From assembly GCF_019393635.1 (NCBI RefSeq), contig NC_057866.1:310001-374000 (forward strand): 64,000 nucleotides of DNA. The letters run 5' to 3'. The translations under genes were made by a program, and so were the position numbers. Below, piece by piece: positions 1 to 64,000 of the stretch (position 1 is the stretch's first letter; the number at the start of each line of letters is the position of its first letter). The notes below the pieces were generated by a model. The model was not told the DNA's origin, searched no databases, and saw only the letters and a list, made by a program, of their open reading frames with translations. The DNA comes from Dromiciops gliroides. Lineage: Eukaryota; Chordata; Mammalia; Microbiotheria; Microbiotheriidae.

Positions 1-1929
1 AAGTTTGGGGCGGCGGGTGGAAGAACTATGACCCAAGGAATCGAATGTGAGAGAGAGGAAAGGATTCCTCACAGCCCCAACAAGGCCTTCCAGGGTGGAG
101 CAACAGAATCCTTTGATGGCCCCAGGCCAGGCAAGGTGGCCCTGGGAGCTTCCTGTCTAGGCCCGGGTCCAGTCCTTTTCCCTCTCCTCCTCAGCCCTCA
201 ATGACCCTCCCCCTATTTGTTTCCCTTCCTGTGGGGCTGGTGCCAGGGAGGAGCAGGGCCTTCCAGGCTGGAGGGGGAGGGGCTGGGCCTCTGCTCTGGC
301 AGGAAGCTGCTCAGGCAGGCCCCAGCTCAGTGACTACCCCTTGGTCTGGGAAGTCCCCTCCCCGGGGCCCAGTGGCTTGTACCAGCCCTGCCTGTGCCCT
401 AGAGCTCTGCTGCCATACTCTAGTCCCACCCTTCCCCCAGAGCCACCCGGGAAAGGGGTCCAGACCTGAGTCCTGCAGCCTGCCTCATTGTTCCCCCAGC
501 TCCCGGAGGCTTGGCCAGCCAAGAGGGCGGGCTGGCTGCCTCACCTGGACAGGTGCGTGTGGCAGCTCGGGCAGGTGCAGCCCCGCCCTCTCTACCTCCC
601 ATCCTCCCTCTGGCCCGGGGAGGGGGAGGGGCAGAACTGGGACTGATGAGGCCCCAGGCAGACTAACTCTAGAGGGACCTGGGCAAGTCTGGTGGAGGAG
701 GGAGGAGGGAGGGAGACCTGAGGACTTGGCTTCAGGGCTCCTAGGGCCCTTGGGGAGCAGGACCTGCCCGGGGCCCAGGCTCTAAATCTCCAAGATCCCT
801 CTGCTGGCCCCTCGTTGACACTGGGCAGGAGGGTTGGGGGGGTGGGGCAGCAGGAAATGACAAGGTTCCTAAGTATTCCCTTTCTGCCCTTTGCACTTGC
901 CCCTCCCTGACTCCCCCTACCTGGTGCTGCAGTCCCATGATCTTCCCCTTAGCACCCCAACTTCTCTGACACCACTATTAACATCTCAGTCATCCAGAAT
1001 GGACTCAGTCCTCTCCCTCAGCCCCATCTGCACCCCCATCCAATCATCTGTCAAGTCTTCTCAAATCTGCCTCAGAATTAGGGTGTCTGACCCCCATAGC
1101 CTTAGCTTTCTCTCCACCCTCATACAGGCCCTCATAAAAGACAGGTCCACACAGCCACAAAGATGAGAGTGGAGGTCGGACTCTGTCACTTCCCTTCTCA
1201 AGCTCCAGCAGCTCCCTCTGACCCCCCTGACCAAATACACCCCTCACAGTTTGGCCTTGAGAGGCCTGCTCCCAACCTCCCTGCCCAGTCCTAGCACACA
1301 GACACTGAGCCCCACCAAACCAGCCTAACAGTTCCTTCTAGAGAACAGGAATTTCCCACCACCATGTCTTTGTACTGCTCGAGCAGGCCTGGTGTGAGCA
1401 GTCTGGGGCCATGTCCACAAGAGGCAGTAGAATGTGGTCCCTTCTTAGGTCTTCCTCTTAACATTCCGGACAGTTTCATCAAGGCCCAGTTCCCCCTCAG
1501 TCACCTCGAATCATTTTGTCTTCCTTTCCTATAGATCTGTGTTTGTACACATTGCTTCCCCAGGTCAGACTAAGGCCAGCCAGGAGCTTGTGTCCCCCAT
1601 ATCTGGACTCTTGTAGTTCTGCAATCTTCCACTGGCAGCCTCCGTCTCTTATGAGATCTCTAAGCCAGAGAGCACCAGGGGCCATGGAGGCCAGCCGGGA
1701 ATCCCCTCTCCACATTTCTCAGTCTCCCCTGGAGCCCGCACTGCCTGAGGCAGCCTCTCCCAGCCAGGGACAGCCCTCATCTGGCTCTGTCTGCCCACGG
1801 CTCCAGGCTCTGCCCACTAGGGCTGGGCCCAGTGAGGCTCATCTCTCGTCCACAGGACAGACTTTTCAGCCCAGTCCTCTCTTCCCAGGCTAAATACCTC
1901 TAATTCCTTCAGCTGACTCTTCTGCTACA
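1..1929. other. Gap downstream of ANO9: no gene recognised
   Basis: GC-rich, C/T-rich on the plus strand from 600 onward. Frames here lack family resemblance. 1180-1900 has weak L2-like text. In human the gene on this side is SIGIRR (minus strand); none of its protein sequence was found, though a non-coding first exon cannot be excluded. Confidence 0.5.
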
Positions 1930-2210
1930 AACCAAAGGCCCCTTGGTGGCACCACATGCACAGAACACTGGACCTGGAGTCACAAAGATCTGGGTTCAAA
2001 ATTGATTTCATTTTCATTGATTTCAAAAATGGATTTCATCCACTGGGTGACCCTGGGCAGGTCACTTCTCTGTTTCAATTTCCCTTTCTGTAAAATGGGA
2101 ACAGTGACCATAGCACCTGCCTCCTAGCTTAGCTGTGAGGATCAGATAAGATGCTGTTTATAACTTGCTCGGTAAAGACACATCAGCATTAGCCATTGTT
2201 ATTACCTTAG
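1930..2210 (+). repeat. MIR/THER-like SINE
   Basis: CACTGGACCTGGAGTCACAA, GGGTGACCCTGGGCAGGTCA, TTCTGTAAAATGGGAACAGT in the MIR order, with an inserted A/T-rich stretch of about 35 bp. Confidence 0.75.
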
Positions 2211-2680
2211 ACTGGCTTGGGATCTGAAGCCTTTCCCACATTAGGAGTGGCTGCCAGCCTCTCCAGGCATCCACCCTGCTCGGGACTCCTTTCCAGATTC
2301 CCTGTGTAATCCTCAGTTAAAGTGTCACTTGCATAGGGCTCTCCTCATTGGTAGAGATTGAGGGGCCAAGGGCGGAGCCTGCTCTGGCTTTTGGCTCCAG
2401 GCGCTCTTCTGGTCTCAAGGTCTCCATTTTTTTTATTTTAAATAACATTTTTATTTAAAGTTTTCGGTTCCAATTTTTATCCCTCCTTCCCTCCCTTCCC
2501 TACCCCATCCCTGAGGCAGTAAGTAGACATAGGTTATATATGTGCAATTATGTGAAACATGACCATATTAGTATATTAGTCATTTTTGTTCCAGAAAACT
2601 TGGATAAAAGGGGGGAAAAAATGAAGGGAAGTGAAAAATAGCATGCTTCAGTCTATATTCCATTAATATCAGTTCTTTCT

Positions 2681-2718
2681 TTCTTTTTTTCTTCCTTCCT
2701 TCCTTTCTTCCTTCCTTC

Positions 2719-2780
<62 letters not shown>

Positions 2781-2916
2781 GGTGGGGCAATGAGGGTTAA
2801 GTGACTTGCCCAGGGTCACACAGCTAGTAAGTGTCAAGTGTCTGAGGTCAGATTTGAGCTCAGGTCTTCCTGAATCCAGGGCTGGTGCTCTATCCACTGT
2901 GCCACCTAGCTGCCCC
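2681..2916 (-). mobile_element. Marsupial CORE-SINE with expanded (AAAG)n tail
   Basis: Body at about 2781-2916 has the tRNA-like head (minus-sense GGGCAGCTAGGTGGCACAGT) and the core ending TGACCCTGGGCAAGTC. The tail at 2681-2780 has become a CTTT/CCTT microsatellite of about 100 bp. TSD AATATCAGTTCTTTCT at 2665-2680 and 2917-2932. Confidence 0.92.
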
Positions 2917-3009
2917 AATATCAGTTCTTTCTTTGGAGGTAGAAAGTATGCTTCATCATTAGTCCTCTGGGATTGTCTTGGATCATTATATTTTGAGAAT
3001 AGTTAAGTC

Positions 3010-3357
3010 AATGTAGAAATATGTTTAATGTGATGGGTACATATACAACCTATATCAGACTGCTTTCTATCTTGGGGAGGAGGGAGGGAAGGGAAGGTGG
3101 GAGAAAAAAAATTGTAACTAAAAATCCTGTGAAAACAAATGTTGAAAACTATCCTTATATGTAATTGGAAAATAATAAAATATATATAATTTTTAGTGAG
3201 GCAATTGGGGTTAAGTGACTTGCCCAGGGTCACACAGCTAGTAAGTGTTAAGTGTCTGAGGCCGGATTTGAACTCAGGTACTCCTGACTCCAGGGCCGAT
3301 GCTCTATCCACTGCGCCACCTAGCCGCCCTGATAAAATACTTTTAAAAAGAGAAAGA
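3010..3357 (+). mobile_element. L1 3'-end fragment carrying a SINE
   Basis: Plus-strand marsupial L1 3' end (ACCTATATCAGACTGCTTTC, then TTGGAAAATAATAAAATA). TSD GAATA(G/A)TTAAGTC at 2997-3009 and 3358-3370. Split by the SINE at 3190-3330, which duplicated about ATAAAATA. A closely similar copy lies at 21015-21437. Confidence 0.8.
3190..3330 (-). mobile_element. Marsupial CORE-SINE nested in an L1 end
   Basis: Full-length antisense copy: GTGAGGCAATTGGGGTTAAG through CTATCCACTGCGCCACCTAG. It sits in the A-rich end of an L1 fragment that is itself inside another L1: three insertion layers. Confidence 0.9.
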
Positions 3358-3854
3358 GAATAATTAAGTCTTTTACAATTCTTCATCAAACAATATTGCT
3401 GTCTCTGTGCACAATGTTCTCCTGGTTCTGCTCACTTCACTAAACATCAGCTCATATAAGTCTCTCCAGTCCTTTCTGAAATCATCCTGCTTGTCATTTC
3501 TTAGAGCACAATAATATTCCATCACCATCATATGCCATAGCTTGTCTAGCCATTCCCCAGTTGATGGGCACTTCTTTGATTTCCAATTCTTAGCTACCCC
3601 AAAAAGAGGTGCTAGAAATATTTTTGTACAAACAGGTCTTTTTCTCTTTTTGGGGATGTCTTTGGTGTATTGCTGGATCAAAGGGCATGCACAGTTCGAT
3701 AGCCCTTTGAGAAGGTCTCCATTTATAAAGGACTTCCAGGCTGGCCACCTCTTCATTTTTCACCTGGCTGCACTCCCTTTTCAGTTTCCTTTTGAGTGTT
3801 GTTCCCTCCCCCCCACCCCCACCCCCACCCCCGGCCACACACATACTAGATTGT

Positions 3855-4355
3855 AAGGTCCTGGAGGACAGGGACTGTCTTTTTCATATTCGTGCCCCTA
3901 GTGTTTCACAAGGCTCCAGAAGGTAATCTTTCCAAGGCCCTGACCCCACCGTTCTCCCACTCAAGAAGCCTTAGTGGCTCCCTATCACATCCAGAAGAAA
4001 CAACAACCTCCTTGGCTCCCAAGGTCATTTGTCACCTGCCTCAGCTGACCCTTCCAGCTCCATTCCCACAAGCACTTTTTCACTCACCTGCTCTTTCCCA
4101 AAATGGGTGTTTCTGAACCCTAAACCTGTCCCCACCCAGGGCACAGGCTTCCAGGTTCCATTCCAGGGATACTTGCTTTAAGGGTCCCCTCTCTTTTCTG
4201 AGAGTCCCCATCATCCCAACTTGCAGTAAGGAGGTGTTTCTATGTGCCTCTCTCCGCTAGAATATGGGCTTCCTCAGGGCAGGGATTCTATCCATTCTGT
4301 CCCTTCCCCCAGGCTCAGCACCACCCAATAGGTGTTCAATAGAAGTTTGTTAAGT
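3855..4355 (+). repeat. L2 3'-end fragments
   Basis: GATTGTAAGGTCCTGGAGGA near 3850 and GGGCTTCCTCAGGGCAGGGA near 4245 with AATAGGTGTTCAATAGAAGT are two L2-type 3' ends, sense on the plus strand. Confidence 0.65.
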
Positions 4356-4644
4356 GAGGACTGAAAGTGACTGCCCATGAACTGTGCTAAGGTAGTAGCA
4401 GGGGAAAGGTCATTGCAGAAAGGCTCCTAGCCCTCAATTAGCCTTTGATAGGAGAGTGGATGGGGACATTCTTGTAACAGTCAAGAGCTGTGAGCCTACT
4501 TTCCCCTGAACTCTGTGGACTTGTGGGAGAGGTTGACCCCAGATGGGGGAGGAGAGCAATGTTTTGTACCAACTGATCTTACCTTATCACTTTAGTACAT
4601 ACCTTTCTTTTTTTTTTCTTTTCTTTCTTTGAATTTTTTTTTGG

Positions 4645-4768
4645 GGGGGGGGCAGTGCAATGAGGGTTAAGTGACTTGCCCAGGGTCACACAGCTAGTAA
4701 GTATCAAGTGTCTGAGGTCAGATTTGAAGTCAGGTCCTTCTGAATCCAGGGCCTACCTAGCTACCCCC
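4645..4768 (-). mobile_element. Marsupial CORE-SINE, with internal deletion in its head
   Basis: Antisense copy with the core (TGACTTGCCCAGGGTCACAC). Its tRNA-like part is shortened: CAGGGCC joins directly to TACCTAGCTACC. T-rich tail at 4608-4644. Confidence 0.85.
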
Positions 4769-4937
4769 AGTAAATACCTTTCTAAAGGCTAATTAAGTCT
4801 AGCTGCCTAATTGATATTGACTGATAATCAATGAGGGAACAGGGTTCCTGAGAACCCAGAGGGGAGAAGTTGGCAACCCCCTGCTCTCCTTCTGGGTCCC
4901 ACATATCACACTTGGAACCACACTTTATAAAAATCAT

Positions 4938-4943
4938 TTTATT
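4938..4943 (-). terminator. Poly(A) signal of ANO9
   Basis: TTTATT on the plus strand reads AATAAA on the minus strand, about 510 bases past the ANO9 stop. Cleavage would fall near 4915-4925. The 3' untranslated region between 4944 and 5449 carries no recognised repeat. Confidence 0.75.
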
Positions 4944-5449
4944 GGTCACCAAGGGAATGTATAGGAGGCTTTAGGCAGCCCTGCCTTGGTGGGACACTAT
5001 TCAGTCCTTGTGGGGAAGCCAAGCTGCCTGGAGAAAGGGTGTTTGGGTCTGAAGGAGTGTGGGACTGGGTAGAAATCCCATTCAGGCGTGCCCAATCAAA
5101 TCCAAGGTCCAGCTGTCCAGGGACCAGGGTGAGGAGCTGAGGGCTTGTTCACAAAGGAAGGCTGGACAGATATACTGATGGATCACCTCTCCAATTCTGC
5201 TGCCCCATCTCCCAGTGCCCCAAGGACAGAGAGATCCCAGAAGCCCTGGAAGCTCAGAGGTCTACAGCATCTAGGCTAGACAGAGGCTCATTCAGGCAGC
5301 CTCAGGTTCTTCTAATCCTTTATCCAGTCTCCCTACACATCAGTAACCCTAGAGCTGAGGCTGTGGAGAAGAGAAAGAGAGGGAGGAGAGGGAGGAGGCA
5401 AATCAGATGGGGGACTCCCAAACTACTCTGCTTAGGTCCAGCATCTCCT

Positions 5450-8400
5450 TCAAATGAGGGAAGGAAGCCCCAGAGCTTCTGAATTGGGCACCCTTCTGCT
5501 CCCAGAGGTAGGACAAGGGCATCCCTGGGGAAGGGCCAGAGGCGGGATTGGAAGCACCCCTCCCCCTTCCACTCCCAAGGGAGGGACCAGAGTTAGGGTT
5601 GGGTGCACCTGCTCATACCACAGTTTCTGACGCAGATTCTCAAATTTTTCCTCTAGGACTTTGTTTTTCACAGACTGGGGAACGTCTGGGACAAACCAGG
5701 CAGCGATCAGCTTACCACACAATGCCACATGCTGAGGGGCGGGAGGGGCGTGTCAGGGGAGACTGAGGCCCAGCAGTGCCTCACCCTCCTAGCCTGCCCA
5801 TGGGTAGCTGGATCTTACCTCAAAGAGAATGACAAAGACCAGCCTACAGGCCAGGAGGAACCAGAACTCAGGTGAATAGTTGTAATCCACCGTGTTCCTG
5901 TAATCCCGGTACCTAGGAGTGAGAGGAGTGGCATTAAGGGACCCTGGGGGCAGAAAGGGAGGAGAGTCTAGCCAGCTCTCCTTTCCAACCAAGACTGGGC
6001 CCCATCATCCTCACCTCTTTGGCTCATCCACACCTCCTAGGCCTATCCTCACCTCCTCACATTGTTCACACCTCTTCACCTCATCCTTACTTCCTCACCC
6101 CATCCATACCTCCTTACATCTCCACAAGGATGCTCACTGTTGGCACCTACTGATTCTCCGCCCTTCCACGCCCTCCTTCCTCTAGTGAGCTTTTGGAGGA
6201 GAGCACTGAGTAGCTGGGTCCCTGACCTTGGTGATGATTCTATATGAAATTGTCCCTTTCACAACTGACATCTCTCTGGTGCCTAAGGCTCCAGAGATCT
6301 CTGCATGGGGTATAGACCACAATGAGGATGCACAAAGGCTTTACTCATAGCCACCCAACTCATGCATGGGCTGGCCTCTTGTGACTACAAGCCCGGCTCT
6401 CCCTCCCCCTTCCCTCCTGCCCCATCAGTCCCTGGGCCTACAGAAAGGAGCAAAGCTTAAAGCCGAAGGGCAGCCTGAGTACCTGCATTCAGTCACACTC
6501 TCTATTTCTTGGCTTGGAACTTGGTCCTTGTAGTCCTTGGTATGGAAAACGGAAAGGCTATGATTGACATAGCCAGTCAGACAGCTGCAAGACAGGAGGA
6601 GATGTGATTGTGCCCTGGTCTGGCCTAGGGGCACGGGGAGGGCAAATCAGGCTCTTGGACCCCCCCACACACATATACAAACTAAATCCGGGGCCCCGTC
6701 CCCTCTGCCAGGCCAGATATGGTGACATCGAGTGCCATGCTAATGAGGCATGAAGGAAGCCCTGCTAAGCAACAGAGTACCCACCAAAGGCCTAGGGCTG
6801 GGCTAGACCCAAGAACATCTGGGTTCTGTGGGGACCTGGAGCCCTGCCCTCCCAAAGTCCTGTCTCTCATCCTCTCTTGAGAAGGGCTATTAGTAAGCAA
6901 GGACCCAGAAGTCACAGGGCCAAGAGATGATCTTCATTTCCTCCTCTGAGCCCTATGAGCCCACAAGTCTATGGCCTGTGCTCCTCCTCCTCCCCTCACC
7001 ACATAGGGCCCCCAGGTCAGGAAGCAGGACCAAGGCCATGGGAGAGGTTTGGGGAGCAGAGAGGGCCTCGCTCTGCCCAGTTTCTGCTCACTCAGCTGTG
7101 CTGTTGCTTCCCCAGCTGCATGGCCCATAGTGGTACTTGTACACAAGCCGGGGAATGAATTCAGACGTGAACGCGATGACCATCCCATTGGCAATGACTG
7201 CCAGCACACCGATGGCCTCAAGCACCTGCAGCCAGGTCCCTGGAGGGTTGGGGAGGGGCAGGTTAGGGGTCAAGGGCTCCTCAGAGGAGCTGGGGGCACT
7301 CAGGGACAGGAGGTGCCAGCTAGACTGGAAGCTGAGGTTGGGGCCCAGCTGCCCAAGGTCACCCCCCACCTGAGGACAGAGTGTGAGCCTGCTCCGCCAG
7401 CATCTCCCCATCTGGACTCTCCCTGTCTCCCCCCACCCAAGGCGGTGCCCAATCGAGCTGGGAGGCAGCCACTAGTCCTAGCCAGCTGGGGCCCTCACCG
7501 ATGTCCTTTGCCTTCCGAGGCACCAGGCGTCGCTGCAGGCGCACCATCTTGATGGCATCCAGACGGATCTCGATGAGGTTGCTGAAGAGGGCCAAGAGAG
7601 GAGCCAAGGGAAAGGCAGCCACAAAGATGGTGGTGAAGCCGTACTGAATCACTAGAGACCACGAGGGACACGGGAATGCTGGTGACCTCAGACTAATCAC
7701 TGCCCTGCCACCCACCCGGTCACAACAGAGATAAGGCTGCCCCCTCCCCAAGGGCCACCTGGGGGCAGCGAGCTGGCGGGCCCAGCACAGAGGTGAGGCC
7801 ACCCCCTCCCCCTTCCCCATACCCTGACGCACTCATCTCCATGAACTCATCAAACAGGCTGAAAACATTCACTTCATTCAGGGAATAGTTTTTTAGCCAT
7901 TCTTCCAGGCTCGGATCATGCAGCCTCCTTCCCTTGGATGACTCTCTTAGCTTCCGAATGCGGTAAGTCAGCCACCTGAAGCAGGGGCAGATATTGGGGG
8001 AGACGTTCAGGAGATGGGTTGGGTAGGGCTAGATACCAGGGGCCCAGGGGAGGGGGCAGCCAGCAGAACTGGGCATTGGGGTCAGAGATGAAGGGTCAAC
8101 CCAGAAGGGTTGAGGATGAAGGGTCCGAGGAGGGGGCAGCCTGGCAGGGCAGGAGGAACACTTGGTCCTGGGCCCCAGAAGCACTTGCTCACGGGCTCAG
8201 GTACTCCACACAGTTGCTGAGGGTCTGTTTCAGGCCCATGATGATAGCCATTTGCACAAACAAGTCCATCATGCAGCCACTGGGGTGGCACTAGAAAAGG
8301 CAGAAGGAGCAGAGCTCAGCCTCTGCCTCCCGTCAGCCTCGCTCTCATTGATGCTGCAGCTGGTCCTGCTGCCCTCTCTAGCCTTCTCTGCTCCAGCTCC

Positions 8401-11400
8401 CTGACACCTGCCCGGGTCCATGAGATGCTCCCCGTTCTCCCCTCCCCCACCTGCCTGTGTCCAGGTCTGACCTCGACAGGAGCCTCACCCAGGGAGCCCT
8501 TCTTTGCTCAGAGCCCGAGGGCAGGCTCCAGGGTTTCCTCTGTCCCCTAGGGGAGGCTCCCTGGCACCACATGGACATAGTGCTAGGCACTTGGGAGTGA
8601 GGGATAGAAAGGAGGCCCCTGGAACCCCAAACTGACCTCTTCCAGCCTCCATTGACCACCAATTCGGACCTGGTTTCCTGGGTGTCCATTTATCCTGATG
8701 AAAAGAGAAGGGAATAAAGGTAGAGAGGAAGCCCCCAAGCCTCTGGAAAGCTATGGGGGTGGTGTAGGGTGGCAGAAATGGAGGACAGCAGTGGAGACCA
8801 GCAGAGGAAGGCCAGAAGGGGCAGGAGAGAGAAAGAAGTGCCCTCCCCACCGTGCCAGACCACCCACCTGTGACGGTGGGCTCCCCTGACCCTTCTGTCC
8901 TTGACCTCACCTGCCCAGGAAGAAGGCGGTATAGACAAGGGAGGAGAAATGGGCAAAGAACTGGAACGTGAAGAATTTGACAGTGAAATTGCTCTCTCGC
9001 TCTGAGAACGTCCGAGGTTTCTCTGGGAGAAGAGGTAGGAGCCCCAATGGGAGGAAGAAGAGGTTGCCTGGGCCTCTCTCAGAGAGACCACACCAAAGCA
9101 CACCCTCTGAGGAGCAGCCCAGCCCCAGGCCAGTGGGCTCGGACCCTGCTGCCCAGCCCAGGGATTCTTGTGGCCAAAGTCAGGGCTCAGAGCCCCATAA
9201 GCTCAGGGCCTCAAGTCACAGCTGGGCCCCCAGAACCCTGAGATCAGGGAGCCCCCAGATTGTATTGGCACTAGCCACATCCCTTCCCCCAGCTCCTGGA
9301 GGCTGCTTCCAACCCCCCTCACCCAGCCCCCCCTAGTACTTACCAAAGTCACAAAGTTTCAAAGCCACTCTCCTGTTCACCTGGGGGAGGGACAGGGTTC
9401 GGGCTCACCCTGGGCCACAGGGAGCCAGGTCCCCCAACTGTGCCCCCAGTCCCAAGACCAAGCAGAGCATACAGGAGGAAGGCCCCTCTTGCTGAATCCC
9501 TGGCATGGATGGGTGCAGGGGACAGGGGGAATATTTCTCCTCAGCCCTCTGTGTCTGAGATGGTCCGGGCATCCCTGGGTGGGGCCGGTCATCCCTCAGT
9601 GCTCTGTGTCTGAGATGGTCCGGGCATCCCTGGGCAGGGCCGGTCATCCCTGCCCTTCCTCCTCCCTTTCATGCATCCTCGGGGGCCCAGCTACCTTGGT
9701 CATGACCACAATGGTTATGTAATGCACCAGGGCTCCAGTAACTACCACCGCCGTGGTCAGCTGCTGCTCCAGGAAGGGCAAGGCCGAGTGACTGAACAGG
9801 AAGGTAGCCATGACCCGATAGACAACCAGGACGTGGGCCATGCCAATCAACAAGCAGATCTGGGGGCACAAGTGGCAGGATGAGTCCCCGGGGCCAGGCG
9901 GCTGGGCTGCGTGTGCCCATGCACCAAGGGGCCGGCTCAGTCCCTTCCACCATCCCCGCCCGCCCACACCCACCATGACCAGGGAGAAGATGAGGATGGC
10001 ACTGCTGTGCAGGTAGGAGTGTTGGTGTTTCTGCAGTTGGTAGGTGGGGTTGTTGATCAGCTCCAAGGCCAGCTCCTCCTGGGAACAGAGGACACCCCAC
10101 CAGCTGCAGAGCACAGTCCCTGCAGGGATGCTGCGGGCACAGGACAGACAGCTCCCTGCCAGTGCGCACCTGGTCCTCGTCCCACCCGTAGAGGTTCCAG
10201 TGAGAGGCGGTACGCGCGTGTTCCCGCTTCCAGAACTCCAGAAACACCGTGGCTATCCATGGGAGAAGAGCATGAGCAGGAGCAAAGTATGAAAGCCTAT
10301 ATCCCTTCCCCCCCATCCTCAATCTCCCACTAAAAGAGAAGCAGCGCTCACCCCAGAGCGCCATGAAGATGGCGAAGAACACCGTGCCCTCGTTGTCAAA
10401 GAGGTGTGTGAGCTGCAGAAAAGATGAGCCACTGGGGGCATGGCACAGGTGCCCACTGCCCGAGGCTGCTGGCCCCTGGGCAGAGCCCTGTCCTGCTCCT
10501 AGTCTGTTTCATTATCTATACAATGGGCACATTGGTGCCTGAAGCAGCTGGTACCTTGGCAAAGGTGCAGGTCTCTGACAGTCTCCAGTATTTGCGCTGA
10601 TGGTCTTGGAGCGGGCACATGATGGTCTCGCTGGCCTCACAGATCTCTTTGCTGGTGACAATGAGGGGGCCTTGCTGAGCCCCTGGCCCTTCCCATCTGG
10701 TTGCCCCCCCCCCAGACTCAGCGCCCCTTGTCCCACCTGATCTGGCTGGCGTCAAAGAGGGAGAAGCCACTGAGGAAGACGACAAGCCCAGCGCCAGCAG
10801 CGGGCACCAGCATTACAGTATACCAGCCCAGCCAAGCAAAGTACAAGGCCACCTTCTCCCCAAAGTAGTTTCTGTGGAGAGCAGAGCAGTGGCAGGTCTT
10901 AGGCCCAGACTCCAGAGGGAACAGTATGCAGGCATGCTCTGCAGATCTTCCCTTGTGGGGTGTGGGTGTCATGGGCTGGACACGGGTGACTTCTGGGGGT
11001 CATAGTCCCTGATCTTGCTAATGGACATACTGAAGAGGATACCCTGGGCTCCCTCAACCATGGGCCCCAAACAGATCCCTAGTGACCCCCAAACTACACC
11101 CCAACTAACCAGGGCCCCCCAAGCTAAGTCCCCTATTGATTGTGGGGTCCCTAAACCGAGCCCCTAATGAACCCCAACATGAGCCACCCAACTGACCAGA
11201 AACCCCCAAATAGAGCCCTAGTGCCCCCCAAACTGAGCCCTAACTGACCAAGGCCCCTCAAGCTAGGCTCCAAATGGACCGTGGGGTCCCCAAACTGAGC
11301 CCTCACCCCCCACAACAGCCACAGTACCTAATCTTGTCAATGGGTTGTCTGTAGAAGATGTCTCTCCAGCGGGCCCAGTTACTCTGCAGAAATTCTTCCC

Positions 11401-14400
11401 TCTGGGCACAGGAGTGGGTGAGCAGACCCCAGGTCCCACGCCCTCAGTCCCTCAGCTCCCGACCCTGAGCCCAGGGCCTCCCCTGCCCCTCTCTCCTCCC
11501 GCTCTGACCGCCATGGCCTCTTTCCTACCTCATGGAGGGGAAATTTGGTCTCGAACACATGGTCCTTCAGCAGATCATCAAACTTCTCTAGGAGACACAA
11601 GTCAGGGTCCCAGGGTCCTGCCACCTCTCCTACCCATAAGCCATGCCCCTGAGCCATCTTCCTCCCCCCTCCAGGCTCCCGGAGAATGCAGGGACCCCAG
11701 ATGTGCTCTTCACCCTAAGGAGGCATCACAGCCCTGTACAGACCTGAGGTTTGAGCCCCACAGAAACTGAGCTAGTCACCCCCCCCCCAGAGTGGACACA
11801 GCTCCTCTGACCCTGAGACTGCCCACTTCTCAGTCCATTCACATACACCCTGCCAGTGGGACCAGGGCCTCTTGTCACTGTGGCTCTGTTCTCCCAGACT
11901 TCCTCAGAACCAGACAGCAGCCAGGTCTGAGAGGGAGGGCTCAAGGGACAGGGAGCAGGGACACATGTCCTTACCACCATTGACCTCCTTCTTCCTCAGG
12001 ATGAAGTTGACTATGCGAATTCTGAAAGAGATGAACTCTCAGCTTCAGGAATTCTCCCATGGCCAGGATGGGGGGAGGGAGTCTGATATTTCCCCCATTT
12101 CAGAGAGAAGCAAGGAAGGCACTCAATCATAGGGAAAGGGCCAAGGGGAGGGGTTCGAAGTCTGCTCAGTCTGGGAGCTCTGGGGGGCAGGGCCCTGGTC
12201 TGTTCCCCTCCTCTCCCCACTAGACCCCAGCCCAGGGGCTCCCCAGGAGGTCCTCCCGTGCCCCACCCCCCAGCACTGCCTGGCTGTGGGTGAGGACCAA
12301 GGCAATCAGGCAAGCCTGGAGCTTCTGCTGGCTCACCGAGCAGTGGTGGTAAGCACAGGCCCAGAGGACAGGGCAGGGGGGGCGGAGTAGCTGACATCCT
12401 TTAGCAAGTCTGTGTACTGGGTGAAGATGCTGCTGTGAGCTCTGATGCCAAAGAACAGCCTTTTTCTGTCTTCTATTTCCTGGGGGGGGGCACCCAGCCA
12501 TTGGCACACAGGGCAGCAGCCTTGGAGCAGCCAGGGGCCCCTGCCCTCCCCCTCTGCTGGGAGAACTGCCTCTTCCCCCAGGCCATTGGCACACAGGGCA
12601 GCAGCCATGGACCAGCTGGGGGTCCCTGCCTCTTCCCCCAGGCCTGGGCACCCACCACACCCCCCCCAGCCCCACCTTGATGGAAAAACCTTCCTTTTTG
12701 AGTTCGGCCAGGAATCTCTGTCGACGCTGGTCCCGGTTTGGGTTTGTCTTCTGAAGATCAGACACGAGGATAAAGTCCCAGTTCTCTGTGGCCTGGAGGA
12801 GGAAGGAGGAAAAGGAACAAGCATCTATTAAGCATCCACTACATACCAGGCACCCTGCTGGGCACTTTAAAAAAGTCATCTCAAAAAAAAAAGGGACAGC
12901 TAGGTGGCGCAGTGGATAGAGCACTAGCCCTGGAGTCAGGAGGACCTGAGTTCAAATCCGGCCTCAGACACTTAACACTTACTAGCTGTGTGACCCTGGG
13001 AAGGTCACCTAATCCCAATTGCCTCACCAAAAAAAAAAAAAAGTCATCTCCTTGCATCTGCATGACAGCTCTGGGAGGCAGGTGCCATTCTTATCTCCAT
13101 TTTACAGTTGAGGAAACTGAAGCAGGCAGCCATCAAGGGACTTGCCTGGGGTGTCTGGGGCTGGATTTGAACTAGGGTTCTCCCAACTTCAGGCCCAGTG
13201 CTTCATCCACTGAGCTCCTGACCTCAGAGAATCACAGAACTCCATCCCACCTGCCCAGAGCGATGCAGTCATCGTGCATTTGAGGCAGAATTTGAACTTG
13301 AGTCTTTCTGACTCCATGTCCAGTGCCCTCCCCATTTCCCTGTGCCACCCCTCAGGTTCACTCCATGGCCTCCTCTGGACTTTGTGGAGCCTACCAGGGC
13401 CTGGGCCCGCTTCTCAGCACTCACCTGTAAGTGTCCAACCTCCATCAGTGGGAAACTGTCTATCTCCAGAACAATTTGAATTTCATCCTCGGTAGCCTTG
13501 GGAGAGAGACACAGAGAGAGGGGAGCTGACTGAGCCAGACACACTGTACACCATGAGATGGTCATCAGCAAGCATTGCTTAGGCCCTGAGAGTGTGCTAG
13601 GCAATAGAGTTACAGAAGCAAAAAGTTACTTCCCCTCTCCGTGGACCAGGGATTGTGTGTATGGAGGCTGTGTGCATGCGTGTACATGCATATATGTATA
13701 TGCGAATGTATGCGTGTGTATGTGTATGTATAGAATAAGTATTAAGTGCCTACTCTGTGCCAGACTCTGTGCCAAGTGCTTGGGACACAGAGAAAGGCAA
13801 GACAGGCCTGCCTCCAAGCTGCTCACAGCATCGGGCAAAGCTTCTCAAACTGTGGGTATGGGGGTACGTGACTGAATGTGGGGGTCACAAAAATTTAGCA
13901 CCAGTGAAAGGGTATGGGGACCTGTTTTATAGACCTTCATACATGGGCTTGCATAAACATTTCTTGGGCAAAAAGGGGTCTCGAGCGGAAAGAGTTGAAG
14001 AAGCCCTGGCCTAGTTGGGGTGGGGAGAGACAACAACAAATGGCTACAGACACGATGTGTTGGAGATAACCAGAAGAGGGAAGGCCCTGGCATGAGGGGA
14101 ATGGCAAAAGGCTTCTTGCAGAAGGTGGCCTTTGAGCCGGAACTTGAAGGAAGACAGAAGCAGAGAGGAGGAGGCTAGAACACTCCAGTGACTCGGGGCA
14201 GAGGCACTAGTGCCTGGGAGAGTTGGCAGAGGCCTTTTGAAGGACGTGAACTAGAGGTGGCCAAGCCTGGGGCTCAGGCACAGTCCCAAGAGAAGGCTCA
14301 GTGTGGACCCCACAGTTGGGGTGGCTCAAACAGACTGTGGGGGTTGGGGGAGCGTTGGAGCTGGGGGAGCGTTGGAGCTGCAAGACCCGGGCTTGAGCCG

Positions 14401-17400
14401 GCTTCAGACACTCGCTGTCTCTGTGACTTTAAGGCCAGAAATGAGAGGGGGGGGTGCTGCCTTACTAGAGGAACTTGGGTCCCTCATCTGAGAGGTCCTC
14501 AGACCAAGGTCATCCTGCATCCAGTTTCCTTTTTCTCTCCTAAAAGGAGCCTGAGGCCTCCTGAGCAGGAGTGAGGAAACCTCACCCATACCTTGAGCAC
14601 ATACATGTGGAGGCAGATGGGAGAAGGGAGAGGCTGGAGGCAGGAGACCAATCATGAGGGAGAGGGAGGGCTAACTTTGGGGAGAGTGTCTGGGGAGAAA
14701 GATGAGCTCAGTCTTGGGTCAAGTTTGAGAGAGAGTAAGAAGGAGAAACCCATGGAAACAAAGGTGGGAAGATAGGGCAGAAGCCAGGGCCCTCCTTAGG
14801 GTCTGGAGTCCAGCCTCCCCTCCCCAACCAGGGGACAAACCAGGGTCCCAGGGGTGAGAAGAAGGGAACCGTGAAGAAGATCCCAGAGCTGGTACCCACA
14901 CCAGCCCTTGTAGCTCTCAAACCCTTAGAGGTACAGAGAGATTGCGGGAAAAGTGAGGCTACTGTGACCTTGGGTGCAGTGTAACATGTGGAAGTTGAGG
15001 CAGATGGCCTTTGGGGGCCTATCCCCACCCTCAGCCTCCCACTGGCCTCAACAGCTGGAGGCCTTGCACTTCCTTCCTCCCTGGGTCACCTGGCCAGCAG
15101 ATGCCAGACTTTCTCGGAACTCGGAAAGCAGGTTAAGCTGCTGCTCCAATCTCCAGCAGCTTTGCCTCCACACCCAGGCAGCCAGCCAGCCCCTCCCCAG
15201 CCCTTGTTCTACAGGCACACAGGCACACCCCAGGTGCCCAAGGTCTGTGATGCCCCCCCACCCCCCCACCCCCCCACCCCCCACCAGGGCTGGTCCCCAT
15301 TCTGTTTCTTGGTCTCCCAGTGATCAATCCTAGGCAAAGGCTGGGACCCAGACCTCCCAGAGCCTGCCCTTCCCCACCCACGGGCCTAGGCATGATCCTC
15401 TGTCCTCCCTCCATCATGCTCCTGTTCAGAAGGCCCGGGGTCCTCCCACAGCCACCTGGCTAGATGCTGGACTTCTCATGCTGGCATGCAAAGCTTGTCA
15501 TGGTCTGGCCCAGCCTTCAGTCCCTCCTACATCCTCCGCATTCCCTCCTACTCGCATGCTTCAGAACGAAGGTGGAAAGAAAGAACCAAGCCTGCCACCA
15601 TGCCAACTGGGTCCACCACAAGTTGGTGTTACATAATCTCTGGGTGTCCTCGCACATCTCCCTCATCAGCTCCCTCTCCGACCCCCTGCCTTGTCCTTCC
15701 TCAAACCTCCCATGGCTTCCCCTGCCCCAACCATTCACCAGGTGCTCCTCCTCCCCTCCCTTCACTCAGGTGCCTTCAGTTCCTCTCTCTTCCTTCCTCC
15801 ATCTCCCATGGCCTGACTCCTGACCAAGGCTGATAATCCCATTCTACCCATCTCCTCCAGCAGATCCACCTCTCTCACCAATCCAGTCACTCACTGTCTG
15901 CTTCCCTATGACCTACTCTCCCTCGATCTTGCAGTCCCCACTAGCTTCAAAGTCATATCTCCCCTCCATTTTGTGGGTAAATTTCTTGAGAAGACCATCT
16001 ACACTGGGGATCTCCACTTCCTCTCCTCCCACTCTCTTCTGATCCCTTTATAATCTGGCTTCTGACCTCATTGTCCCATGGAAGCAAAGGGAGAGGTGGC
16101 CTCTTGGCAGCCTTTTCTCCACCATCACTCCCCTAGACCTCTCTGAAACCTTGGATGTTGTTGGTCACTCTCCTCTCTAGGTCTAGGGGATGCCACACCC
16201 TCCTGGTTCCCTCTGGCCCCTGAGACTGCTCTTCCTGTCTTCTCTGCCTCTTCTTCCCTTCACTCAGTGACCTCAGTTCTCATGGATTTAATTGCCATAA
16301 TCTGATGGTTCTCATCCCATCTATCCTGCCCCAACTTCTCTGTTGACTACCAGGCTGGAGTTTCCAGCTGCCCATTGGACATCTCACATTCTTTCTTTTC
16401 CCCCCAGGCAATCAGAGTTAAGTGACTTGCCCAGGATCACACAGCTAGTGTCTGAGGGTAGATTTGAACTCAGGTTCTTACCAATTTTAGGGTTGGTTGC
16501 TCTATGCCCTGCACCACCTAGCTGCCCTGACATCTTAAACTCAACACGTCCCAAACTGAACTCAATCTTTTCCCACCCAAACTCTTGGCTCTGCCAAATT
16601 TCCCTATTCTTGTCAAAGCCACTACGATCCTCTAAACCACCTGGGCCTAAAACTTTGGCACCATCATTCATAATAATAACAACAGCACTTATATAGCACC
16701 TACTATGTGCCAGGCCCCACGATAAGCATTTAACAAATACTATCTCATTGGACCCTCCCAACCACCGTGGGAGAAAGAACTATTGTCCTCATTCTATAAC
16801 TAAGGAAAGTGAGGCAGATAGAGACTGAATGATCTGCCCAGGGTCAGTAAGTGTCTGAGGTCTCCCAGACTCAATCCACTCTATCACCTAGCTGCCCGGA
16901 CTGTGTCCCCGCACCCACACCACACACCAGATCTGTCCCATATCTGCTCATGCCCACACTCAAAAACTCCTTTTCTCATCACCTTCCACCTGAACTAGGT
17001 CATAGCCTTGGCCTCCCTGCCTCCAATCCCGACCACATCTGACCATGCCACCCCCTACTCCATCCCCTCCATTGGCTCGCTATAACCTCCAGGATCAAAT
17101 GCAAGATCTCTTTGGGTGTCCAAAGTCCTCCTTGCCCTGCCTTCCTGGGTGTCTTGCACCTCATTCACTCCAGTGCCCCCTGGCCTCCTGGCAGCTCTCC
17201 TGCCTAGAACACTCTCCCTCCTCATCTTCACCTCCTGCCTTTCTCTGCTTCCTTTAACTAAAATCCCACCTTCTCCGGGAAGACTTCCCTCTGTGGATTA
17301 GATCCTGTCTATTGCCACGTTGTCTCCCTCCTTCTCCCCTCCCCCGAGATTGGAAACTCTTGGAGGACAGGCACTGTCTTTTCCTCTCTGGGTCTCCTGG

Positions 17401-20400
17401 CTACTTAACCCAGTGCCTTGCACACGGTTGGCATTTAATGCCTGCTTGTTGACAGACAAGCCCAGATCAAATGCCACCTCCCTTAATTTCCCGTCATAAA
17501 CCCTCTCTCTCCAGCTAGGAATGAGGTCTCACTCCCCTCACCCCCCCACCCCTTGCCCAAAGGCCCTAGAACACAGCATGGCTCAGCCATGGAGTCCAGC
17601 GGCCATCTCATCCCATCTTCCCTTTTCCAAGGGCAAGGGTTGCAGGCCCCCAGAGGAAGGGGCCTTGCTCACGGCCCATGAGCACTCAGGAGCAGCTTCT
17701 CGGGAAGGTTGTGGCCTGGGGCGTGAGACAAGGCAAGCAGGAGGGCTGCATTCTCTCCAACACTTTCAGTCATGTAGAGATCTGGGGGCAAATGGGCGGC
17801 CCCAGCCACACTTGAAGGTGGGGAGAGACCTCAGCTGAGATGTTGCTTCCCAATCCCCTTCAGGGTCAGGTAAGAGGTCCTGGGTGGGGGGCGAGGAAAT
17901 GAGGCCATCACTCCCACCTCACAAGTATCTAGACCTAAACTCCCCTTACCAGAGAAAGAGGCGTCCCTATCACTTTCTCCAGAACTTCAGGCCCTGAAGC
18001 CTCTCCCCAGGTACCAGAGGGCAGCATGGGGTAGTCCCAGGGGGCTGAAGTCCCAGGGCAGGGGGCAGGAGGCATCAGGCCGGCTAGGGCAGGCCCTGAG
18101 GTGGGAGCCCAGGCGTCGGTGCAGGGCTGAACACAGGGCACCCACATCGCATTTCTGCCGAGGGCTGGGCCAGTCTATGAAGGCCTTGTGTGGGTGCCTG
18201 GGTTTCACTCGTTCTCGCCCTCATCCTAGATGGTTTCTGGACCTCTGGGTTTGCAGGAGGAGGAAGAGCAGGTGGAAGACTCCAGGGAGCTTCACGTCAG
18301 AGTGCCTCACTTCCAAGCTGCACCCCTGTTCCACCATCCCTGCCATCCCGGATGCTGCCATAGCCAACTGATTCCCAGGGCTAAAGCTTTGCAAAGCCAC
18401 GTGGCTTTCCAGCCTGTCCCTTCTGAGGCTGAAGTGAAGGCCATGGTCCTGTCATCGACCCCCAAACCACCTCCCTCAAACTCCAAGATAGTTGGAGGTG
18501 TGCAAAGGGGAAGTAGTCTGTTCCCCCCGGCCCTCTCTGTTAGTCACCCTCTGCTCTTGTCCAATCAGAGCCAAGTTCTGCTGTAGGAAACTACTGGTCC
18601 TACTCTTCCATGATGCCTCCCCTGAATGCCCCAGCCTTGATGTTCCATGACTCAGACCCTTGAACATTTCCATTTTTCCAGGTTCCAAACTTTGGTATCA
18701 AGCTCAACACCCTGTCAACTGCCAAGTCTTGTGGCTTCTCCCTCCACCATGCCTGCAGGCTCCAGAGGAGTTCCTTGCCTTCTGAGGGTCCTTCCACCTC
18801 CGGGAGGGTCCCATTCCAGGACCACATACTCTTGCAGCAGCCCAGTCCCCAGACCTGCTCATTCCCATCTCACCCCAACCTCCATTCTTCAAAACTCTCC
18901 AAGTGCTCCCCTCTGACTGGAAGCTCCCTGAAGGCAGGCCCTAGCACACAGGAGGGATGGTCACTGTTTCTAGAACAAAACTTATTGTTGCCTTCCTGGG
19001 CAGCACATTTAGGAAGCTGAAGAGCTCTACCCAGTAGCCCTACAGGCCAACCTACATGGCCAGCTACGAGCTGGCCATGCACTGACTGACATACTTCCCC
19101 TTCTTGTAGCTTCCTATACTTTTATAACCTAGAAGCCCATGACATCCCAGGCCCATGGGCCTGGGATAACTCAGAAGTTTTCTCCTTGAGAAGCAAAGGA
19201 CTAATGAGCGGAGCTTGGGGACAGAGATAACTCTAGGAGTCAGGACCACCACGCCTTATTCAAGCCTTTCCCACCCCTCCCCCAATAAGGGACTTTCCAC
19301 TCTCAGGTGATCACCCCACCTACGCTCTAAAAATAGTCTGGTTAGGGGAGGAAAAAGTTCTAAACTCCCGGCCAGGCCCCCTTATACTGAATCAAACTGT
19401 TCTTTTATCTTTTTTTTTTTTTTTTGCAGGGCAATGAAGGTTAAATGACTTGCCCAGGGCCACACAGCTAGTGTCAAGTGTCTGAGGCCAGATTTGAACT
19501 CAGGTCCTCCTGAATCCAGGGCCGGTGCTTTATCCACTGTGCTACCTAGCTGCCCCTGTTCTTTTATCTTTAATGAGGGTGTGTGAGAGTGCACTTCTTT
19601 ACAGAAGAATACCTAAGGACCCCCACCACCTATTTCTAGAAGTATGTTTCTAGAAGGGGCCTTGCCACAAGCATTATAGTGATGATGCTACCAGGCCAAC
19701 CACAAAGGTAGCACCTACTAGCTCAGCTTTTTTTTTGGTTTTGTTTTGGACAGAGCAATGAGGATTCAGTGACTTGCCCAGGGTCACACCACTAGGAAGT
19801 GTCAAGCCTCTGAGGCCAGGACCCAGGTCCTCCTGACTTCAGGGCCGGTGCTTTATCCCCCGCTGCAGTACCCCCTGGCAGCCCCAAACTAGCTCATTTC
19901 TATGACCCTTATTGTCTCCTCTGATCGCTACAACAACCCTGGGAGAAGGCACTATTATTATCATCTCCATTTACAGGATAAGGAAACTGAGCCAAACAGA
20001 AGTGCGGTGACTTGTCCAGGGTCACACAGCTAGGTAAGCATTCTAGACTGGATTTGAATTCAGGTCTTCCTGACTCCAGGCCCAGTGTTCTATCCACTGC
20101 AGGTTTAGAGATGAGAAAAGTGAGGCCCAGAGAGGGCTAGTCATTTGCCCAACTAACAGGAAGTTAGTGGCAGAACCAAGACCAGAAGCCAGATTTCTAG
20201 ACTCCCAGTGTCCCCTCAGGCAGATTCTGTTGGTGTTCTGGTCTGTTGGGACACCACAGGGAGACTTAGCATCAGCAGCATGAGCAGAGGCAGGAGGATA
20301 ACAGGGGAGACCTTAGCCTCATGGCAGTCCCCTGGCATTCAGGTTCCTGGGGACAAGCTCAGGACCGCACCCCCCCCACCCCGCTTTGGTCCCAGGCCTC

Positions 20401-20501
20401 CCCCTCCCCCAGCCAAGCCCAGACCCATACCTGAATTGGTTTGGGGAAGAGGGCTGAGCTGCTGGGATGGGAGGCAGGCAGGGGGCGGGGCTCACCTGCA
20501 T
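5450..20501 (-). CDS. ANO9: Anoctamin-9, complete coding region, 23 exons
   Basis: TMEM16/anoctamin membrane protein; human ANO9 is epithelial and linked to lipid scrambling and cation conductance rather than classical chloride-channel activity. Exons in transcript order: 20501-20496, 13496-13425, 12792-12676, 12479-12337, 12021-11975, 11587-11529, 11401-11328, 10871-10737, 10651-10555, 10412-10352, 10252-10170, 10078-9974, 9859-9695, 9380-9344, 9022-8911, 8694-8637, 8290-8193, 7975-7833, 7651-7499, 7239-7092, 6584-6483, 5912-5819, 5731-5450. All junctions are GT/AG and phases agree; total 2391 nt, 796 residues against 782 in human. The first exon holds only ATG CAG, as human ANO9 starts MQ. 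Residues about 30-215 form the cytosolic N-terminal domain; membrane segments begin near residue 180 ([11 protein letters not shown]...). The acidic calcium-site residues of TMEM16 proteins are visible: NCVE (E486), DEFME (E533, E536) and IEIRLD (E565, D569). The last 60 or so residues are poorly conserved; a GT after codons LWYEQ in the last exon could allow a different C-terminus. Identity is very sure; exact ends of the short exons are fairly sure. Confidence 0.96.
9547..9652. repeat. 55-bp tandem duplication in ANO9 intron 13
   Basis: Two near-identical copies starting CTCTGTGTCTGAGATGGTCC at 9547 and 9602. Confidence 0.9.
11090..11310. repeat. Degenerate tandem repeat in ANO9 intron 7
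   Basis: C-rich text repeating CCAAACTGAGCCC and GTGGGGTCCC motifs; two longer related blocks lie about 140 bp apart. Confidence 0.65.
12490..12650. repeat. Two-copy repeat, about 85-bp spacing, in ANO9 intron 3
   Basis: GCCATTGGCACACAGGGCAG occurs at about 12497 and 12582, followed in each by related G/C-rich text ending CTGCCTCTTCCCCCAGG. Confidence 0.85.
12893..13041 (+). mobile_element. Marsupial CORE-SINE in ANO9 intron 2
   Basis: Sense-oriented copy (GACAGCTAGGTGGCGCAGTG ... AATTGCCTCACC plus A-tail), flanked by AAAAAAGTCATCTC on both sides, a likely TSD. It is antisense to ANO9 and about 100 bp upstream of exon 3. An older MIR-like minus copy follows at 13055-13215. Confidence 0.9.
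13836..14008. mobile_element. Candidate hAT-like non-autonomous DNA transposon
   Basis: A 173-bp element whose ends are inverted: CAAAGCTTCTCAAACT at the left, and the complement of CAGGGCTTCTTCAACT at the right. It splits an older dispersed repeat (13735-13835 and 14009-14185). CA..G-type ends suggest hAT, but no clear 8-bp TSD is visible. Confidence 0.45.
15850..17460 (+). repeat. L2 LINE, 3' half, in ANO9 intron 1
   Basis: Plus-strand marsupial L2: TCATGGATTTAATTGCCATA near 16278, CTTAAACTCAACACGTCCCA near 16534, then GATTGGAAACTCTTGGAGGA and a CCAGTGCCTTGCACACGGTT 3' end near 17415. Interrupted by SINEs at 16400-16529 and 16672-16898. L2 text may extend left to about 15480. Confidence 0.75.
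16400..16529 (-). mobile_element. Marsupial CORE-SINE inserted in an L2
   Basis: Diverged antisense copy (TGACTTGCCCAGGATCACAC ... CACCTAGCTGCCCTG) splitting the L2 text at 15850-17460. A second SINE-derived block of MIR/THER type lies at 16672-16898. Confidence 0.85.
19411..19555 (-). mobile_element. Marsupial CORE-SINE
   Basis: Antisense copy with T-tail on the left; CTGTTCTTTTATCTTT before and after it is the TSD (about 19397-19412 and 19556-19571). Confidence 0.9.
19728..19887 (-). mobile_element. Marsupial CORE-SINE, diverged
   Basis: Antisense copy (AGTGACTTGCCCAGGGTCAC ... CTGGCAGCCCC) with small changes in the tRNA-like part. An older MIR/THER-like minus copy lies next to it at 19897-20100. 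Confidence 0.8.
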
Positions 20502-21014
20502 GATGGAGAACTGACTCAGGCTCAGGCTTGGGCTCAGGTCAGGCTCCGGTTCCCTTCCGGATCCAGCAGACTTCAGGGGTTCAGCCTCAGGTGCACAACA
20601 GGGGGCTTTGCCTGGCTGCTGGGCCCCCAGGGCCAACCTGCCGACTCACCTGCCCCAGATCCCTTCCCAAGTGTACTCTGCCTCCTTAGCTAGGACTTCC
20701 GTGTGAGACTCTCACCCCTCCCTCCTAGGAATACCTGGAGCTCCAGGCAGAAGGGGAGGGGCAGAGAGCAAGGGGAGAGGCCAGCTCCCCCATGCCCCCT
20801 ACACACTGGGCTGGGCTGTTTAGGGCCGGGGCGGCCGACCACACCCTGGAGAAAGCCTCCCTCCTGGGTCGGGAATGTCCTGGGAAGGTCTCTGGCTGGG
20901 GGTTGGGGAAGATGTGGCTGCCTTAGGACTGCCCAAGGAGACCCTGTGGTAAGGCAGAGAGGTCAAGAATGACCCAACCACTCATGCTGGGAAAAGCTCT
21001 CTACAGCCAGAAAA

Positions 21015-21437
21015 AGAATTGTGGAATCTGAATGCAGATTGAACTGTACTGTTTCTACTTTCTTTTCTTTTTTGAGGTTTTCCCCTTTTGTTCTGATTCT
21101 TCTTTCACAACACGACTAGTGCAGAAATCTGTTTGATGTGATTGTACATATATAACCTATATCATTGTTTTCTGTCTTGGGGAGGAGGGAGGGAGGGAAT
21201 CTTAGAAAAACAAATGTTATGGGGCAGCTAGGTGGCCCAGTGGATAGAGCATTGGCCCTGGATTCAGGAGGACCTGAGTTCAAATCTGGCCTCAGACACT
21301 TAATTACTAGCTGTGTGACCCTGGGCAAGTCACAATCCCAATTGCCTCACCAAAAAAAAACAAACAAAAAACAAAAACCCAACAAATCCTGAAAACTATC
21401 TCTACATGTAACTGGAAAATAATAAAATACTTTTATG
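21015..21437 (+). mobile_element. L1 3'-end fragment with a nested CORE-SINE
   Basis: L1 3' end (ACATATATAACCTATATCAT ... ACTGGAAAATAATAAAATAC) interrupted at 21220-21375 by a sense CORE-SINE with an A-rich tail of CAAACAAAAAAC type. Short ACAAAT flanks look like the SINE's TSD. Confidence 0.85.
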
Positions 21438-21839
21438 ATTGGCCCAACCTAGGCATCCACTCTCCCAGATTCTTCCTACCCCTCTGGGAAAGGGGCCAAG
21501 ACCTGTTTCACAAGTGGGAAAAAGAGGCACCCAATGCTCACTCAGTGCCTGCTCTAAATTAGCATCCAGACTCCCCAGAGCCAGCCTGGGAGAGAGGGAT
21601 TTGTCAGAGATGTTGCTAACTCCGGAAGGAAAGCTGATGGATCTTTTTTATTTGGGGGTGGGGAGCGGGTGAGGGGAGCTGATCCCAGGACACAAGACCA
21701 AGAAGGGGCAGAAAGAGGAATCAACCCCATTTCCACCCCAAGTCTCAGGGCTGGGGAAGGCTAGAAGGACCTCCTAGGGCCCACTGAGAAGAGTACCAGG
21801 AGACCCCCCCACCAATGAGCTGGGTAGCCCTGGACTTCA

Positions 21840-22320
21840 TCGAACCTCTGGAGAGCTGGGCCTGGAATCTGGGAGACCTGAGTTCAAATCCTATCTCAGA
21901 CACTAGCTGTGTGACCCTAGACAAACTGTGGTGGTTGTTAATCATTTCAGTCATGATCTTCGTAACCCCATTTGGGGTTTTCTTGGCAGTTATGCTGGCC
22001 TGGTTGGCCATTTCCTTCTCTAGTTCATGTACAGATGAAGAAACTGAGGCAAACAGGGTGAAATGACTTGCCCAGGGTCATGCAGCTAGGAAGTATCTGA
22101 GGCTAGATTTGAACCAGGGAAGAGGAGTCTTCTGACTCCAGGCCTAGCTGTTTTATCTACTGGGGCACCCCCTAGCTGCCCTCTAGACAAATCACTGTAC
22201 CTCATTTTCCTCAGCCCCTTCCTCACAGGATCTTTATGGATCAAAGGGGATGATAACGGCTAAGCTATTATTATAATGCCTGCCATGTAGTAAATGCCGC
22301 ATCAACATTGTCAGCTCTTC
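21840..22320 (+). repeat. MIR-like SINE split by an antisense RTE-tailed SINE
   Basis: Outer MIR-like copy (GAGTTCAAATCCTATCTCAG to 21925, resuming at 22192 with TCACTGTACCTCATTTTCC). Inner element 21926-22182 is minus, carrying the RTE-type tail (AACCCCATTTGGGGTTTTCT on the plus strand). TSD CTAGACAAA at 21917-21925 and 22183-22191. Confidence 0.75.
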
Positions 22321-22644
22321 CTATTGTTATCTCTCTGGGCCTCGGTTTCCCCGTCTACAAAAGGGCCCCGTGGTCCCTCCCAGCTCAGATGCTCTGCGGC
22401 CGAGGCAGTTCCCAAGAAGGGATCTAGCCCTTATTTAGACCTCAGCTTTTCCTAAGCTTCTCCAGTGGCCCTGAAGGTCCCTTGGGCTCACCACATGACC
22501 TGTGGTTGGTTTGGGGGGGTATCCGACCCTAATCTAGCCCCAATTGCTTCCAGGCTGCAGGTCCTCATGGGACTTGGCAGGGACAAACCTCCGCCGCTGC
22601 CTAAGCCCGTGGTGAGCAGCAAGGCCACACCGGGATGCATTTTT

Positions 22645-22775
22645 TTTTTTAATTTTAGACTTTTATTTTCCAAATTACATGTAAAAGCAAATTTTGACAT
22701 GAGTTCCACTCACAACCTGGATAAGGTAGAATTGTTTGCCATGACTGCTCGTGTATAATTTATGTTGAATTGTTT
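22645..22775 (-). mobile_element. Short L1 3'-end insertion
   Basis: Begins with a T-run (the poly(A) tail) and TTTTCCAAATTACATGTAAA, the antisense L1 3' end. TSD GGGATGCATTTTT at 22632-22644 and 22776-22788. Confidence 0.8.
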
Positions 22776-22788
22776 GGGATGCATTTTT

Positions 22789-24374
22789 AAAGGGCCTACT
22801 ATGCTCCAGGCACTGGGGGCATGTGAGCTGTGCTCCCAAGGCCCAGGGGCACTTCAGAGCAGAGTGGGGGATGAGAACCTTCCACACTTGGGGCCAGCAG
22901 ACCAGTTTGGCCCGAACATAGAGTCTGGGTAAGATGATGAAGGGAGGCCTTCCAACGCCGGCCTCAGGAGGTTCCCTCCAGGTGATAAGGAGGCCCAGGG
23001 CATGGGCTGTGAGCAGACCTCTGGTTCAGGGAAGAGATAAGGCAAAACAAGAAATAAAGCCGGGGGCTTTTTTGAGCTCCATGATCCACCCTTGGCCAGG
23101 CAGGTCCCCGCCTATTGCTTCTTGTGGCTCATGTCTGCATGTCAGAGATGGAAAGCCAACAAGATTTCTCTGAGGATAACCGGCCCCCTTCAGGGGGCCA
23201 GGATCTGTGGCTGAGGCAACCAGCAGGCACCACACACAAGCTCCAAAGAACTCGGTCAAAGCTGGGGGCTGGGGGCAGAAGCTCCCAGCGGAGCCCCGAA
23301 GACCATTCTGCTCCCCCCCCCCAGGAGAGAGTCCACCCCCCAGGCATATGCGCGCACACACACACGTGCACACACACACCAGCTCACTGGGGCCACCCTA
23401 AGAACCAATTGGTTCTGAGCAGCCTGGTTCTGTCGTCACCAGGCTAGAAGGGAAGAGGATGCTCGTGGAGCTTTGTCTGCACCCGGGAAACACCTGTGGG
23501 AAGCACGAACGTGCCAGAGTTGCCCAGGGCCCCCAGCACCCTGGGCACACCCCCTCACATTGTCGAGAGGCAAACGGCCCCGCTCCGGGGAGCAGGAAGA
23601 GGCCCCATCCAAGCAGTCGCTCCTGCGCTCTTCCATCTTCCGGGGATGCTGAAGCCCAATTAGATCTCTCGAGTGCTTGGCCGATCTGGGTGCTCTGGGT
23701 CGTTCTGGATGGAAAGTGGTGGTGCTGAGGGGAACACAAGTTCCGTCTTGGTTCCTTTAGTGCTCCTCACACCACAGGCTATTACCCAAAGAGACAGCAA
23801 GCAAACAATTAAAGTTAATAATTAGCGAGGAGGCCAGGGAGCTGGAGACTTACAGAGACGAGATCTCAGACTGCTGCCAGGCAATAATTGTCCAGATTAG
23901 CGCTCACCCTAGGAAGGCTGCTGGCGCCTCAGGGCTACTATGAGAGGTTCCGTCCCGTACCCCCTCTCCGGAGTCTGGGCAGCGTCATCGGCTCGGAGCT
24001 CTCTTAGCCACTCAGGAGTCACATCTCCCAACCTAAGCAGCATCACAGGACTGCGACCCACCTGGGCTTGGTGTTAGAGGCAAACCCCAGAACCTCACTC
24101 CATGGGAGCACACTGCCCACGGGGCTGCTCCCAGCAGGCTCTTGCTTGGTTCTTGAGACAGTGCCTGGCACATTGTCTGCCCTTAATCAATGCCAGCTGA
24201 CTTGATGGGCCGGCGGCTCCTCTGCCTGTGTGCTCAGCTGTGCCATCACTGCTCTATGGACATAGCTCTGGGCTCCCAGTAGTGAGTTGGCTCATGAAGG
24301 GCAGCATGGCACGCAGTGGGTATTCAATAAATGCTTGTGGAATAAATGAACACATCCATCTCCTTCTCCACATG
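22789..24374. other. Intergenic DNA upstream of ANO9
   Basis: Mostly unique sequence with the motif cluster at 23790-23912, a CA-rich stretch at 23350-23380 and L2-like 3' ends at about 24115-24205 and 24300-24350. No coding signal seen. Confidence 0.6.
23790..23912. promoter_or_regulatory. Candidate enhancer with HNF1, FOXA and homeobox motifs
   Basis: A repeat-free, AT-rich patch in GC-rich surroundings, about 3.3 kb upstream of the ANO9 start. GTTAATAATTAGC at 23814-23826 matches the HNF1 palindrome GTTAATNATTAAC at 12 of 13 positions. GCAAACA at 23801-23807 fits a FOXA site. TAATTA, AATAATTG (23883-23890) and GATTAG add homeodomain cores. Such clusters mark gut, liver and kidney epithelial enhancers, and ANO9 is an epithelial gene. 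Motif-only inference. Confidence 0.4.
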
Positions 24375-24578
24375 ACCAGAGGCCACTGGTGGTGCAGTGG
24401 ATGGAGTCAGAAGGACCTGGGTACAAAAGCTGGCTGTGTGACCCTGGGTAAGTCACTTCACCTCTGTCTGCCTCATTTTTCCCAGCTGTGAAATGGGGAG
24501 AATAATAGCACTCACCTCATGGGGTTGTTATGAGGACTGAAGGAGATGCTATTTGTAAAACCCTTAACCCAGTGCCTG

Positions 24579-24613
<35 letters not shown>
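24375..24613 (+). repeat. MIR/THER-like SINE with a (CA)n tail
   Basis: Sense copy (GTGGTGCAGTGGATGGAGTC, GTGTGACCCTGGGTAAGTCA, ATGGGGTTGTTATGAGGACT, AGTGCCTGGCACAC). The terminal CACA has expanded to a (CA)n microsatellite at 24580-24613. Confidence 0.75.
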
Positions 24614-24614
<1 letters not shown>

Positions 24615-25784
24615 CCTTCCTTCCCATTCCCCATATTCTTGGAGAAGATTCTTGGAATCTTCCTCCTTCCCCCTCCCCCCCACCTCTTCATCTTCCTTGC
24701 CTCCCACCCCTGTCAGGTGCTGTGTTGACCTTGCTCTCCTGTTATGTCCCCTTCCCTCCACTCACCCTAGCTCAGGCTTGCCGCCACCCTCACTGGAAGC
24801 ACCAGAGTGCGTCTCCTCTTCAGTCAGGCCTTCACACCGCGGTGCAAGCGATGTTCCTAGAGCAGGCCTGCGGCTCTGCTCATAAACTCTCGCTCGCAGC
24901 ACCGCCTGCTGCCTCCTGGGAACAGAGAAATGCCCACACCTGGTGCTTAAGACCTTGCAGCACAATTGAAGTCGACATTTATGAGGAGCTCTCAATTTTC
25001 AAAGTGCTCTGCGGCCACCTGAGGCTCACTTTACAGATGAGACGGCTGAGGCTGGAGAGGAGCAGATGGTCCTGGGTCCTGGAGTCAGCCTCAGCTGTCC
25101 GGCCTCTGACCCACCACTTCCACCACTCCCCCCATCACTGTGTCTTAGGTGTGGCTTGTTGCCTCCTGGCCTGGACGACCATCCCTGCTCCACCCAGGGC
25201 CACCACCTCCATGAAGCCTACCATGATTTCCTCCCAGGTTCACCTTTGTCTTCTCAGCGCCAGCCCAGCATTGAGGCAGGCACCTTATACAGGCTGAGTT
25301 AAGTGGTCAGAGATCTACCTGCCTTTGAGGCTACGGTGTGAGACATCCCCAACACCCCGTCCCCACCACAGGAAGCTCTCAGGTCCTGCCAAGATTGTGC
25401 CAGTCCTATACTGGGGGCACTTGGGGCCTCAAAGAGTGGAGGAACTAGGGGTGCTGGGGTGGGGCAGCCCACACCAGACTCTGGGGGCCCAGATCCCTGC
25501 AGCTGTTGCTCACCTGCTCAGGTGCAGGAGAAGGAAGGAAGGAAGGAGAGAGGCATCATGGTCTGGAGTCCTTCGCGGAGGGACCCGGCTTCCTGGCAGT
25601 CTGGGCCTTTCCAAAATCTCAGCTTGATCCAGTTAATTTCTCCGTGTGTCTCCATGTGCTTGTCTGCAAGAGGAGGGCTTTGGCCTGGCCTCAGACTTCT
25701 TTGATCTTTTGGGGTCACAGGCCCCTTGGGCGGCTAGTGTGGAACAAGGAATCCAGTTCTCTTAAAGTGTAGTTTTCTAGGAGG

Positions 25785-25922
25785 CTGCTAGGTGGCACAG
25801 TGGATAAAGGCCCTGGAGTCAGGAGGACCTGAGTTCAAATCCAACCTCAGACACTTGACACTTACTAGCTGTGTGACCCTGGGCAAGTCACTTAACCATC
25901 ATTGCCCACCCCCACTCCCCAA
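25785..25922 (+). mobile_element. Marsupial CORE-SINE
   Basis: Sense copy, GCTAGGTGGCACAGTGGATA ... GGCAAGTCACTTAACCATCA. TGTAGTT occurs on both sides (25769 and 25924), a possible TSD. Confidence 0.88.
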
Positions 25923-27889
25923 ATGTAGTTATCTGAATGTTTTCTTTAAACACATGTTACCAGCTCCCAGGTAAAGAGCGCTGGGGCCCAAGGGTCTCTA
26001 AGTTCATTTCCAATGTAAGGCCCCTGACCTGAGGACATTTACCCTCCTCCATTTATGGTCTTGGGTTAGGGTTAGTTCAGGCAATGGGGGCAGCCTCTGT
26101 GCCCACCTTCCTCAACTTGGCAGGGTTGGGTCCTCGGAGGGTGATGGTGACTCCCAAGCTGTAGGGATGCCCAACCCTTAGCATGTGCTTGGCACATGGT
26201 GGGCACGTGCTTACTGACTGCCCACCCACTTCTAAAGCCACAGCTCAGGAGTCCCCACCGATGGGCTTCCTGCTAACAGTGGGCCGGCAGACACATCCCT
26301 TTTGCAAAGGCATTTATGAAGATGACAGAGGACAATTTGTGCCTACGAGGTGCTCTTCTTGTCCCCCCAGGGTGTGCTCTCCCACAAATGCCCACTGGGA
26401 AAGAGTGGGCCCCAACGGGAGACAGGGAGGCAGCACAGGTGACCCCTCTCCACAGATCCTCCCACTGCTCCCTCGGCTTGTGAGGTTGAGCCTTCTCAAG
26501 TCCAGAGGTCACATTCTTGGGAGTTTCTCACTCGAAGCAATCATCTCTTAGAATTTATGGGGGTCGAGAAAGGTCATCCCGCTCCTTCATCCCGGGCCTG
26601 GCTTCCTGACTGTCCAACTGCTGGATGGTAGTTAGACCCTCTCTTCAGTTTAGGCTGCAAACTGACCGACTGTCTTCTACCCTGATTTGTCATCGTTCCC
26701 TTGCACTCACACTCTGGAAAGGGAAAACACCTTGTCTTGTCGGTGATTACATTTGTGACCCTATCAACTGAGGGGGTGTAAAAAGGGGGAGGTGTCCAGG
26801 AAGTAGGGGGGAAAGCTAACATTTTAGATTTTAGAAGGAAGTGGCTCTTCATATCAAAATGGGGAGAGGGGTGAAGAACAATCCCGTCCTCTCTGAGGAG
26901 TATTCACAGATGTCAGCCTCTGAACCAAAATGGGTGCCACTCCGTCCTAGTGAAGGGAATGTGTCTTTCTGGGCCGAGCCCCAAGTCCCCTGGTTCTTCA
27001 CGTCATGAGGAATAAACAGACGGGGTTGGGTCTTGGCCTTGAGACAGAGTCTCTGGCGTGTGGCCTGGCTCTGCTCCGGGGACCCGAGTCAGGAGATAAA
27101 AAAATGGGGAGCTTGGGATTGGGAGGGAGCTTGCCAGTCTGTCCAGCTCTGTACCCCCAGGGCAAGGGGTGGCTGGGGGGAGGAAGACTTCCCTATCCTG
27201 GCCTGGAAGTTCCCTTCTGGAGGGGTCCAGCCTGGGATGAGTCCAAAGAATTCAAATTCAACAGGCGCCTCCCAGGCCTTCACTAGATCCTCCCACCACC
27301 CTGGGAGGTGGGCGCTGTTAGTCTTCCCATTTTACAGATGAGGAAACCGAGATAAAGAGTAATGTGCCCAGGGTCACACAGCTAGGGAGTGTCTGAGGCT
27401 GGATTTGAACTCAGGTCTTCCTGACCCCAGGCCCTGCACTCTAGGCATGGTGGCATCGCATAGGGGGCATTGGCCTCTTAGGACACTCTCCATTCTCCGC
27501 TGGGAAAATCCAATGACTCATTCAACAGATCCCCAGCCCAGTCTCCAGCCCCACACATTGGAAGCTTCAAATCCATTAGCCCCCATTCTCTGAGGCAGGG
27601 AAGCCTTTGGGAGAAAGTAGAGGGCTATGCTTGGTGTCTAAGTGGACTCACTCCCAAACCACAGTGTGAAAGCTCCCCTGTGGGGAGGACGATCTGCCAC
27701 CACAAAGCAAGCCCTCCCCTCCCAGAGGAATTCTTGTCTGTCTGGAGAATGCTAAAGCAGGAGGCCTCCAGAGTCAGGAGCAGCCCCTGCTTATTCAGCG
27801 GTGCGTGCACCCCAACTCTTGCCAGGGGCTGTCAGTTTGTCTTCTCTGAGGGGACTGGCCCCCCTCCCTGTGCAGGCCTGGACCTTTGC

Positions 27890-28245
27890 CATGTTTTCCT
27901 CCTACAGTCCACCCCCCCTCCACCCCCAAAGTGATCTTCCTGAAGTGTGGTGCTCTTTGACATTGGCCTGTCCCATCTCCAGACTCCTGCACTTTCCTGG
28001 CTGCGCCCCATGCCTGGAGTGCTCTCCCTGCTTTTCTCAGCCTCCAGCAGCTTTGCCTCCTCCAGGAAGCCTTTCCCGATCCCCGTTAATTCGAGGGCCT
28101 TCCCTCTGAACCCACCTCCAGTTTTTGCAGGTGTTCTCCCTTCAGACGGGGAGCTCCGAGGATGGGGGCAGAGCCCAACTTTTGCCTTTCTTTGTCTCCC
28201 TAGCACTTAGCCCAGTGCCTGACACACAGGTGCTTATAAAGGACA
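27890..28245 (+). repeat. L2 3'-end fragment
   Basis: Sense L2: CCATGCCTGGAGTGCTCTCC, CTCCAGGAAGCCTTTCCCGA, TAGCACTTAGCCCAGTGCCT. Confidence 0.75.
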
Positions 28246-29044
28246 TAATTTCAGACACTGGCTGGGACCAGCAGGGAGGGTGAGGCTCTGAGAGGATGGG
28301 GCTCCAGAGGCTCCCTTTACGGGCTGAGAAGAGGGCCCAGGGTCACACGGTGGGTGGGGGGATAAGGTGGGATTCAGGGCCCCATCCAGCCTTCTCTCTA
28401 TTGCACCCCCCCCAATGGATTGGGATTCCCATTGGAAGAGGCAGAGTAAGGATGGTGGACAGCCTGGCACAGCCCAGCCGCAAGCCTGGCTCTGATTGGC
28501 TTGCCCAGACCCGGGCCCACCTCTTTAGCCTCCCCTACCAAGACCTTGAGTTCTGATTGGTGAGCCCACATCCCAGCCCATTTTCAGCCCTAGGCCTGAG
28601 AAGGCAGTCAGCTTTCTTCTAACGCTTTGAGGTGGCCCCTCCCCAATGCTTTCACCCCGCTCTTCTCCCTCAGACGAATTTCTAGGGCCAGCGCCCATCC
28701 CTTTGCAGTCTTCTAGCCAGGGTCAGCTTGGCTGCTTGGGTCTCGATCCCACTGATAAGTAGTTAACCTCTATTGGCTTTCACAACGTGGAGGTTTCACT
28801 TTCACTTTGCTGACAAGGCCCAATAAGAGCCTCAGCCCAAAACATTTTCCCCAAACCAGGGCCCCCTCCCTGTCCCCTCAACGCCTCAGCGCCTGGGAAG
28901 ATCGGGCTACCCAGAATCCCTTCCACGCTTCTTCTTTCTTTGGGGCCCAGGCCTGGGAGCGGTCCAAGGGGCTAAGAGGGGAGGCACCGTCTGGTCACTT
29001 GGGGGCTGAAGTCCAAGTTCCGTTCTGGAAGCGCTGGACCTGTG

Positions 29045-29420
29045 CACAGAGAACCTGCTTTTCCACATGCCCACCAGTACTTTCTCCCTTGTCATCTCAG
29101 TTAGTCTGATAGGTGGGAGGTGGAACCTCAGACGGGCTTTAATCTGCATTTCTCCAACTTTCAGGGGTTCGGGGCATTTTTTCATACAATTGTTGACAGC
29201 TTAGATGTCGTCCTTTGAGGACTGCCTCACCCTGTCCTCGCTATCTTTCAGGGAAATGGACTCGCCATTCTCTGCAAAGATGTTCCCAGTTACCAGCTTC
29301 CTTTCAAGCTCCGTTAGGTTGGTTTGTGGAAAAGCTTTTCCGTTTTCTATAATCACAATTGTGCATTTCATCTCATGAGCGATCCTCTAGCACTACTTGT
29401 TTAGCTATGATCAAGGTCAT
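29045..29420 (-). mobile_element. L1-derived 3' fragment
   Basis: Antisense text of the L1 3' region (AATCTGCATTTCTCCAACTT, then GGGCATTTTTTCATACAATT). Diverged, with no tail or TSD seen. Confidence 0.5.
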
Positions 29421-31143
29421 TCCCTCCCCTAGATCTGAAAGGCAATTCCTCCCCTGCTCCTCCAGTTTGTTTCCCATGTGGCTGGCTCGCTTCTCTGCCT
29501 GGATGCTTCCTTCAACCAGTTTTTACCGAGCTCTCCCCATAGGTCAAGCACTGGGAGCATCAGGACAGTCCCTGCTTTCAGGGAGGAGCTTCCAGTCCAA
29601 CAGAGTTAATGGGCATCAGCCCCGGTAAGACTAGGAGTCATCAAGGTCTCCTTCCACCCAGGCCCATGACCCCAGGCACACTCTCCCACAAGCACCCTGA
29701 GCAGCCTTGGGAAGAACAGAGTGAACATGGAAGACAGTGGGGATTAGGAGCATCAGGAGGCCCCACAGAGGCCCAAGGCAATTCTCTCTTCTCTTTTCCT
29801 CCCTGAGGTGGGAACCAGAAGTCAAGAACTGAGCTCTTCATCTCTTGGCCGGAAGAGATTTTCTTTTCTCCTTGGGGGAGGGGGGGCGGGGTTATGGCAT
29901 CCAGCAGGGAAGCTGTGCTCTGGAGGAGACACTCCCCTCTATCATCCGGAGAGAGTTAAGGCACACTTTAGGAATCAATGGATCAGCACTCATCCAACAC
30001 CTCCTATGTGGCAGGGCATTCAGAAAGAGGCTGCCTCTCCAGGCTGACTCGGCCAGCTTCTAGGAATGGCTCCTTTAGCCGCAGAAAAAGGAGCCGGCTG
30101 TGAACCTCGGAGTCGGATGGTTGGTTCTTTGTCCTTCGATTCCTGGAGGACCGATGGCATGATGGGTGATGTCGGGACTCGGGAGGGAATTGGCTTGAAG
30201 TGAGACAGAGGTGCACAAAGTCATGCCCAGAGACATCCGAGTGCAGTGGCAGAACAACAGTCAGCGTGACTGGCCACAGCCCAGCATTCGGTGAATGGCC
30301 TTGGCGTCCCTGGTGACTGACCAAGCCCTCAGTGCTCCATTGTGCCTGCTTCAGCTGCCTTCCTGGCCACTGGAACAGCTGATTCACATGCCCCCCCCTC
30401 CCCACTGCTTTGGGGTCCACTGAGAGGTTTTAGTGGGGTGTGGCTGCTTTGCATGCCAGAGCTTCTTGAAGCCACAGTCAGTGAAGGGATCTTCATGAGA
30501 AAAGACCCGCAGGGGCGTGGGACCAGAATCCTTGGCCATACTTCTCTCTGTTTCCCTCTTTTCTTTTTTTCAACGAACAATATATTCTCTCAAGTCCAAC
30601 CCCCAGATTTGAGAACAAAAGAAAATTCTCATAATATTGGTCGTTCAAACAAATGAATTCCCATCTTGGCCATGCGCCAAAGCTGAAGGCCTCCCTCAGC
30701 CCCTCCCTGACGAGAGGATCAGTTTTCCTGCCTGGCTGAGCTCTAGGGTCAATGTAGGCATCTGCTCCTTCAAGGGTACCCAGAATTCTCTGAAGCCCTT
30801 CCCTGGGTCGCCTCTTACAGCACATTCAGAGTCACAGAGACCCCTTGAGGGCTCAGCCAGTGCCCCCCACTCTGGCTCAGCGGGACGCCTTCCTCTTCCT
30901 CCCAGTTCTTTGAAGTCAAGGCCTAGGAGTGTTTGGGGGGCAAAAGGGATTCACAGTTTACTCACTTTTGGGGGCTAGCCCAAGTTGTTTGCCAGCCTGA
31001 ACAATGTGTCTCCTTTCTTGCAGACCCTGCAATTTGGGGCATTTTCCATTTTTGTCAGCTTGGCCAGGATCATGGGCATGAGGTGAAACCTTACAGTGCC
31101 TTAGAGCTGTACTTCTCTAAGTAGGAATTAATGGTTGGACTAC

Positions 31144-31866
31144 TTGGGGGCACTACAATAAATAGAGCCTCAGACACTAGCTGGGTGACTCTGGGCAAAT
31201 CACTCAATCACTCTCTGCCTCAGTTTCTTCATCTGTAAAGAGAACCAGAGAAGGAAAAGGCAAGCTGCTCCAGTGTCTTTTTTTTTTTTTTTTTTGGTCA
31301 TTGGTGTCTCTGGTGGTTGACCAAATAAAAATGGGCCGATTTTGACTCATTTTCTTCATTCCTCAGTCTAGCGTTTGGATTCGGGATCTTGATGGCTAGC
31401 TGAGCTGCTCTCCCAACTTCGAGGAAACATTGGGAGCCATCTCAGCACAGTAAGATTTGTTGCACATCAGCAGCACTTCTAGCTCTTTGATGCTGTACAC
31501 CAAAAGCTTCCTGAATCCACTAGGTATCATGTGTTTTCTCTACTTATAGCTTCCATAACCAATATTGGGTATCGGGATCTGGCCCGGAATCATCTTCCCA
31601 CTCTGTTGTCAATGCCTCTTGGTTTACCCCGGTTTCTCTTGATCTTGACATGTTGATCTGACTGGTGTCAGATGAACTTCTCGGTCTTCTTCTTGACGAT
31701 TTTGGGCTTCACAAGTGGGGTCTGAGGGCAGGCATGGTGCCAGTGAACAGAGAGCTGCCCCTCCTCAGAACTGCTCCAGTATCTTTGCCAAGAAAACCCC
31801 AAATGGGGTCATGGAGAGCCGGACACACAACTGTGAAGGCCCCAACAACAGCAACAATAAATGATC
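31144..31866 (+). repeat. RTE-tailed SINE split by the RPL32 pseudogene
   Basis: Left part 31144-31280 shows a MIR-like body (GCTGGGTGACTCTGGGCAAA, then CTCAGTTTCTTCATCTGTAA). Right part 31771-31866 ends with CCAAGAAAACCCCAAATGG and GAGAGCCGGACACACAACTG, a tail shared with RTE/BovB-type LINEs. The two halves join cleanly once the pseudogene and one TSD are removed. Confidence 0.7.
31281..31770 (-). pseudogene. RPL32P: Processed pseudogene of ribosomal protein L32
   Basis: Intronless minus-strand copy of RPL32: after an ATG at 31735 it reads LVKPKIVKKKTEKFI, then segments matching [34 protein letters not shown] and NPNARLRNEENE. One extra base just after the start codon region (CCC-CAC) shifts the frame, more disruptions follow, and the normal stop is not seen. 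A poly(A) tail appears as T's at 31279-31295. TSDs CTGCTCCAGT(G/A)TCTTT flank it at 31265-31280 and 31771-31786, the mark of L1-driven retroposition. It split an older RTE-tailed SINE. Non-functional. Confidence 0.92.
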
Positions 31867-32625
31867 TGAAGTATTTTTTATAAGGCTACAGGGAACTGGG
31901 TTTTTTCCTTAGAAGAGCGCCCATTGGTGACCCTTAGATGATTTGTTCATTGGAGAACGACTCGTTTTTATAAATCAGAATCAGTTTGATCAATGTCAAT
32001 TAACAGCTGAGACCTCTCTTGGAGACACTTGGGTGGCTGTTGCTCTGCCCCTTTGGTCAATGCCTTGGCCAAGAACCAGTTGTCTACTGTCTGGGTGTCG
32101 ATGGGAATACCACGGTTGGAGGCTCCAGACCCAGACCTAACTGCCATCCTCTGGGACCCACCCTGGGAGGGTCAAGGCAGCTAGGGAGGGCAGTCCCAGA
32201 GAGAGCTGCGATGGAAACTTTGCTTTCAAGTCTTCTCTCCCCCAAATCAGAGAGACACATGAGGCTCTCCCAACCAAACCCAACAGGGCGAGCTTCCAAC
32301 ACCCCAGTGTTCCAGCAATGAGACCGTGAGGGGCTCCCGTCCTCCCACAGCGATGCCCTCTGCCTCTCCTGCCCTGCCCCGGAGCCTCCTTGCCCTGGAA
32401 CATCCAACCATACCCAGGGACTTGTGTCTGAGCAACAGCCTCCCCCGACAAGGCCGGACCACTTGTGGCATGCGGGAGTTGTCCCGGCCCCTCTCAACCC
32501 ACACCAGGCACTCAGTGATCCCTCCCTCCCTTCTGTTTCAAGAACCACCCGAGGCAGGTGCCACTCGAGGGACTGACACACATGGGATACTCCCTAAGGC
32601 GTATGAACTGAAAGCCAAGGCTCCC
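31867..32625. other. Intergenic DNA downstream of the heptad-repeat frame
   Basis: No repeat or gene recognised. The longest minus frame (32084-32581) looks like a chance opening in GC-rich text. Confidence 0.5.
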
Positions 32626-32631
32626 TTTAAT
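32626..32631 (-). terminator. Possible poly(A) signal for the heptad-repeat gene
   Basis: TTTAAT on the plus strand is ATTAAA on the minus strand, the common variant signal, about 240 bases past the stop of the heptad-repeat frame. The overlapping palindromic stretch also gives ATTAAA on the plus strand (32633-32638), so the motif alone is weak evidence. Confidence 0.35.
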
Positions 32632-32872
32632 AATTAAAGTCCCCAACAGCTTCGTTCGGGTCCCCTCCGCGGCCCCCAGGTATTCGCTCTCTCCCGCAGG
32701 GCCCCCCATCCCCCAGCTCAGGGACAGAGTTCCCACTTCCCAAAGGCGCCCCCGGCCCCTGCCTGGGCCCCGCCTCCAGGAAGCTGGGGGGAGGGGACGA
32801 GTAGAGTTTTGCCCTGATGGGGCTCCTTCCCCCAGCTTCGCACCCCGGCTGGAGTGGGAGCTGGGAGGGGTG

Positions 32873-33691
32873 TCAAGGTGGAGCTGGGGTTACAATCAGA
32901 GGCGGAGGATTCACGGTTAAGGGAGGAGGGGTCACGGTTAGGGGAGGAAGGGTCACGGTTATGGAATTCGAGTCTGGGGCCAAGGGAGGTGGGGTCACGA
33001 CCAAAGGGGGCGGAGTGATCATTAAAGGAGGCGGGGTGACAGTAATAGGAGGCGGGGTGACAACTGGTAGGCGATGGGAACTCAGATCGAGAGGGGGCGG
33101 AGTCACGGTGAAGGGGGGCAGGGTCACTTCCAAGGGGGGCGGAGTCAAGGTGAAAGGGGGCAGACCAATTGTTTGGGGGCCCAAATCCGCATTTGGAGAG
33201 GGAGGAGGAGGCACGGTCAGAGGGGGCGGGGTCACAGTGAAGGGCGGTGGGGTCACGGTGAAGGGCGGCGGGGTCACGGTGAAGGACGACGAGGTCAAGG
33301 AGGACGGGGTCACGGTCGGGGACGACGAGGTTAAGGAGGTGGGGGTGGCGGTAAAGAACGACGAGGCCGGGGTCACGGTGAAGGACGGCGGGATCGAGGT
33401 CGGGGACTGCAGTCTGGGGCCGAGGGTGAGACCCAAAAGGGCGCGGCTGGGGATGGCCACCTGCTTCTGAAAGCGCTGGGGCGGGGAGCGGGCACGCAGC
33501 GGGACTGACGGGGCTGGGGGCGGGGTCACGATCAGGGTCTTAGGGGCGGAGGACGCTTGGGTGGCGGGCGTCCAGACCTTCCGGCTCGCGTCCAGCTGTG
33601 TGTTGGACGAAGCGGTCGAGCCAGTGGCCTTCGAGGATCCCGACTGCACCAGCTGCTGCCGGGACTGCGGGTGGTGAGCACGGATGATCAT
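32873..33691 (-). CDS. Uncharacterised proline-rich heptad-repeat protein, divergent from PTDSS2
   Basis: Not recognised. Single-exon frame of 272 codons starting at ATG 33691 (A at -3, Kozak-favourable) and ending at TGA 32875-32873. Residues about 1-90 are non-repetitive, basic and Ser/Thr/Gln-rich (start MIIRAHHPQSRQQ). From about residue 90 to the stop lie roughly 19 imperfect copies of a heptad, (F/L/I)-T-V-T-P-P-P, with spacers such as PNADLGPQTIG and DLSSHRLPVV. The DNA unit is 21 bp. Inserted bases between units are multiples of three, and units differ at synonymous sites (CCG/CCA/CCC) or by conservative hydrophobic swaps. ATTAAA lies downstream at 32631-32626. The start codon is about 390 bp from the PTDSS2 ATG, across a shared CpG-rich promoter. 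Against it: the opposite strand is also open through the repeat (GGGVTVK reading, 32817-33470), as expected of any GC-rich 21-bp satellite, and I know no mammalian homologue. It could be a real lineage-restricted gene, a terminal exon, or a promoter-antisense transcript with a chance frame. Confidence 0.45.
   Translation of the reverse strand: MIIRAHHPQSRQQLVQSGSSKATGSTASSNTQLDASRKVWTPATQASSAPKTLIVTPPPAPSVPLRARSPPQRFQKQVAIPSRALLGLTLGPRLQSPTSIPPSFTVTPASSFFTATPTSLTSSSPTVTPSSLTSSSFTVTPPPFTVTPPPFTVTPPPLTVPPPPSPNADLGPQTIGLPPFTLTPPPLEVTLPPFTVTPPPLDLSSHRLPVVTPPPITVTPPPLMITPPPLVVTPPPLAPDSNSITVTLPPLTVTPPPLTVNPPPLIVTPAPP
32880..33400. repeat. 21-bp GC-rich degenerate tandem repeat
   Basis: About 19 diverged copies of a 21-bp unit (plus-strand core GGCGGGGTCACGGTGAAG), interrupted by unrelated spacers near 32960-32990, 33065-33085 and 33165-33210. 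The most regular units are at 33220-33290. On the minus strand the units code the (F/L)TVTPPP heptad; on the plus strand GGGVTVK. Copies are well diverged, so this is an old array rather than a recent expansion. Confidence 0.85.
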
Positions 33692-33699
33692 GCTGCCAG

Positions 33700-34081
33700 C
33701 TGGAGCGGGAGCCGGGCGGGATGTCAATTACCCTGATAACCAATCCGAGCCGGGACTACGAATCCCAGGAGCCGCGCGAATAGGCGTGCGTAACGCGCTG
33801 CGTTTGAGGGGCGGAGCGGGACTACGCTTCCCAGCATACTGCGCGTAGGGGCGGGACGAGGGAGTCACCCTGGCAACCAGCCCGCGTCCCTCCGGCCTGC
33901 TGCTTGGGACTAGGCGCCACAGCGCGGCTTGCGGCCCAGGCGCGGCGTCCAGAGACATGCGCCGGCCCACCCTGCGTGCGGGGCGGGCCGGGGGCGGGGT
34001 GTGCGTGCGGGGCGGGCCGGGGGCGGGGCGCAGCGGGAGGGCCAAGCCGGAGTCTTAGGCGAGCGGTGTGGAGTTAACGCC
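33700..34081. promoter_or_regulatory. Divergent CpG-rich promoter of PTDSS2 and the heptad-repeat frame
   Basis: A CpG-dense block without TATA. It holds an inverted CCAAT box (ACCAATC, 33739-33745), two motifs close to the ZNF143/STAF consensus (ACTACGAATCCCAGGA from 33755 and ACTACGCTTCCCAGCATACT from 33821), and GC boxes in a directly repeated module of about 31 bp at roughly 33975-34030. CCAAT, ZNF143 and GC boxes together are typical of housekeeping bidirectional promoters. Start sites cannot be fixed from sequence. Confidence 0.75.
33957..34058 (+). other. Upstream open reading frame before PTDSS2
   Basis: ATG at 33957 opens 33 codons (begins MRRPTLRAG) ending at TAG 34056-34058, 23 bases before the PTDSS2 start. 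It runs across the repeated GC-box module. It acts as a uORF only if transcription starts upstream of 33957. Confidence 0.35.
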
Positions 34082-37000
34082 ATGCGCAGGGTCGAGCGCA
34101 GGAGTCCCCCGGGCCCGGGGCCGCAGGGCAAGGCCTCGCTGGAAGGGCCGCCGGTGGAGCCCGGGCCCGGGGTTGGGGCTGGGGCTGGGGCTGGGGCAGG
34201 GGCTGGGCCCGGAACAGGGGGCCGCCGCAGCACTGAGTCCGAGGTCTACGACGATGGCACCAACACCTTCTTCTGGTGAGCGTCCGGCGAGCGCGCGGGT
34301 GTGCGCGTGCGCGTGCGCGGGGGAAGAGCGCGCGTGCGCAGGGGAGCGCGCCCCCTCCCCCCCCCCCCGCCGGTCCTTGCCCCTCTCCCCCCCACTCCCG
34401 ACCACCCGCCGTGAAGGCGCGGGGCGCTCCCCCGCCCTCTCCAGTCTGACCCCCGAGCGGCCGTGCTGTGGAGTTTGTAGCCCCTCCCCCTTTTGACCCT
34501 CTGACTTTTCTTTGACCCTGGTGGTGCCATGGACCCCTGGCCTCTTAGAACCTCGAGGAGACCCCACGTGGTGTGGTCTCGGATCCGAGGGTCAGGGGAA
34601 GGCTTCTTGTAGAAAGGGGTCCGCAGGCATCGATCAGGCGCCTGGTATACATCAGGTTCTGTGCTGAGCTTTGGGGATACAAAGAAAAGGAATGGATGTG
34701 CAAAGTATCAGTGGGAGTAACCACCCCCAGGGGAGGCACTGGCGTCTAGAGGGATCAGCAATTCGGGTTCTTCTCCACGGCTTGAAGGTAGCCAGGGAAG
34801 GGAGGTGGTGGTAGGGAGGGCATTCCAGGCAAGGGGAAGAGCCAGGGCCAAGGCTCAGAGTCTGGAGATGGAAGGTCTTGTTGGTGGGACAGCCAGGAGG
34901 CCAGGGTCACTGGATCAAAGAATATATATCAGGGAAAGGGAGGAGGAACAGGTTATGAAGGACCACAAATGCCAAACAGAGCATTTGGTATTAGATCCTG
35001 AAATGATAATGGGGTGATGATTGGACCTGCCCTTTAGGAAGATCAATTTGATACCTAAATGGAGGTTGGACTGGAGTGCAGGGAACTTGAGACAGGCCCA
35101 CACCAGGGAGGGTGTCCCAGGAGTGAAATGGACCAGAAATGGTGCTGAGATGAAATGGACAAGAGGTGTTGGGGAGATGAAATAGACCAGGGTTGGTAAA
35201 GAGGTGAAATGGACCAGAGATGGTGCAGAGGTGAAATAGACCAGGGATGGTAGAGGTGAAATGGACCAGGTATGGGGGGGGGGGGGGAAGGGTGTTTGTT
35301 GGTGAAATAGACCAGGGATTGTGTAGAGCTGAAATGGACCAGGGATGGTACAGAGGTGAAATCCACAGGCCTTGGTGCTATACTAGATTTGGGGGTGAGA
35401 GTGAGGGGGATCAAGCCTAGTTTGGGAGCCTGGGGAACTGGGAGGACTGAGGTTGACCTGGATGGTAATCGAGATGGTGGGGAGGGTTTGGCTCTCATCT
35501 CTGGGCTGCTGCCCAAATGCATCACCAGGACACATGGTCACATTGCCCTGTTGGTCTGGGGGGGGAAGGGGGTCACCTAGCTCAAGGCCACCAGATAGCT
35601 ATTGGGACTGCAAGCATGCTCTTAAGTCTACAGGGGAGGAAGTGAAGGTTTGGAGAGGCCTATGATAATGATGGCAATGCTAAACAAGAGCCAACCCTCC
35701 TCAAGCCCTGTAGTGTTCTCAAAGTGCTTTCCACAGCTCTGGGAAGTCAGGGGTGTTCAGATCCCTATTTTACAGAAAGGGAAACTGAGGCACCAAGTGG
35801 TGAGGATCACAGTGCTTGTAAGCATCTGAAGCCGGAGTCTGCCGTACTACCTGGCTGCCTTTCCTCACTCTTTTCTTTCTGACTCTATGCCCTTTGCTGC
35901 CCCCAGAGTTGTGTCAAGGCATAGATGACCCCACACCTGCCCTCCAGTTGTATGGGTGGTGGGTGGGAGCAGAGCTGAGCTCTTGCTTTTTTTGTTGTGT
36001 GCTCTGCTCCCCCCTCCCCACAGTGGCCAGATGAGTCCCCTGAGGGGCCCTGTGAAATCTGACCCGTTTGTGCCCTTCTGAGGGCCTGCGCCAGCCCGTG
36101 TCCAAGGGAGAGAGCAGGTGGTCAAGCTCCTTTCTACTCCTCCTTTTCACCCAGTCCTGGCTCCCATGGTGGTGGGGGAACCTCTCTCCTTTCCACAAGC
36201 TGTGGGGTCCTCCCTGGCTTTCCTCATCCCCTCCCCCTCCCTTACAGGCCCCTGGCCGCCTCCCCATGCTCCAATGTGCTTGGACCCGTCGGGCAGAGAG
36301 CCTGTCTTCACTCTCCTGTCTGGCTCCTTGGGCCCTCAATGGGTCTCCCACACACACACACAGCCCCCTGGCCTTGACCTGGTCCCTCCCCTTCCTTTCT
36401 CTCCAGCATCCCCAAGGACCCCAAAGGCGGCCCTGGGTGCTCTTTCCTATTTTCTCTTCTAAATGTCTGTCTCTGCCTCCTCTTGGGTCCATCTGCCTGT
36501 CCCCCGAGCTGTGCCCGGGCTCTTGGTGTTCCAGCCTCTCCAGGCTCACGTGTCCAGCCCTGCCTTTGGCTGTCACCACCCTCATGTTCCCAAGGAAGGA
36601 CCCTGTCTTCTCTGAGTCCCGTATCCCATCTGTGGCCATGCTTCCCCCCCAGTCCTTCACTTCCCTCTCTCCAGTCCCCCCACAGCAGTTTGCCTGAAGG
36701 GCAGATGTGACCAGGTCATGTCCTGGCTCTGGCGGCTTCAGAGGTTGAGTTCCCCTGGTGGGATCCCAGGAGGCAGCCAGGGGCTCCCCACCTTGGTGCT
36801 GGGCTGAGCAGGCTGCCTCAGTCTCCCCTAAGAGCAGGGACTGTGGCCGGGGCTGGGGGGGGGAGAGAGAGATGACCCTTATTTGTTCCTACAGGAAGTG
36901 CCCCATAATTAATGCTTTTTGAATGGAAGATGAGCTAGTTGGAATTGTGGACCAGCCACAGGGAGAGACTTGTCAGGCCCCCTGAAAAGCATTGGCCGGA

Positions 37001-40000
37001 CAGGGATGTTCACCTCGCCTCCAACAGGCCACACAGCAGCTGCTGCCACCACCGTGGCTGTACCTCTTCACTTGTACTCATTCCCTCCAGTACCCTGTTA
37101 GGAGAGATCGAGGAACCCTGCAGACTTCAGCTGTAGGACAGTGTCCCCACTGTCGCACACGCTCCCTGGAGGCCTTCCTGGGAGCCCTCATCACCCCATT
37201 GGCCACCCACCCCCCCGGCTGGCTCTGGCTGCCGTTGGCCTCGGCCCCCGGGGACAGTTTGAGACCCCCGCTTCCCGGGCACCTCTCCTCCCGCACTTCT
37301 TGGGGAGGGCTTTTGTGGACAGCTGGAGAAAGAGAGCAAACCGACAAAGGAAGGGGAGGAAGCCTCACTCTCCTTTTCAGAGGGCTTCTTTGTTGTTGGC
37401 CAAGTCACCTCTGGGCCTGATGCAGGGGCATCTGTCCTCCCCACAGAGGGGTCTGGAGGAGGGGGAGGAGGCTTCATCTAGGGGGTGGGGCTGGGGGGGG
37501 TCATGGTGCTCTTGGTGGGAAGGAGTCCCAGAGTTAGAGGAAGGTGATTTGGGCAGTTGTGAGAAGGATGGAAGGTAGGGAGCCTGAGGCAAAAAAGGCC
37601 AGGGAGGAGTGGAGAGACCTGGGAAGAGCCTGGGCCACCTGCAGGAGGGGCCCAGTGGCCTTGGCCAGCAGTCGGAGATGGCAGGTAAAAAGGGCATTTG
37701 TGAGTGGGCTTGGAAGTGGTCGATGAACCTTCACCCCGTGGGGCACCAGCCAGGGAGACCCAGCCTGCGTCCTGGCCAGTTTTGTGTCTTTTCCTTCCTC
37801 AGGCTCACTCCTCTCTGCTCCTTGGGGTCCCTGCAGGGTTGGAGCCCTGGCCTTGGGGATTGCTCAGAGGGGGTGGGGTGGGTGAGAAACTACCTTCCAT
37901 TCTCCCTCCCTGTCTTCCATGGAACTTGAGCAGGCAAGCTCAGAGCTATCTGGGTGTCTATCTGCCCGTGGACGTTGACGCTTCTGATGCCCAGCTCCTG
38001 GCAGCCTGGGGAAGTGGGTGTGAACCAAGGCTTCTGGTGAGGGGGGATGTGAGGGACAAAGGGCTAGGAGGTCAGAGGGGAGGCTCAACTTTTCTTCTCT
38101 CTTTTCACTGCCAAGGAGAGCAAATGATCTCGAACCACTGAACAAAGTGATGAACGGGTCCCCAGGAGCCAGTCAAAGAGCAGCATCCTGGGCTCATGAA
38201 GATGACGGTAGCCAGGAGGGGGACACGGGGTTGAAGCATCAGGGACTGACCTCAGTGAAGGAATGAATGAGAAAGTATCCCAGGTAGAACAGAGTTCACC
38301 ATCTTATTCAGGGAACTAACAGCTATCAGAGGGCTTCCCACACAGCTTGTGGGAAGATGTGCTGGCCTTCAGGGCTCAGCACTGAGGTGGGGGTGGACCA
38401 GGGTAGGGAAGTGGGGGCAGCTCATCCGAGCAGTGCGAGTGGCCAATCGCGGCTGTTGCCAGTTGGGTGTTTGCGCCAGAGGATGCATCCCATGGGTTTG
38501 GGGTGGCTGGTGGAGAGAGATAGGGCAGTTGTGCTGTGAAGAATTGGGGCCCAGAGAGGAGTCACGAATGGTTTGGGGCCAGTTCGGAGATGCTCCCCAG
38601 GGTCTGTGCTCGTCCCACTCTCAGATGTCACCGAGCCTGGAGGGAGAGAGCCTGCATGGCCAGAATCTCCCCCAGACCCTCTTGACCCCTGGAGCTCAGA
38701 TGTCAGGCCAGAAAAGCTCACGGGGCCCTTGTGGGAGAGGAAAGAGCCCGGCTGACCTTTAGAGCCCTGCTTCTGGCTGGGATCTGGGGGCTGCCTTCAG
38801 ATTCTTGCCCTGGAGCCTTGTGGCCTTGGGCACAGTCAAATTCCTATCTCAGAGCGGTCTTTTTGTCCAGAATTTCCCAACAGATTCTTTCAGCACAGAA
38901 AGTTTGAGTTTTGTCTGGTGTGACTGAATGTGAAGCTCAGCATTTTGGGAGAATTTTCCCTTCTCCTCCCCCTCCCTCCTTCCCCTCCTCTCCCTCCCTT
39001 GCCCAAGCTGGGTCTCACAGCCTGACCTGCCCACTCTCCTTGAGCTACCTACTGCCTACCCCCACCTGCCATCTTCTTCAGCCCGCAGCAAGAATCTTCC
39101 TGCCCTTCTGATACCCTATAACCAGAACATAACTCTGTTCTCTTGGGCTCCAGATGCGCCTTCCTCTTTTGTCCTAGGGATTGGTCCCTGTGGGCATCGT
39201 TGCATTGGCACGGGGGTGGCATCTTCAGGTTTAGACCCCGCCTTTTTCTCCTCTGAGGGCTGTGGAAGCAGGAGTTTGGAGCAGTTCAGTCTGGGCTTTG
39301 CCTTTGGCCCCACCCCCAGACCTGACTAGGCCTAGTGGGAGGCCAGGACCTTCTGGGTAGCAGTGAGAATCCCCAGGGTGGTCTGGGAATACAAGACTAA
39401 CCCTTAACTGTTTGGCAGAGGCCAATGGCAGGGCCAAGAGGCAGGTGGGGCCTGCAGCCCCTGAGGGTGGAGGGGTGGAGGGGGCTGGTTTGACCGGAGA
39501 GAAGGCCTCCTGAACAAGAGATGCCGGATTCCAGAGTCGGGCCTGTTTCCCTGAGGTGCCCTCCCTTGCTCCTTCTGAAAAGATGAAGGGTTTTTATCCT
39601 CAGCTCCCCCAAATAAGCATTTCCATATTGCTAGCAAAACACCAAGAGAAGCTTGCCAGGAGCCGGCTACCTAGGCCTCCTAAGGATGCAGCCCATTCTG
39701 TGGCCTCTTTCAGAGCTGTCCGTCAGTCCTTCCCAACCTCCCTCCATTCTCTTGGGTGCCTGTGGCTCCCATTTTCCCACAGGCCCTTTCCCACCCTCTC
39801 CCTTCAGGCCCCCCCATGCAGTCACTCGCTGGGCCTCCTGTTATGTAGCCCTTGGCAGCCTGAGTTGTGTTCCTTGGGGAGGCGGCCGCTCAGGCTGGGG
39901 GCCGTGGGCTAGAGTTGGCTTTGCCTGCTGATCCCCTTTCCAGGGCTCTGCTGGTGTGGGCATGTGGGCCCCGGGCAGTCTCCTTCCTTCCCTCAGGGTC

Positions 40001-43000
40001 CGAGCCGTTTTGTGGGCAGACCATCTGGGATAGGCAGCCTTATGGCTGCAGCCTCCTCTTGGGACCTCTGGTCGGGAAGTTCTCAGCTGTGTGTCCCAGC
40101 ACATGTCACTGCCTCGCTGAATGTGCAAGCTCAAGGAGGAGCTGGGGGCATGGGTTAGACTTGGTACCAGAGGTCTGCCAACTGCCGGGGTCCAAGGGGA
40201 GACTTTGAAGCATCTGTGAACTGGGGCTTTTAGAAAAGCAGGTGTCATGATTGTGGTGTTTCGGCTGAATTGGCCTCCTTTGTAAGTGCCTGCATCTCAC
40301 TTTCTACATTTCCAAACTCTGAGCTTTCACAGAATGCCAGGGAGACACAGATGAGGCCCGGAAGCCCCACCTTCCTGAGAGGGTGAAGTTAGGGTGAAAA
40401 TCCACCCATCACTTTCCCTCTCACTACCCCTTGGGCGCTATTCAAGAAAAATGAATCCCCACCGTGGCTACAGGTGCACCCAGAAATGTGGGCAGCAGCC
40501 TTCTCTATCCTGGCCAGCTCGTCAACCAGCATTTAGTAATTGCTTATTGTATACACAGCAGGTGGTGTGCCAGGCCCTGCGCTGAGGCCTCTCGTGGACC
40601 TTACCTTCCCAGGGGGGAGACCTCACCTAAAAGGAAGCTCAGAATCTAGGGGAGGAGGGAGGAAGGTTGCTAGCCTTGCCCTGCCCCCGAATAGGCCCCT
40701 TCCTCACCTCAGATCTGGTTTGTGGCCCCAGTTGTGGGCGAGGCTGCCCACCTCGGCACTCTACCTCACCCAGCCCAGTTCACTTTTCCCACAGCGATCT
40801 TCCCACAACTCTCAGTAAGCCCTGAGCTCTCTGTCCCCTCCAGGGTCATCACCAACCCTGCCTCTCCCTTCTTGCACCTCTCTCTCTGGGTGTACGTGGC
40901 ACGCACCTCAGGCACTGGGTAAAGTGCTGACTGTTCCTGCTCTGGCCGCACCCCCACCTTCCTTGGCTCTCTTCAGGTCCCAGCTGAAATCTCAGGAGCT
41001 TCCTTCCCTCTGGACCACTCCCAGTGTAGCTTCTGTGTTTACTGCCTGCCCTTATTGTGAGACTGAAAGCTCTCTGAGGGCAGGGCTGGCTTCTGCCTCC
41101 CACAGTGCCTAGCACACAGTCAGCCGAGTCAGGAGGGAAGGGTGAGGAGGAAGGAAGAGGTGGGCACTGCCTGAGTCCGCGGGAGGCCCTTCAGGGCACG
41201 TGACACAGGATGGGGCCAAAGCAGCTGCCCCCCTGTGTAATCTCTTGTCCTGTGTCTTCCAGGAGAGCCCACACCTTAACTGTCTTGTTCATCCTCACCT
41301 GTGCCCTTGGCTATGTGACCCTGCTCGAAGAGACTCCTCAGGACACTGCCTACAACACGAAAAGGTAACCCTGGGCCTCAGGCCTGCCTCCAGGTCCCTT
41401 TTCCCCCCTGGACCTTAGCCAACAGTGACCTGACCTGCTGGGGCACCAGAAATGCTGGTTCACTGAACATGTTTTAGGAGAGTTCTGCCTTTGTTCTAGC
41501 CTAATTCTTCCTGCCCGCCCTGGCCTGGGGCTCCAGCACACCCAGGGCCTGCATGACAGGCCAGTGGAGATAAAATGCTCAGCATGCTTCCAAAGGACCT
41601 TGGGCTGGTGGGGGGGCGGGGCAGGACTGGCAGGTGGCTGCCTCTCGGAAGGGTCTAGAAATGGAATGGTCTCTAGTTTTTTTCTCTGTTTTTGCTTTCC
41701 CTGGTTTAGGTGTCAAAACCATATTTGGGTCATAGAAGGAGTTTGGTAGGGCTCTTTACCTATTTTTTCATATCATTTATATAGTATTGGAATTAGTTGT
41801 TCTTTAAATGTTTGGTAGAATTTGCTTGTAAATCTGGTTCTGTTTCTTTTTTTAGGGAGTTCATATTTGACTTGTTAAATTTCTTTTTCTAAGTTACGAT
41901 TCTATTTCCTCTTCTGTTAATCTGGGCAATTTCTACTTTTGTAAATCATTCATTCGTTTCATTTAAAATTGTCAGTATTATTGGCAGATAGTTGGGCAAA
42001 ATAACTTTTAATAATTGCTTCAATTTCCTCTTCATTAGTTGTGCATTCACCCTTTTCACATTTGATTCTGCTCATTTGGTTTTCTTCTTTCTTTTAAAAA
42101 TCAATTGAGGGCAGCTAGGTGGCACAGTGGATAAAGCACCGGCCCTGGATTCAGGAGCACCTGAGTTCAAATCCGGCCTTAGATACTTGACATTTACTAG
42201 CTGTGTGACCCTGGGCAAGTCACTTAACCCCAATTGCCTCACCCCCCCAAAAAAAAACCCAAAAAACAATTGAGCCAATGATTTATTTCTTTTTCTTTCA
42301 TAAAATCAGCTTCTACTTTTACTTATTGGTTTAATGGGTTTTTTACTTTTTTAATCTCATCTTTCATTTTTCAGGGTTTCTATTTTGATGTTTAATTGGG
42401 AAGGTTTTAATTTGATGTTTTTCTAGCTTTTTTAGTTACATGCCCAATTTGTTGATTTGTTCTTTTTTTTTTTACTGGCACATTTAGAGATAAGAAATTT
42501 CCTCCTAAGTAGCTTTGGCTATAACCCACAAACTCTGGAATGTGTTTCATTGCTCATGATCTTTAATGACATTATTGATTGTTTCTATGATTTGTTCTTT
42601 GACTCACTCATTCTTTAGGATTAGATTATTTAGTTTCCAATTAATTTTTCATCTGTTTCAAAGACCCTTTTTTTGAATATAATTTGTTATTGCATCATGA
42701 TCAGGAAAAGATCCATTTAATATTTCTGCTTTTCTGGATTTCTTTGTAAGGTTTTTACGTCCTGATACTTGGTCACACATGAGAAATAGATATACTCCTT
42801 TTTTTCCTGTTCATTATTCTCCAAAGATCAGTCATATCTTACTTTTCTAAAATTTCATTCATCTCCTTAACTTCTTTATTTTATGGTTAGACTTATCTAG
42901 GTCTGAGAGGGGTAAGTTGAGGTCTCCCAATAGTATAGTTTTATTGTCTATTTCCTCCCATAACTCATTTCACTTTTCCTTTAAGAAGTTGTCTGCTCTG

Positions 43001-46000
43001 CTTTTGGTGCATCAGTGCTGAGCCTTTGGACCAGCTTTAGCACTCACTGTAGCTTCTGGTGGGTTGGAGGAACTGGGGGCTTTTCATTTCATTAATGCTT
43101 CCAGTCAGATATTGTTCCCAGTGAGGCTCAAGGGTCCTTCTTAGAGATTTAAGAGCCCCCGCAGTTGACAGCCTTATTAGCTTGTGTTGAGCATGAAGGC
43201 CACGTCCACCCCCAGTGGTGTTCTTGCCAGGGTCCTCCATGGACAAGCAAACTCTGGTGCTTGTCATCTCATTGAGGGGCCAGAGTTTCTAATTATAAGT
43301 GTGCCTCACCTAAAGACAGCCTCCTGGGCTCTTTTTGGGAGGGTCCTGGTCTCATGGTAGCCCTTTGCCAGAGAGTGAATTAGCAGTCTCTTGGGGTCAG
43401 GTGTGTCCAAGCTAAAACCAACTGGCCCCCTGCTGGTTGGAAGTCTGACCTAATACACCAAGGCTGAGTGTGGCTGTTGTGTAGCCTCTGCTCCTCCACC
43501 AAGCATAGGAGGGGACGGCAAGGGGAAGGGACAGAATGAGCGCCTAGATAGAGCCTACTGTGTGCTAGGCCCTGTGCCAAACGCTTTTACAAACGTTACC
43601 TCATTTGATCCCCGCAATAACCCTGGGATGTTGGTGTTATTATTGCCCCCATTTCACAGATGAGGAAAACTGAGGCAAACAGAGGTTCAGCAACTTGCCC
43701 AGGCTGGATTTAAACTTAGGTCCTTCTAACTCTAGGCCCAGTGCCCTGTTTACCGTGGTGCCCCCTGGCTGCCTCAGAAGTCCATGTGAGACCTTAGCTC
43801 TTGAGCAGAAGACCATGGGGGGCTGGCGGCACAGACACTGAGGGGCTCTTTGCTCTTTGTCCACAGAGGGGTCGTGGCCAGCATCTTGGTCTTTTTATGC
43901 TTTGGAGTCACCCAGGCCAAAGACGGACCCTTCTCCAGACCGCACCCAGGTAACCGGCCCTTCACTGTTATCGGTGGTGTTCTTCATGGGGGGCATGAGG
44001 TCTGTCCATCTGAGGCCGTGGTGTGTCAGGCCACAGCCGTGGACCTGCTTCTCTCTGCAAAGTCCTCCCCATGTCTCCCTCAGTAAGGCTTTCGAGGGTT
44101 GGTCCAGGTGGCCTGGGCAGATGAGCACCCTGTCTTTTGGACATCTTATGGCCTTTTATTTTCTGTCAGTCCTCCTCCTTGACTTCTGTGGCCTTGGACA
44201 GTGGCGATCACTTTCCTCCTGGATCCACTCTTCCCTTTAGGCTTTCAGACCCCCCCCCCCCCACCTCTCTGCTTGATCCTTCTCCAGATCACCATAGGTG
44301 TCCCTCAGAGTCTGCTCAGGGCCCTCTGCTCTGTTCCCTCTAAACTGCTTCACTTGGTGACCTCATCAGCTCCCATGGATTTAACTTCTCTGTCTATGCT
44401 GATGATGTTCCGATCTCCCTTTCCTGACCCAACCTCTCTGCTGACCTCCACCTGCCCTTCAGACGTCTCAAACGAAACATCCAGCAGACCCCTTAAAACT
44501 AAATATGTCCGAAATGGGACTCTATGAGCTTACCTCCTCCAGCCCCTATCCGGTCCCCTTCTCTGTAACTGTACAGGGCACTGACCTTCTCCCCAGTCCC
44601 TCAGGCTCCCAACTAGGGAGCCATCCTGGACTCCTCACTCTCTCCCTACCATGTCCAGTATGGTGCCAGAGCCTATCAGTTTCCCCTCTGCTGCATCTCT
44701 GGTCAATTTCCCCTCTGCTGCATCTCTGGTCAGTTTCCCCTCTGCTGCATCTCTGGTCAGTTTCCCCTCTGCCACATCTTTCACCAGTTTCACCTCTCCA
44801 GTGTCTCTCTAATACAGCCCCTTCTCTCCTCTGATACTGCCCCCCACCCTGGGGCCGACCCTCATCACCTCATGCCTAAACTGTTGCAATAGCTGCTGGA
44901 GGGTCTGCCTGCCTCGAGTCTCTTCTCACCCTATTCCATCCTCCCTTCAGCCACCAAAGTGATCTTTCTAAAGCACAGGTTTGATTATGTCACCCCCTAC
45001 TCAGTGGTTCCCTATCACCTCCAGGATCACATACCAAATGCTCTGCTTGTCATTCAAAGCTGCCACCTCCTCCTTCCTTTTCCATCTTCTTACACCCCAC
45101 CCCCGAGCATATCGTCTTTGATCCAGTGCCCTCGGCTCCAGCTGTTCACCTACACCCTCCATCTCTCAGGCTGTTCCCCCATGCCTGGAATGCTCTCCCT
45201 CCTCCTCTGTCCCCTGACTTCCCTGGCTCTCTTAAGTCCCAGCTCAACTCTCAGCTCCTCCAGGAAGCCTTCTGTTGAGCCCCCTCTCTCCAGTACCTTC
45301 CCTCTGTACATCGTTTTCAGTTTTATTGCAATATCTGATAAAGAATGTCATAGGATTGATATGGGGACGGTGGTGAGATGTGGGCTGGTGGATGTGGCAC
45401 AGCTCAGAGAAATTGGCTGTGAAAGAGGTCTCTAATGGTATCGGTGCCTGGCTCTGTGTGGGGACTCTTTTGGTGGAAGGCTGATCACAACTGAGGGGGC
45501 ACCAAGCTGATAGGAGCCACACGGTGAGTGACAAGTCAGGGGACACAAAGACTGGGCAGGCTAGAACATTGGGCTGGCCATGAGAAAATGAGCTGGTTTA
45601 AAGTAAGGGAGGCAGGCTTAGAAAACTGTTGGATAAAAATTGGGGCTCAGTCAGTCTCTGTGCCAGGCATTGTGCCAGGCAGGCTTCTGTCCTCTCAAGG
45701 CAGAGGCTTTCCTGGCCTGTGTCCTCGCTGAGTGGTCTGTCAGTCCTGAGAAAGGATGTTGATTGGCTAGGGAGGGTCCCGAGGAGGCCCCCTCAGTGGG
45801 AGATCTGTGGGAGACAGGGATTCTGTTGTCAAGTATTCCAAGGCAGAGAACAATTTGAACTGTTTGGGTCCCCCAAGGCAGAGCTGGGATCAGAAAGGAG
45901 GCCAAGGAAATAAACCCAGTTAGAGCTCCCCTCTCCTGCAAAGCAAGGCTCAGTTCCTCAAAAGGCTTCAGTCAGGGGCAGCTAGGTGGCGCAGTGGATA

Positions 46001-49000
46001 GAGCGCTGGCCCTGGAGTCAGGAGTACCTGAGTTTGGATCCGGCCTCGGACACTTGACACTTACTAGCTGTGTGACCTTGGACAAGTCACTTAACCCCAA
46101 ATGCCTCACTTTAAAAAAAAAGGGGGAAAAAAGGCTTCAGTCAGGGCTGGGGAGCAGAGTGGATCTCAGAGGGGAGACTGGCCTGAGCATGAAGGGGACA
46201 ATGCCAGGCATCAGTTTTCCTGAAGCTGTGCAAGAGCAGGCTTAGGAACTGGACCCTGAGGTCATCCAGAGAGGCGATGGCCCTTTATCTGGAGGCTCCT
46301 GGGGCCACTGGAATGCGGAGCCTTCTGGCCTCCAGCATCAGTCTAGAACTTACTGGCACTTTCCCCACGGGCCTGCCTCTGGCACCAGCCTGAAAAGAGC
46401 TGATTCCCCTCCTCCGCGTCCCTGGAGCCATCCCTGGAGGAGGCACCTTGGTCTGTTCTTGAGTGCCTGGTGATGCCGCACTTTCAGCAGCTCTTCCCTG
46501 GTGTGGCCTCGGGGCTTCCAGGGCGTGGTGGGCTGCCCCCAAGGGATGCTTCTGCTGTGGACTTGGAGGGCTTTGTCTGCCCAGCAGTCCCTCTGCCCAC
46601 CTGCTCTTGCTCAAGGGCTCCCTGGTCTTGGGGGGCACAGAGCAGGGCCCGTGGTTGCCCAAGCTGAAAGAAAAGGCCCAGTGGCTGCTTGGAAGGACTT
46701 GGAACCCAAAGGCTGAGTTGGCTGGAGGCGGCCTCTGGGTGGGAAGCTGGGCACCCGCTTGTGGTGGCCGGGACAGGGGCCAATACCTGCTGCTCTCTCT
46801 GTCCTTGTAGCTTACTGGAGGTTCTGGCTGTGTGTCAGCGTGGTCTACGAGCTATTCCTCATCTTCATCCTCTTCCAGGTAAGCGGCACAGACTCCCGGG
46901 GGGCGGGGGGGCGGGGCTGGAAAGGACAGAAGGCGGCCTTTCCCAGGCCAGCTGACTCTCTGAGGGAGCATGCGTCTGGTAGCTTGGCAACTGCTTCAGA
47001 GTGCGGGGGAGAGAAGGACCTGGAAGCAGACACTTGGTCTCTCCTGGCAAAGAAAATGGGGCACCTGCCACAGGCGCTTCAGGTCTCAGTGGAAAAAGAT
47101 CTCCTTTGGAGATGTAGCTTAGCAAGGTGACCTGGGTGCCCCCCCCAGGAGTGAGGGGGTGTCCCTGTAGGGGCTTTCCCCAGAGAGGCTGGGGAGGGAG
47201 TCTGAGCTGGCAGTGCTGAGGCCCCCAGGTGGCCACCACCAGGGCTGCCCCTCCTCTCCGGGTTAAATCTTTGCTTCTTGAATGGAGCCAAAGAAGTTGT
47301 GGCCAGTGTGTACTTGGAGAACATGTGTGTTCCTGAGGATATGTTTGCCTCTCGAGAGCAGCTAGTGAAGCTCCCTCCGGTGCCAACCCTTCTGGACGGC
47401 TTCACTCCTCCCCTCCCCCTCCTCACAGAGTCCCCTGGGACAGGGAGCCTCAGTTCTCCTGTGGGCCCCGGGGCCACTTCTTCCTTTGTGGGGTGCAGGG
47501 CCACAGACGCACGGAGAACCCCAGAGTGTTCAGAGGCGAAATCCAAGCCAGCCAAGCCCGATTGTAGATAGGCCTGATGAGAGCTGTGCTGGCACTGGGG
47601 GTGAGATGCAGGTAGGAGCTGGTGCTGGCAGCTGAGAGAGACACACAGAGATAAAGAGAAAGGAAAGAGGAGAGAGAGACAGAGAAAGAGAGAAGAGAAA
47701 CAGAGAGAAAGAGAAGAGAGAGAAGAGAGACATAGGAAGAAAGGAGAGAGAGGAGAGACAGAGAGAAAGAGAAGAGATGGAGAGAGGGAGACAGAGAGGG
47801 AGGTCTCTGGGAGATCCGAGACGACAAGTGGGTGGTCAGCACCGGTCCTGAAGGAGTGCAAAGGCAGGGCTTCCCAGAGTCATCCTGGAGGAGCAGGTCA
47901 GGAGCGAGAGAGGCCAGCCCCTTGTCAAGGACACAGGGAGCATAGAGAGGACAGGCATGGGTGGGGAGGGATTTTTAGGGAAAGGGGAGCCCTGGTGTGT
48001 CAGAGGACAGCAGCCAGTAGACAGGGCAAGGTGGAAGGTTTGTGGGAACACCCTCGTGGCCTTGCGGGGTACTCCCTGCAGTCAGCAACGCTCTGTTCTG
48101 GCTGTGTGTCAGCCCGGTCTCATTCAGACTTCCTCAGACAGAGGCTTTGCAATTGTCGAGGTCAGACCTCTGTTTTCTGTCCGGCCATCCGGGGTGTCTG
48201 GTTCTTAATGAAGTGAGTCACTGACTCACCTTTGCCAACAGCGCCACACTAGAGGTCCCTGGCCTGTAGTTGGCTTTTCTCGTCGGTGAAAGCCGCCCCT
48301 CCCACCTTTTCCCTGGCCTCCAGCCTCCCTCCTGTCGTCCCTGCTGTCCGCGCTGTCCAGATGTCATTCGTCTGGGCCTCGTGGACCCTTCCCCACCATC
48401 TCACTCGTGTCGGCTTCATCGTGCTCCTTCTCCCCGTCTCCCACAGACCAACCCCCTGGAGCTTTATCTTACCCACCACACGGTGTCCACGCCACCCCCA
48501 GGCCATCCCCACACTGTGGACTCGGCCTCCTGCCCATCTGCCTCCTCTTCTTTGTCTTCCTGCTTTTACCATGTTAACTTCCAAGAGCAGGGACCGTCCT
48601 GCCTGGGTCATGTGCCCATGCTTCTCCTCATCTCTCTCGGCCTGCCTCTTCTTGTCTTTCTCATCTGGGCAGAGGACACGAGCCCAGCCCCCAGCCCACC
48701 CGCCGCCCCTTTTTCCCCCCATCATGCCTCCTCAGGGAGCTTCTCTCGGACCCAGGTGGCAGCGATTCCCCATCCTCTCTGCCCAGCGAAGGGGGGCATG
48801 TCAGGGGGAGGGCACCCTCGCACTTTCAGGCTCTGCCCCCTTCCTCAGCTCCCTGGCCTTGCACATCTACCCTCTGCCAGTCCTGCCAAGCAACCTCTGT
48901 GTATGTGGTGCCTGCACTGGCCGGACTGGGCACAGGAATGCCAGACCCCAGGGAGCCAGAGCTTCCTTTTGAAGGTGCTCGCCACAGTCTACTTGGGGGA

Positions 49001-52000
49001 CAGCGGCCTGGGCCAAGCCAGGAGGAGGAGGATGGGGCAGTTGCCCCCCAGAAGATGTGAAGGGGGAGCACATTCCTAGAGACTCTGAGGAGTAAGCCCT
49101 TGAGAAGGGGTGGCAGGGGGACCCTAGACCTTAGAAAAGTCTCAGCCTACCTGGCCTCTGCTTCATCTTTAACCGGAGGCCTGCTAAGGGCCCACCAGTG
49201 CCACACCTCAGGCTCAGAGATAGGTCTGAGCAGCACATCACAGTGACTGGGAGCTCGGGGGCCTGGAATTCCAGGGGGGTCAGAGAACAAACCCAGATGG
49301 ATGCAAGATGTGGAGATGGTCATTTCTACGTGTCCACTTTGGGCATGTCCATGACAGCATGGTCAGATGGGAGATGGTCAAGAAGAAGACTAGGATTGAG
49401 CGTGGAGATGTACCTACCCTTTGACCTAGAGATGCATTGTCAGGGAGGCCAGTGATAAAAAAGCCGTAGAGCCCAGAGTATCCGCAACTGCATTTTGTGG
49501 AGCCCAACGGAGAGATGCCATCGGTCATCTGGGGACGGCTCCATGGAACGCGGTGTGTGTGTGTGCCTGTCTCTGGGATGGATCCACGTGGGCCGAGAAA
49601 CGCTGAAGGACCGAGGCAGAAGTGAGAAAGGGGGCCCTCAACGAGACCCTCACCTCGTCGCCATCCACCACAGCCAAAGCACCACGACCAGACCGCCAGG
49701 GCTGACCGTGGCGGCTCCAGAGAGCCCAAGGCCACGTGCAGCATCCGACTTTGGCAGCTGCTGGGTCAGTTTCTTGGGCCGTGTTGGTTTCCTCTTGATT
49801 CTACGGGATGGCTCAGGGTGGGACGTATAGGCATTGTAGAAACCAAACCTATCAATAAAATTGGATTTTCTTTTTTCCAAAGAGAGGTCATGGGACTTTT
49901 CTCTTGGTCTCTTCCAGTCTGTGGCGTGCCTGGCAGCGAAGGCAGCGGCGTGGCGACGGCCGGTCCCACAGATCGCCCGGAGACGCCAGCTCTGACGGGC
50001 TGGGCCCTGACTCTCAGAAGAGCAGAAGACGGCCTTTGGGGCCTCCCCTGGGGGCCCCCACGGGCCTGCAGAGCAGCTAGCCCTGAGCTGTGGGACACAC
50101 AGATGGCCTTGTCTCTGAGACAGGAAGCCAGCTTTCTTGGGCTTGGGAAGGGACTGAGGTGAGGAGGGAGAGGCCCAAATAAGCTCCTTAGAGGCCTACT
50201 GTGCGCCAGGCCCTTACCCTTCTTATCTCATCTTGTCCTCATTGTACACATTGGGGAGAAGGTAGCAAGAGGTTAGGGGCCTTGCCCAGGGTCAGACAGC
50301 TAGTAAGTTTCCAAGGCTGAATTTGAACTTGGGGTCTTGCTGACTCCAGGCCTAGAGAGACTGAGGACAGGAGTCTGTGGAAAAGACCAGAGGGAATGAG
50401 GAAAGGGACTGCTTGTTCTGAGCGCCATGGAAGGGGAGACTCGCCTAGGGTCCCAGGGGGTGACCCTAGGGATCTGTGCTGGGCCACCTAGGCAGCTTAG
50501 ATCACAGGCATTTGGGAGAGAGAGAAGCAGCTAGTCTGAGGGTGGAGCCGGCCCATCTATCCGTCGCCCACCAGGACCCAGGAGGGGGGACTGTCCTGGG
50601 TCCCTCAGAGGCCAGGCTCTGGCCATGAGCATCGAGTGGGTGGGGCAGGTGGGAAGGACAGCATTTAGTAAGCGCTTACTGTGTGCAGAAGAGAAGGTTC
50701 AGGTGGGGCCCAGGTGGAGGCGGCAACCACAGAGAATGAGGGGGAACAGCGGCAGAGAAAAGCCCAGGAGTCTGTGAGCAGCGCTGTCCCCCAGTGGGGG
50801 GTGCGAGCAGGGGCAAGTCCAGCTGGCATCTGCCCATACTGCTGGCTGACCTCACCGGGCACCCCCCCTCCCAGCTTCCAGTCCAGCACGTCCGGCCATC
50901 TCAGACTCGGGGCCTTGATCTGTTCTCGCCTCTCGCCTCTTCCCCTGGTTTGACCTCCAGGTACACAGTGAGGCACACGCATACACACATGTGCACACGT
51001 GGTATTGTGTCCACTCAAGGCCGTCCCTGGGCATGTGCCCATGTTGCCATGAGGAGCCTCACCAGGCCCAGAGCCGCCCTCCCTTCTGGGCCATGTGAGG
51101 TACTGTATAGCCACGGCCCTGGCGGGTCCCAAGCTCGAGGTGGCCCCTGGAAGCAGACGCCGAGGACAAGGATCCCTGGAAGATGAAGATCCCTAGACGG
51201 AGATGTCTCTCCTTCCTTGGCCAGCCCCAGGGCCTGTGCTCCCTCCTCCTGACCTTTCCCACCTCCCCCTGCCCTGCTTCCTGGGGCCTCCAGGATCAGA
51301 CATGCGACATCTTCGTGGCCTCATCTCCCCGTCCTGGCTTGCGCTGGAGTCTTCGCCCAGCGTCCACTCTGAGAATGTTGTCTCCCTCCCAGACGGCCAT
51401 GCTGTGTTCTGCCCAGGGCCTGGTACGCAGCGAGTGCTTCAGCGGTGCTCGTCAGCTGACTGTGGGCCTCACGACCCAGGCTTCACAGGATCTTCTGCAC
51501 TCGGTGCTATAGGACGTCTCCCTCCATTGCCAGACCTCGCAAGGCTCGGGACCAAGATTTCTCCCCTCCTTGCAGTCGTCTCCCCTCCAGCCCCCAGCCC
51601 CGGGGTGCTGGTAAGCCTGGAGGGTAGCCTTGCTGGGGCAAGAGCTGCACCAGCCCCCTCAATGCAAAAACCAAGTGGGAATAGCCATGAGGAAGGGGCG
51701 CCCCTTGAGCCCCTGGTACTAGGGCTCAGGCCCTGGGCAGAGCTGTTGAGGAGCCAGTGGCTCAGTCATCCTGGAGCCCTTCATGAGAAGGGGCTGGCCC
51801 CGGGGGTCTCAGCCTTGCCCCTCTGGACTTTGAACAGCTGTGGAGGGCGTGGCCTCAACCTCAGCTCGGGCTTCAGGGGCCCACAGGACCGGGCACCTGG
51901 TCCCATCCCCAAGCCTCAGCTCTCTGCTGAGAGGCCTCCCGGCCCCCTTCCTCCTTGCCTGGGAATCGGCACTTGCTTTTCTGTCCTCGCCCCATCAGGG

Positions 52001-55000
52001 GTCATCTCTGAGCTCCAGTGGGCACCAGCCAGTCTGGGGAGGGCACCTACCTCTGTGCGGCAGCCAGGCCCTCTCGGCTGTGCCGTGGGTGGGTGTCCTG
52101 AGGCCTGGCGGGGCCTGCAGGGCTGGTCTCTGTCGGTCTTTCAGACAGTGCACGACGGAAGGCAGTTTCTGAAGTACATCGATCCAAAGCTGGGCGTCCC
52201 CTTGCCAGAGCGGGACTATGGAGGAAACTGCCTCATTTATGATCCAGACAACGAGACGGACCCATTTCACAACATCTGGGTGAGTGAGGCCCGAGGGCGG
52301 GAGGCCGATCTTCGCTCTTCCCCATTGGGATCTTCTGGGATCCTTCTCATTTTATAGTTAGGGAAACAGGCAGGCAGTAGGTGACCAAGGCTAGATTTGA
52401 ACTCGGGTCTTAGAGTGTTTTGTAGGTAGTAAGTTAGTTGTCACTAGAGGCTTTAGACAGAGGCTGGACAGCCATTTGTTGGGGATGTCACACAGGGGAG
52501 TCTGGGTTAGGTGAAGGTTGGACTGGAGGCTTGAGTCCCCGGGGCCTGACAGGGACCCCACCTCAGACAGACCCCAGATGCTCTCCTGTTTTTCTGCAGG
52601 ACAAACTGGACGGATTCGTTCCCGCTCATTTCCTTGGCTGGTACTTGAAGGTATGGCCTGTGGCGTGGCAGTCCCTGGGAGACCTCAGCCTCTTTGTGGA
52701 GAAGGCGGGGGGAAGGCCGGGGCAGAGAGGTGGGAGAAGGGCCAATGTGGAGACCTCAAGACTCCCAGGGTGGGCAAGATTCCACACAGAGGACTATCAT
52801 GGGTGCCCTGGCTCCAGGCAGTTTATGGGCTTGCTCTCTCCCCGCACACCCCCCCCCCCCGCCCCATCCCCGCTCCCAGCCAAAATATCTGGTGACCTCT
52901 CCTGCCTCCCAGGGGGCCACATTAGACTGGGAGCTCCTCATGGGCAGGGGCTGCCTGGAGCCTGGCACCCAGTCTGTGCTTCCTCTCTGACCGAAGGCCA
53001 GGCGGAGGGGGCCGTGGTGCCAGGTGTCCTCGAGCCCACCCCCCCTCCTTTGGCCTCTCTGGGGGACCCGGGAAGGGTGGGTGCCAGACTGCCCTCTCCA
53101 TCTCATGCCCCCAGACCCTGATGATTCGGGACTGGTGGATGTGCATGATCATCAGCGTGATGTTCGAATTCTTGGAATACAGCCTGGAGCATCAGCTGCC
53201 CAATTTCAGCGAGTGCTGGTGGGATCACGTAGGTATTTCTGTTCCCCAAGGGCCTGGCCAGGCCCTGGTGGGCTGCTTTCCCCTTGACGTGTGACACTGA
53301 GCAGCTGTGGATGTATGGACTCTGCTGCCCCACCGCAGGGAGGCAGCCAGGTACAGAACCTGGCAGGGCAGAAGCCCTCGGCAGCTCAGGGCAATGGGTA
53401 TGGGGAGAGTCACAGAGTCCCGAGTTCAAATCCAGCCTCTAACATTTGGCTGTTGGGTGGGGAAGTGAAGCCCCAGGGAGGTGATTTCCTAGGTCTGGTC
53501 CCCATTCACCCCAGAGCCTGGACTGGGCACCATCTTCTACCACATCTCCTGGCTACTCAGTCGCCTATGGGTTGGAAGGCTTGGGTCACATCAAGATTCC
53601 TGCAGAACAAGAGCTGAAGCTCCTTGCACCCACACCCAGACAGAGAAGAGACCTGGGAAAGACAGGGACGGGTGGCAAGTGAAGCCCCCATATGACTCTG
53701 TATGTGTGTGTGGCTTTGTGTATAACAGTCTGTGTGTTACACACACAGTATAAATAGTATGAGACTGACTGTGTGTGATGGTATGTATGTAATTGGATGT
53801 GTGCAGTGTAATCATGTGTGTGTGTGTGTGTGTGCGCGTGCGCGCACGCACGTGCGCTTATATGATCCCATGAATCCAGAAACTAAAGTTGTTTTCATCT
53901 AGTGCGGAAATGGGGCAGAGGAGGCCTTCCTGAAAGCTGTTTTTACTAAGATAGTTTCATTGGGTTTTTCTTTTCTTTGGGGTGTGGGGGGATGCCTCCC
54001 CTCCCCCATCCCATCTCTTCTCCTTTCTCTGTCTCTGTCTCTCTCTCCCCCACACTGAATGTGATCAGAGGCCCTTTCTCCATATCCCGATCAAACCCTA
54101 TCAGTTTTATTGTTGGTGGGTTATTTTCCAACCATCAGCATGTTGCAGGTATAGAGCACACTTGACCATGACAGATACCACCTGCCCTTTCTTAGGTTGT
54201 CCTGACATAGTCTGGCCCCAGTGTAGTAAGTTTTCGATCTACAGTTGTCTTTTTCTGCCTTATCTCTGTGATGACAGTAAGAATAGTAGCTCAGGTTCAT
54301 GTAGCACCTTACAAATGTCATTTCCTTTGATCCCTTCTTCTAGAGAAGGAAACTGAAGCAGGCGGTGTCTGGTATAGGAGGACCCTTCCAGGGTGGTTGT
54401 GCACTTCTTGGGCCAGAATCATCCGTGCCCCTCTTCTTGTGTTTGATGGCATGTCCCATGGAGGTGGATGTGGGTGTGACACTCTTCTCCTTTCCAGTGG
54501 ATAATGGACGTGCTCTTATGTAATGGGCTGGGCATCTACTGTGGCATGAAGACCCTGGGCTGGCTTTCTCTGAAGACGTACAAGTGGCAGGGACTTTGGA
54601 ACATCCCCACCTACAAGTATGTGTGTGTGGTGGGGGGGGGGGTTGGGCACGGTGAATTACTTGTGCATTTGGAGGTGGGGTGCCACGGTTCTGCCTTTCT
54701 GCAGAAAACTCTGTCTGGGGCTGCTGTCATCTCCCGCACCGTCCAGAGGGAGGCAGATAAAGCATCTATAAGCACTTGTGTGCCAGTTACATTGGGCTAA
54801 GTGCCAGGGATACAGAAAGAGGCAGAAGGCAGTCCCTGCCCTCAAGGAGCAGCTTACGGTCTTGTAAGGAGGAGACCACAAGCCAACAAACACGGATGAA
54901 GCGAGCTCTAGACAGGATAAACAGGAAAGAATGAATTCCAGGGAAAGCCCCAGCATGAAGAGTGGCAGTGGAAGGCGCACTGTAGGAGGGGGCTAGAGCA

Positions 55001-56681
55001 GAGCGGTGGGGAGAGCCTTCCAGGGTTCATTGGTGGGTCAACCAGAAGGCCAGAAGTTAGGGCTGAGAGAATTGATTTGATGACTTGCCCAGGATCACAC
55101 AGCTGGTTGGGGTCTGGCTCGGCTCCAGCTTCAGTGGTAACAACACTGGCACCAAGAGTCCAGCAAGAAGTACATTTCCCAAGTGTTAGCTGCTGACCAG
55201 GTGCCCTTTATACTGGAGATCAAATAACTCATTAAAAAGAGAAGCACCAGGGGCAGCTAGGTGGCTCAGTGGATAGAGCACCGGCCCTGGAGTCAGGAGG
55301 ACCTGAGTTCAAATCCGGTCTCAGACACTTAACACTTATTAGCTGTGTGACCCTGGGCAAGTCACTTAACCCCAATTGCCTCACTAAAAAAAAAAAAAAG
55401 AGAAGCACCCCCAAGCCACCATCTTATCATAAAGTCAGAAAAGGCCTTTGACAAGGTACAATACTCATTTATGCTTTAAAATGCCTAGGTCTTTAAACAA
55501 CCCACGGTTAAAAGGGTGAAATCAAAAGCTAGTGTTATGTGCCGTGTGATACACCAGAACCTCTCCCAGTAAGTATAAGAGTCAAGTAATGGTTCCCTCA
55601 TCCCCACTACTGTAGCACCAGCAGGAGATATTCCGAGTGGGATAGTTTACCCAGAAGATCAGAAAAAAGAAAATCTGGTAGAATCAGCAAAGAAACTCAT
55701 CAAGACCATTAATAGCACGGGGACAACAAAACAACAGGAGAAAATAATAGAAAGGGAAGATCCTTTTTTTTTGGTGGGGCAGTGAGGGTTAAATGACTTG
55801 CCCAGGGTCACACAGCTGTTAAGTGTCAAGTGTCTGAAGCTGGATTTGAACTCAGGTCCTCCTGAATCCAGGGCCAGTGCTTTATCCACTGTGCCACCTA
55901 GCTGCCCCCCAGAAGATCTATTTTAAAATAACTACAAACTGCATAAAATATCAGGGAATGAATCCACCAAGTCACCTGCAAGATTTATAGATACTATATA
56001 AAGTGTGTGCATAGATAGAGTATATATACAATTGCAAAATAACCCTTAAATCAGCAACGGAAGTGCTGTGCCAGGGTCAGCTCTGCTGGTGTAAGAAAAA
56101 TGTCTATGGTTCCAAAGGTAATCTACAGATTGAATGGAGGGGAAAAGAACCAATAAAAGCCTTGAATCTCAAGGGAGATCATTGTAAAAGTAGGAATGAG
56201 GGGCAGCTAGGTGGTGCAGTGGATAAAGCACCGGCCCTGGAGTCAGGAGGACCTGAGTTCAAATCCAGCCTCAGACACTTGACACTAGCTCTGTGACCCT
56301 GGGCAAGTCACTTAACCTCCATTACCCTGCAAACAAAACAAAACAAACAAACAAAAAAAGTAGGAATGAAAGGAGAAGAGGGTTTCCAGGTCTTATACAC
56401 TAAAGCAGTAATTATAAAAATTATTGGTATGTGTTAGAAGTAAAAGTTTAGATGAGAGGAACCATTTTTTTCTTCTATCATAAAAGAGTATTTTATTATT
56501 TTCCAGTTACATGTAAAGATTAGTTTTCAATATTTGTTTTCTATTTTTTTTAATTAATAAAGTATTTTATTTTTTTCCCATTACATGTAAAGATAGTTCT
56601 CAACTTTTGTTTATACAGGCTTTCCAATTTCAGATTTTTCTCCCTCCCTCCCCTAGACAGCAGGTAATCTGATATAGGTTT

Positions 56682-56717
<36 letters not shown>

Positions 56718-59403
56718 TAATAACATTAATCCTATTTCTGCATTAGTCAGGTTATAAGAGAAAAATCAGAGCAATGATGAAAAACCTCAAAATAGAAAAA
56801 CATCAGCACCAAAAACAAAAGAAATAGCATGGTTCATTCAGCATCTATACTCCACAGTTCTTTTTTTTTTTTTTCCTGGATTTGGAGATTCTCTTCCATC
56901 ATGAGTTCCCTGGAACTCTTCTGTGCCATTGCATTGGTGAGAAGAATCTAGTCCATCACAGTAGATCAACACTCAATGTTGATGATACTGTGTACAATGT
57001 TCTTTTGGTTCTGCTCATCTCACTCATCATCAGCCCACGCAAGACCTTCCAGGTTTCTCTGAACTCCTGCTCATCGTTTCTTACAGCACAATAGTATTCC
57101 ATTGTATTCATATACCACAACTTGTCCAGCCATTCCCCAATTGATGGGCATCCCCTCAACTTCCAATTGAGAGGAACCGTTTAGAAGCATTGCTGTGTTT
57201 CTCCTCCTTGTCCAGGGTAATCCAGGATTACAGGGTAATCTGCTCTATTTCCTTATGGATTTTGAAGATCCCTCTTATCGATGACATAAGCACTGAGCCC
57301 ACTCCCAGTTTGTTAACTCTTAGGCGCAGTTGCTTATATGTGTCTGTCAGAAATTCTTAGTTACTTAGGCCTCAGTAAGCCTGACAGTTTTTGAAAAGAT
57401 GAGCAATAACAGAAGGACCTAAAGATGACAATATTCTGGCTGACAAAGCCGCCAGGCCCTCTGACCATCTCCATAATCAGGGATGATGCCTCATCGCTCC
57501 TGCCCTCCTAGGGGTCTCCTCTTTTTCCAGGACTTGCTTTTCCCTCCCTTAGGGAAGCCCCCCCCCCCCAGTTAAGCTCCCCCAGCATCTCTGGCTCTCA
57601 GGAGGCTGGTCTGAGGCAGGTGAAGGCCTTTGGGGGAAAGGCAGACCTGGTGCTTCAGGGATATTTGTTTCCCGGTTTCCCAGGGGCAAGATGAAGAGAA
57701 TCGCCTTCCAGTTCACACCCTACAGCTGGGTTCGCTTTGAGTGGAAGCCCGCCTCCAACCTTCGCCGGTGGCTGGGAGTCTGTGGCATCATTCTGGTTGT
57801 GAGTCTCGCTGGAGGCCCACCCCAGGCTGAGGGGGGGGTGGGTTCCAGGGGCCCGGCGTCCAGACCCGGGGCCTATGCTCAGGCCAGGCCTCTCTCAGTT
57901 TCTCTTGGCAGAACTGAACACCTTCTACCTGAAGTTTGTGCTGTGGATGCCCCCAGAGCATTACCTGGTTCTCCTTCGACTGGTCTTCTTTGTGAATGTC
58001 GGAGGCGTGGCGATGCGGGAGATCTATGACTTCATGGATGACCCGTAAGGAAGCCAGGGTGGGGTGCCTGGGGTCTGCTCTCAGCCAGCACGCGTAAAGC
58101 ACCTACTGTATACAGAGGCCAGCACAGGCCCCAGTCCTGATCCATGCCTTCAGAGGGCTCCTGTCTAGTACAGGGCTGAGATACAGAGCCAGACAGCCAC
58201 AAGGTCAGGGAACATGTGCTGAAAGAAGATTTGAGTCCTGTTTTAAGGGTGGGGGAGTGTCATCTGGGTCTGGCCCCCAGAGGTGCCTCAGGTCAAAGGG
58301 GCTGAGGGAGGGGGCCTGTGGCCAGGGCTCGAGAGGCTGAGCAAAGGGAAGGGCCAGAGAGAAGTCCAGGGGGCAGTCAGAAGGAGGTGGGCTGCCCCGA
58401 GACCTGCAAGTGGAGACCCCTTGTTGGAGAAGAGCAGTGGAGACGGGTCGGGGTTCTCCCCATAAAGGTGGCCAGGGAGAAGGCCAGGTAGGGAGAGACC
58501 ATCAGAAGCCCCTGGCACAGATACAAGAGGAGGGAGGGGAACCCAGATGAAGGAGCCTCAGTGCCCCTCAAGCCTCACCCAGGTGTACCCGCCCACCTTC
58601 TCAGAGCCACATTCCAGGGATGTGGCAGCCCCCAAGGGGGTCTGCTCAGGTCCTACCCCTGGTGGCCGCACCCCAAATCTACCACTTTAGGAGCCCCCAG
58701 GGAAACATCCATCTAGGTGGGGAATTGCCAGCCCCACCCCAGGAGCCCAAATGATGTCTCCTGCGGGCTCCTCCGTGGGAAGGCAGCATTGGTCATCCCA
58801 GACTGAGCGACTGCATTCAGGGCTGGAAGGGGAGCTGAGCCCTGTGGGCTCTTGGGCCGAGGCTTCATGCACCTGTTTCCCCTCCCTGGTTCCCAGAGGC
58901 CAGGGGGCATGTGGCAAGCCCCTGGGGGGCCTGGGTGCCCGCTCCCCAGCTGTCAGCCACTGGGCTCTCTCTCTCTCTCAGGAAGTCCCATAAGAAGTTT
59001 GGGCAGCAGGCCTGGCTGGTGGCGGCCATAACTGCCACTGAGTTCCTGATAGTGGTGAAGTACGACCCCTACACGCTGACCCTGTCGCTGCCCTTCTACG
59101 TGGCCCAGTGCTGGGTCCTGGGCACCGTGCTCATCCTCACGTGGACCGTCTGGCGCTTCTTCCTTCGGTGAGCACCTGCCCGTGGCTGGCTTCCCTGGGG
59201 CGGGGGGGGGGGGGCGGCCTTCTGACCCCTGGCCAGAGGTGTCAGAGCTGCTGCCTCTTCCTGGCAGGGACATCACCCTCCGCTACAAAGAGATCAGACG
59301 GCAGAAGCAGGAGAGCAGGGGTGAACTAGACCGAGCTGCGACCAACGGCAGCGAAGGATCTTCTCCACTGCTAGAAGAGCAAGACAGAGACGGGCAGCTG
59401 TGA
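34082..59403 (+). CDS. PTDSS2: Phosphatidylserine synthase 2, complete, 12 coding exons
   Basis: ER membrane enzyme that makes phosphatidylserine by exchanging the ethanolamine of phosphatidylethanolamine for serine. Exons: 34082-34275, 41263-41364, 43867-43949, 46811-46878, 52145-52279, 52600-52650, 53115-53228, 54498-54616, 57684-57798, 57899-58044, 58982-59167, 59268-59403. All junctions are GT/AG with matching phases; 1449 nt, 482 residues against 487 in human. From residue 53 ([12 protein letters not shown]) to about 445 it is nearly colinear with human PTDSS2, e.g. [20 protein letters not shown] in exon 5 and [15 protein letters not shown] in exon 7. Hydrophobic segments lie near residues 69-85, 101-117, 132-149, 216-228 and through exons 10-11, as expected of a polytopic protein. 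The N-terminus carries a Gly-Ala run absent from human as I recall it, and the last 35 residues diverge. Exon 1 lies in the divergent CpG promoter. Transcription converges with RNH1. Confidence 0.98.
34640..35560 (-). repeat. L2 LINE fragment in PTDSS2 intron 1, with internal minisatellite
   Basis: Antisense to PTDSS2. Plus-strand text GAAATCCACAGGCCTTGGTG and GGGAGCCTGGGGAACTGGGA, then ATGGTGGGGAGGGTTTGGCT, is the complement of the same L2 interval seen sense at 44180-45345. It carries a 27-bp tandem array at 35118-35358. Confidence 0.7.
35118..35358. repeat. 27-bp minisatellite inside an L2 (intron 1)
   Basis: About 8-9 imperfect copies of a 27-bp unit containing GAAATGGACCAGRGATGGT and GCAGAGGT (R = A/G). 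A poly-G run at about 35274-35287 interrupts it. The complement of the unit matches the intron 3 minisatellite. Confidence 0.85.
41690..43010 (-). mobile_element. L1 ORF2 internal fragment in PTDSS2 intron 2
   Basis: AT-rich block against GC-rich flanks. The complement of 41790-41860 reads like the reverse-transcriptase start (CAAATTCTACCAAACATTTA). Text at 42480-42660 and 42900-42960 (TGAGGTCTCCCAATAGTATA) matches the order of antisense L1 ORF2 between endonuclease and reverse transcriptase. 5'- and 3'-truncated, split by a SINE. Confidence 0.75.
42107..42265 (+). mobile_element. Marsupial CORE-SINE nested in L1
   Basis: Sense, full-length, with A-tail; CAATTGAG flanks both sides (42101-42108 and 42267-42274). 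Confidence 0.92.
43540..43775 (-). repeat. MIR/THER-like SINE just upstream of PTDSS2 exon 3
   Basis: Antisense copy (ACTGTGTGCTAGGCCCTGTG, CACAGATGAGGAAAACTGAG, GTGCCCCCTGGCTGCCTC). It ends about 90 bp before the exon 3 acceptor. Confidence 0.75.
44180..45345 (+). repeat. L2 LINE, 3' half, in PTDSS2 intron 3
   Basis: Sense L2 with recognisable order: CATGGATTTAACTTCTCTGT, CATCCTGGACTCCTCACTCT, CTGTTGCAATAGCTGCTGGA, ACCTCCAGGATCACATACCA, GCATGCCTGGAATGCTCTCC-like text near 45180, CCTCCAGGAAGCCTTCTGTT. A 27-bp tandem repeat lies inside at 44689-44800. Confidence 0.85.
44689..44800. repeat. 27-bp minisatellite inside an L2 (intron 3)
   Basis: About four copies of a 27-bp unit built of AGTTTCCCCTCTGC and TGCATCTCTGGTC; the first three are nearly identical, the last diverged. 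Nine codons per unit. It sits where other L2 copies have one CTTCGCAACATCTCT-like stretch, before GCCCCTTCTCTCCTCTGA. Confidence 0.88.
45975..46128 (+). mobile_element. Marsupial CORE-SINE in PTDSS2 intron 3
   Basis: Sense copy with an A-rich tail. TSD AAAAGGCTTCAGTCA at 45960-45974 and 46129-46143, so a fairly young insertion. Confidence 0.93.
47630..47810. repeat. Purine-rich low-complexity tract (PTDSS2 intron 4)
   Basis: About 180 bases of GAGA/GAGAAA-type text, almost all purine on the plus strand. Confidence 0.9.
53697..53860. repeat. TG-rich microsatellite with alternating purine-pyrimidine end
   Basis: Broken (TG)n from 53700, ending in (TG)n followed by GCGCGTGCGCGCACGCACGT at about 53836-53855, a strict alternating stretch able to form Z-DNA. 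In PTDSS2 intron 7. Confidence 0.85.
55249..55394 (+). mobile_element. Marsupial CORE-SINE, near-consensus, PTDSS2 intron 8
   Basis: Sense, full-length with A-tail. TSD AAAAAGAGAAGCACC at 55234-55248 and 55395-55409. Confidence 0.94.
55764..55909 (-). mobile_element. Marsupial CORE-SINE, antisense, PTDSS2 intron 8
   Basis: Antisense copy with T-tail at the left; GAAGATC on both sides is a likely short TSD. Inverted relative to its neighbours at 55249 and 56200. Confidence 0.9.
56200..56355 (+). mobile_element. Marsupial CORE-SINE, PTDSS2 intron 8
   Basis: Sense copy ending in a CAAACAAAA-type tail. TSD AAAAGTAGGAATGA at 56186-56199 and 56356-56369. Confidence 0.93.
56466..57167 (-). mobile_element. 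5'-truncated L1 with two tandem 3' ends, PTDSS2 intron 8
   Basis: The minus strand reads the L1 ORF2 C-terminus at 57155-56960 ([20 protein letters not shown]) and then the 3' region. The terminal text TTACATGTAA...AATAAAATACT occurs twice (56485-56540 and 56565-56620). One TSD, TGAGAGGAACC(A/G)T at 56453-56465 and 57168-57180, encloses both. Contains a (TA)n(CA)n microsatellite at 56680-56718. Confidence 0.8.
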
Positions 59404-59931
59404 GCAGACGGACTGGCCGCCCCCCTCCCGGAGACTTCGTGTGGGGAACGGCCGCACCGCCCTCCCATCCACCCCAGGGACAGGCCCTGGAGGCCTGTGG
59501 GAGCCCAGGCAGCCAGGGTTTAGGGCGGGGAGACCCCGGATGGGCACCATCTGCCCAGTGACGGCGAGAGGACGACAGTGGTCCGGGGGCAGCTCGGGGG
59601 AACCCTGGCCTCCAGGGTCATCCTCTTCCAGCCGCCCCCGCCCCCTGGCCCAGCAGCTGAGCTCCAGGATAGAAGGAGGGTTTCCATTTAGTTCAGCTCC
59701 ACCCTCCGGGCACTCCTGCTGGGCTGGAGGGAGGCCCCAGTGAACAGATCTCCCAGAATGACCTGGGGGCTGCCCGTGGGAACAGAAGGCCCGATGACCA
59801 GGGAGGGGCCTTGGGTTTGGGAGCTTCGGTCTGGGGAGGGCCTGGCCTGCCCTGCTCTGGGGGCTGGGGCCCAGGTTGGAGGGACTGAAGAGGGGGAGGG
59901 GTGGTGTCCATTAGCTAGCGTGAACAGAGCA

Positions 59932-59937
59932 AATAAA
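59932..59937 (+). terminator. Poly(A) signal of PTDSS2
   Basis: AATAAA about 530 bases after the PTDSS2 stop; cleavage expected near 59950-59965. The 3' untranslated region is GC-rich, with no recognised repeat. Confidence 0.85.
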
Positions 59938-59959
59938 GTCGAATGATGGAAAGCAGTCC

Positions 59960-61307
59960 AGGCCACGAGTTCTTCCTGACACTCCGACCCACTCTAGGCA
60001 CTGGCCCTGAGCAGCCTCCCAGAGTCCAGCCCCTTCATCCGAGGGATGGGTCCTGCCAGTTTGGCCCTTGCCAACCCTCCCCCCTGCCCCAACATCTGCA
60101 CAGCCCAGACCCGTGGCCGTCCCTGCCTGTCCCATCCCTCTCTGGTGGCCAGCCTTGGGCGCCCTTTTCTCTGGGACAGCTGTGACCTGCCCAGCCCCCT
60201 GGGGGACCTGGCACCTCCACCACTGCATGGCTCACGTGGGCTTTGGGCACCCTTCGGTTATGGGTCCGGGCACAGGGCGCAGATGCGGCCACCCTCCCCG
60301 ACCAGGACTCTGCCACTAGCACCGAGAACTTTGTTCAGGCCTCATTCCCAATCCAGGCTGCAGACAGGTCCCCCATTCTCAGGCTGGGTTGGCAAACTCT
60401 CCAAGGGCCCACCCTCGGTGCAAGGTACCTGCCCCGAGGAGTTCCCCCCTCCCAGGAATGCCTTCTCCCCCTTCAGCTTGGCCTTGCCTCACTCTGGCTC
60501 TCGTGGGCTTGGGGGTTGTCCTCCCCACTTTAGGGTGCAGGCAGGTGGGGACTCCCAGGTCCAACTGAGGCTTGGAATCCACATTTCATTTTGCTCATTT
60601 CTGGATGAGGGGTGCTAAGGGGGGGTGGCGGCCCGAGTCTCACTATGCATCTCCCTCCCTGGCCACCTGGTGCCCAGCGCCTCATTTCTGGCCCTTCTCC
60701 CCTCCTCCCCCTCTTCTCTCCGTGTCCCCTCTATCCTCCCCACGTGGTCCCCTTTGGCCAATGAGGAGCTGGGAGGGGCGGGAGCGAGTAGAGACTGCAG
60801 AAAGGAGAGGGAGCTCAGTGCTTAGCAGCACCCTGAGGGGGCGCTCTCGTCCTCAGCTACAGGGTGCAGCCCCTTGTAAATGAGGCCTGACCCCCAGCTG
60901 CCTCAGAGGCTGGAAAGGCCAAGGTAGGGCTCCCTGCCCCAAGGCGGGGGAGGGGGGGTTTCCCTTCCAGGCTCAGGGCTGTGGGAAAGCCTGTCTCCCT
61001 TCTTCAGGCACTGGCAAAATGGCTTTTCCTCTAAACCCATCGGGGGGGTGGGGGTGGGAAATAAAACCTTCCTGCCCCTGCGAACAGAACCAAAATGGAA
61101 GGACGGGGCTGCCTTGGAAGGTAGTGAGCTCCCCATCACCGCCTGATCTCCCAGGCTTGTGCTCATCCGCTCCCACCCCCTCTGGTGCCAAGGCACTGTT
61201 GGGGCAGGGGCATCAGATCCCTGGTCACCTTCTAAATACCTGCCTCTGGTTAGAGCTGAGCCCAAAGCTCTGACCATGCAGCTGCTGGGAGAGAGACAGA
61301 GACAGAG
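59960..61307. other. Convergent gap between PTDSS2 and RNH1 3' ends
   Basis: GC-rich unique sequence with no recognised gene or mobile element until the SINE pair at 61308. Confidence 0.6.
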
Positions 61308-61468
61308 AGGGCAGCTAAGTAACGCAGTGGAGAAAGCACCGGCCCTGGATTCAGGAGGACCCGAGTTCAAATCCGACCTCACACACTTGACACCTAACAA
61401 GCTGTGTGACCCTGGGCAAATCACTTAACCCCAATTGCCTCACTGGAAAAAAAAGAAAAGAAAAAAAA
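61308..61468 (+). mobile_element. Marsupial CORE-SINE downstream of RNH1
   Basis: Sense copy with small changes in the head (GGCAGCTAAGTAACGCAGTG). Its A-tail runs to about 61468. Confidence 0.9.
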
Positions 61469-61482
61469 AGGGCCTGGGCTTT

Positions 61483-61674
61483 AAAAAAGAAAGAAAGAAA
61501 AGAAAAAAAAAGTGGCAGCTAGGTGGTACAGTGAGTGGATAGAGCACTGGACCTGGAGTTAGGAGGACCTGAGTTCAAATTCGACCTCAGACACTTGAGC
61601 TGTGTGACCCTGGGCAAGTCACTTAACCCCAATTGCCTCACCAAAAAAAAAAAAAAGAAAGAAAGAAAGAAAGA
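61483..61674 (+). mobile_element. Marsupial CORE-SINE abutting the RNH1 poly(A) region
   Basis: Sense copy with a 4-bp head insertion (GTGAGTGGATA), a shortened core and an (AAAG)n tail. TSD AAGGGCCTGGGCTT at 61469-61482 and 61675-61688, i.e. it landed directly after the older SINE. An (A)n(GAAA)n stretch at 61483-61510 precedes the body. Confidence 0.88.
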
Positions 61675-61708
61675 AGGGCCTGGGCTTCACACTAGGTCCA
61701 AGAGATGC

Positions 61709-61714
61709 TTTATT
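61709..61714 (-). terminator. Poly(A) signal of RNH1
   Basis: TTTATT on the plus strand is AATAAA on the minus strand, 236 bases past the RNH1 stop. Just downstream (lower coordinates) lies the antisense A-tail of a SINE, which is T-rich on this strand and could serve as the U-rich downstream element. Confidence 0.8.
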
Positions 61715-61949
61715 AAAGTAGGAAGCGTTTCTGTTCTCCAGCAGAAAAACAAGATTGAAAAGGTTGGTGCTTCTCGAGGAAGCTATGAAACCGTAGCTCA
61801 ATTTCGGGTCTAAAGCAGACAAGTAAGAGCCCCCCATCCCCAAGGCCCCCCTCCCCCTGCTCCTGCTCCTGCTCCTCCTCCTGACCCCCTCCCAAGGGAC
61901 AGTGGAAGGTTAGTGTGGGCGGGGCCAAGAAGCTGGAGAGGCGGGCCCA

Positions 61950-63995
61950 TCACGACGTGATTCGCAGGCTGGGTTTGGACTCCTTCAGAGCCGTCAGCTC
62001 ATTGTCCACCTCCTCTGTCCAGTAAATGTCAAACAGGCTGGGGGGAAGGAGAGGAGAAGGATCAGGCCGAGGTCACTCCTCCACATGAGCCACCAGTGGG
62101 GCCCTCCCCTCCCCTTTCCCCGGGGGGCTCCACCGCCAGCACTCACACCAGCTGCTCCAAGGTGCAGCTGGGCTCCTTGAGGCTGGCCACCAGCAGCCTG
62201 ATGCCCTCATCGCCCATCCTGTTGTTGCTAAGGTCCAGCTCCTTCAGAGTATGGTTGGCGAGCAGGATGGCTGCCAGGGTCCCACAGCACTTGTCCGAGA
62301 GCTCACAATCCCCCAGCCTGGGAAGCAATGGCCAGAGCCCAGTGTTAGGGGCTCCTCCTCCCCCCTCTCCTCCCCCTCCTCCTCCTCCCCTTCTTCCTCT
62401 CCCCTCCCCCCCCCTCCTCCTCCCCTTCTTCCTCTCCCCTCCCCTTCCTCCCCTCCTCTCCCTCCCCCTTCTCCTCCCCCTCCTCCTCTCCTCTCCCTCC
62501 CCCTCTCCTCCCCCTCCTCCTCCTCCCCTTCCTCCCCTCCTCTCCCCTCCTCTCCCTCCCCCCTCTCCTCCCCCTCCCCTTTCTCCCTCTTCCCTCCCCC
62601 TCCTCTTCCCCTCTCCTCCCCCTCCTCCCCTCCCCCTCCCCTTTCTCCCTCTTCCCCCCCCCCCAGCTCACAACAGGGCCCTCACCACAGACTCTGGATG
62701 CTGCAGTCCGGGTGCATGAGGCCCCTGCTCATCTGCTCGATGCCATCGTCCTCCAGCATGTTGGTGCTCAGCTGCAGCTCCCTCAGGGTCCGGTTCTTCT
62801 CCAGGACGGTGCAGAAGTTGGCGCAGCTGGCCGTCGTGAAGCCGCACGTCCTCAGCCTGTGGGAGAGGGCTCACTGAGACACCCGGGGCCCCACCCGACC
62901 CGGGCCGGAGCTGCAGGTTCGCCTGGGCGGCAGCGCTCACTCCAGGGGGGCACTCACCACAGCTCCTCCAGCTGGCAGTTGGGGTCCACCAACGCCTGGC
63001 ACAGCAGCTCTGCCCCCTCGTCGCCCAGCAGGTTACAGATGAGGCTCAGCTTCTTCAGGCAGGGTTTGCCCATCAGGATCTGGGCGAGGACCTTGCAGCC
63101 CTCGGCCGTGATGTCACACTCCCACAGCCTGCAGGGATGGACGGGGACAGTCCCTTGGCATCCTGCCAAAAGCTGCCTCCCCTGGGTGAGGAGGGTGTCC
63201 AAGGAGCCTTTCCCCAACTCCAGCTCCGTGCTGCGCCCTGGGTTTTCTGAACACTCCCCTACCTCTTCCTCCAGATGGGGTCTGAGCTGCTCCCTAGTCC
63301 TGGGAACTCTGTATGCTTAGCTCAGTGCCTGGCATACAGCAGGTGCCTCATAAATGTTTGCTGACTGGTTATGCCTACCCTCAGGCAGCCTGAGAGCCCA
63401 TCAGCTTTCTGCCAATGCTCCTTAGGCTTACGGTCACTCAGATACTTCTCAGATCCATACTCTGTAAGGTCCTAGGAGGCCAACTCTTTTAGTTTCCCTG
63501 TGGAACTTGGCATGGCTCCCTAGTAAATTAGTGCTCTCTCAAGTACTGTAAACCCCTCACCAGCCCTTTACCAAAAATGGGGTTTGCCAAGCCCAGCTCC
63601 TGTCCACGTTCTCCCAGGCTCCCAGGCAAGGATTCCGATAGCCTGGATCTTCTTGCAGCTCAGGAGGTGTGCAGAAAGTTCCCTGAGGGCCCCCCCCCCC
63701 CAAACAGCTGCTGAGAATAGCCTCCGGCTAAGGCGGCTTCCAGGCTGGTATGTCAATTCTCCAGGACTGCAGGTTCAGGCTCATAACCTCAGGAGGGACT
63801 AAGATCAGGCCAAGGCCGACTCACCATAAGGTCTTCAGCCTGCAGGTTGGGCTCAGGACCCCCTGGTACAGCTGGGCCAAGCCGGCGTCTCCAATCTTGT
63901 TTTCTCCCAGGCACAACTCCTGCAGGGATTCCTTGGTCTGGAGCACCATGCTGAGGTCCTTGCAATTAGCAGAGGTGACTCCACACCCCTCTAGC
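61950..63995 (-). CDS. RNH1: Ribonuclease inhibitor, C-terminal five coding exons (5' part outside the window)
   Basis: Cytosolic leucine-rich-repeat protein that binds pancreatic-type RNases and angiogenin with extreme affinity. Exons in transcript order: 63995-63825, 63128-62958, 62856-62686, 62317-62147, then 62037-61950 with stop TGA 61952-61950. The first four are each exactly 171 nt (57 residues, one A/B LRR pair), the classic RNH1 exon module, all with the same phase. LRR signatures are clear ([24 protein letters not shown]). Tryptophans at repeat joins match human W261, W263, W318 and W375 (TLW-LWEC, EELW, QSLW). The C-terminus [14 protein letters not shown]...PSLRITS aligns to human LYDIYWSEEMEDRL...PSLRVIS; the position equal to human Tyr434 is Phe (codon 62033-62031). 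Earlier exons lie beyond 64000. Confidence 0.97.
62343..62667. repeat. 325-bp polypyrimidine tract in an RNH1 intron
   Basis: Uninterrupted C/T text built of CCTCC, CCCCTTCTTCCTCT and similar blocks, following one G-containing lead. On the transcribed RNH1 (minus) strand it is pure purine. It fills most of a 368-bp intron. Confidence 0.95.
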
Positions 63996-64000
63996 CTGTG

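Follow-up and report, generated by a model that had tools for sequence, protein, structure and literature searches.

The C-terminal domain (CTD) of RNA polymerase II is composed of diverged seven-residue units of the YSPTSPS type that carry S/T-P sites, and mucin-like O-glycosylated stalks are rich in Pro, Thr, and Ser. Bidirectional promoters are reported to give rise to lineage-specific transcripts with low coding potential, and promoter-identified novel transcripts are arranged head-to-head with, and less than 1 kb from, a conserved protein-coding gene (Gotea et al. 2013, PMC3583895). The locus described here lies in a window of 64 kb, by which we mean the whole stretch of DNA that was analyzed. 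It would likewise be arranged head-to-head with a conserved gene, PTDSS2, with 390 bp separating the two ATGs (measured from the ATGs rather than from transcription starts). Whereas those novel transcripts are of low coding potential, the candidate frame shows coding signals. Its predicted product, like the CTD, contains diverged seven-residue units with S/T-P sites, but the unit is FTVTPPP, there is no Tyr in the whole protein, and the candidate is not part of a polymerase subunit. Like mucin-like stalks it is rich in Pro, Thr, and Ser, but it differs from them in that its hydropathy profile shows nothing resembling a signal peptide or a membrane span. It is easy to dismiss low-complexity repeat frames that adjoin CpG promoters. 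Judging from its sequence, this one is probably an unlisted protein-coding gene with a frame under constraint. If confirmed, it would add a gene to the ANO9-PTDSS2 interval and provide a concrete case in which to study how a protein could come from repeat expansion at a bidirectional promoter.

The candidate gene and its neighbors

Open reading frames of the window include a complete minus-strand frame that runs from an ATG at 33691 to a TGA and is predicted to encode 272 amino acids (Table 1). This is the frame divergent from PTDSS2 that a sequence-only reading of the same DNA had pointed out. Using human protein sequences as tblastn queries, we found matches to ANO9 at 5.6-12.8 kb (minus strand) and to PTDSS2 at 34.1-59.4 kb (plus strand), with the PTDSS2 ATG at 34082. 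RNH1-like frames on the minus strand at about 62-63 kb were identified from our reading of the open reading frame list. Neither the sequence-only reading nor we know of a human gene at the corresponding spot beside PTDSS2. A literature search found no paper joining PTDSS2 with a bidirectional promoter, a marsupial, or a divergent transcript, and none containing the string TVTPPP.

Table 1. Positions of the candidate gene and associated features in the window.
Feature	Position	Strand	Basis or remark
Candidate gene, 272-codon ATG-to-TGA frame	32873..33691	-	Open reading frame; no Pfam or PDB match
Non-repeat N-terminal part, codons 1-94	33410..33691	-	G or C in 59, 57, and 79 of 94 codons at positions 1, 2, and 3
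Array of diverged 21-bp units coding (F/L/I)xVTPPP, plus some longer 36-bp-type units and inserts	32876..33409	-	Repeat and consensus scans
Overlapping 217-codon frame with GGGVTVK heptads, wobble positions coinciding with those of the minus frame	32817..33470	+	Rival frame
ATTAAA, poly(A)-signal-like hexamer 3' of the stop	32626..32631	-	Motif scan; a single hexamer is weak evidence
ZNF143-like site	33755..33768	+	Exact motif match
ZNF143-like site	33821..33834	+	Exact motif match
PTDSS2 first coding exon, divergent neighbor	34082..34276	+	tblastn with human PTDSS2

Several features surrounding the frame had been listed by the sequence-only reading and were recovered. The start codon has a good Kozak context with an A at -3 (GGCAGCATGA). 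The ATTAAA 3' of the stop, at 32631, is weak evidence as a single hexamer; from 34000 to 32373 the minus strand has no other ATTAAA and no AATAAA. The same interval contains no GTRAGT or GTRAGG donor-like sites, and the candidate gene is intronless-looking. Two exact ACTACNNNTCCCAG sites, which we take to represent the ZNF143-like motif, are located between the ATGs at 33755 and 33821; two exact sites occurred in 0 of 100 shuffles, and when one mismatch was allowed at least two matches were common (42 of 100 shuffles).

Other repeated DNA is found near these genes. A 29-bp GC-box-like stretch is perfectly duplicated in tandem at 33973-34028, just 5' of PTDSS2, and exon 1 of that gene contains a (GGGGCT)n tract (34169-34207) that in frame encodes Gly-Ala repeats. 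Intron 1 contains a 27-bp minisatellite family (35123-35362) that recurs in inverted orientation about 9 kb further on (44676-44797) and again at L039 5554-5874, corresponding to C6:409554-409874 (the window is C6:310001-374000); the consensus units agree at 22 of 27 bases. A long CT-rich simple tract with several open frames adjoins the RNH1-like frames at 62352-62664.

Architecture of the heptad array

The heptad region comprises codons 95-272, or 65% of the frame, in agreement with the two thirds estimated earlier. A consensus scan requiring at least 12 of 21 matches identified 23 units, 22 of which are in the frame of the candidate gene; the one out-of-frame unit (offset 190) is within the non-repeat part. 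For tests of variation between copies we used 18 units and dropped five (offsets 190, 288, 357, 372, and 387). Spacings among these 18 copies are 21 or 42, with the exceptions of 153, 27, 72, 66, and 45. All five irregular gaps are multiples of 3, which bears out the earlier observation that inserts keep the frame. The diverged copies contain no in-frame stops in the candidate frame versus 21 in minus frame +1. We also considered whether an out-of-frame match of 16 bases within the candidate frame marks a frame shift, and rejected this because a match of equal strength is present in 17.5% of 40 simulated sequences.

The length of the open frame is weak evidence for coding because several frames are open over the array and long frames occur elsewhere. 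Over the array, minus frame +2 runs 273 codons from stop to stop and a plus frame runs 217 codons from its own ATG, making three of six frames open there. Elsewhere in the window there are stop-to-stop frames of 386, 324, and 323 codons, and the 94 non-repeat codons are open in approximately 35% of simulated sequences with like composition. With other frames also open, including over the array, we rejected openness as evidence for coding. It is more useful to ask whether this DNA shows the variation and the composition expected of codons.

Variation between repeat copies

Among the 18 copies of the 21-bp unit, changes from the consensus at codon positions 1, 2, and 3 numbered 18, 11, and 55. 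The pN/pS is 0.36 in the candidate frame, whereas the other two minus frames have values of 1.24 and 1.80. Since all columns of the array share one duplication history, we permuted the columns. With heterozygosities rounded to two decimals, 13 of 116280 arrangements of the chosen units reached the observed third-position variability. This number was 9 of 6188 when CpG columns were removed and 9 of 495 when only the first four codons were used, leaving out the CCN-rich part of the unit. The result was thus weaker on the first four codons, for which it was 6 of 120 when CpG columns were also removed.

When units were chosen mechanically, the any-phase test gave p values of 0.0011-0.0132 in all but the loosest of 12 settings, for which the value was 0.147; over a wider region the p value was 0.053. 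The same test gave p values from 0.049 to 1.0 for eight control arrays whose unit length is 3n bases, although the power is low for several of these, which vary little or consist of few copies. The controls were drawn from 39 records comprising 241,377 bases; nine arrays were listed, and one of them, L035 2669-2877 (p 0.82), was left out of the eight-array comparison. A single phase was common to all 16-21 candidate units in 8 of the 12 settings and to between 20/21 and 25/27 in the other four, and in six of the eight control arrays the units were spread over two or more phases. No phase signal was seen in ungapped TRF slices taken from the candidate array, which either cut across indels or were limited to four similar copies (p 0.67 and 0.23). 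Variation between copies within one genome provides a coding test without a second species, and its outcome favors coding.

Base composition of the non-repeat part

In codons 1-94 the GC content by codon position is 0.63, 0.61, and 0.84 (one-sided p 7.0e-5). The third-position GC excess changes from -0.12 just 5' of the ATG to +0.30 just inside it. We compared this with 275 stop-free tiles of 94 codons that lie outside an exon mask, the candidate frame, and simple arrays; the mask was based on tblastn for ANO9 and PTDSS2 and on our reading of the open reading frame list for RNH1 and ANO9 exon 1. None of these non-exonic tiles reached a p value of 1e-4 and one reached 1e-3, whereas among the 65 with a GC content of 0.63-0.75 none reached 1e-3. 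That one tile, on the plus strand at 15464-15745 (p 1.8e-4), is possibly an unlisted exon or chance. On the same regular grid of tiles, the tile nearest to the N-terminus (33446-33727), which includes 12 upstream codons, has a p value of 8.5e-4, with 1 of the 275 non-exonic tiles lower, and the next tile (33353-33634) has a p value of 7.6e-6. At the 1e-4 level, 5 of 41 exonic tiles were recovered and three of these five were on the strand opposite the gene; therefore, the GC3 signal is a better guide to coding DNA than to its strand. A spread of GC by phase as large as that of the candidate was found in 53 of 364 GC-matched 282-bp windows, and each of these 53 overlaps a masked exon, the CT-rich tract at 62352-62664, or the candidate frame.

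Over 33270-32851 the GC3 excess is close to zero or below it, so that for the C-terminal half the case for coding is the variation between copies. Coding was not supported by a codon score trained on protocadherins. In codons 1-94 the candidate frame is the best of six, yet its score is negative (-0.481), and 458 of 540 GC-matched windows, each represented by the best of its six frames, score as high or higher. The model was built from 29 protocadherin training frames with a GC3 of 0.54 and is ill-suited to a G+C-rich region.

The third-position variation among copies exceeds chance, and so does, it appears, the GC composition by codon position of the non-repeat part. Together with the frame-keeping gaps, the copy variation and the GC3 periodicity of the non-repeat part support the proposal of the sequence-only reading that this is a coding frame under constraint. 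The same reading had asked whether all frames are equally constrained; within this one genome the minus frames are not, but a plus frame that shares the wobble columns is as constrained as the candidate frame.

Alternative explanations

The array could be a G+C-rich 21-bp minisatellite by a CpG promoter, crossed at most by a short-lived upstream antisense RNA. A long frame would then arise by itself because the unit is a multiple of 3 and is stop-free in several frames, as the three open frames over the array illustrate. There are other minisatellites in the window and its flanks, the protocadherin-trained score gives coding no support, and slippage in the part of the unit that is a CCN run could alone produce variation with a period of 3. 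However, the third-position variation extends past the CCN part (9/495), the GC3 periodicity of the non-repeat part begins at the ATG, and one phase is held by all 16-21 units in most settings when 6 of 8 control arrays are in more than one. We consider it unlikely that the locus is a minisatellite of this kind. Some promoters carry 21-bp GC-box repeats, and the array might instead be regulatory DNA of the PTDSS2 promoter, in which a spacing of 21 bp (two helical turns) would place GC boxes and GGTCA-like half-sites along the same side of the helix. The plus-strand unit resembles GGGGCGGGGTCACGGTGAAGG, and the spacing is mostly 21. By contrast, variability across the columns has a 2-of-3 pattern and is not arranged in site-like blocks, and a regulatory array leaves the GC3 signal of the non-repeat part unexplained. 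This explanation, which is compatible with coding, is very unlikely.

The choice of strand needs separate consideration, as the true coding frame could be the plus-strand GGGVTVK frame, with the minus frame a mirror image of it through shared wobble positions. The two have similar pN/pS values (0.34 for plus, 0.36 for minus) and their replacements are about equally conservative (mean BLOSUM62 of -0.57 for plus and -0.53 for minus); because they share wobble columns, neither measure separates them. However, the plus frame ends at a stop at 33468 and a further in-frame stop follows at 33675, and the periodic GC signal does not end with the plus frame but extends over minus codons 1-74 (one-sided p 6.1e-4) as far as the minus ATG. 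The position adjoining the promoter also favors the minus frame. With three of the five exonic tiles at the 1e-4 level on the opposite strand, the strand argument from the GC signal is not decisive. All told, we regard plus-strand coding as highly improbable.

The predicted protein

The minus-strand candidate gene would be transcribed divergently from the PTDSS2 promoter. It is predicted to encode a protein of 28.2 kDa with a pI of 11.7 that contains 25.4% Pro, 15.4% Thr, and 11.8% Ser, with 20 S/T-P sites, 11 TPPP motifs, and no Tyr or Cys. By its layout the product would begin with 94 non-repeat residues, after which come about 20 diverged heptads of the form (F/L/I)-x-V-T-P-P-P. Hydropathy revealed no signal-peptide-like or membrane stretch (the highest 19-residue value was 0.9, and near the N-terminus it was -0.55), which lends no support to the O-glycosylated stalk suggested by the sequence-only reading. 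Its comparison with the RNA polymerase II CTD did not carry beyond the unit length of seven, with Tyr absent. AlphaFold2 run on the single sequence gave a mean pLDDT of 50.2 and a pTM of 0.31, and predicted short strands that for the most part coincide with the hydrophobic residues of the heptads, which is suggestive at most. No match was found in Pfam up to an E value of 1 or among PDB sequences up to an E value of 10, and Rfam gave none in the window at gathering scores.

When the protein was searched against its own genome (3.30 Gb, 17 contigs), only the candidate locus was found at E values up to 0.001. The N-terminus alone gave three further matches at E values up to 10 (E 1.85-2.97). No paralog of the candidate gene was thus found in its own genome. 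A more far-reaching reading, less likely than not, is that the candidate gene is restricted to its lineage, having originated de novo by the PTDSS2 promoter when a 21-bp unit expanded, and that purifying selection has since acted on its Thr-Pro heptad product.

The product would most likely be a basic, disordered protein inside the cell, and perhaps a docking scaffold. Regularly spaced short hydrophobic segments with T-P-P-P kinks between them could offer many equal docking sites for a partner domain, and the 20 S/T-P sites would be open to proline-directed kinases; this mode of docking and phosphorylation is a tentative suggestion. The predicted protein also contains the motifs PPPLI, which we take to be an ETO MYND ligand, and LTSSS, which is presumably SPOP-like.
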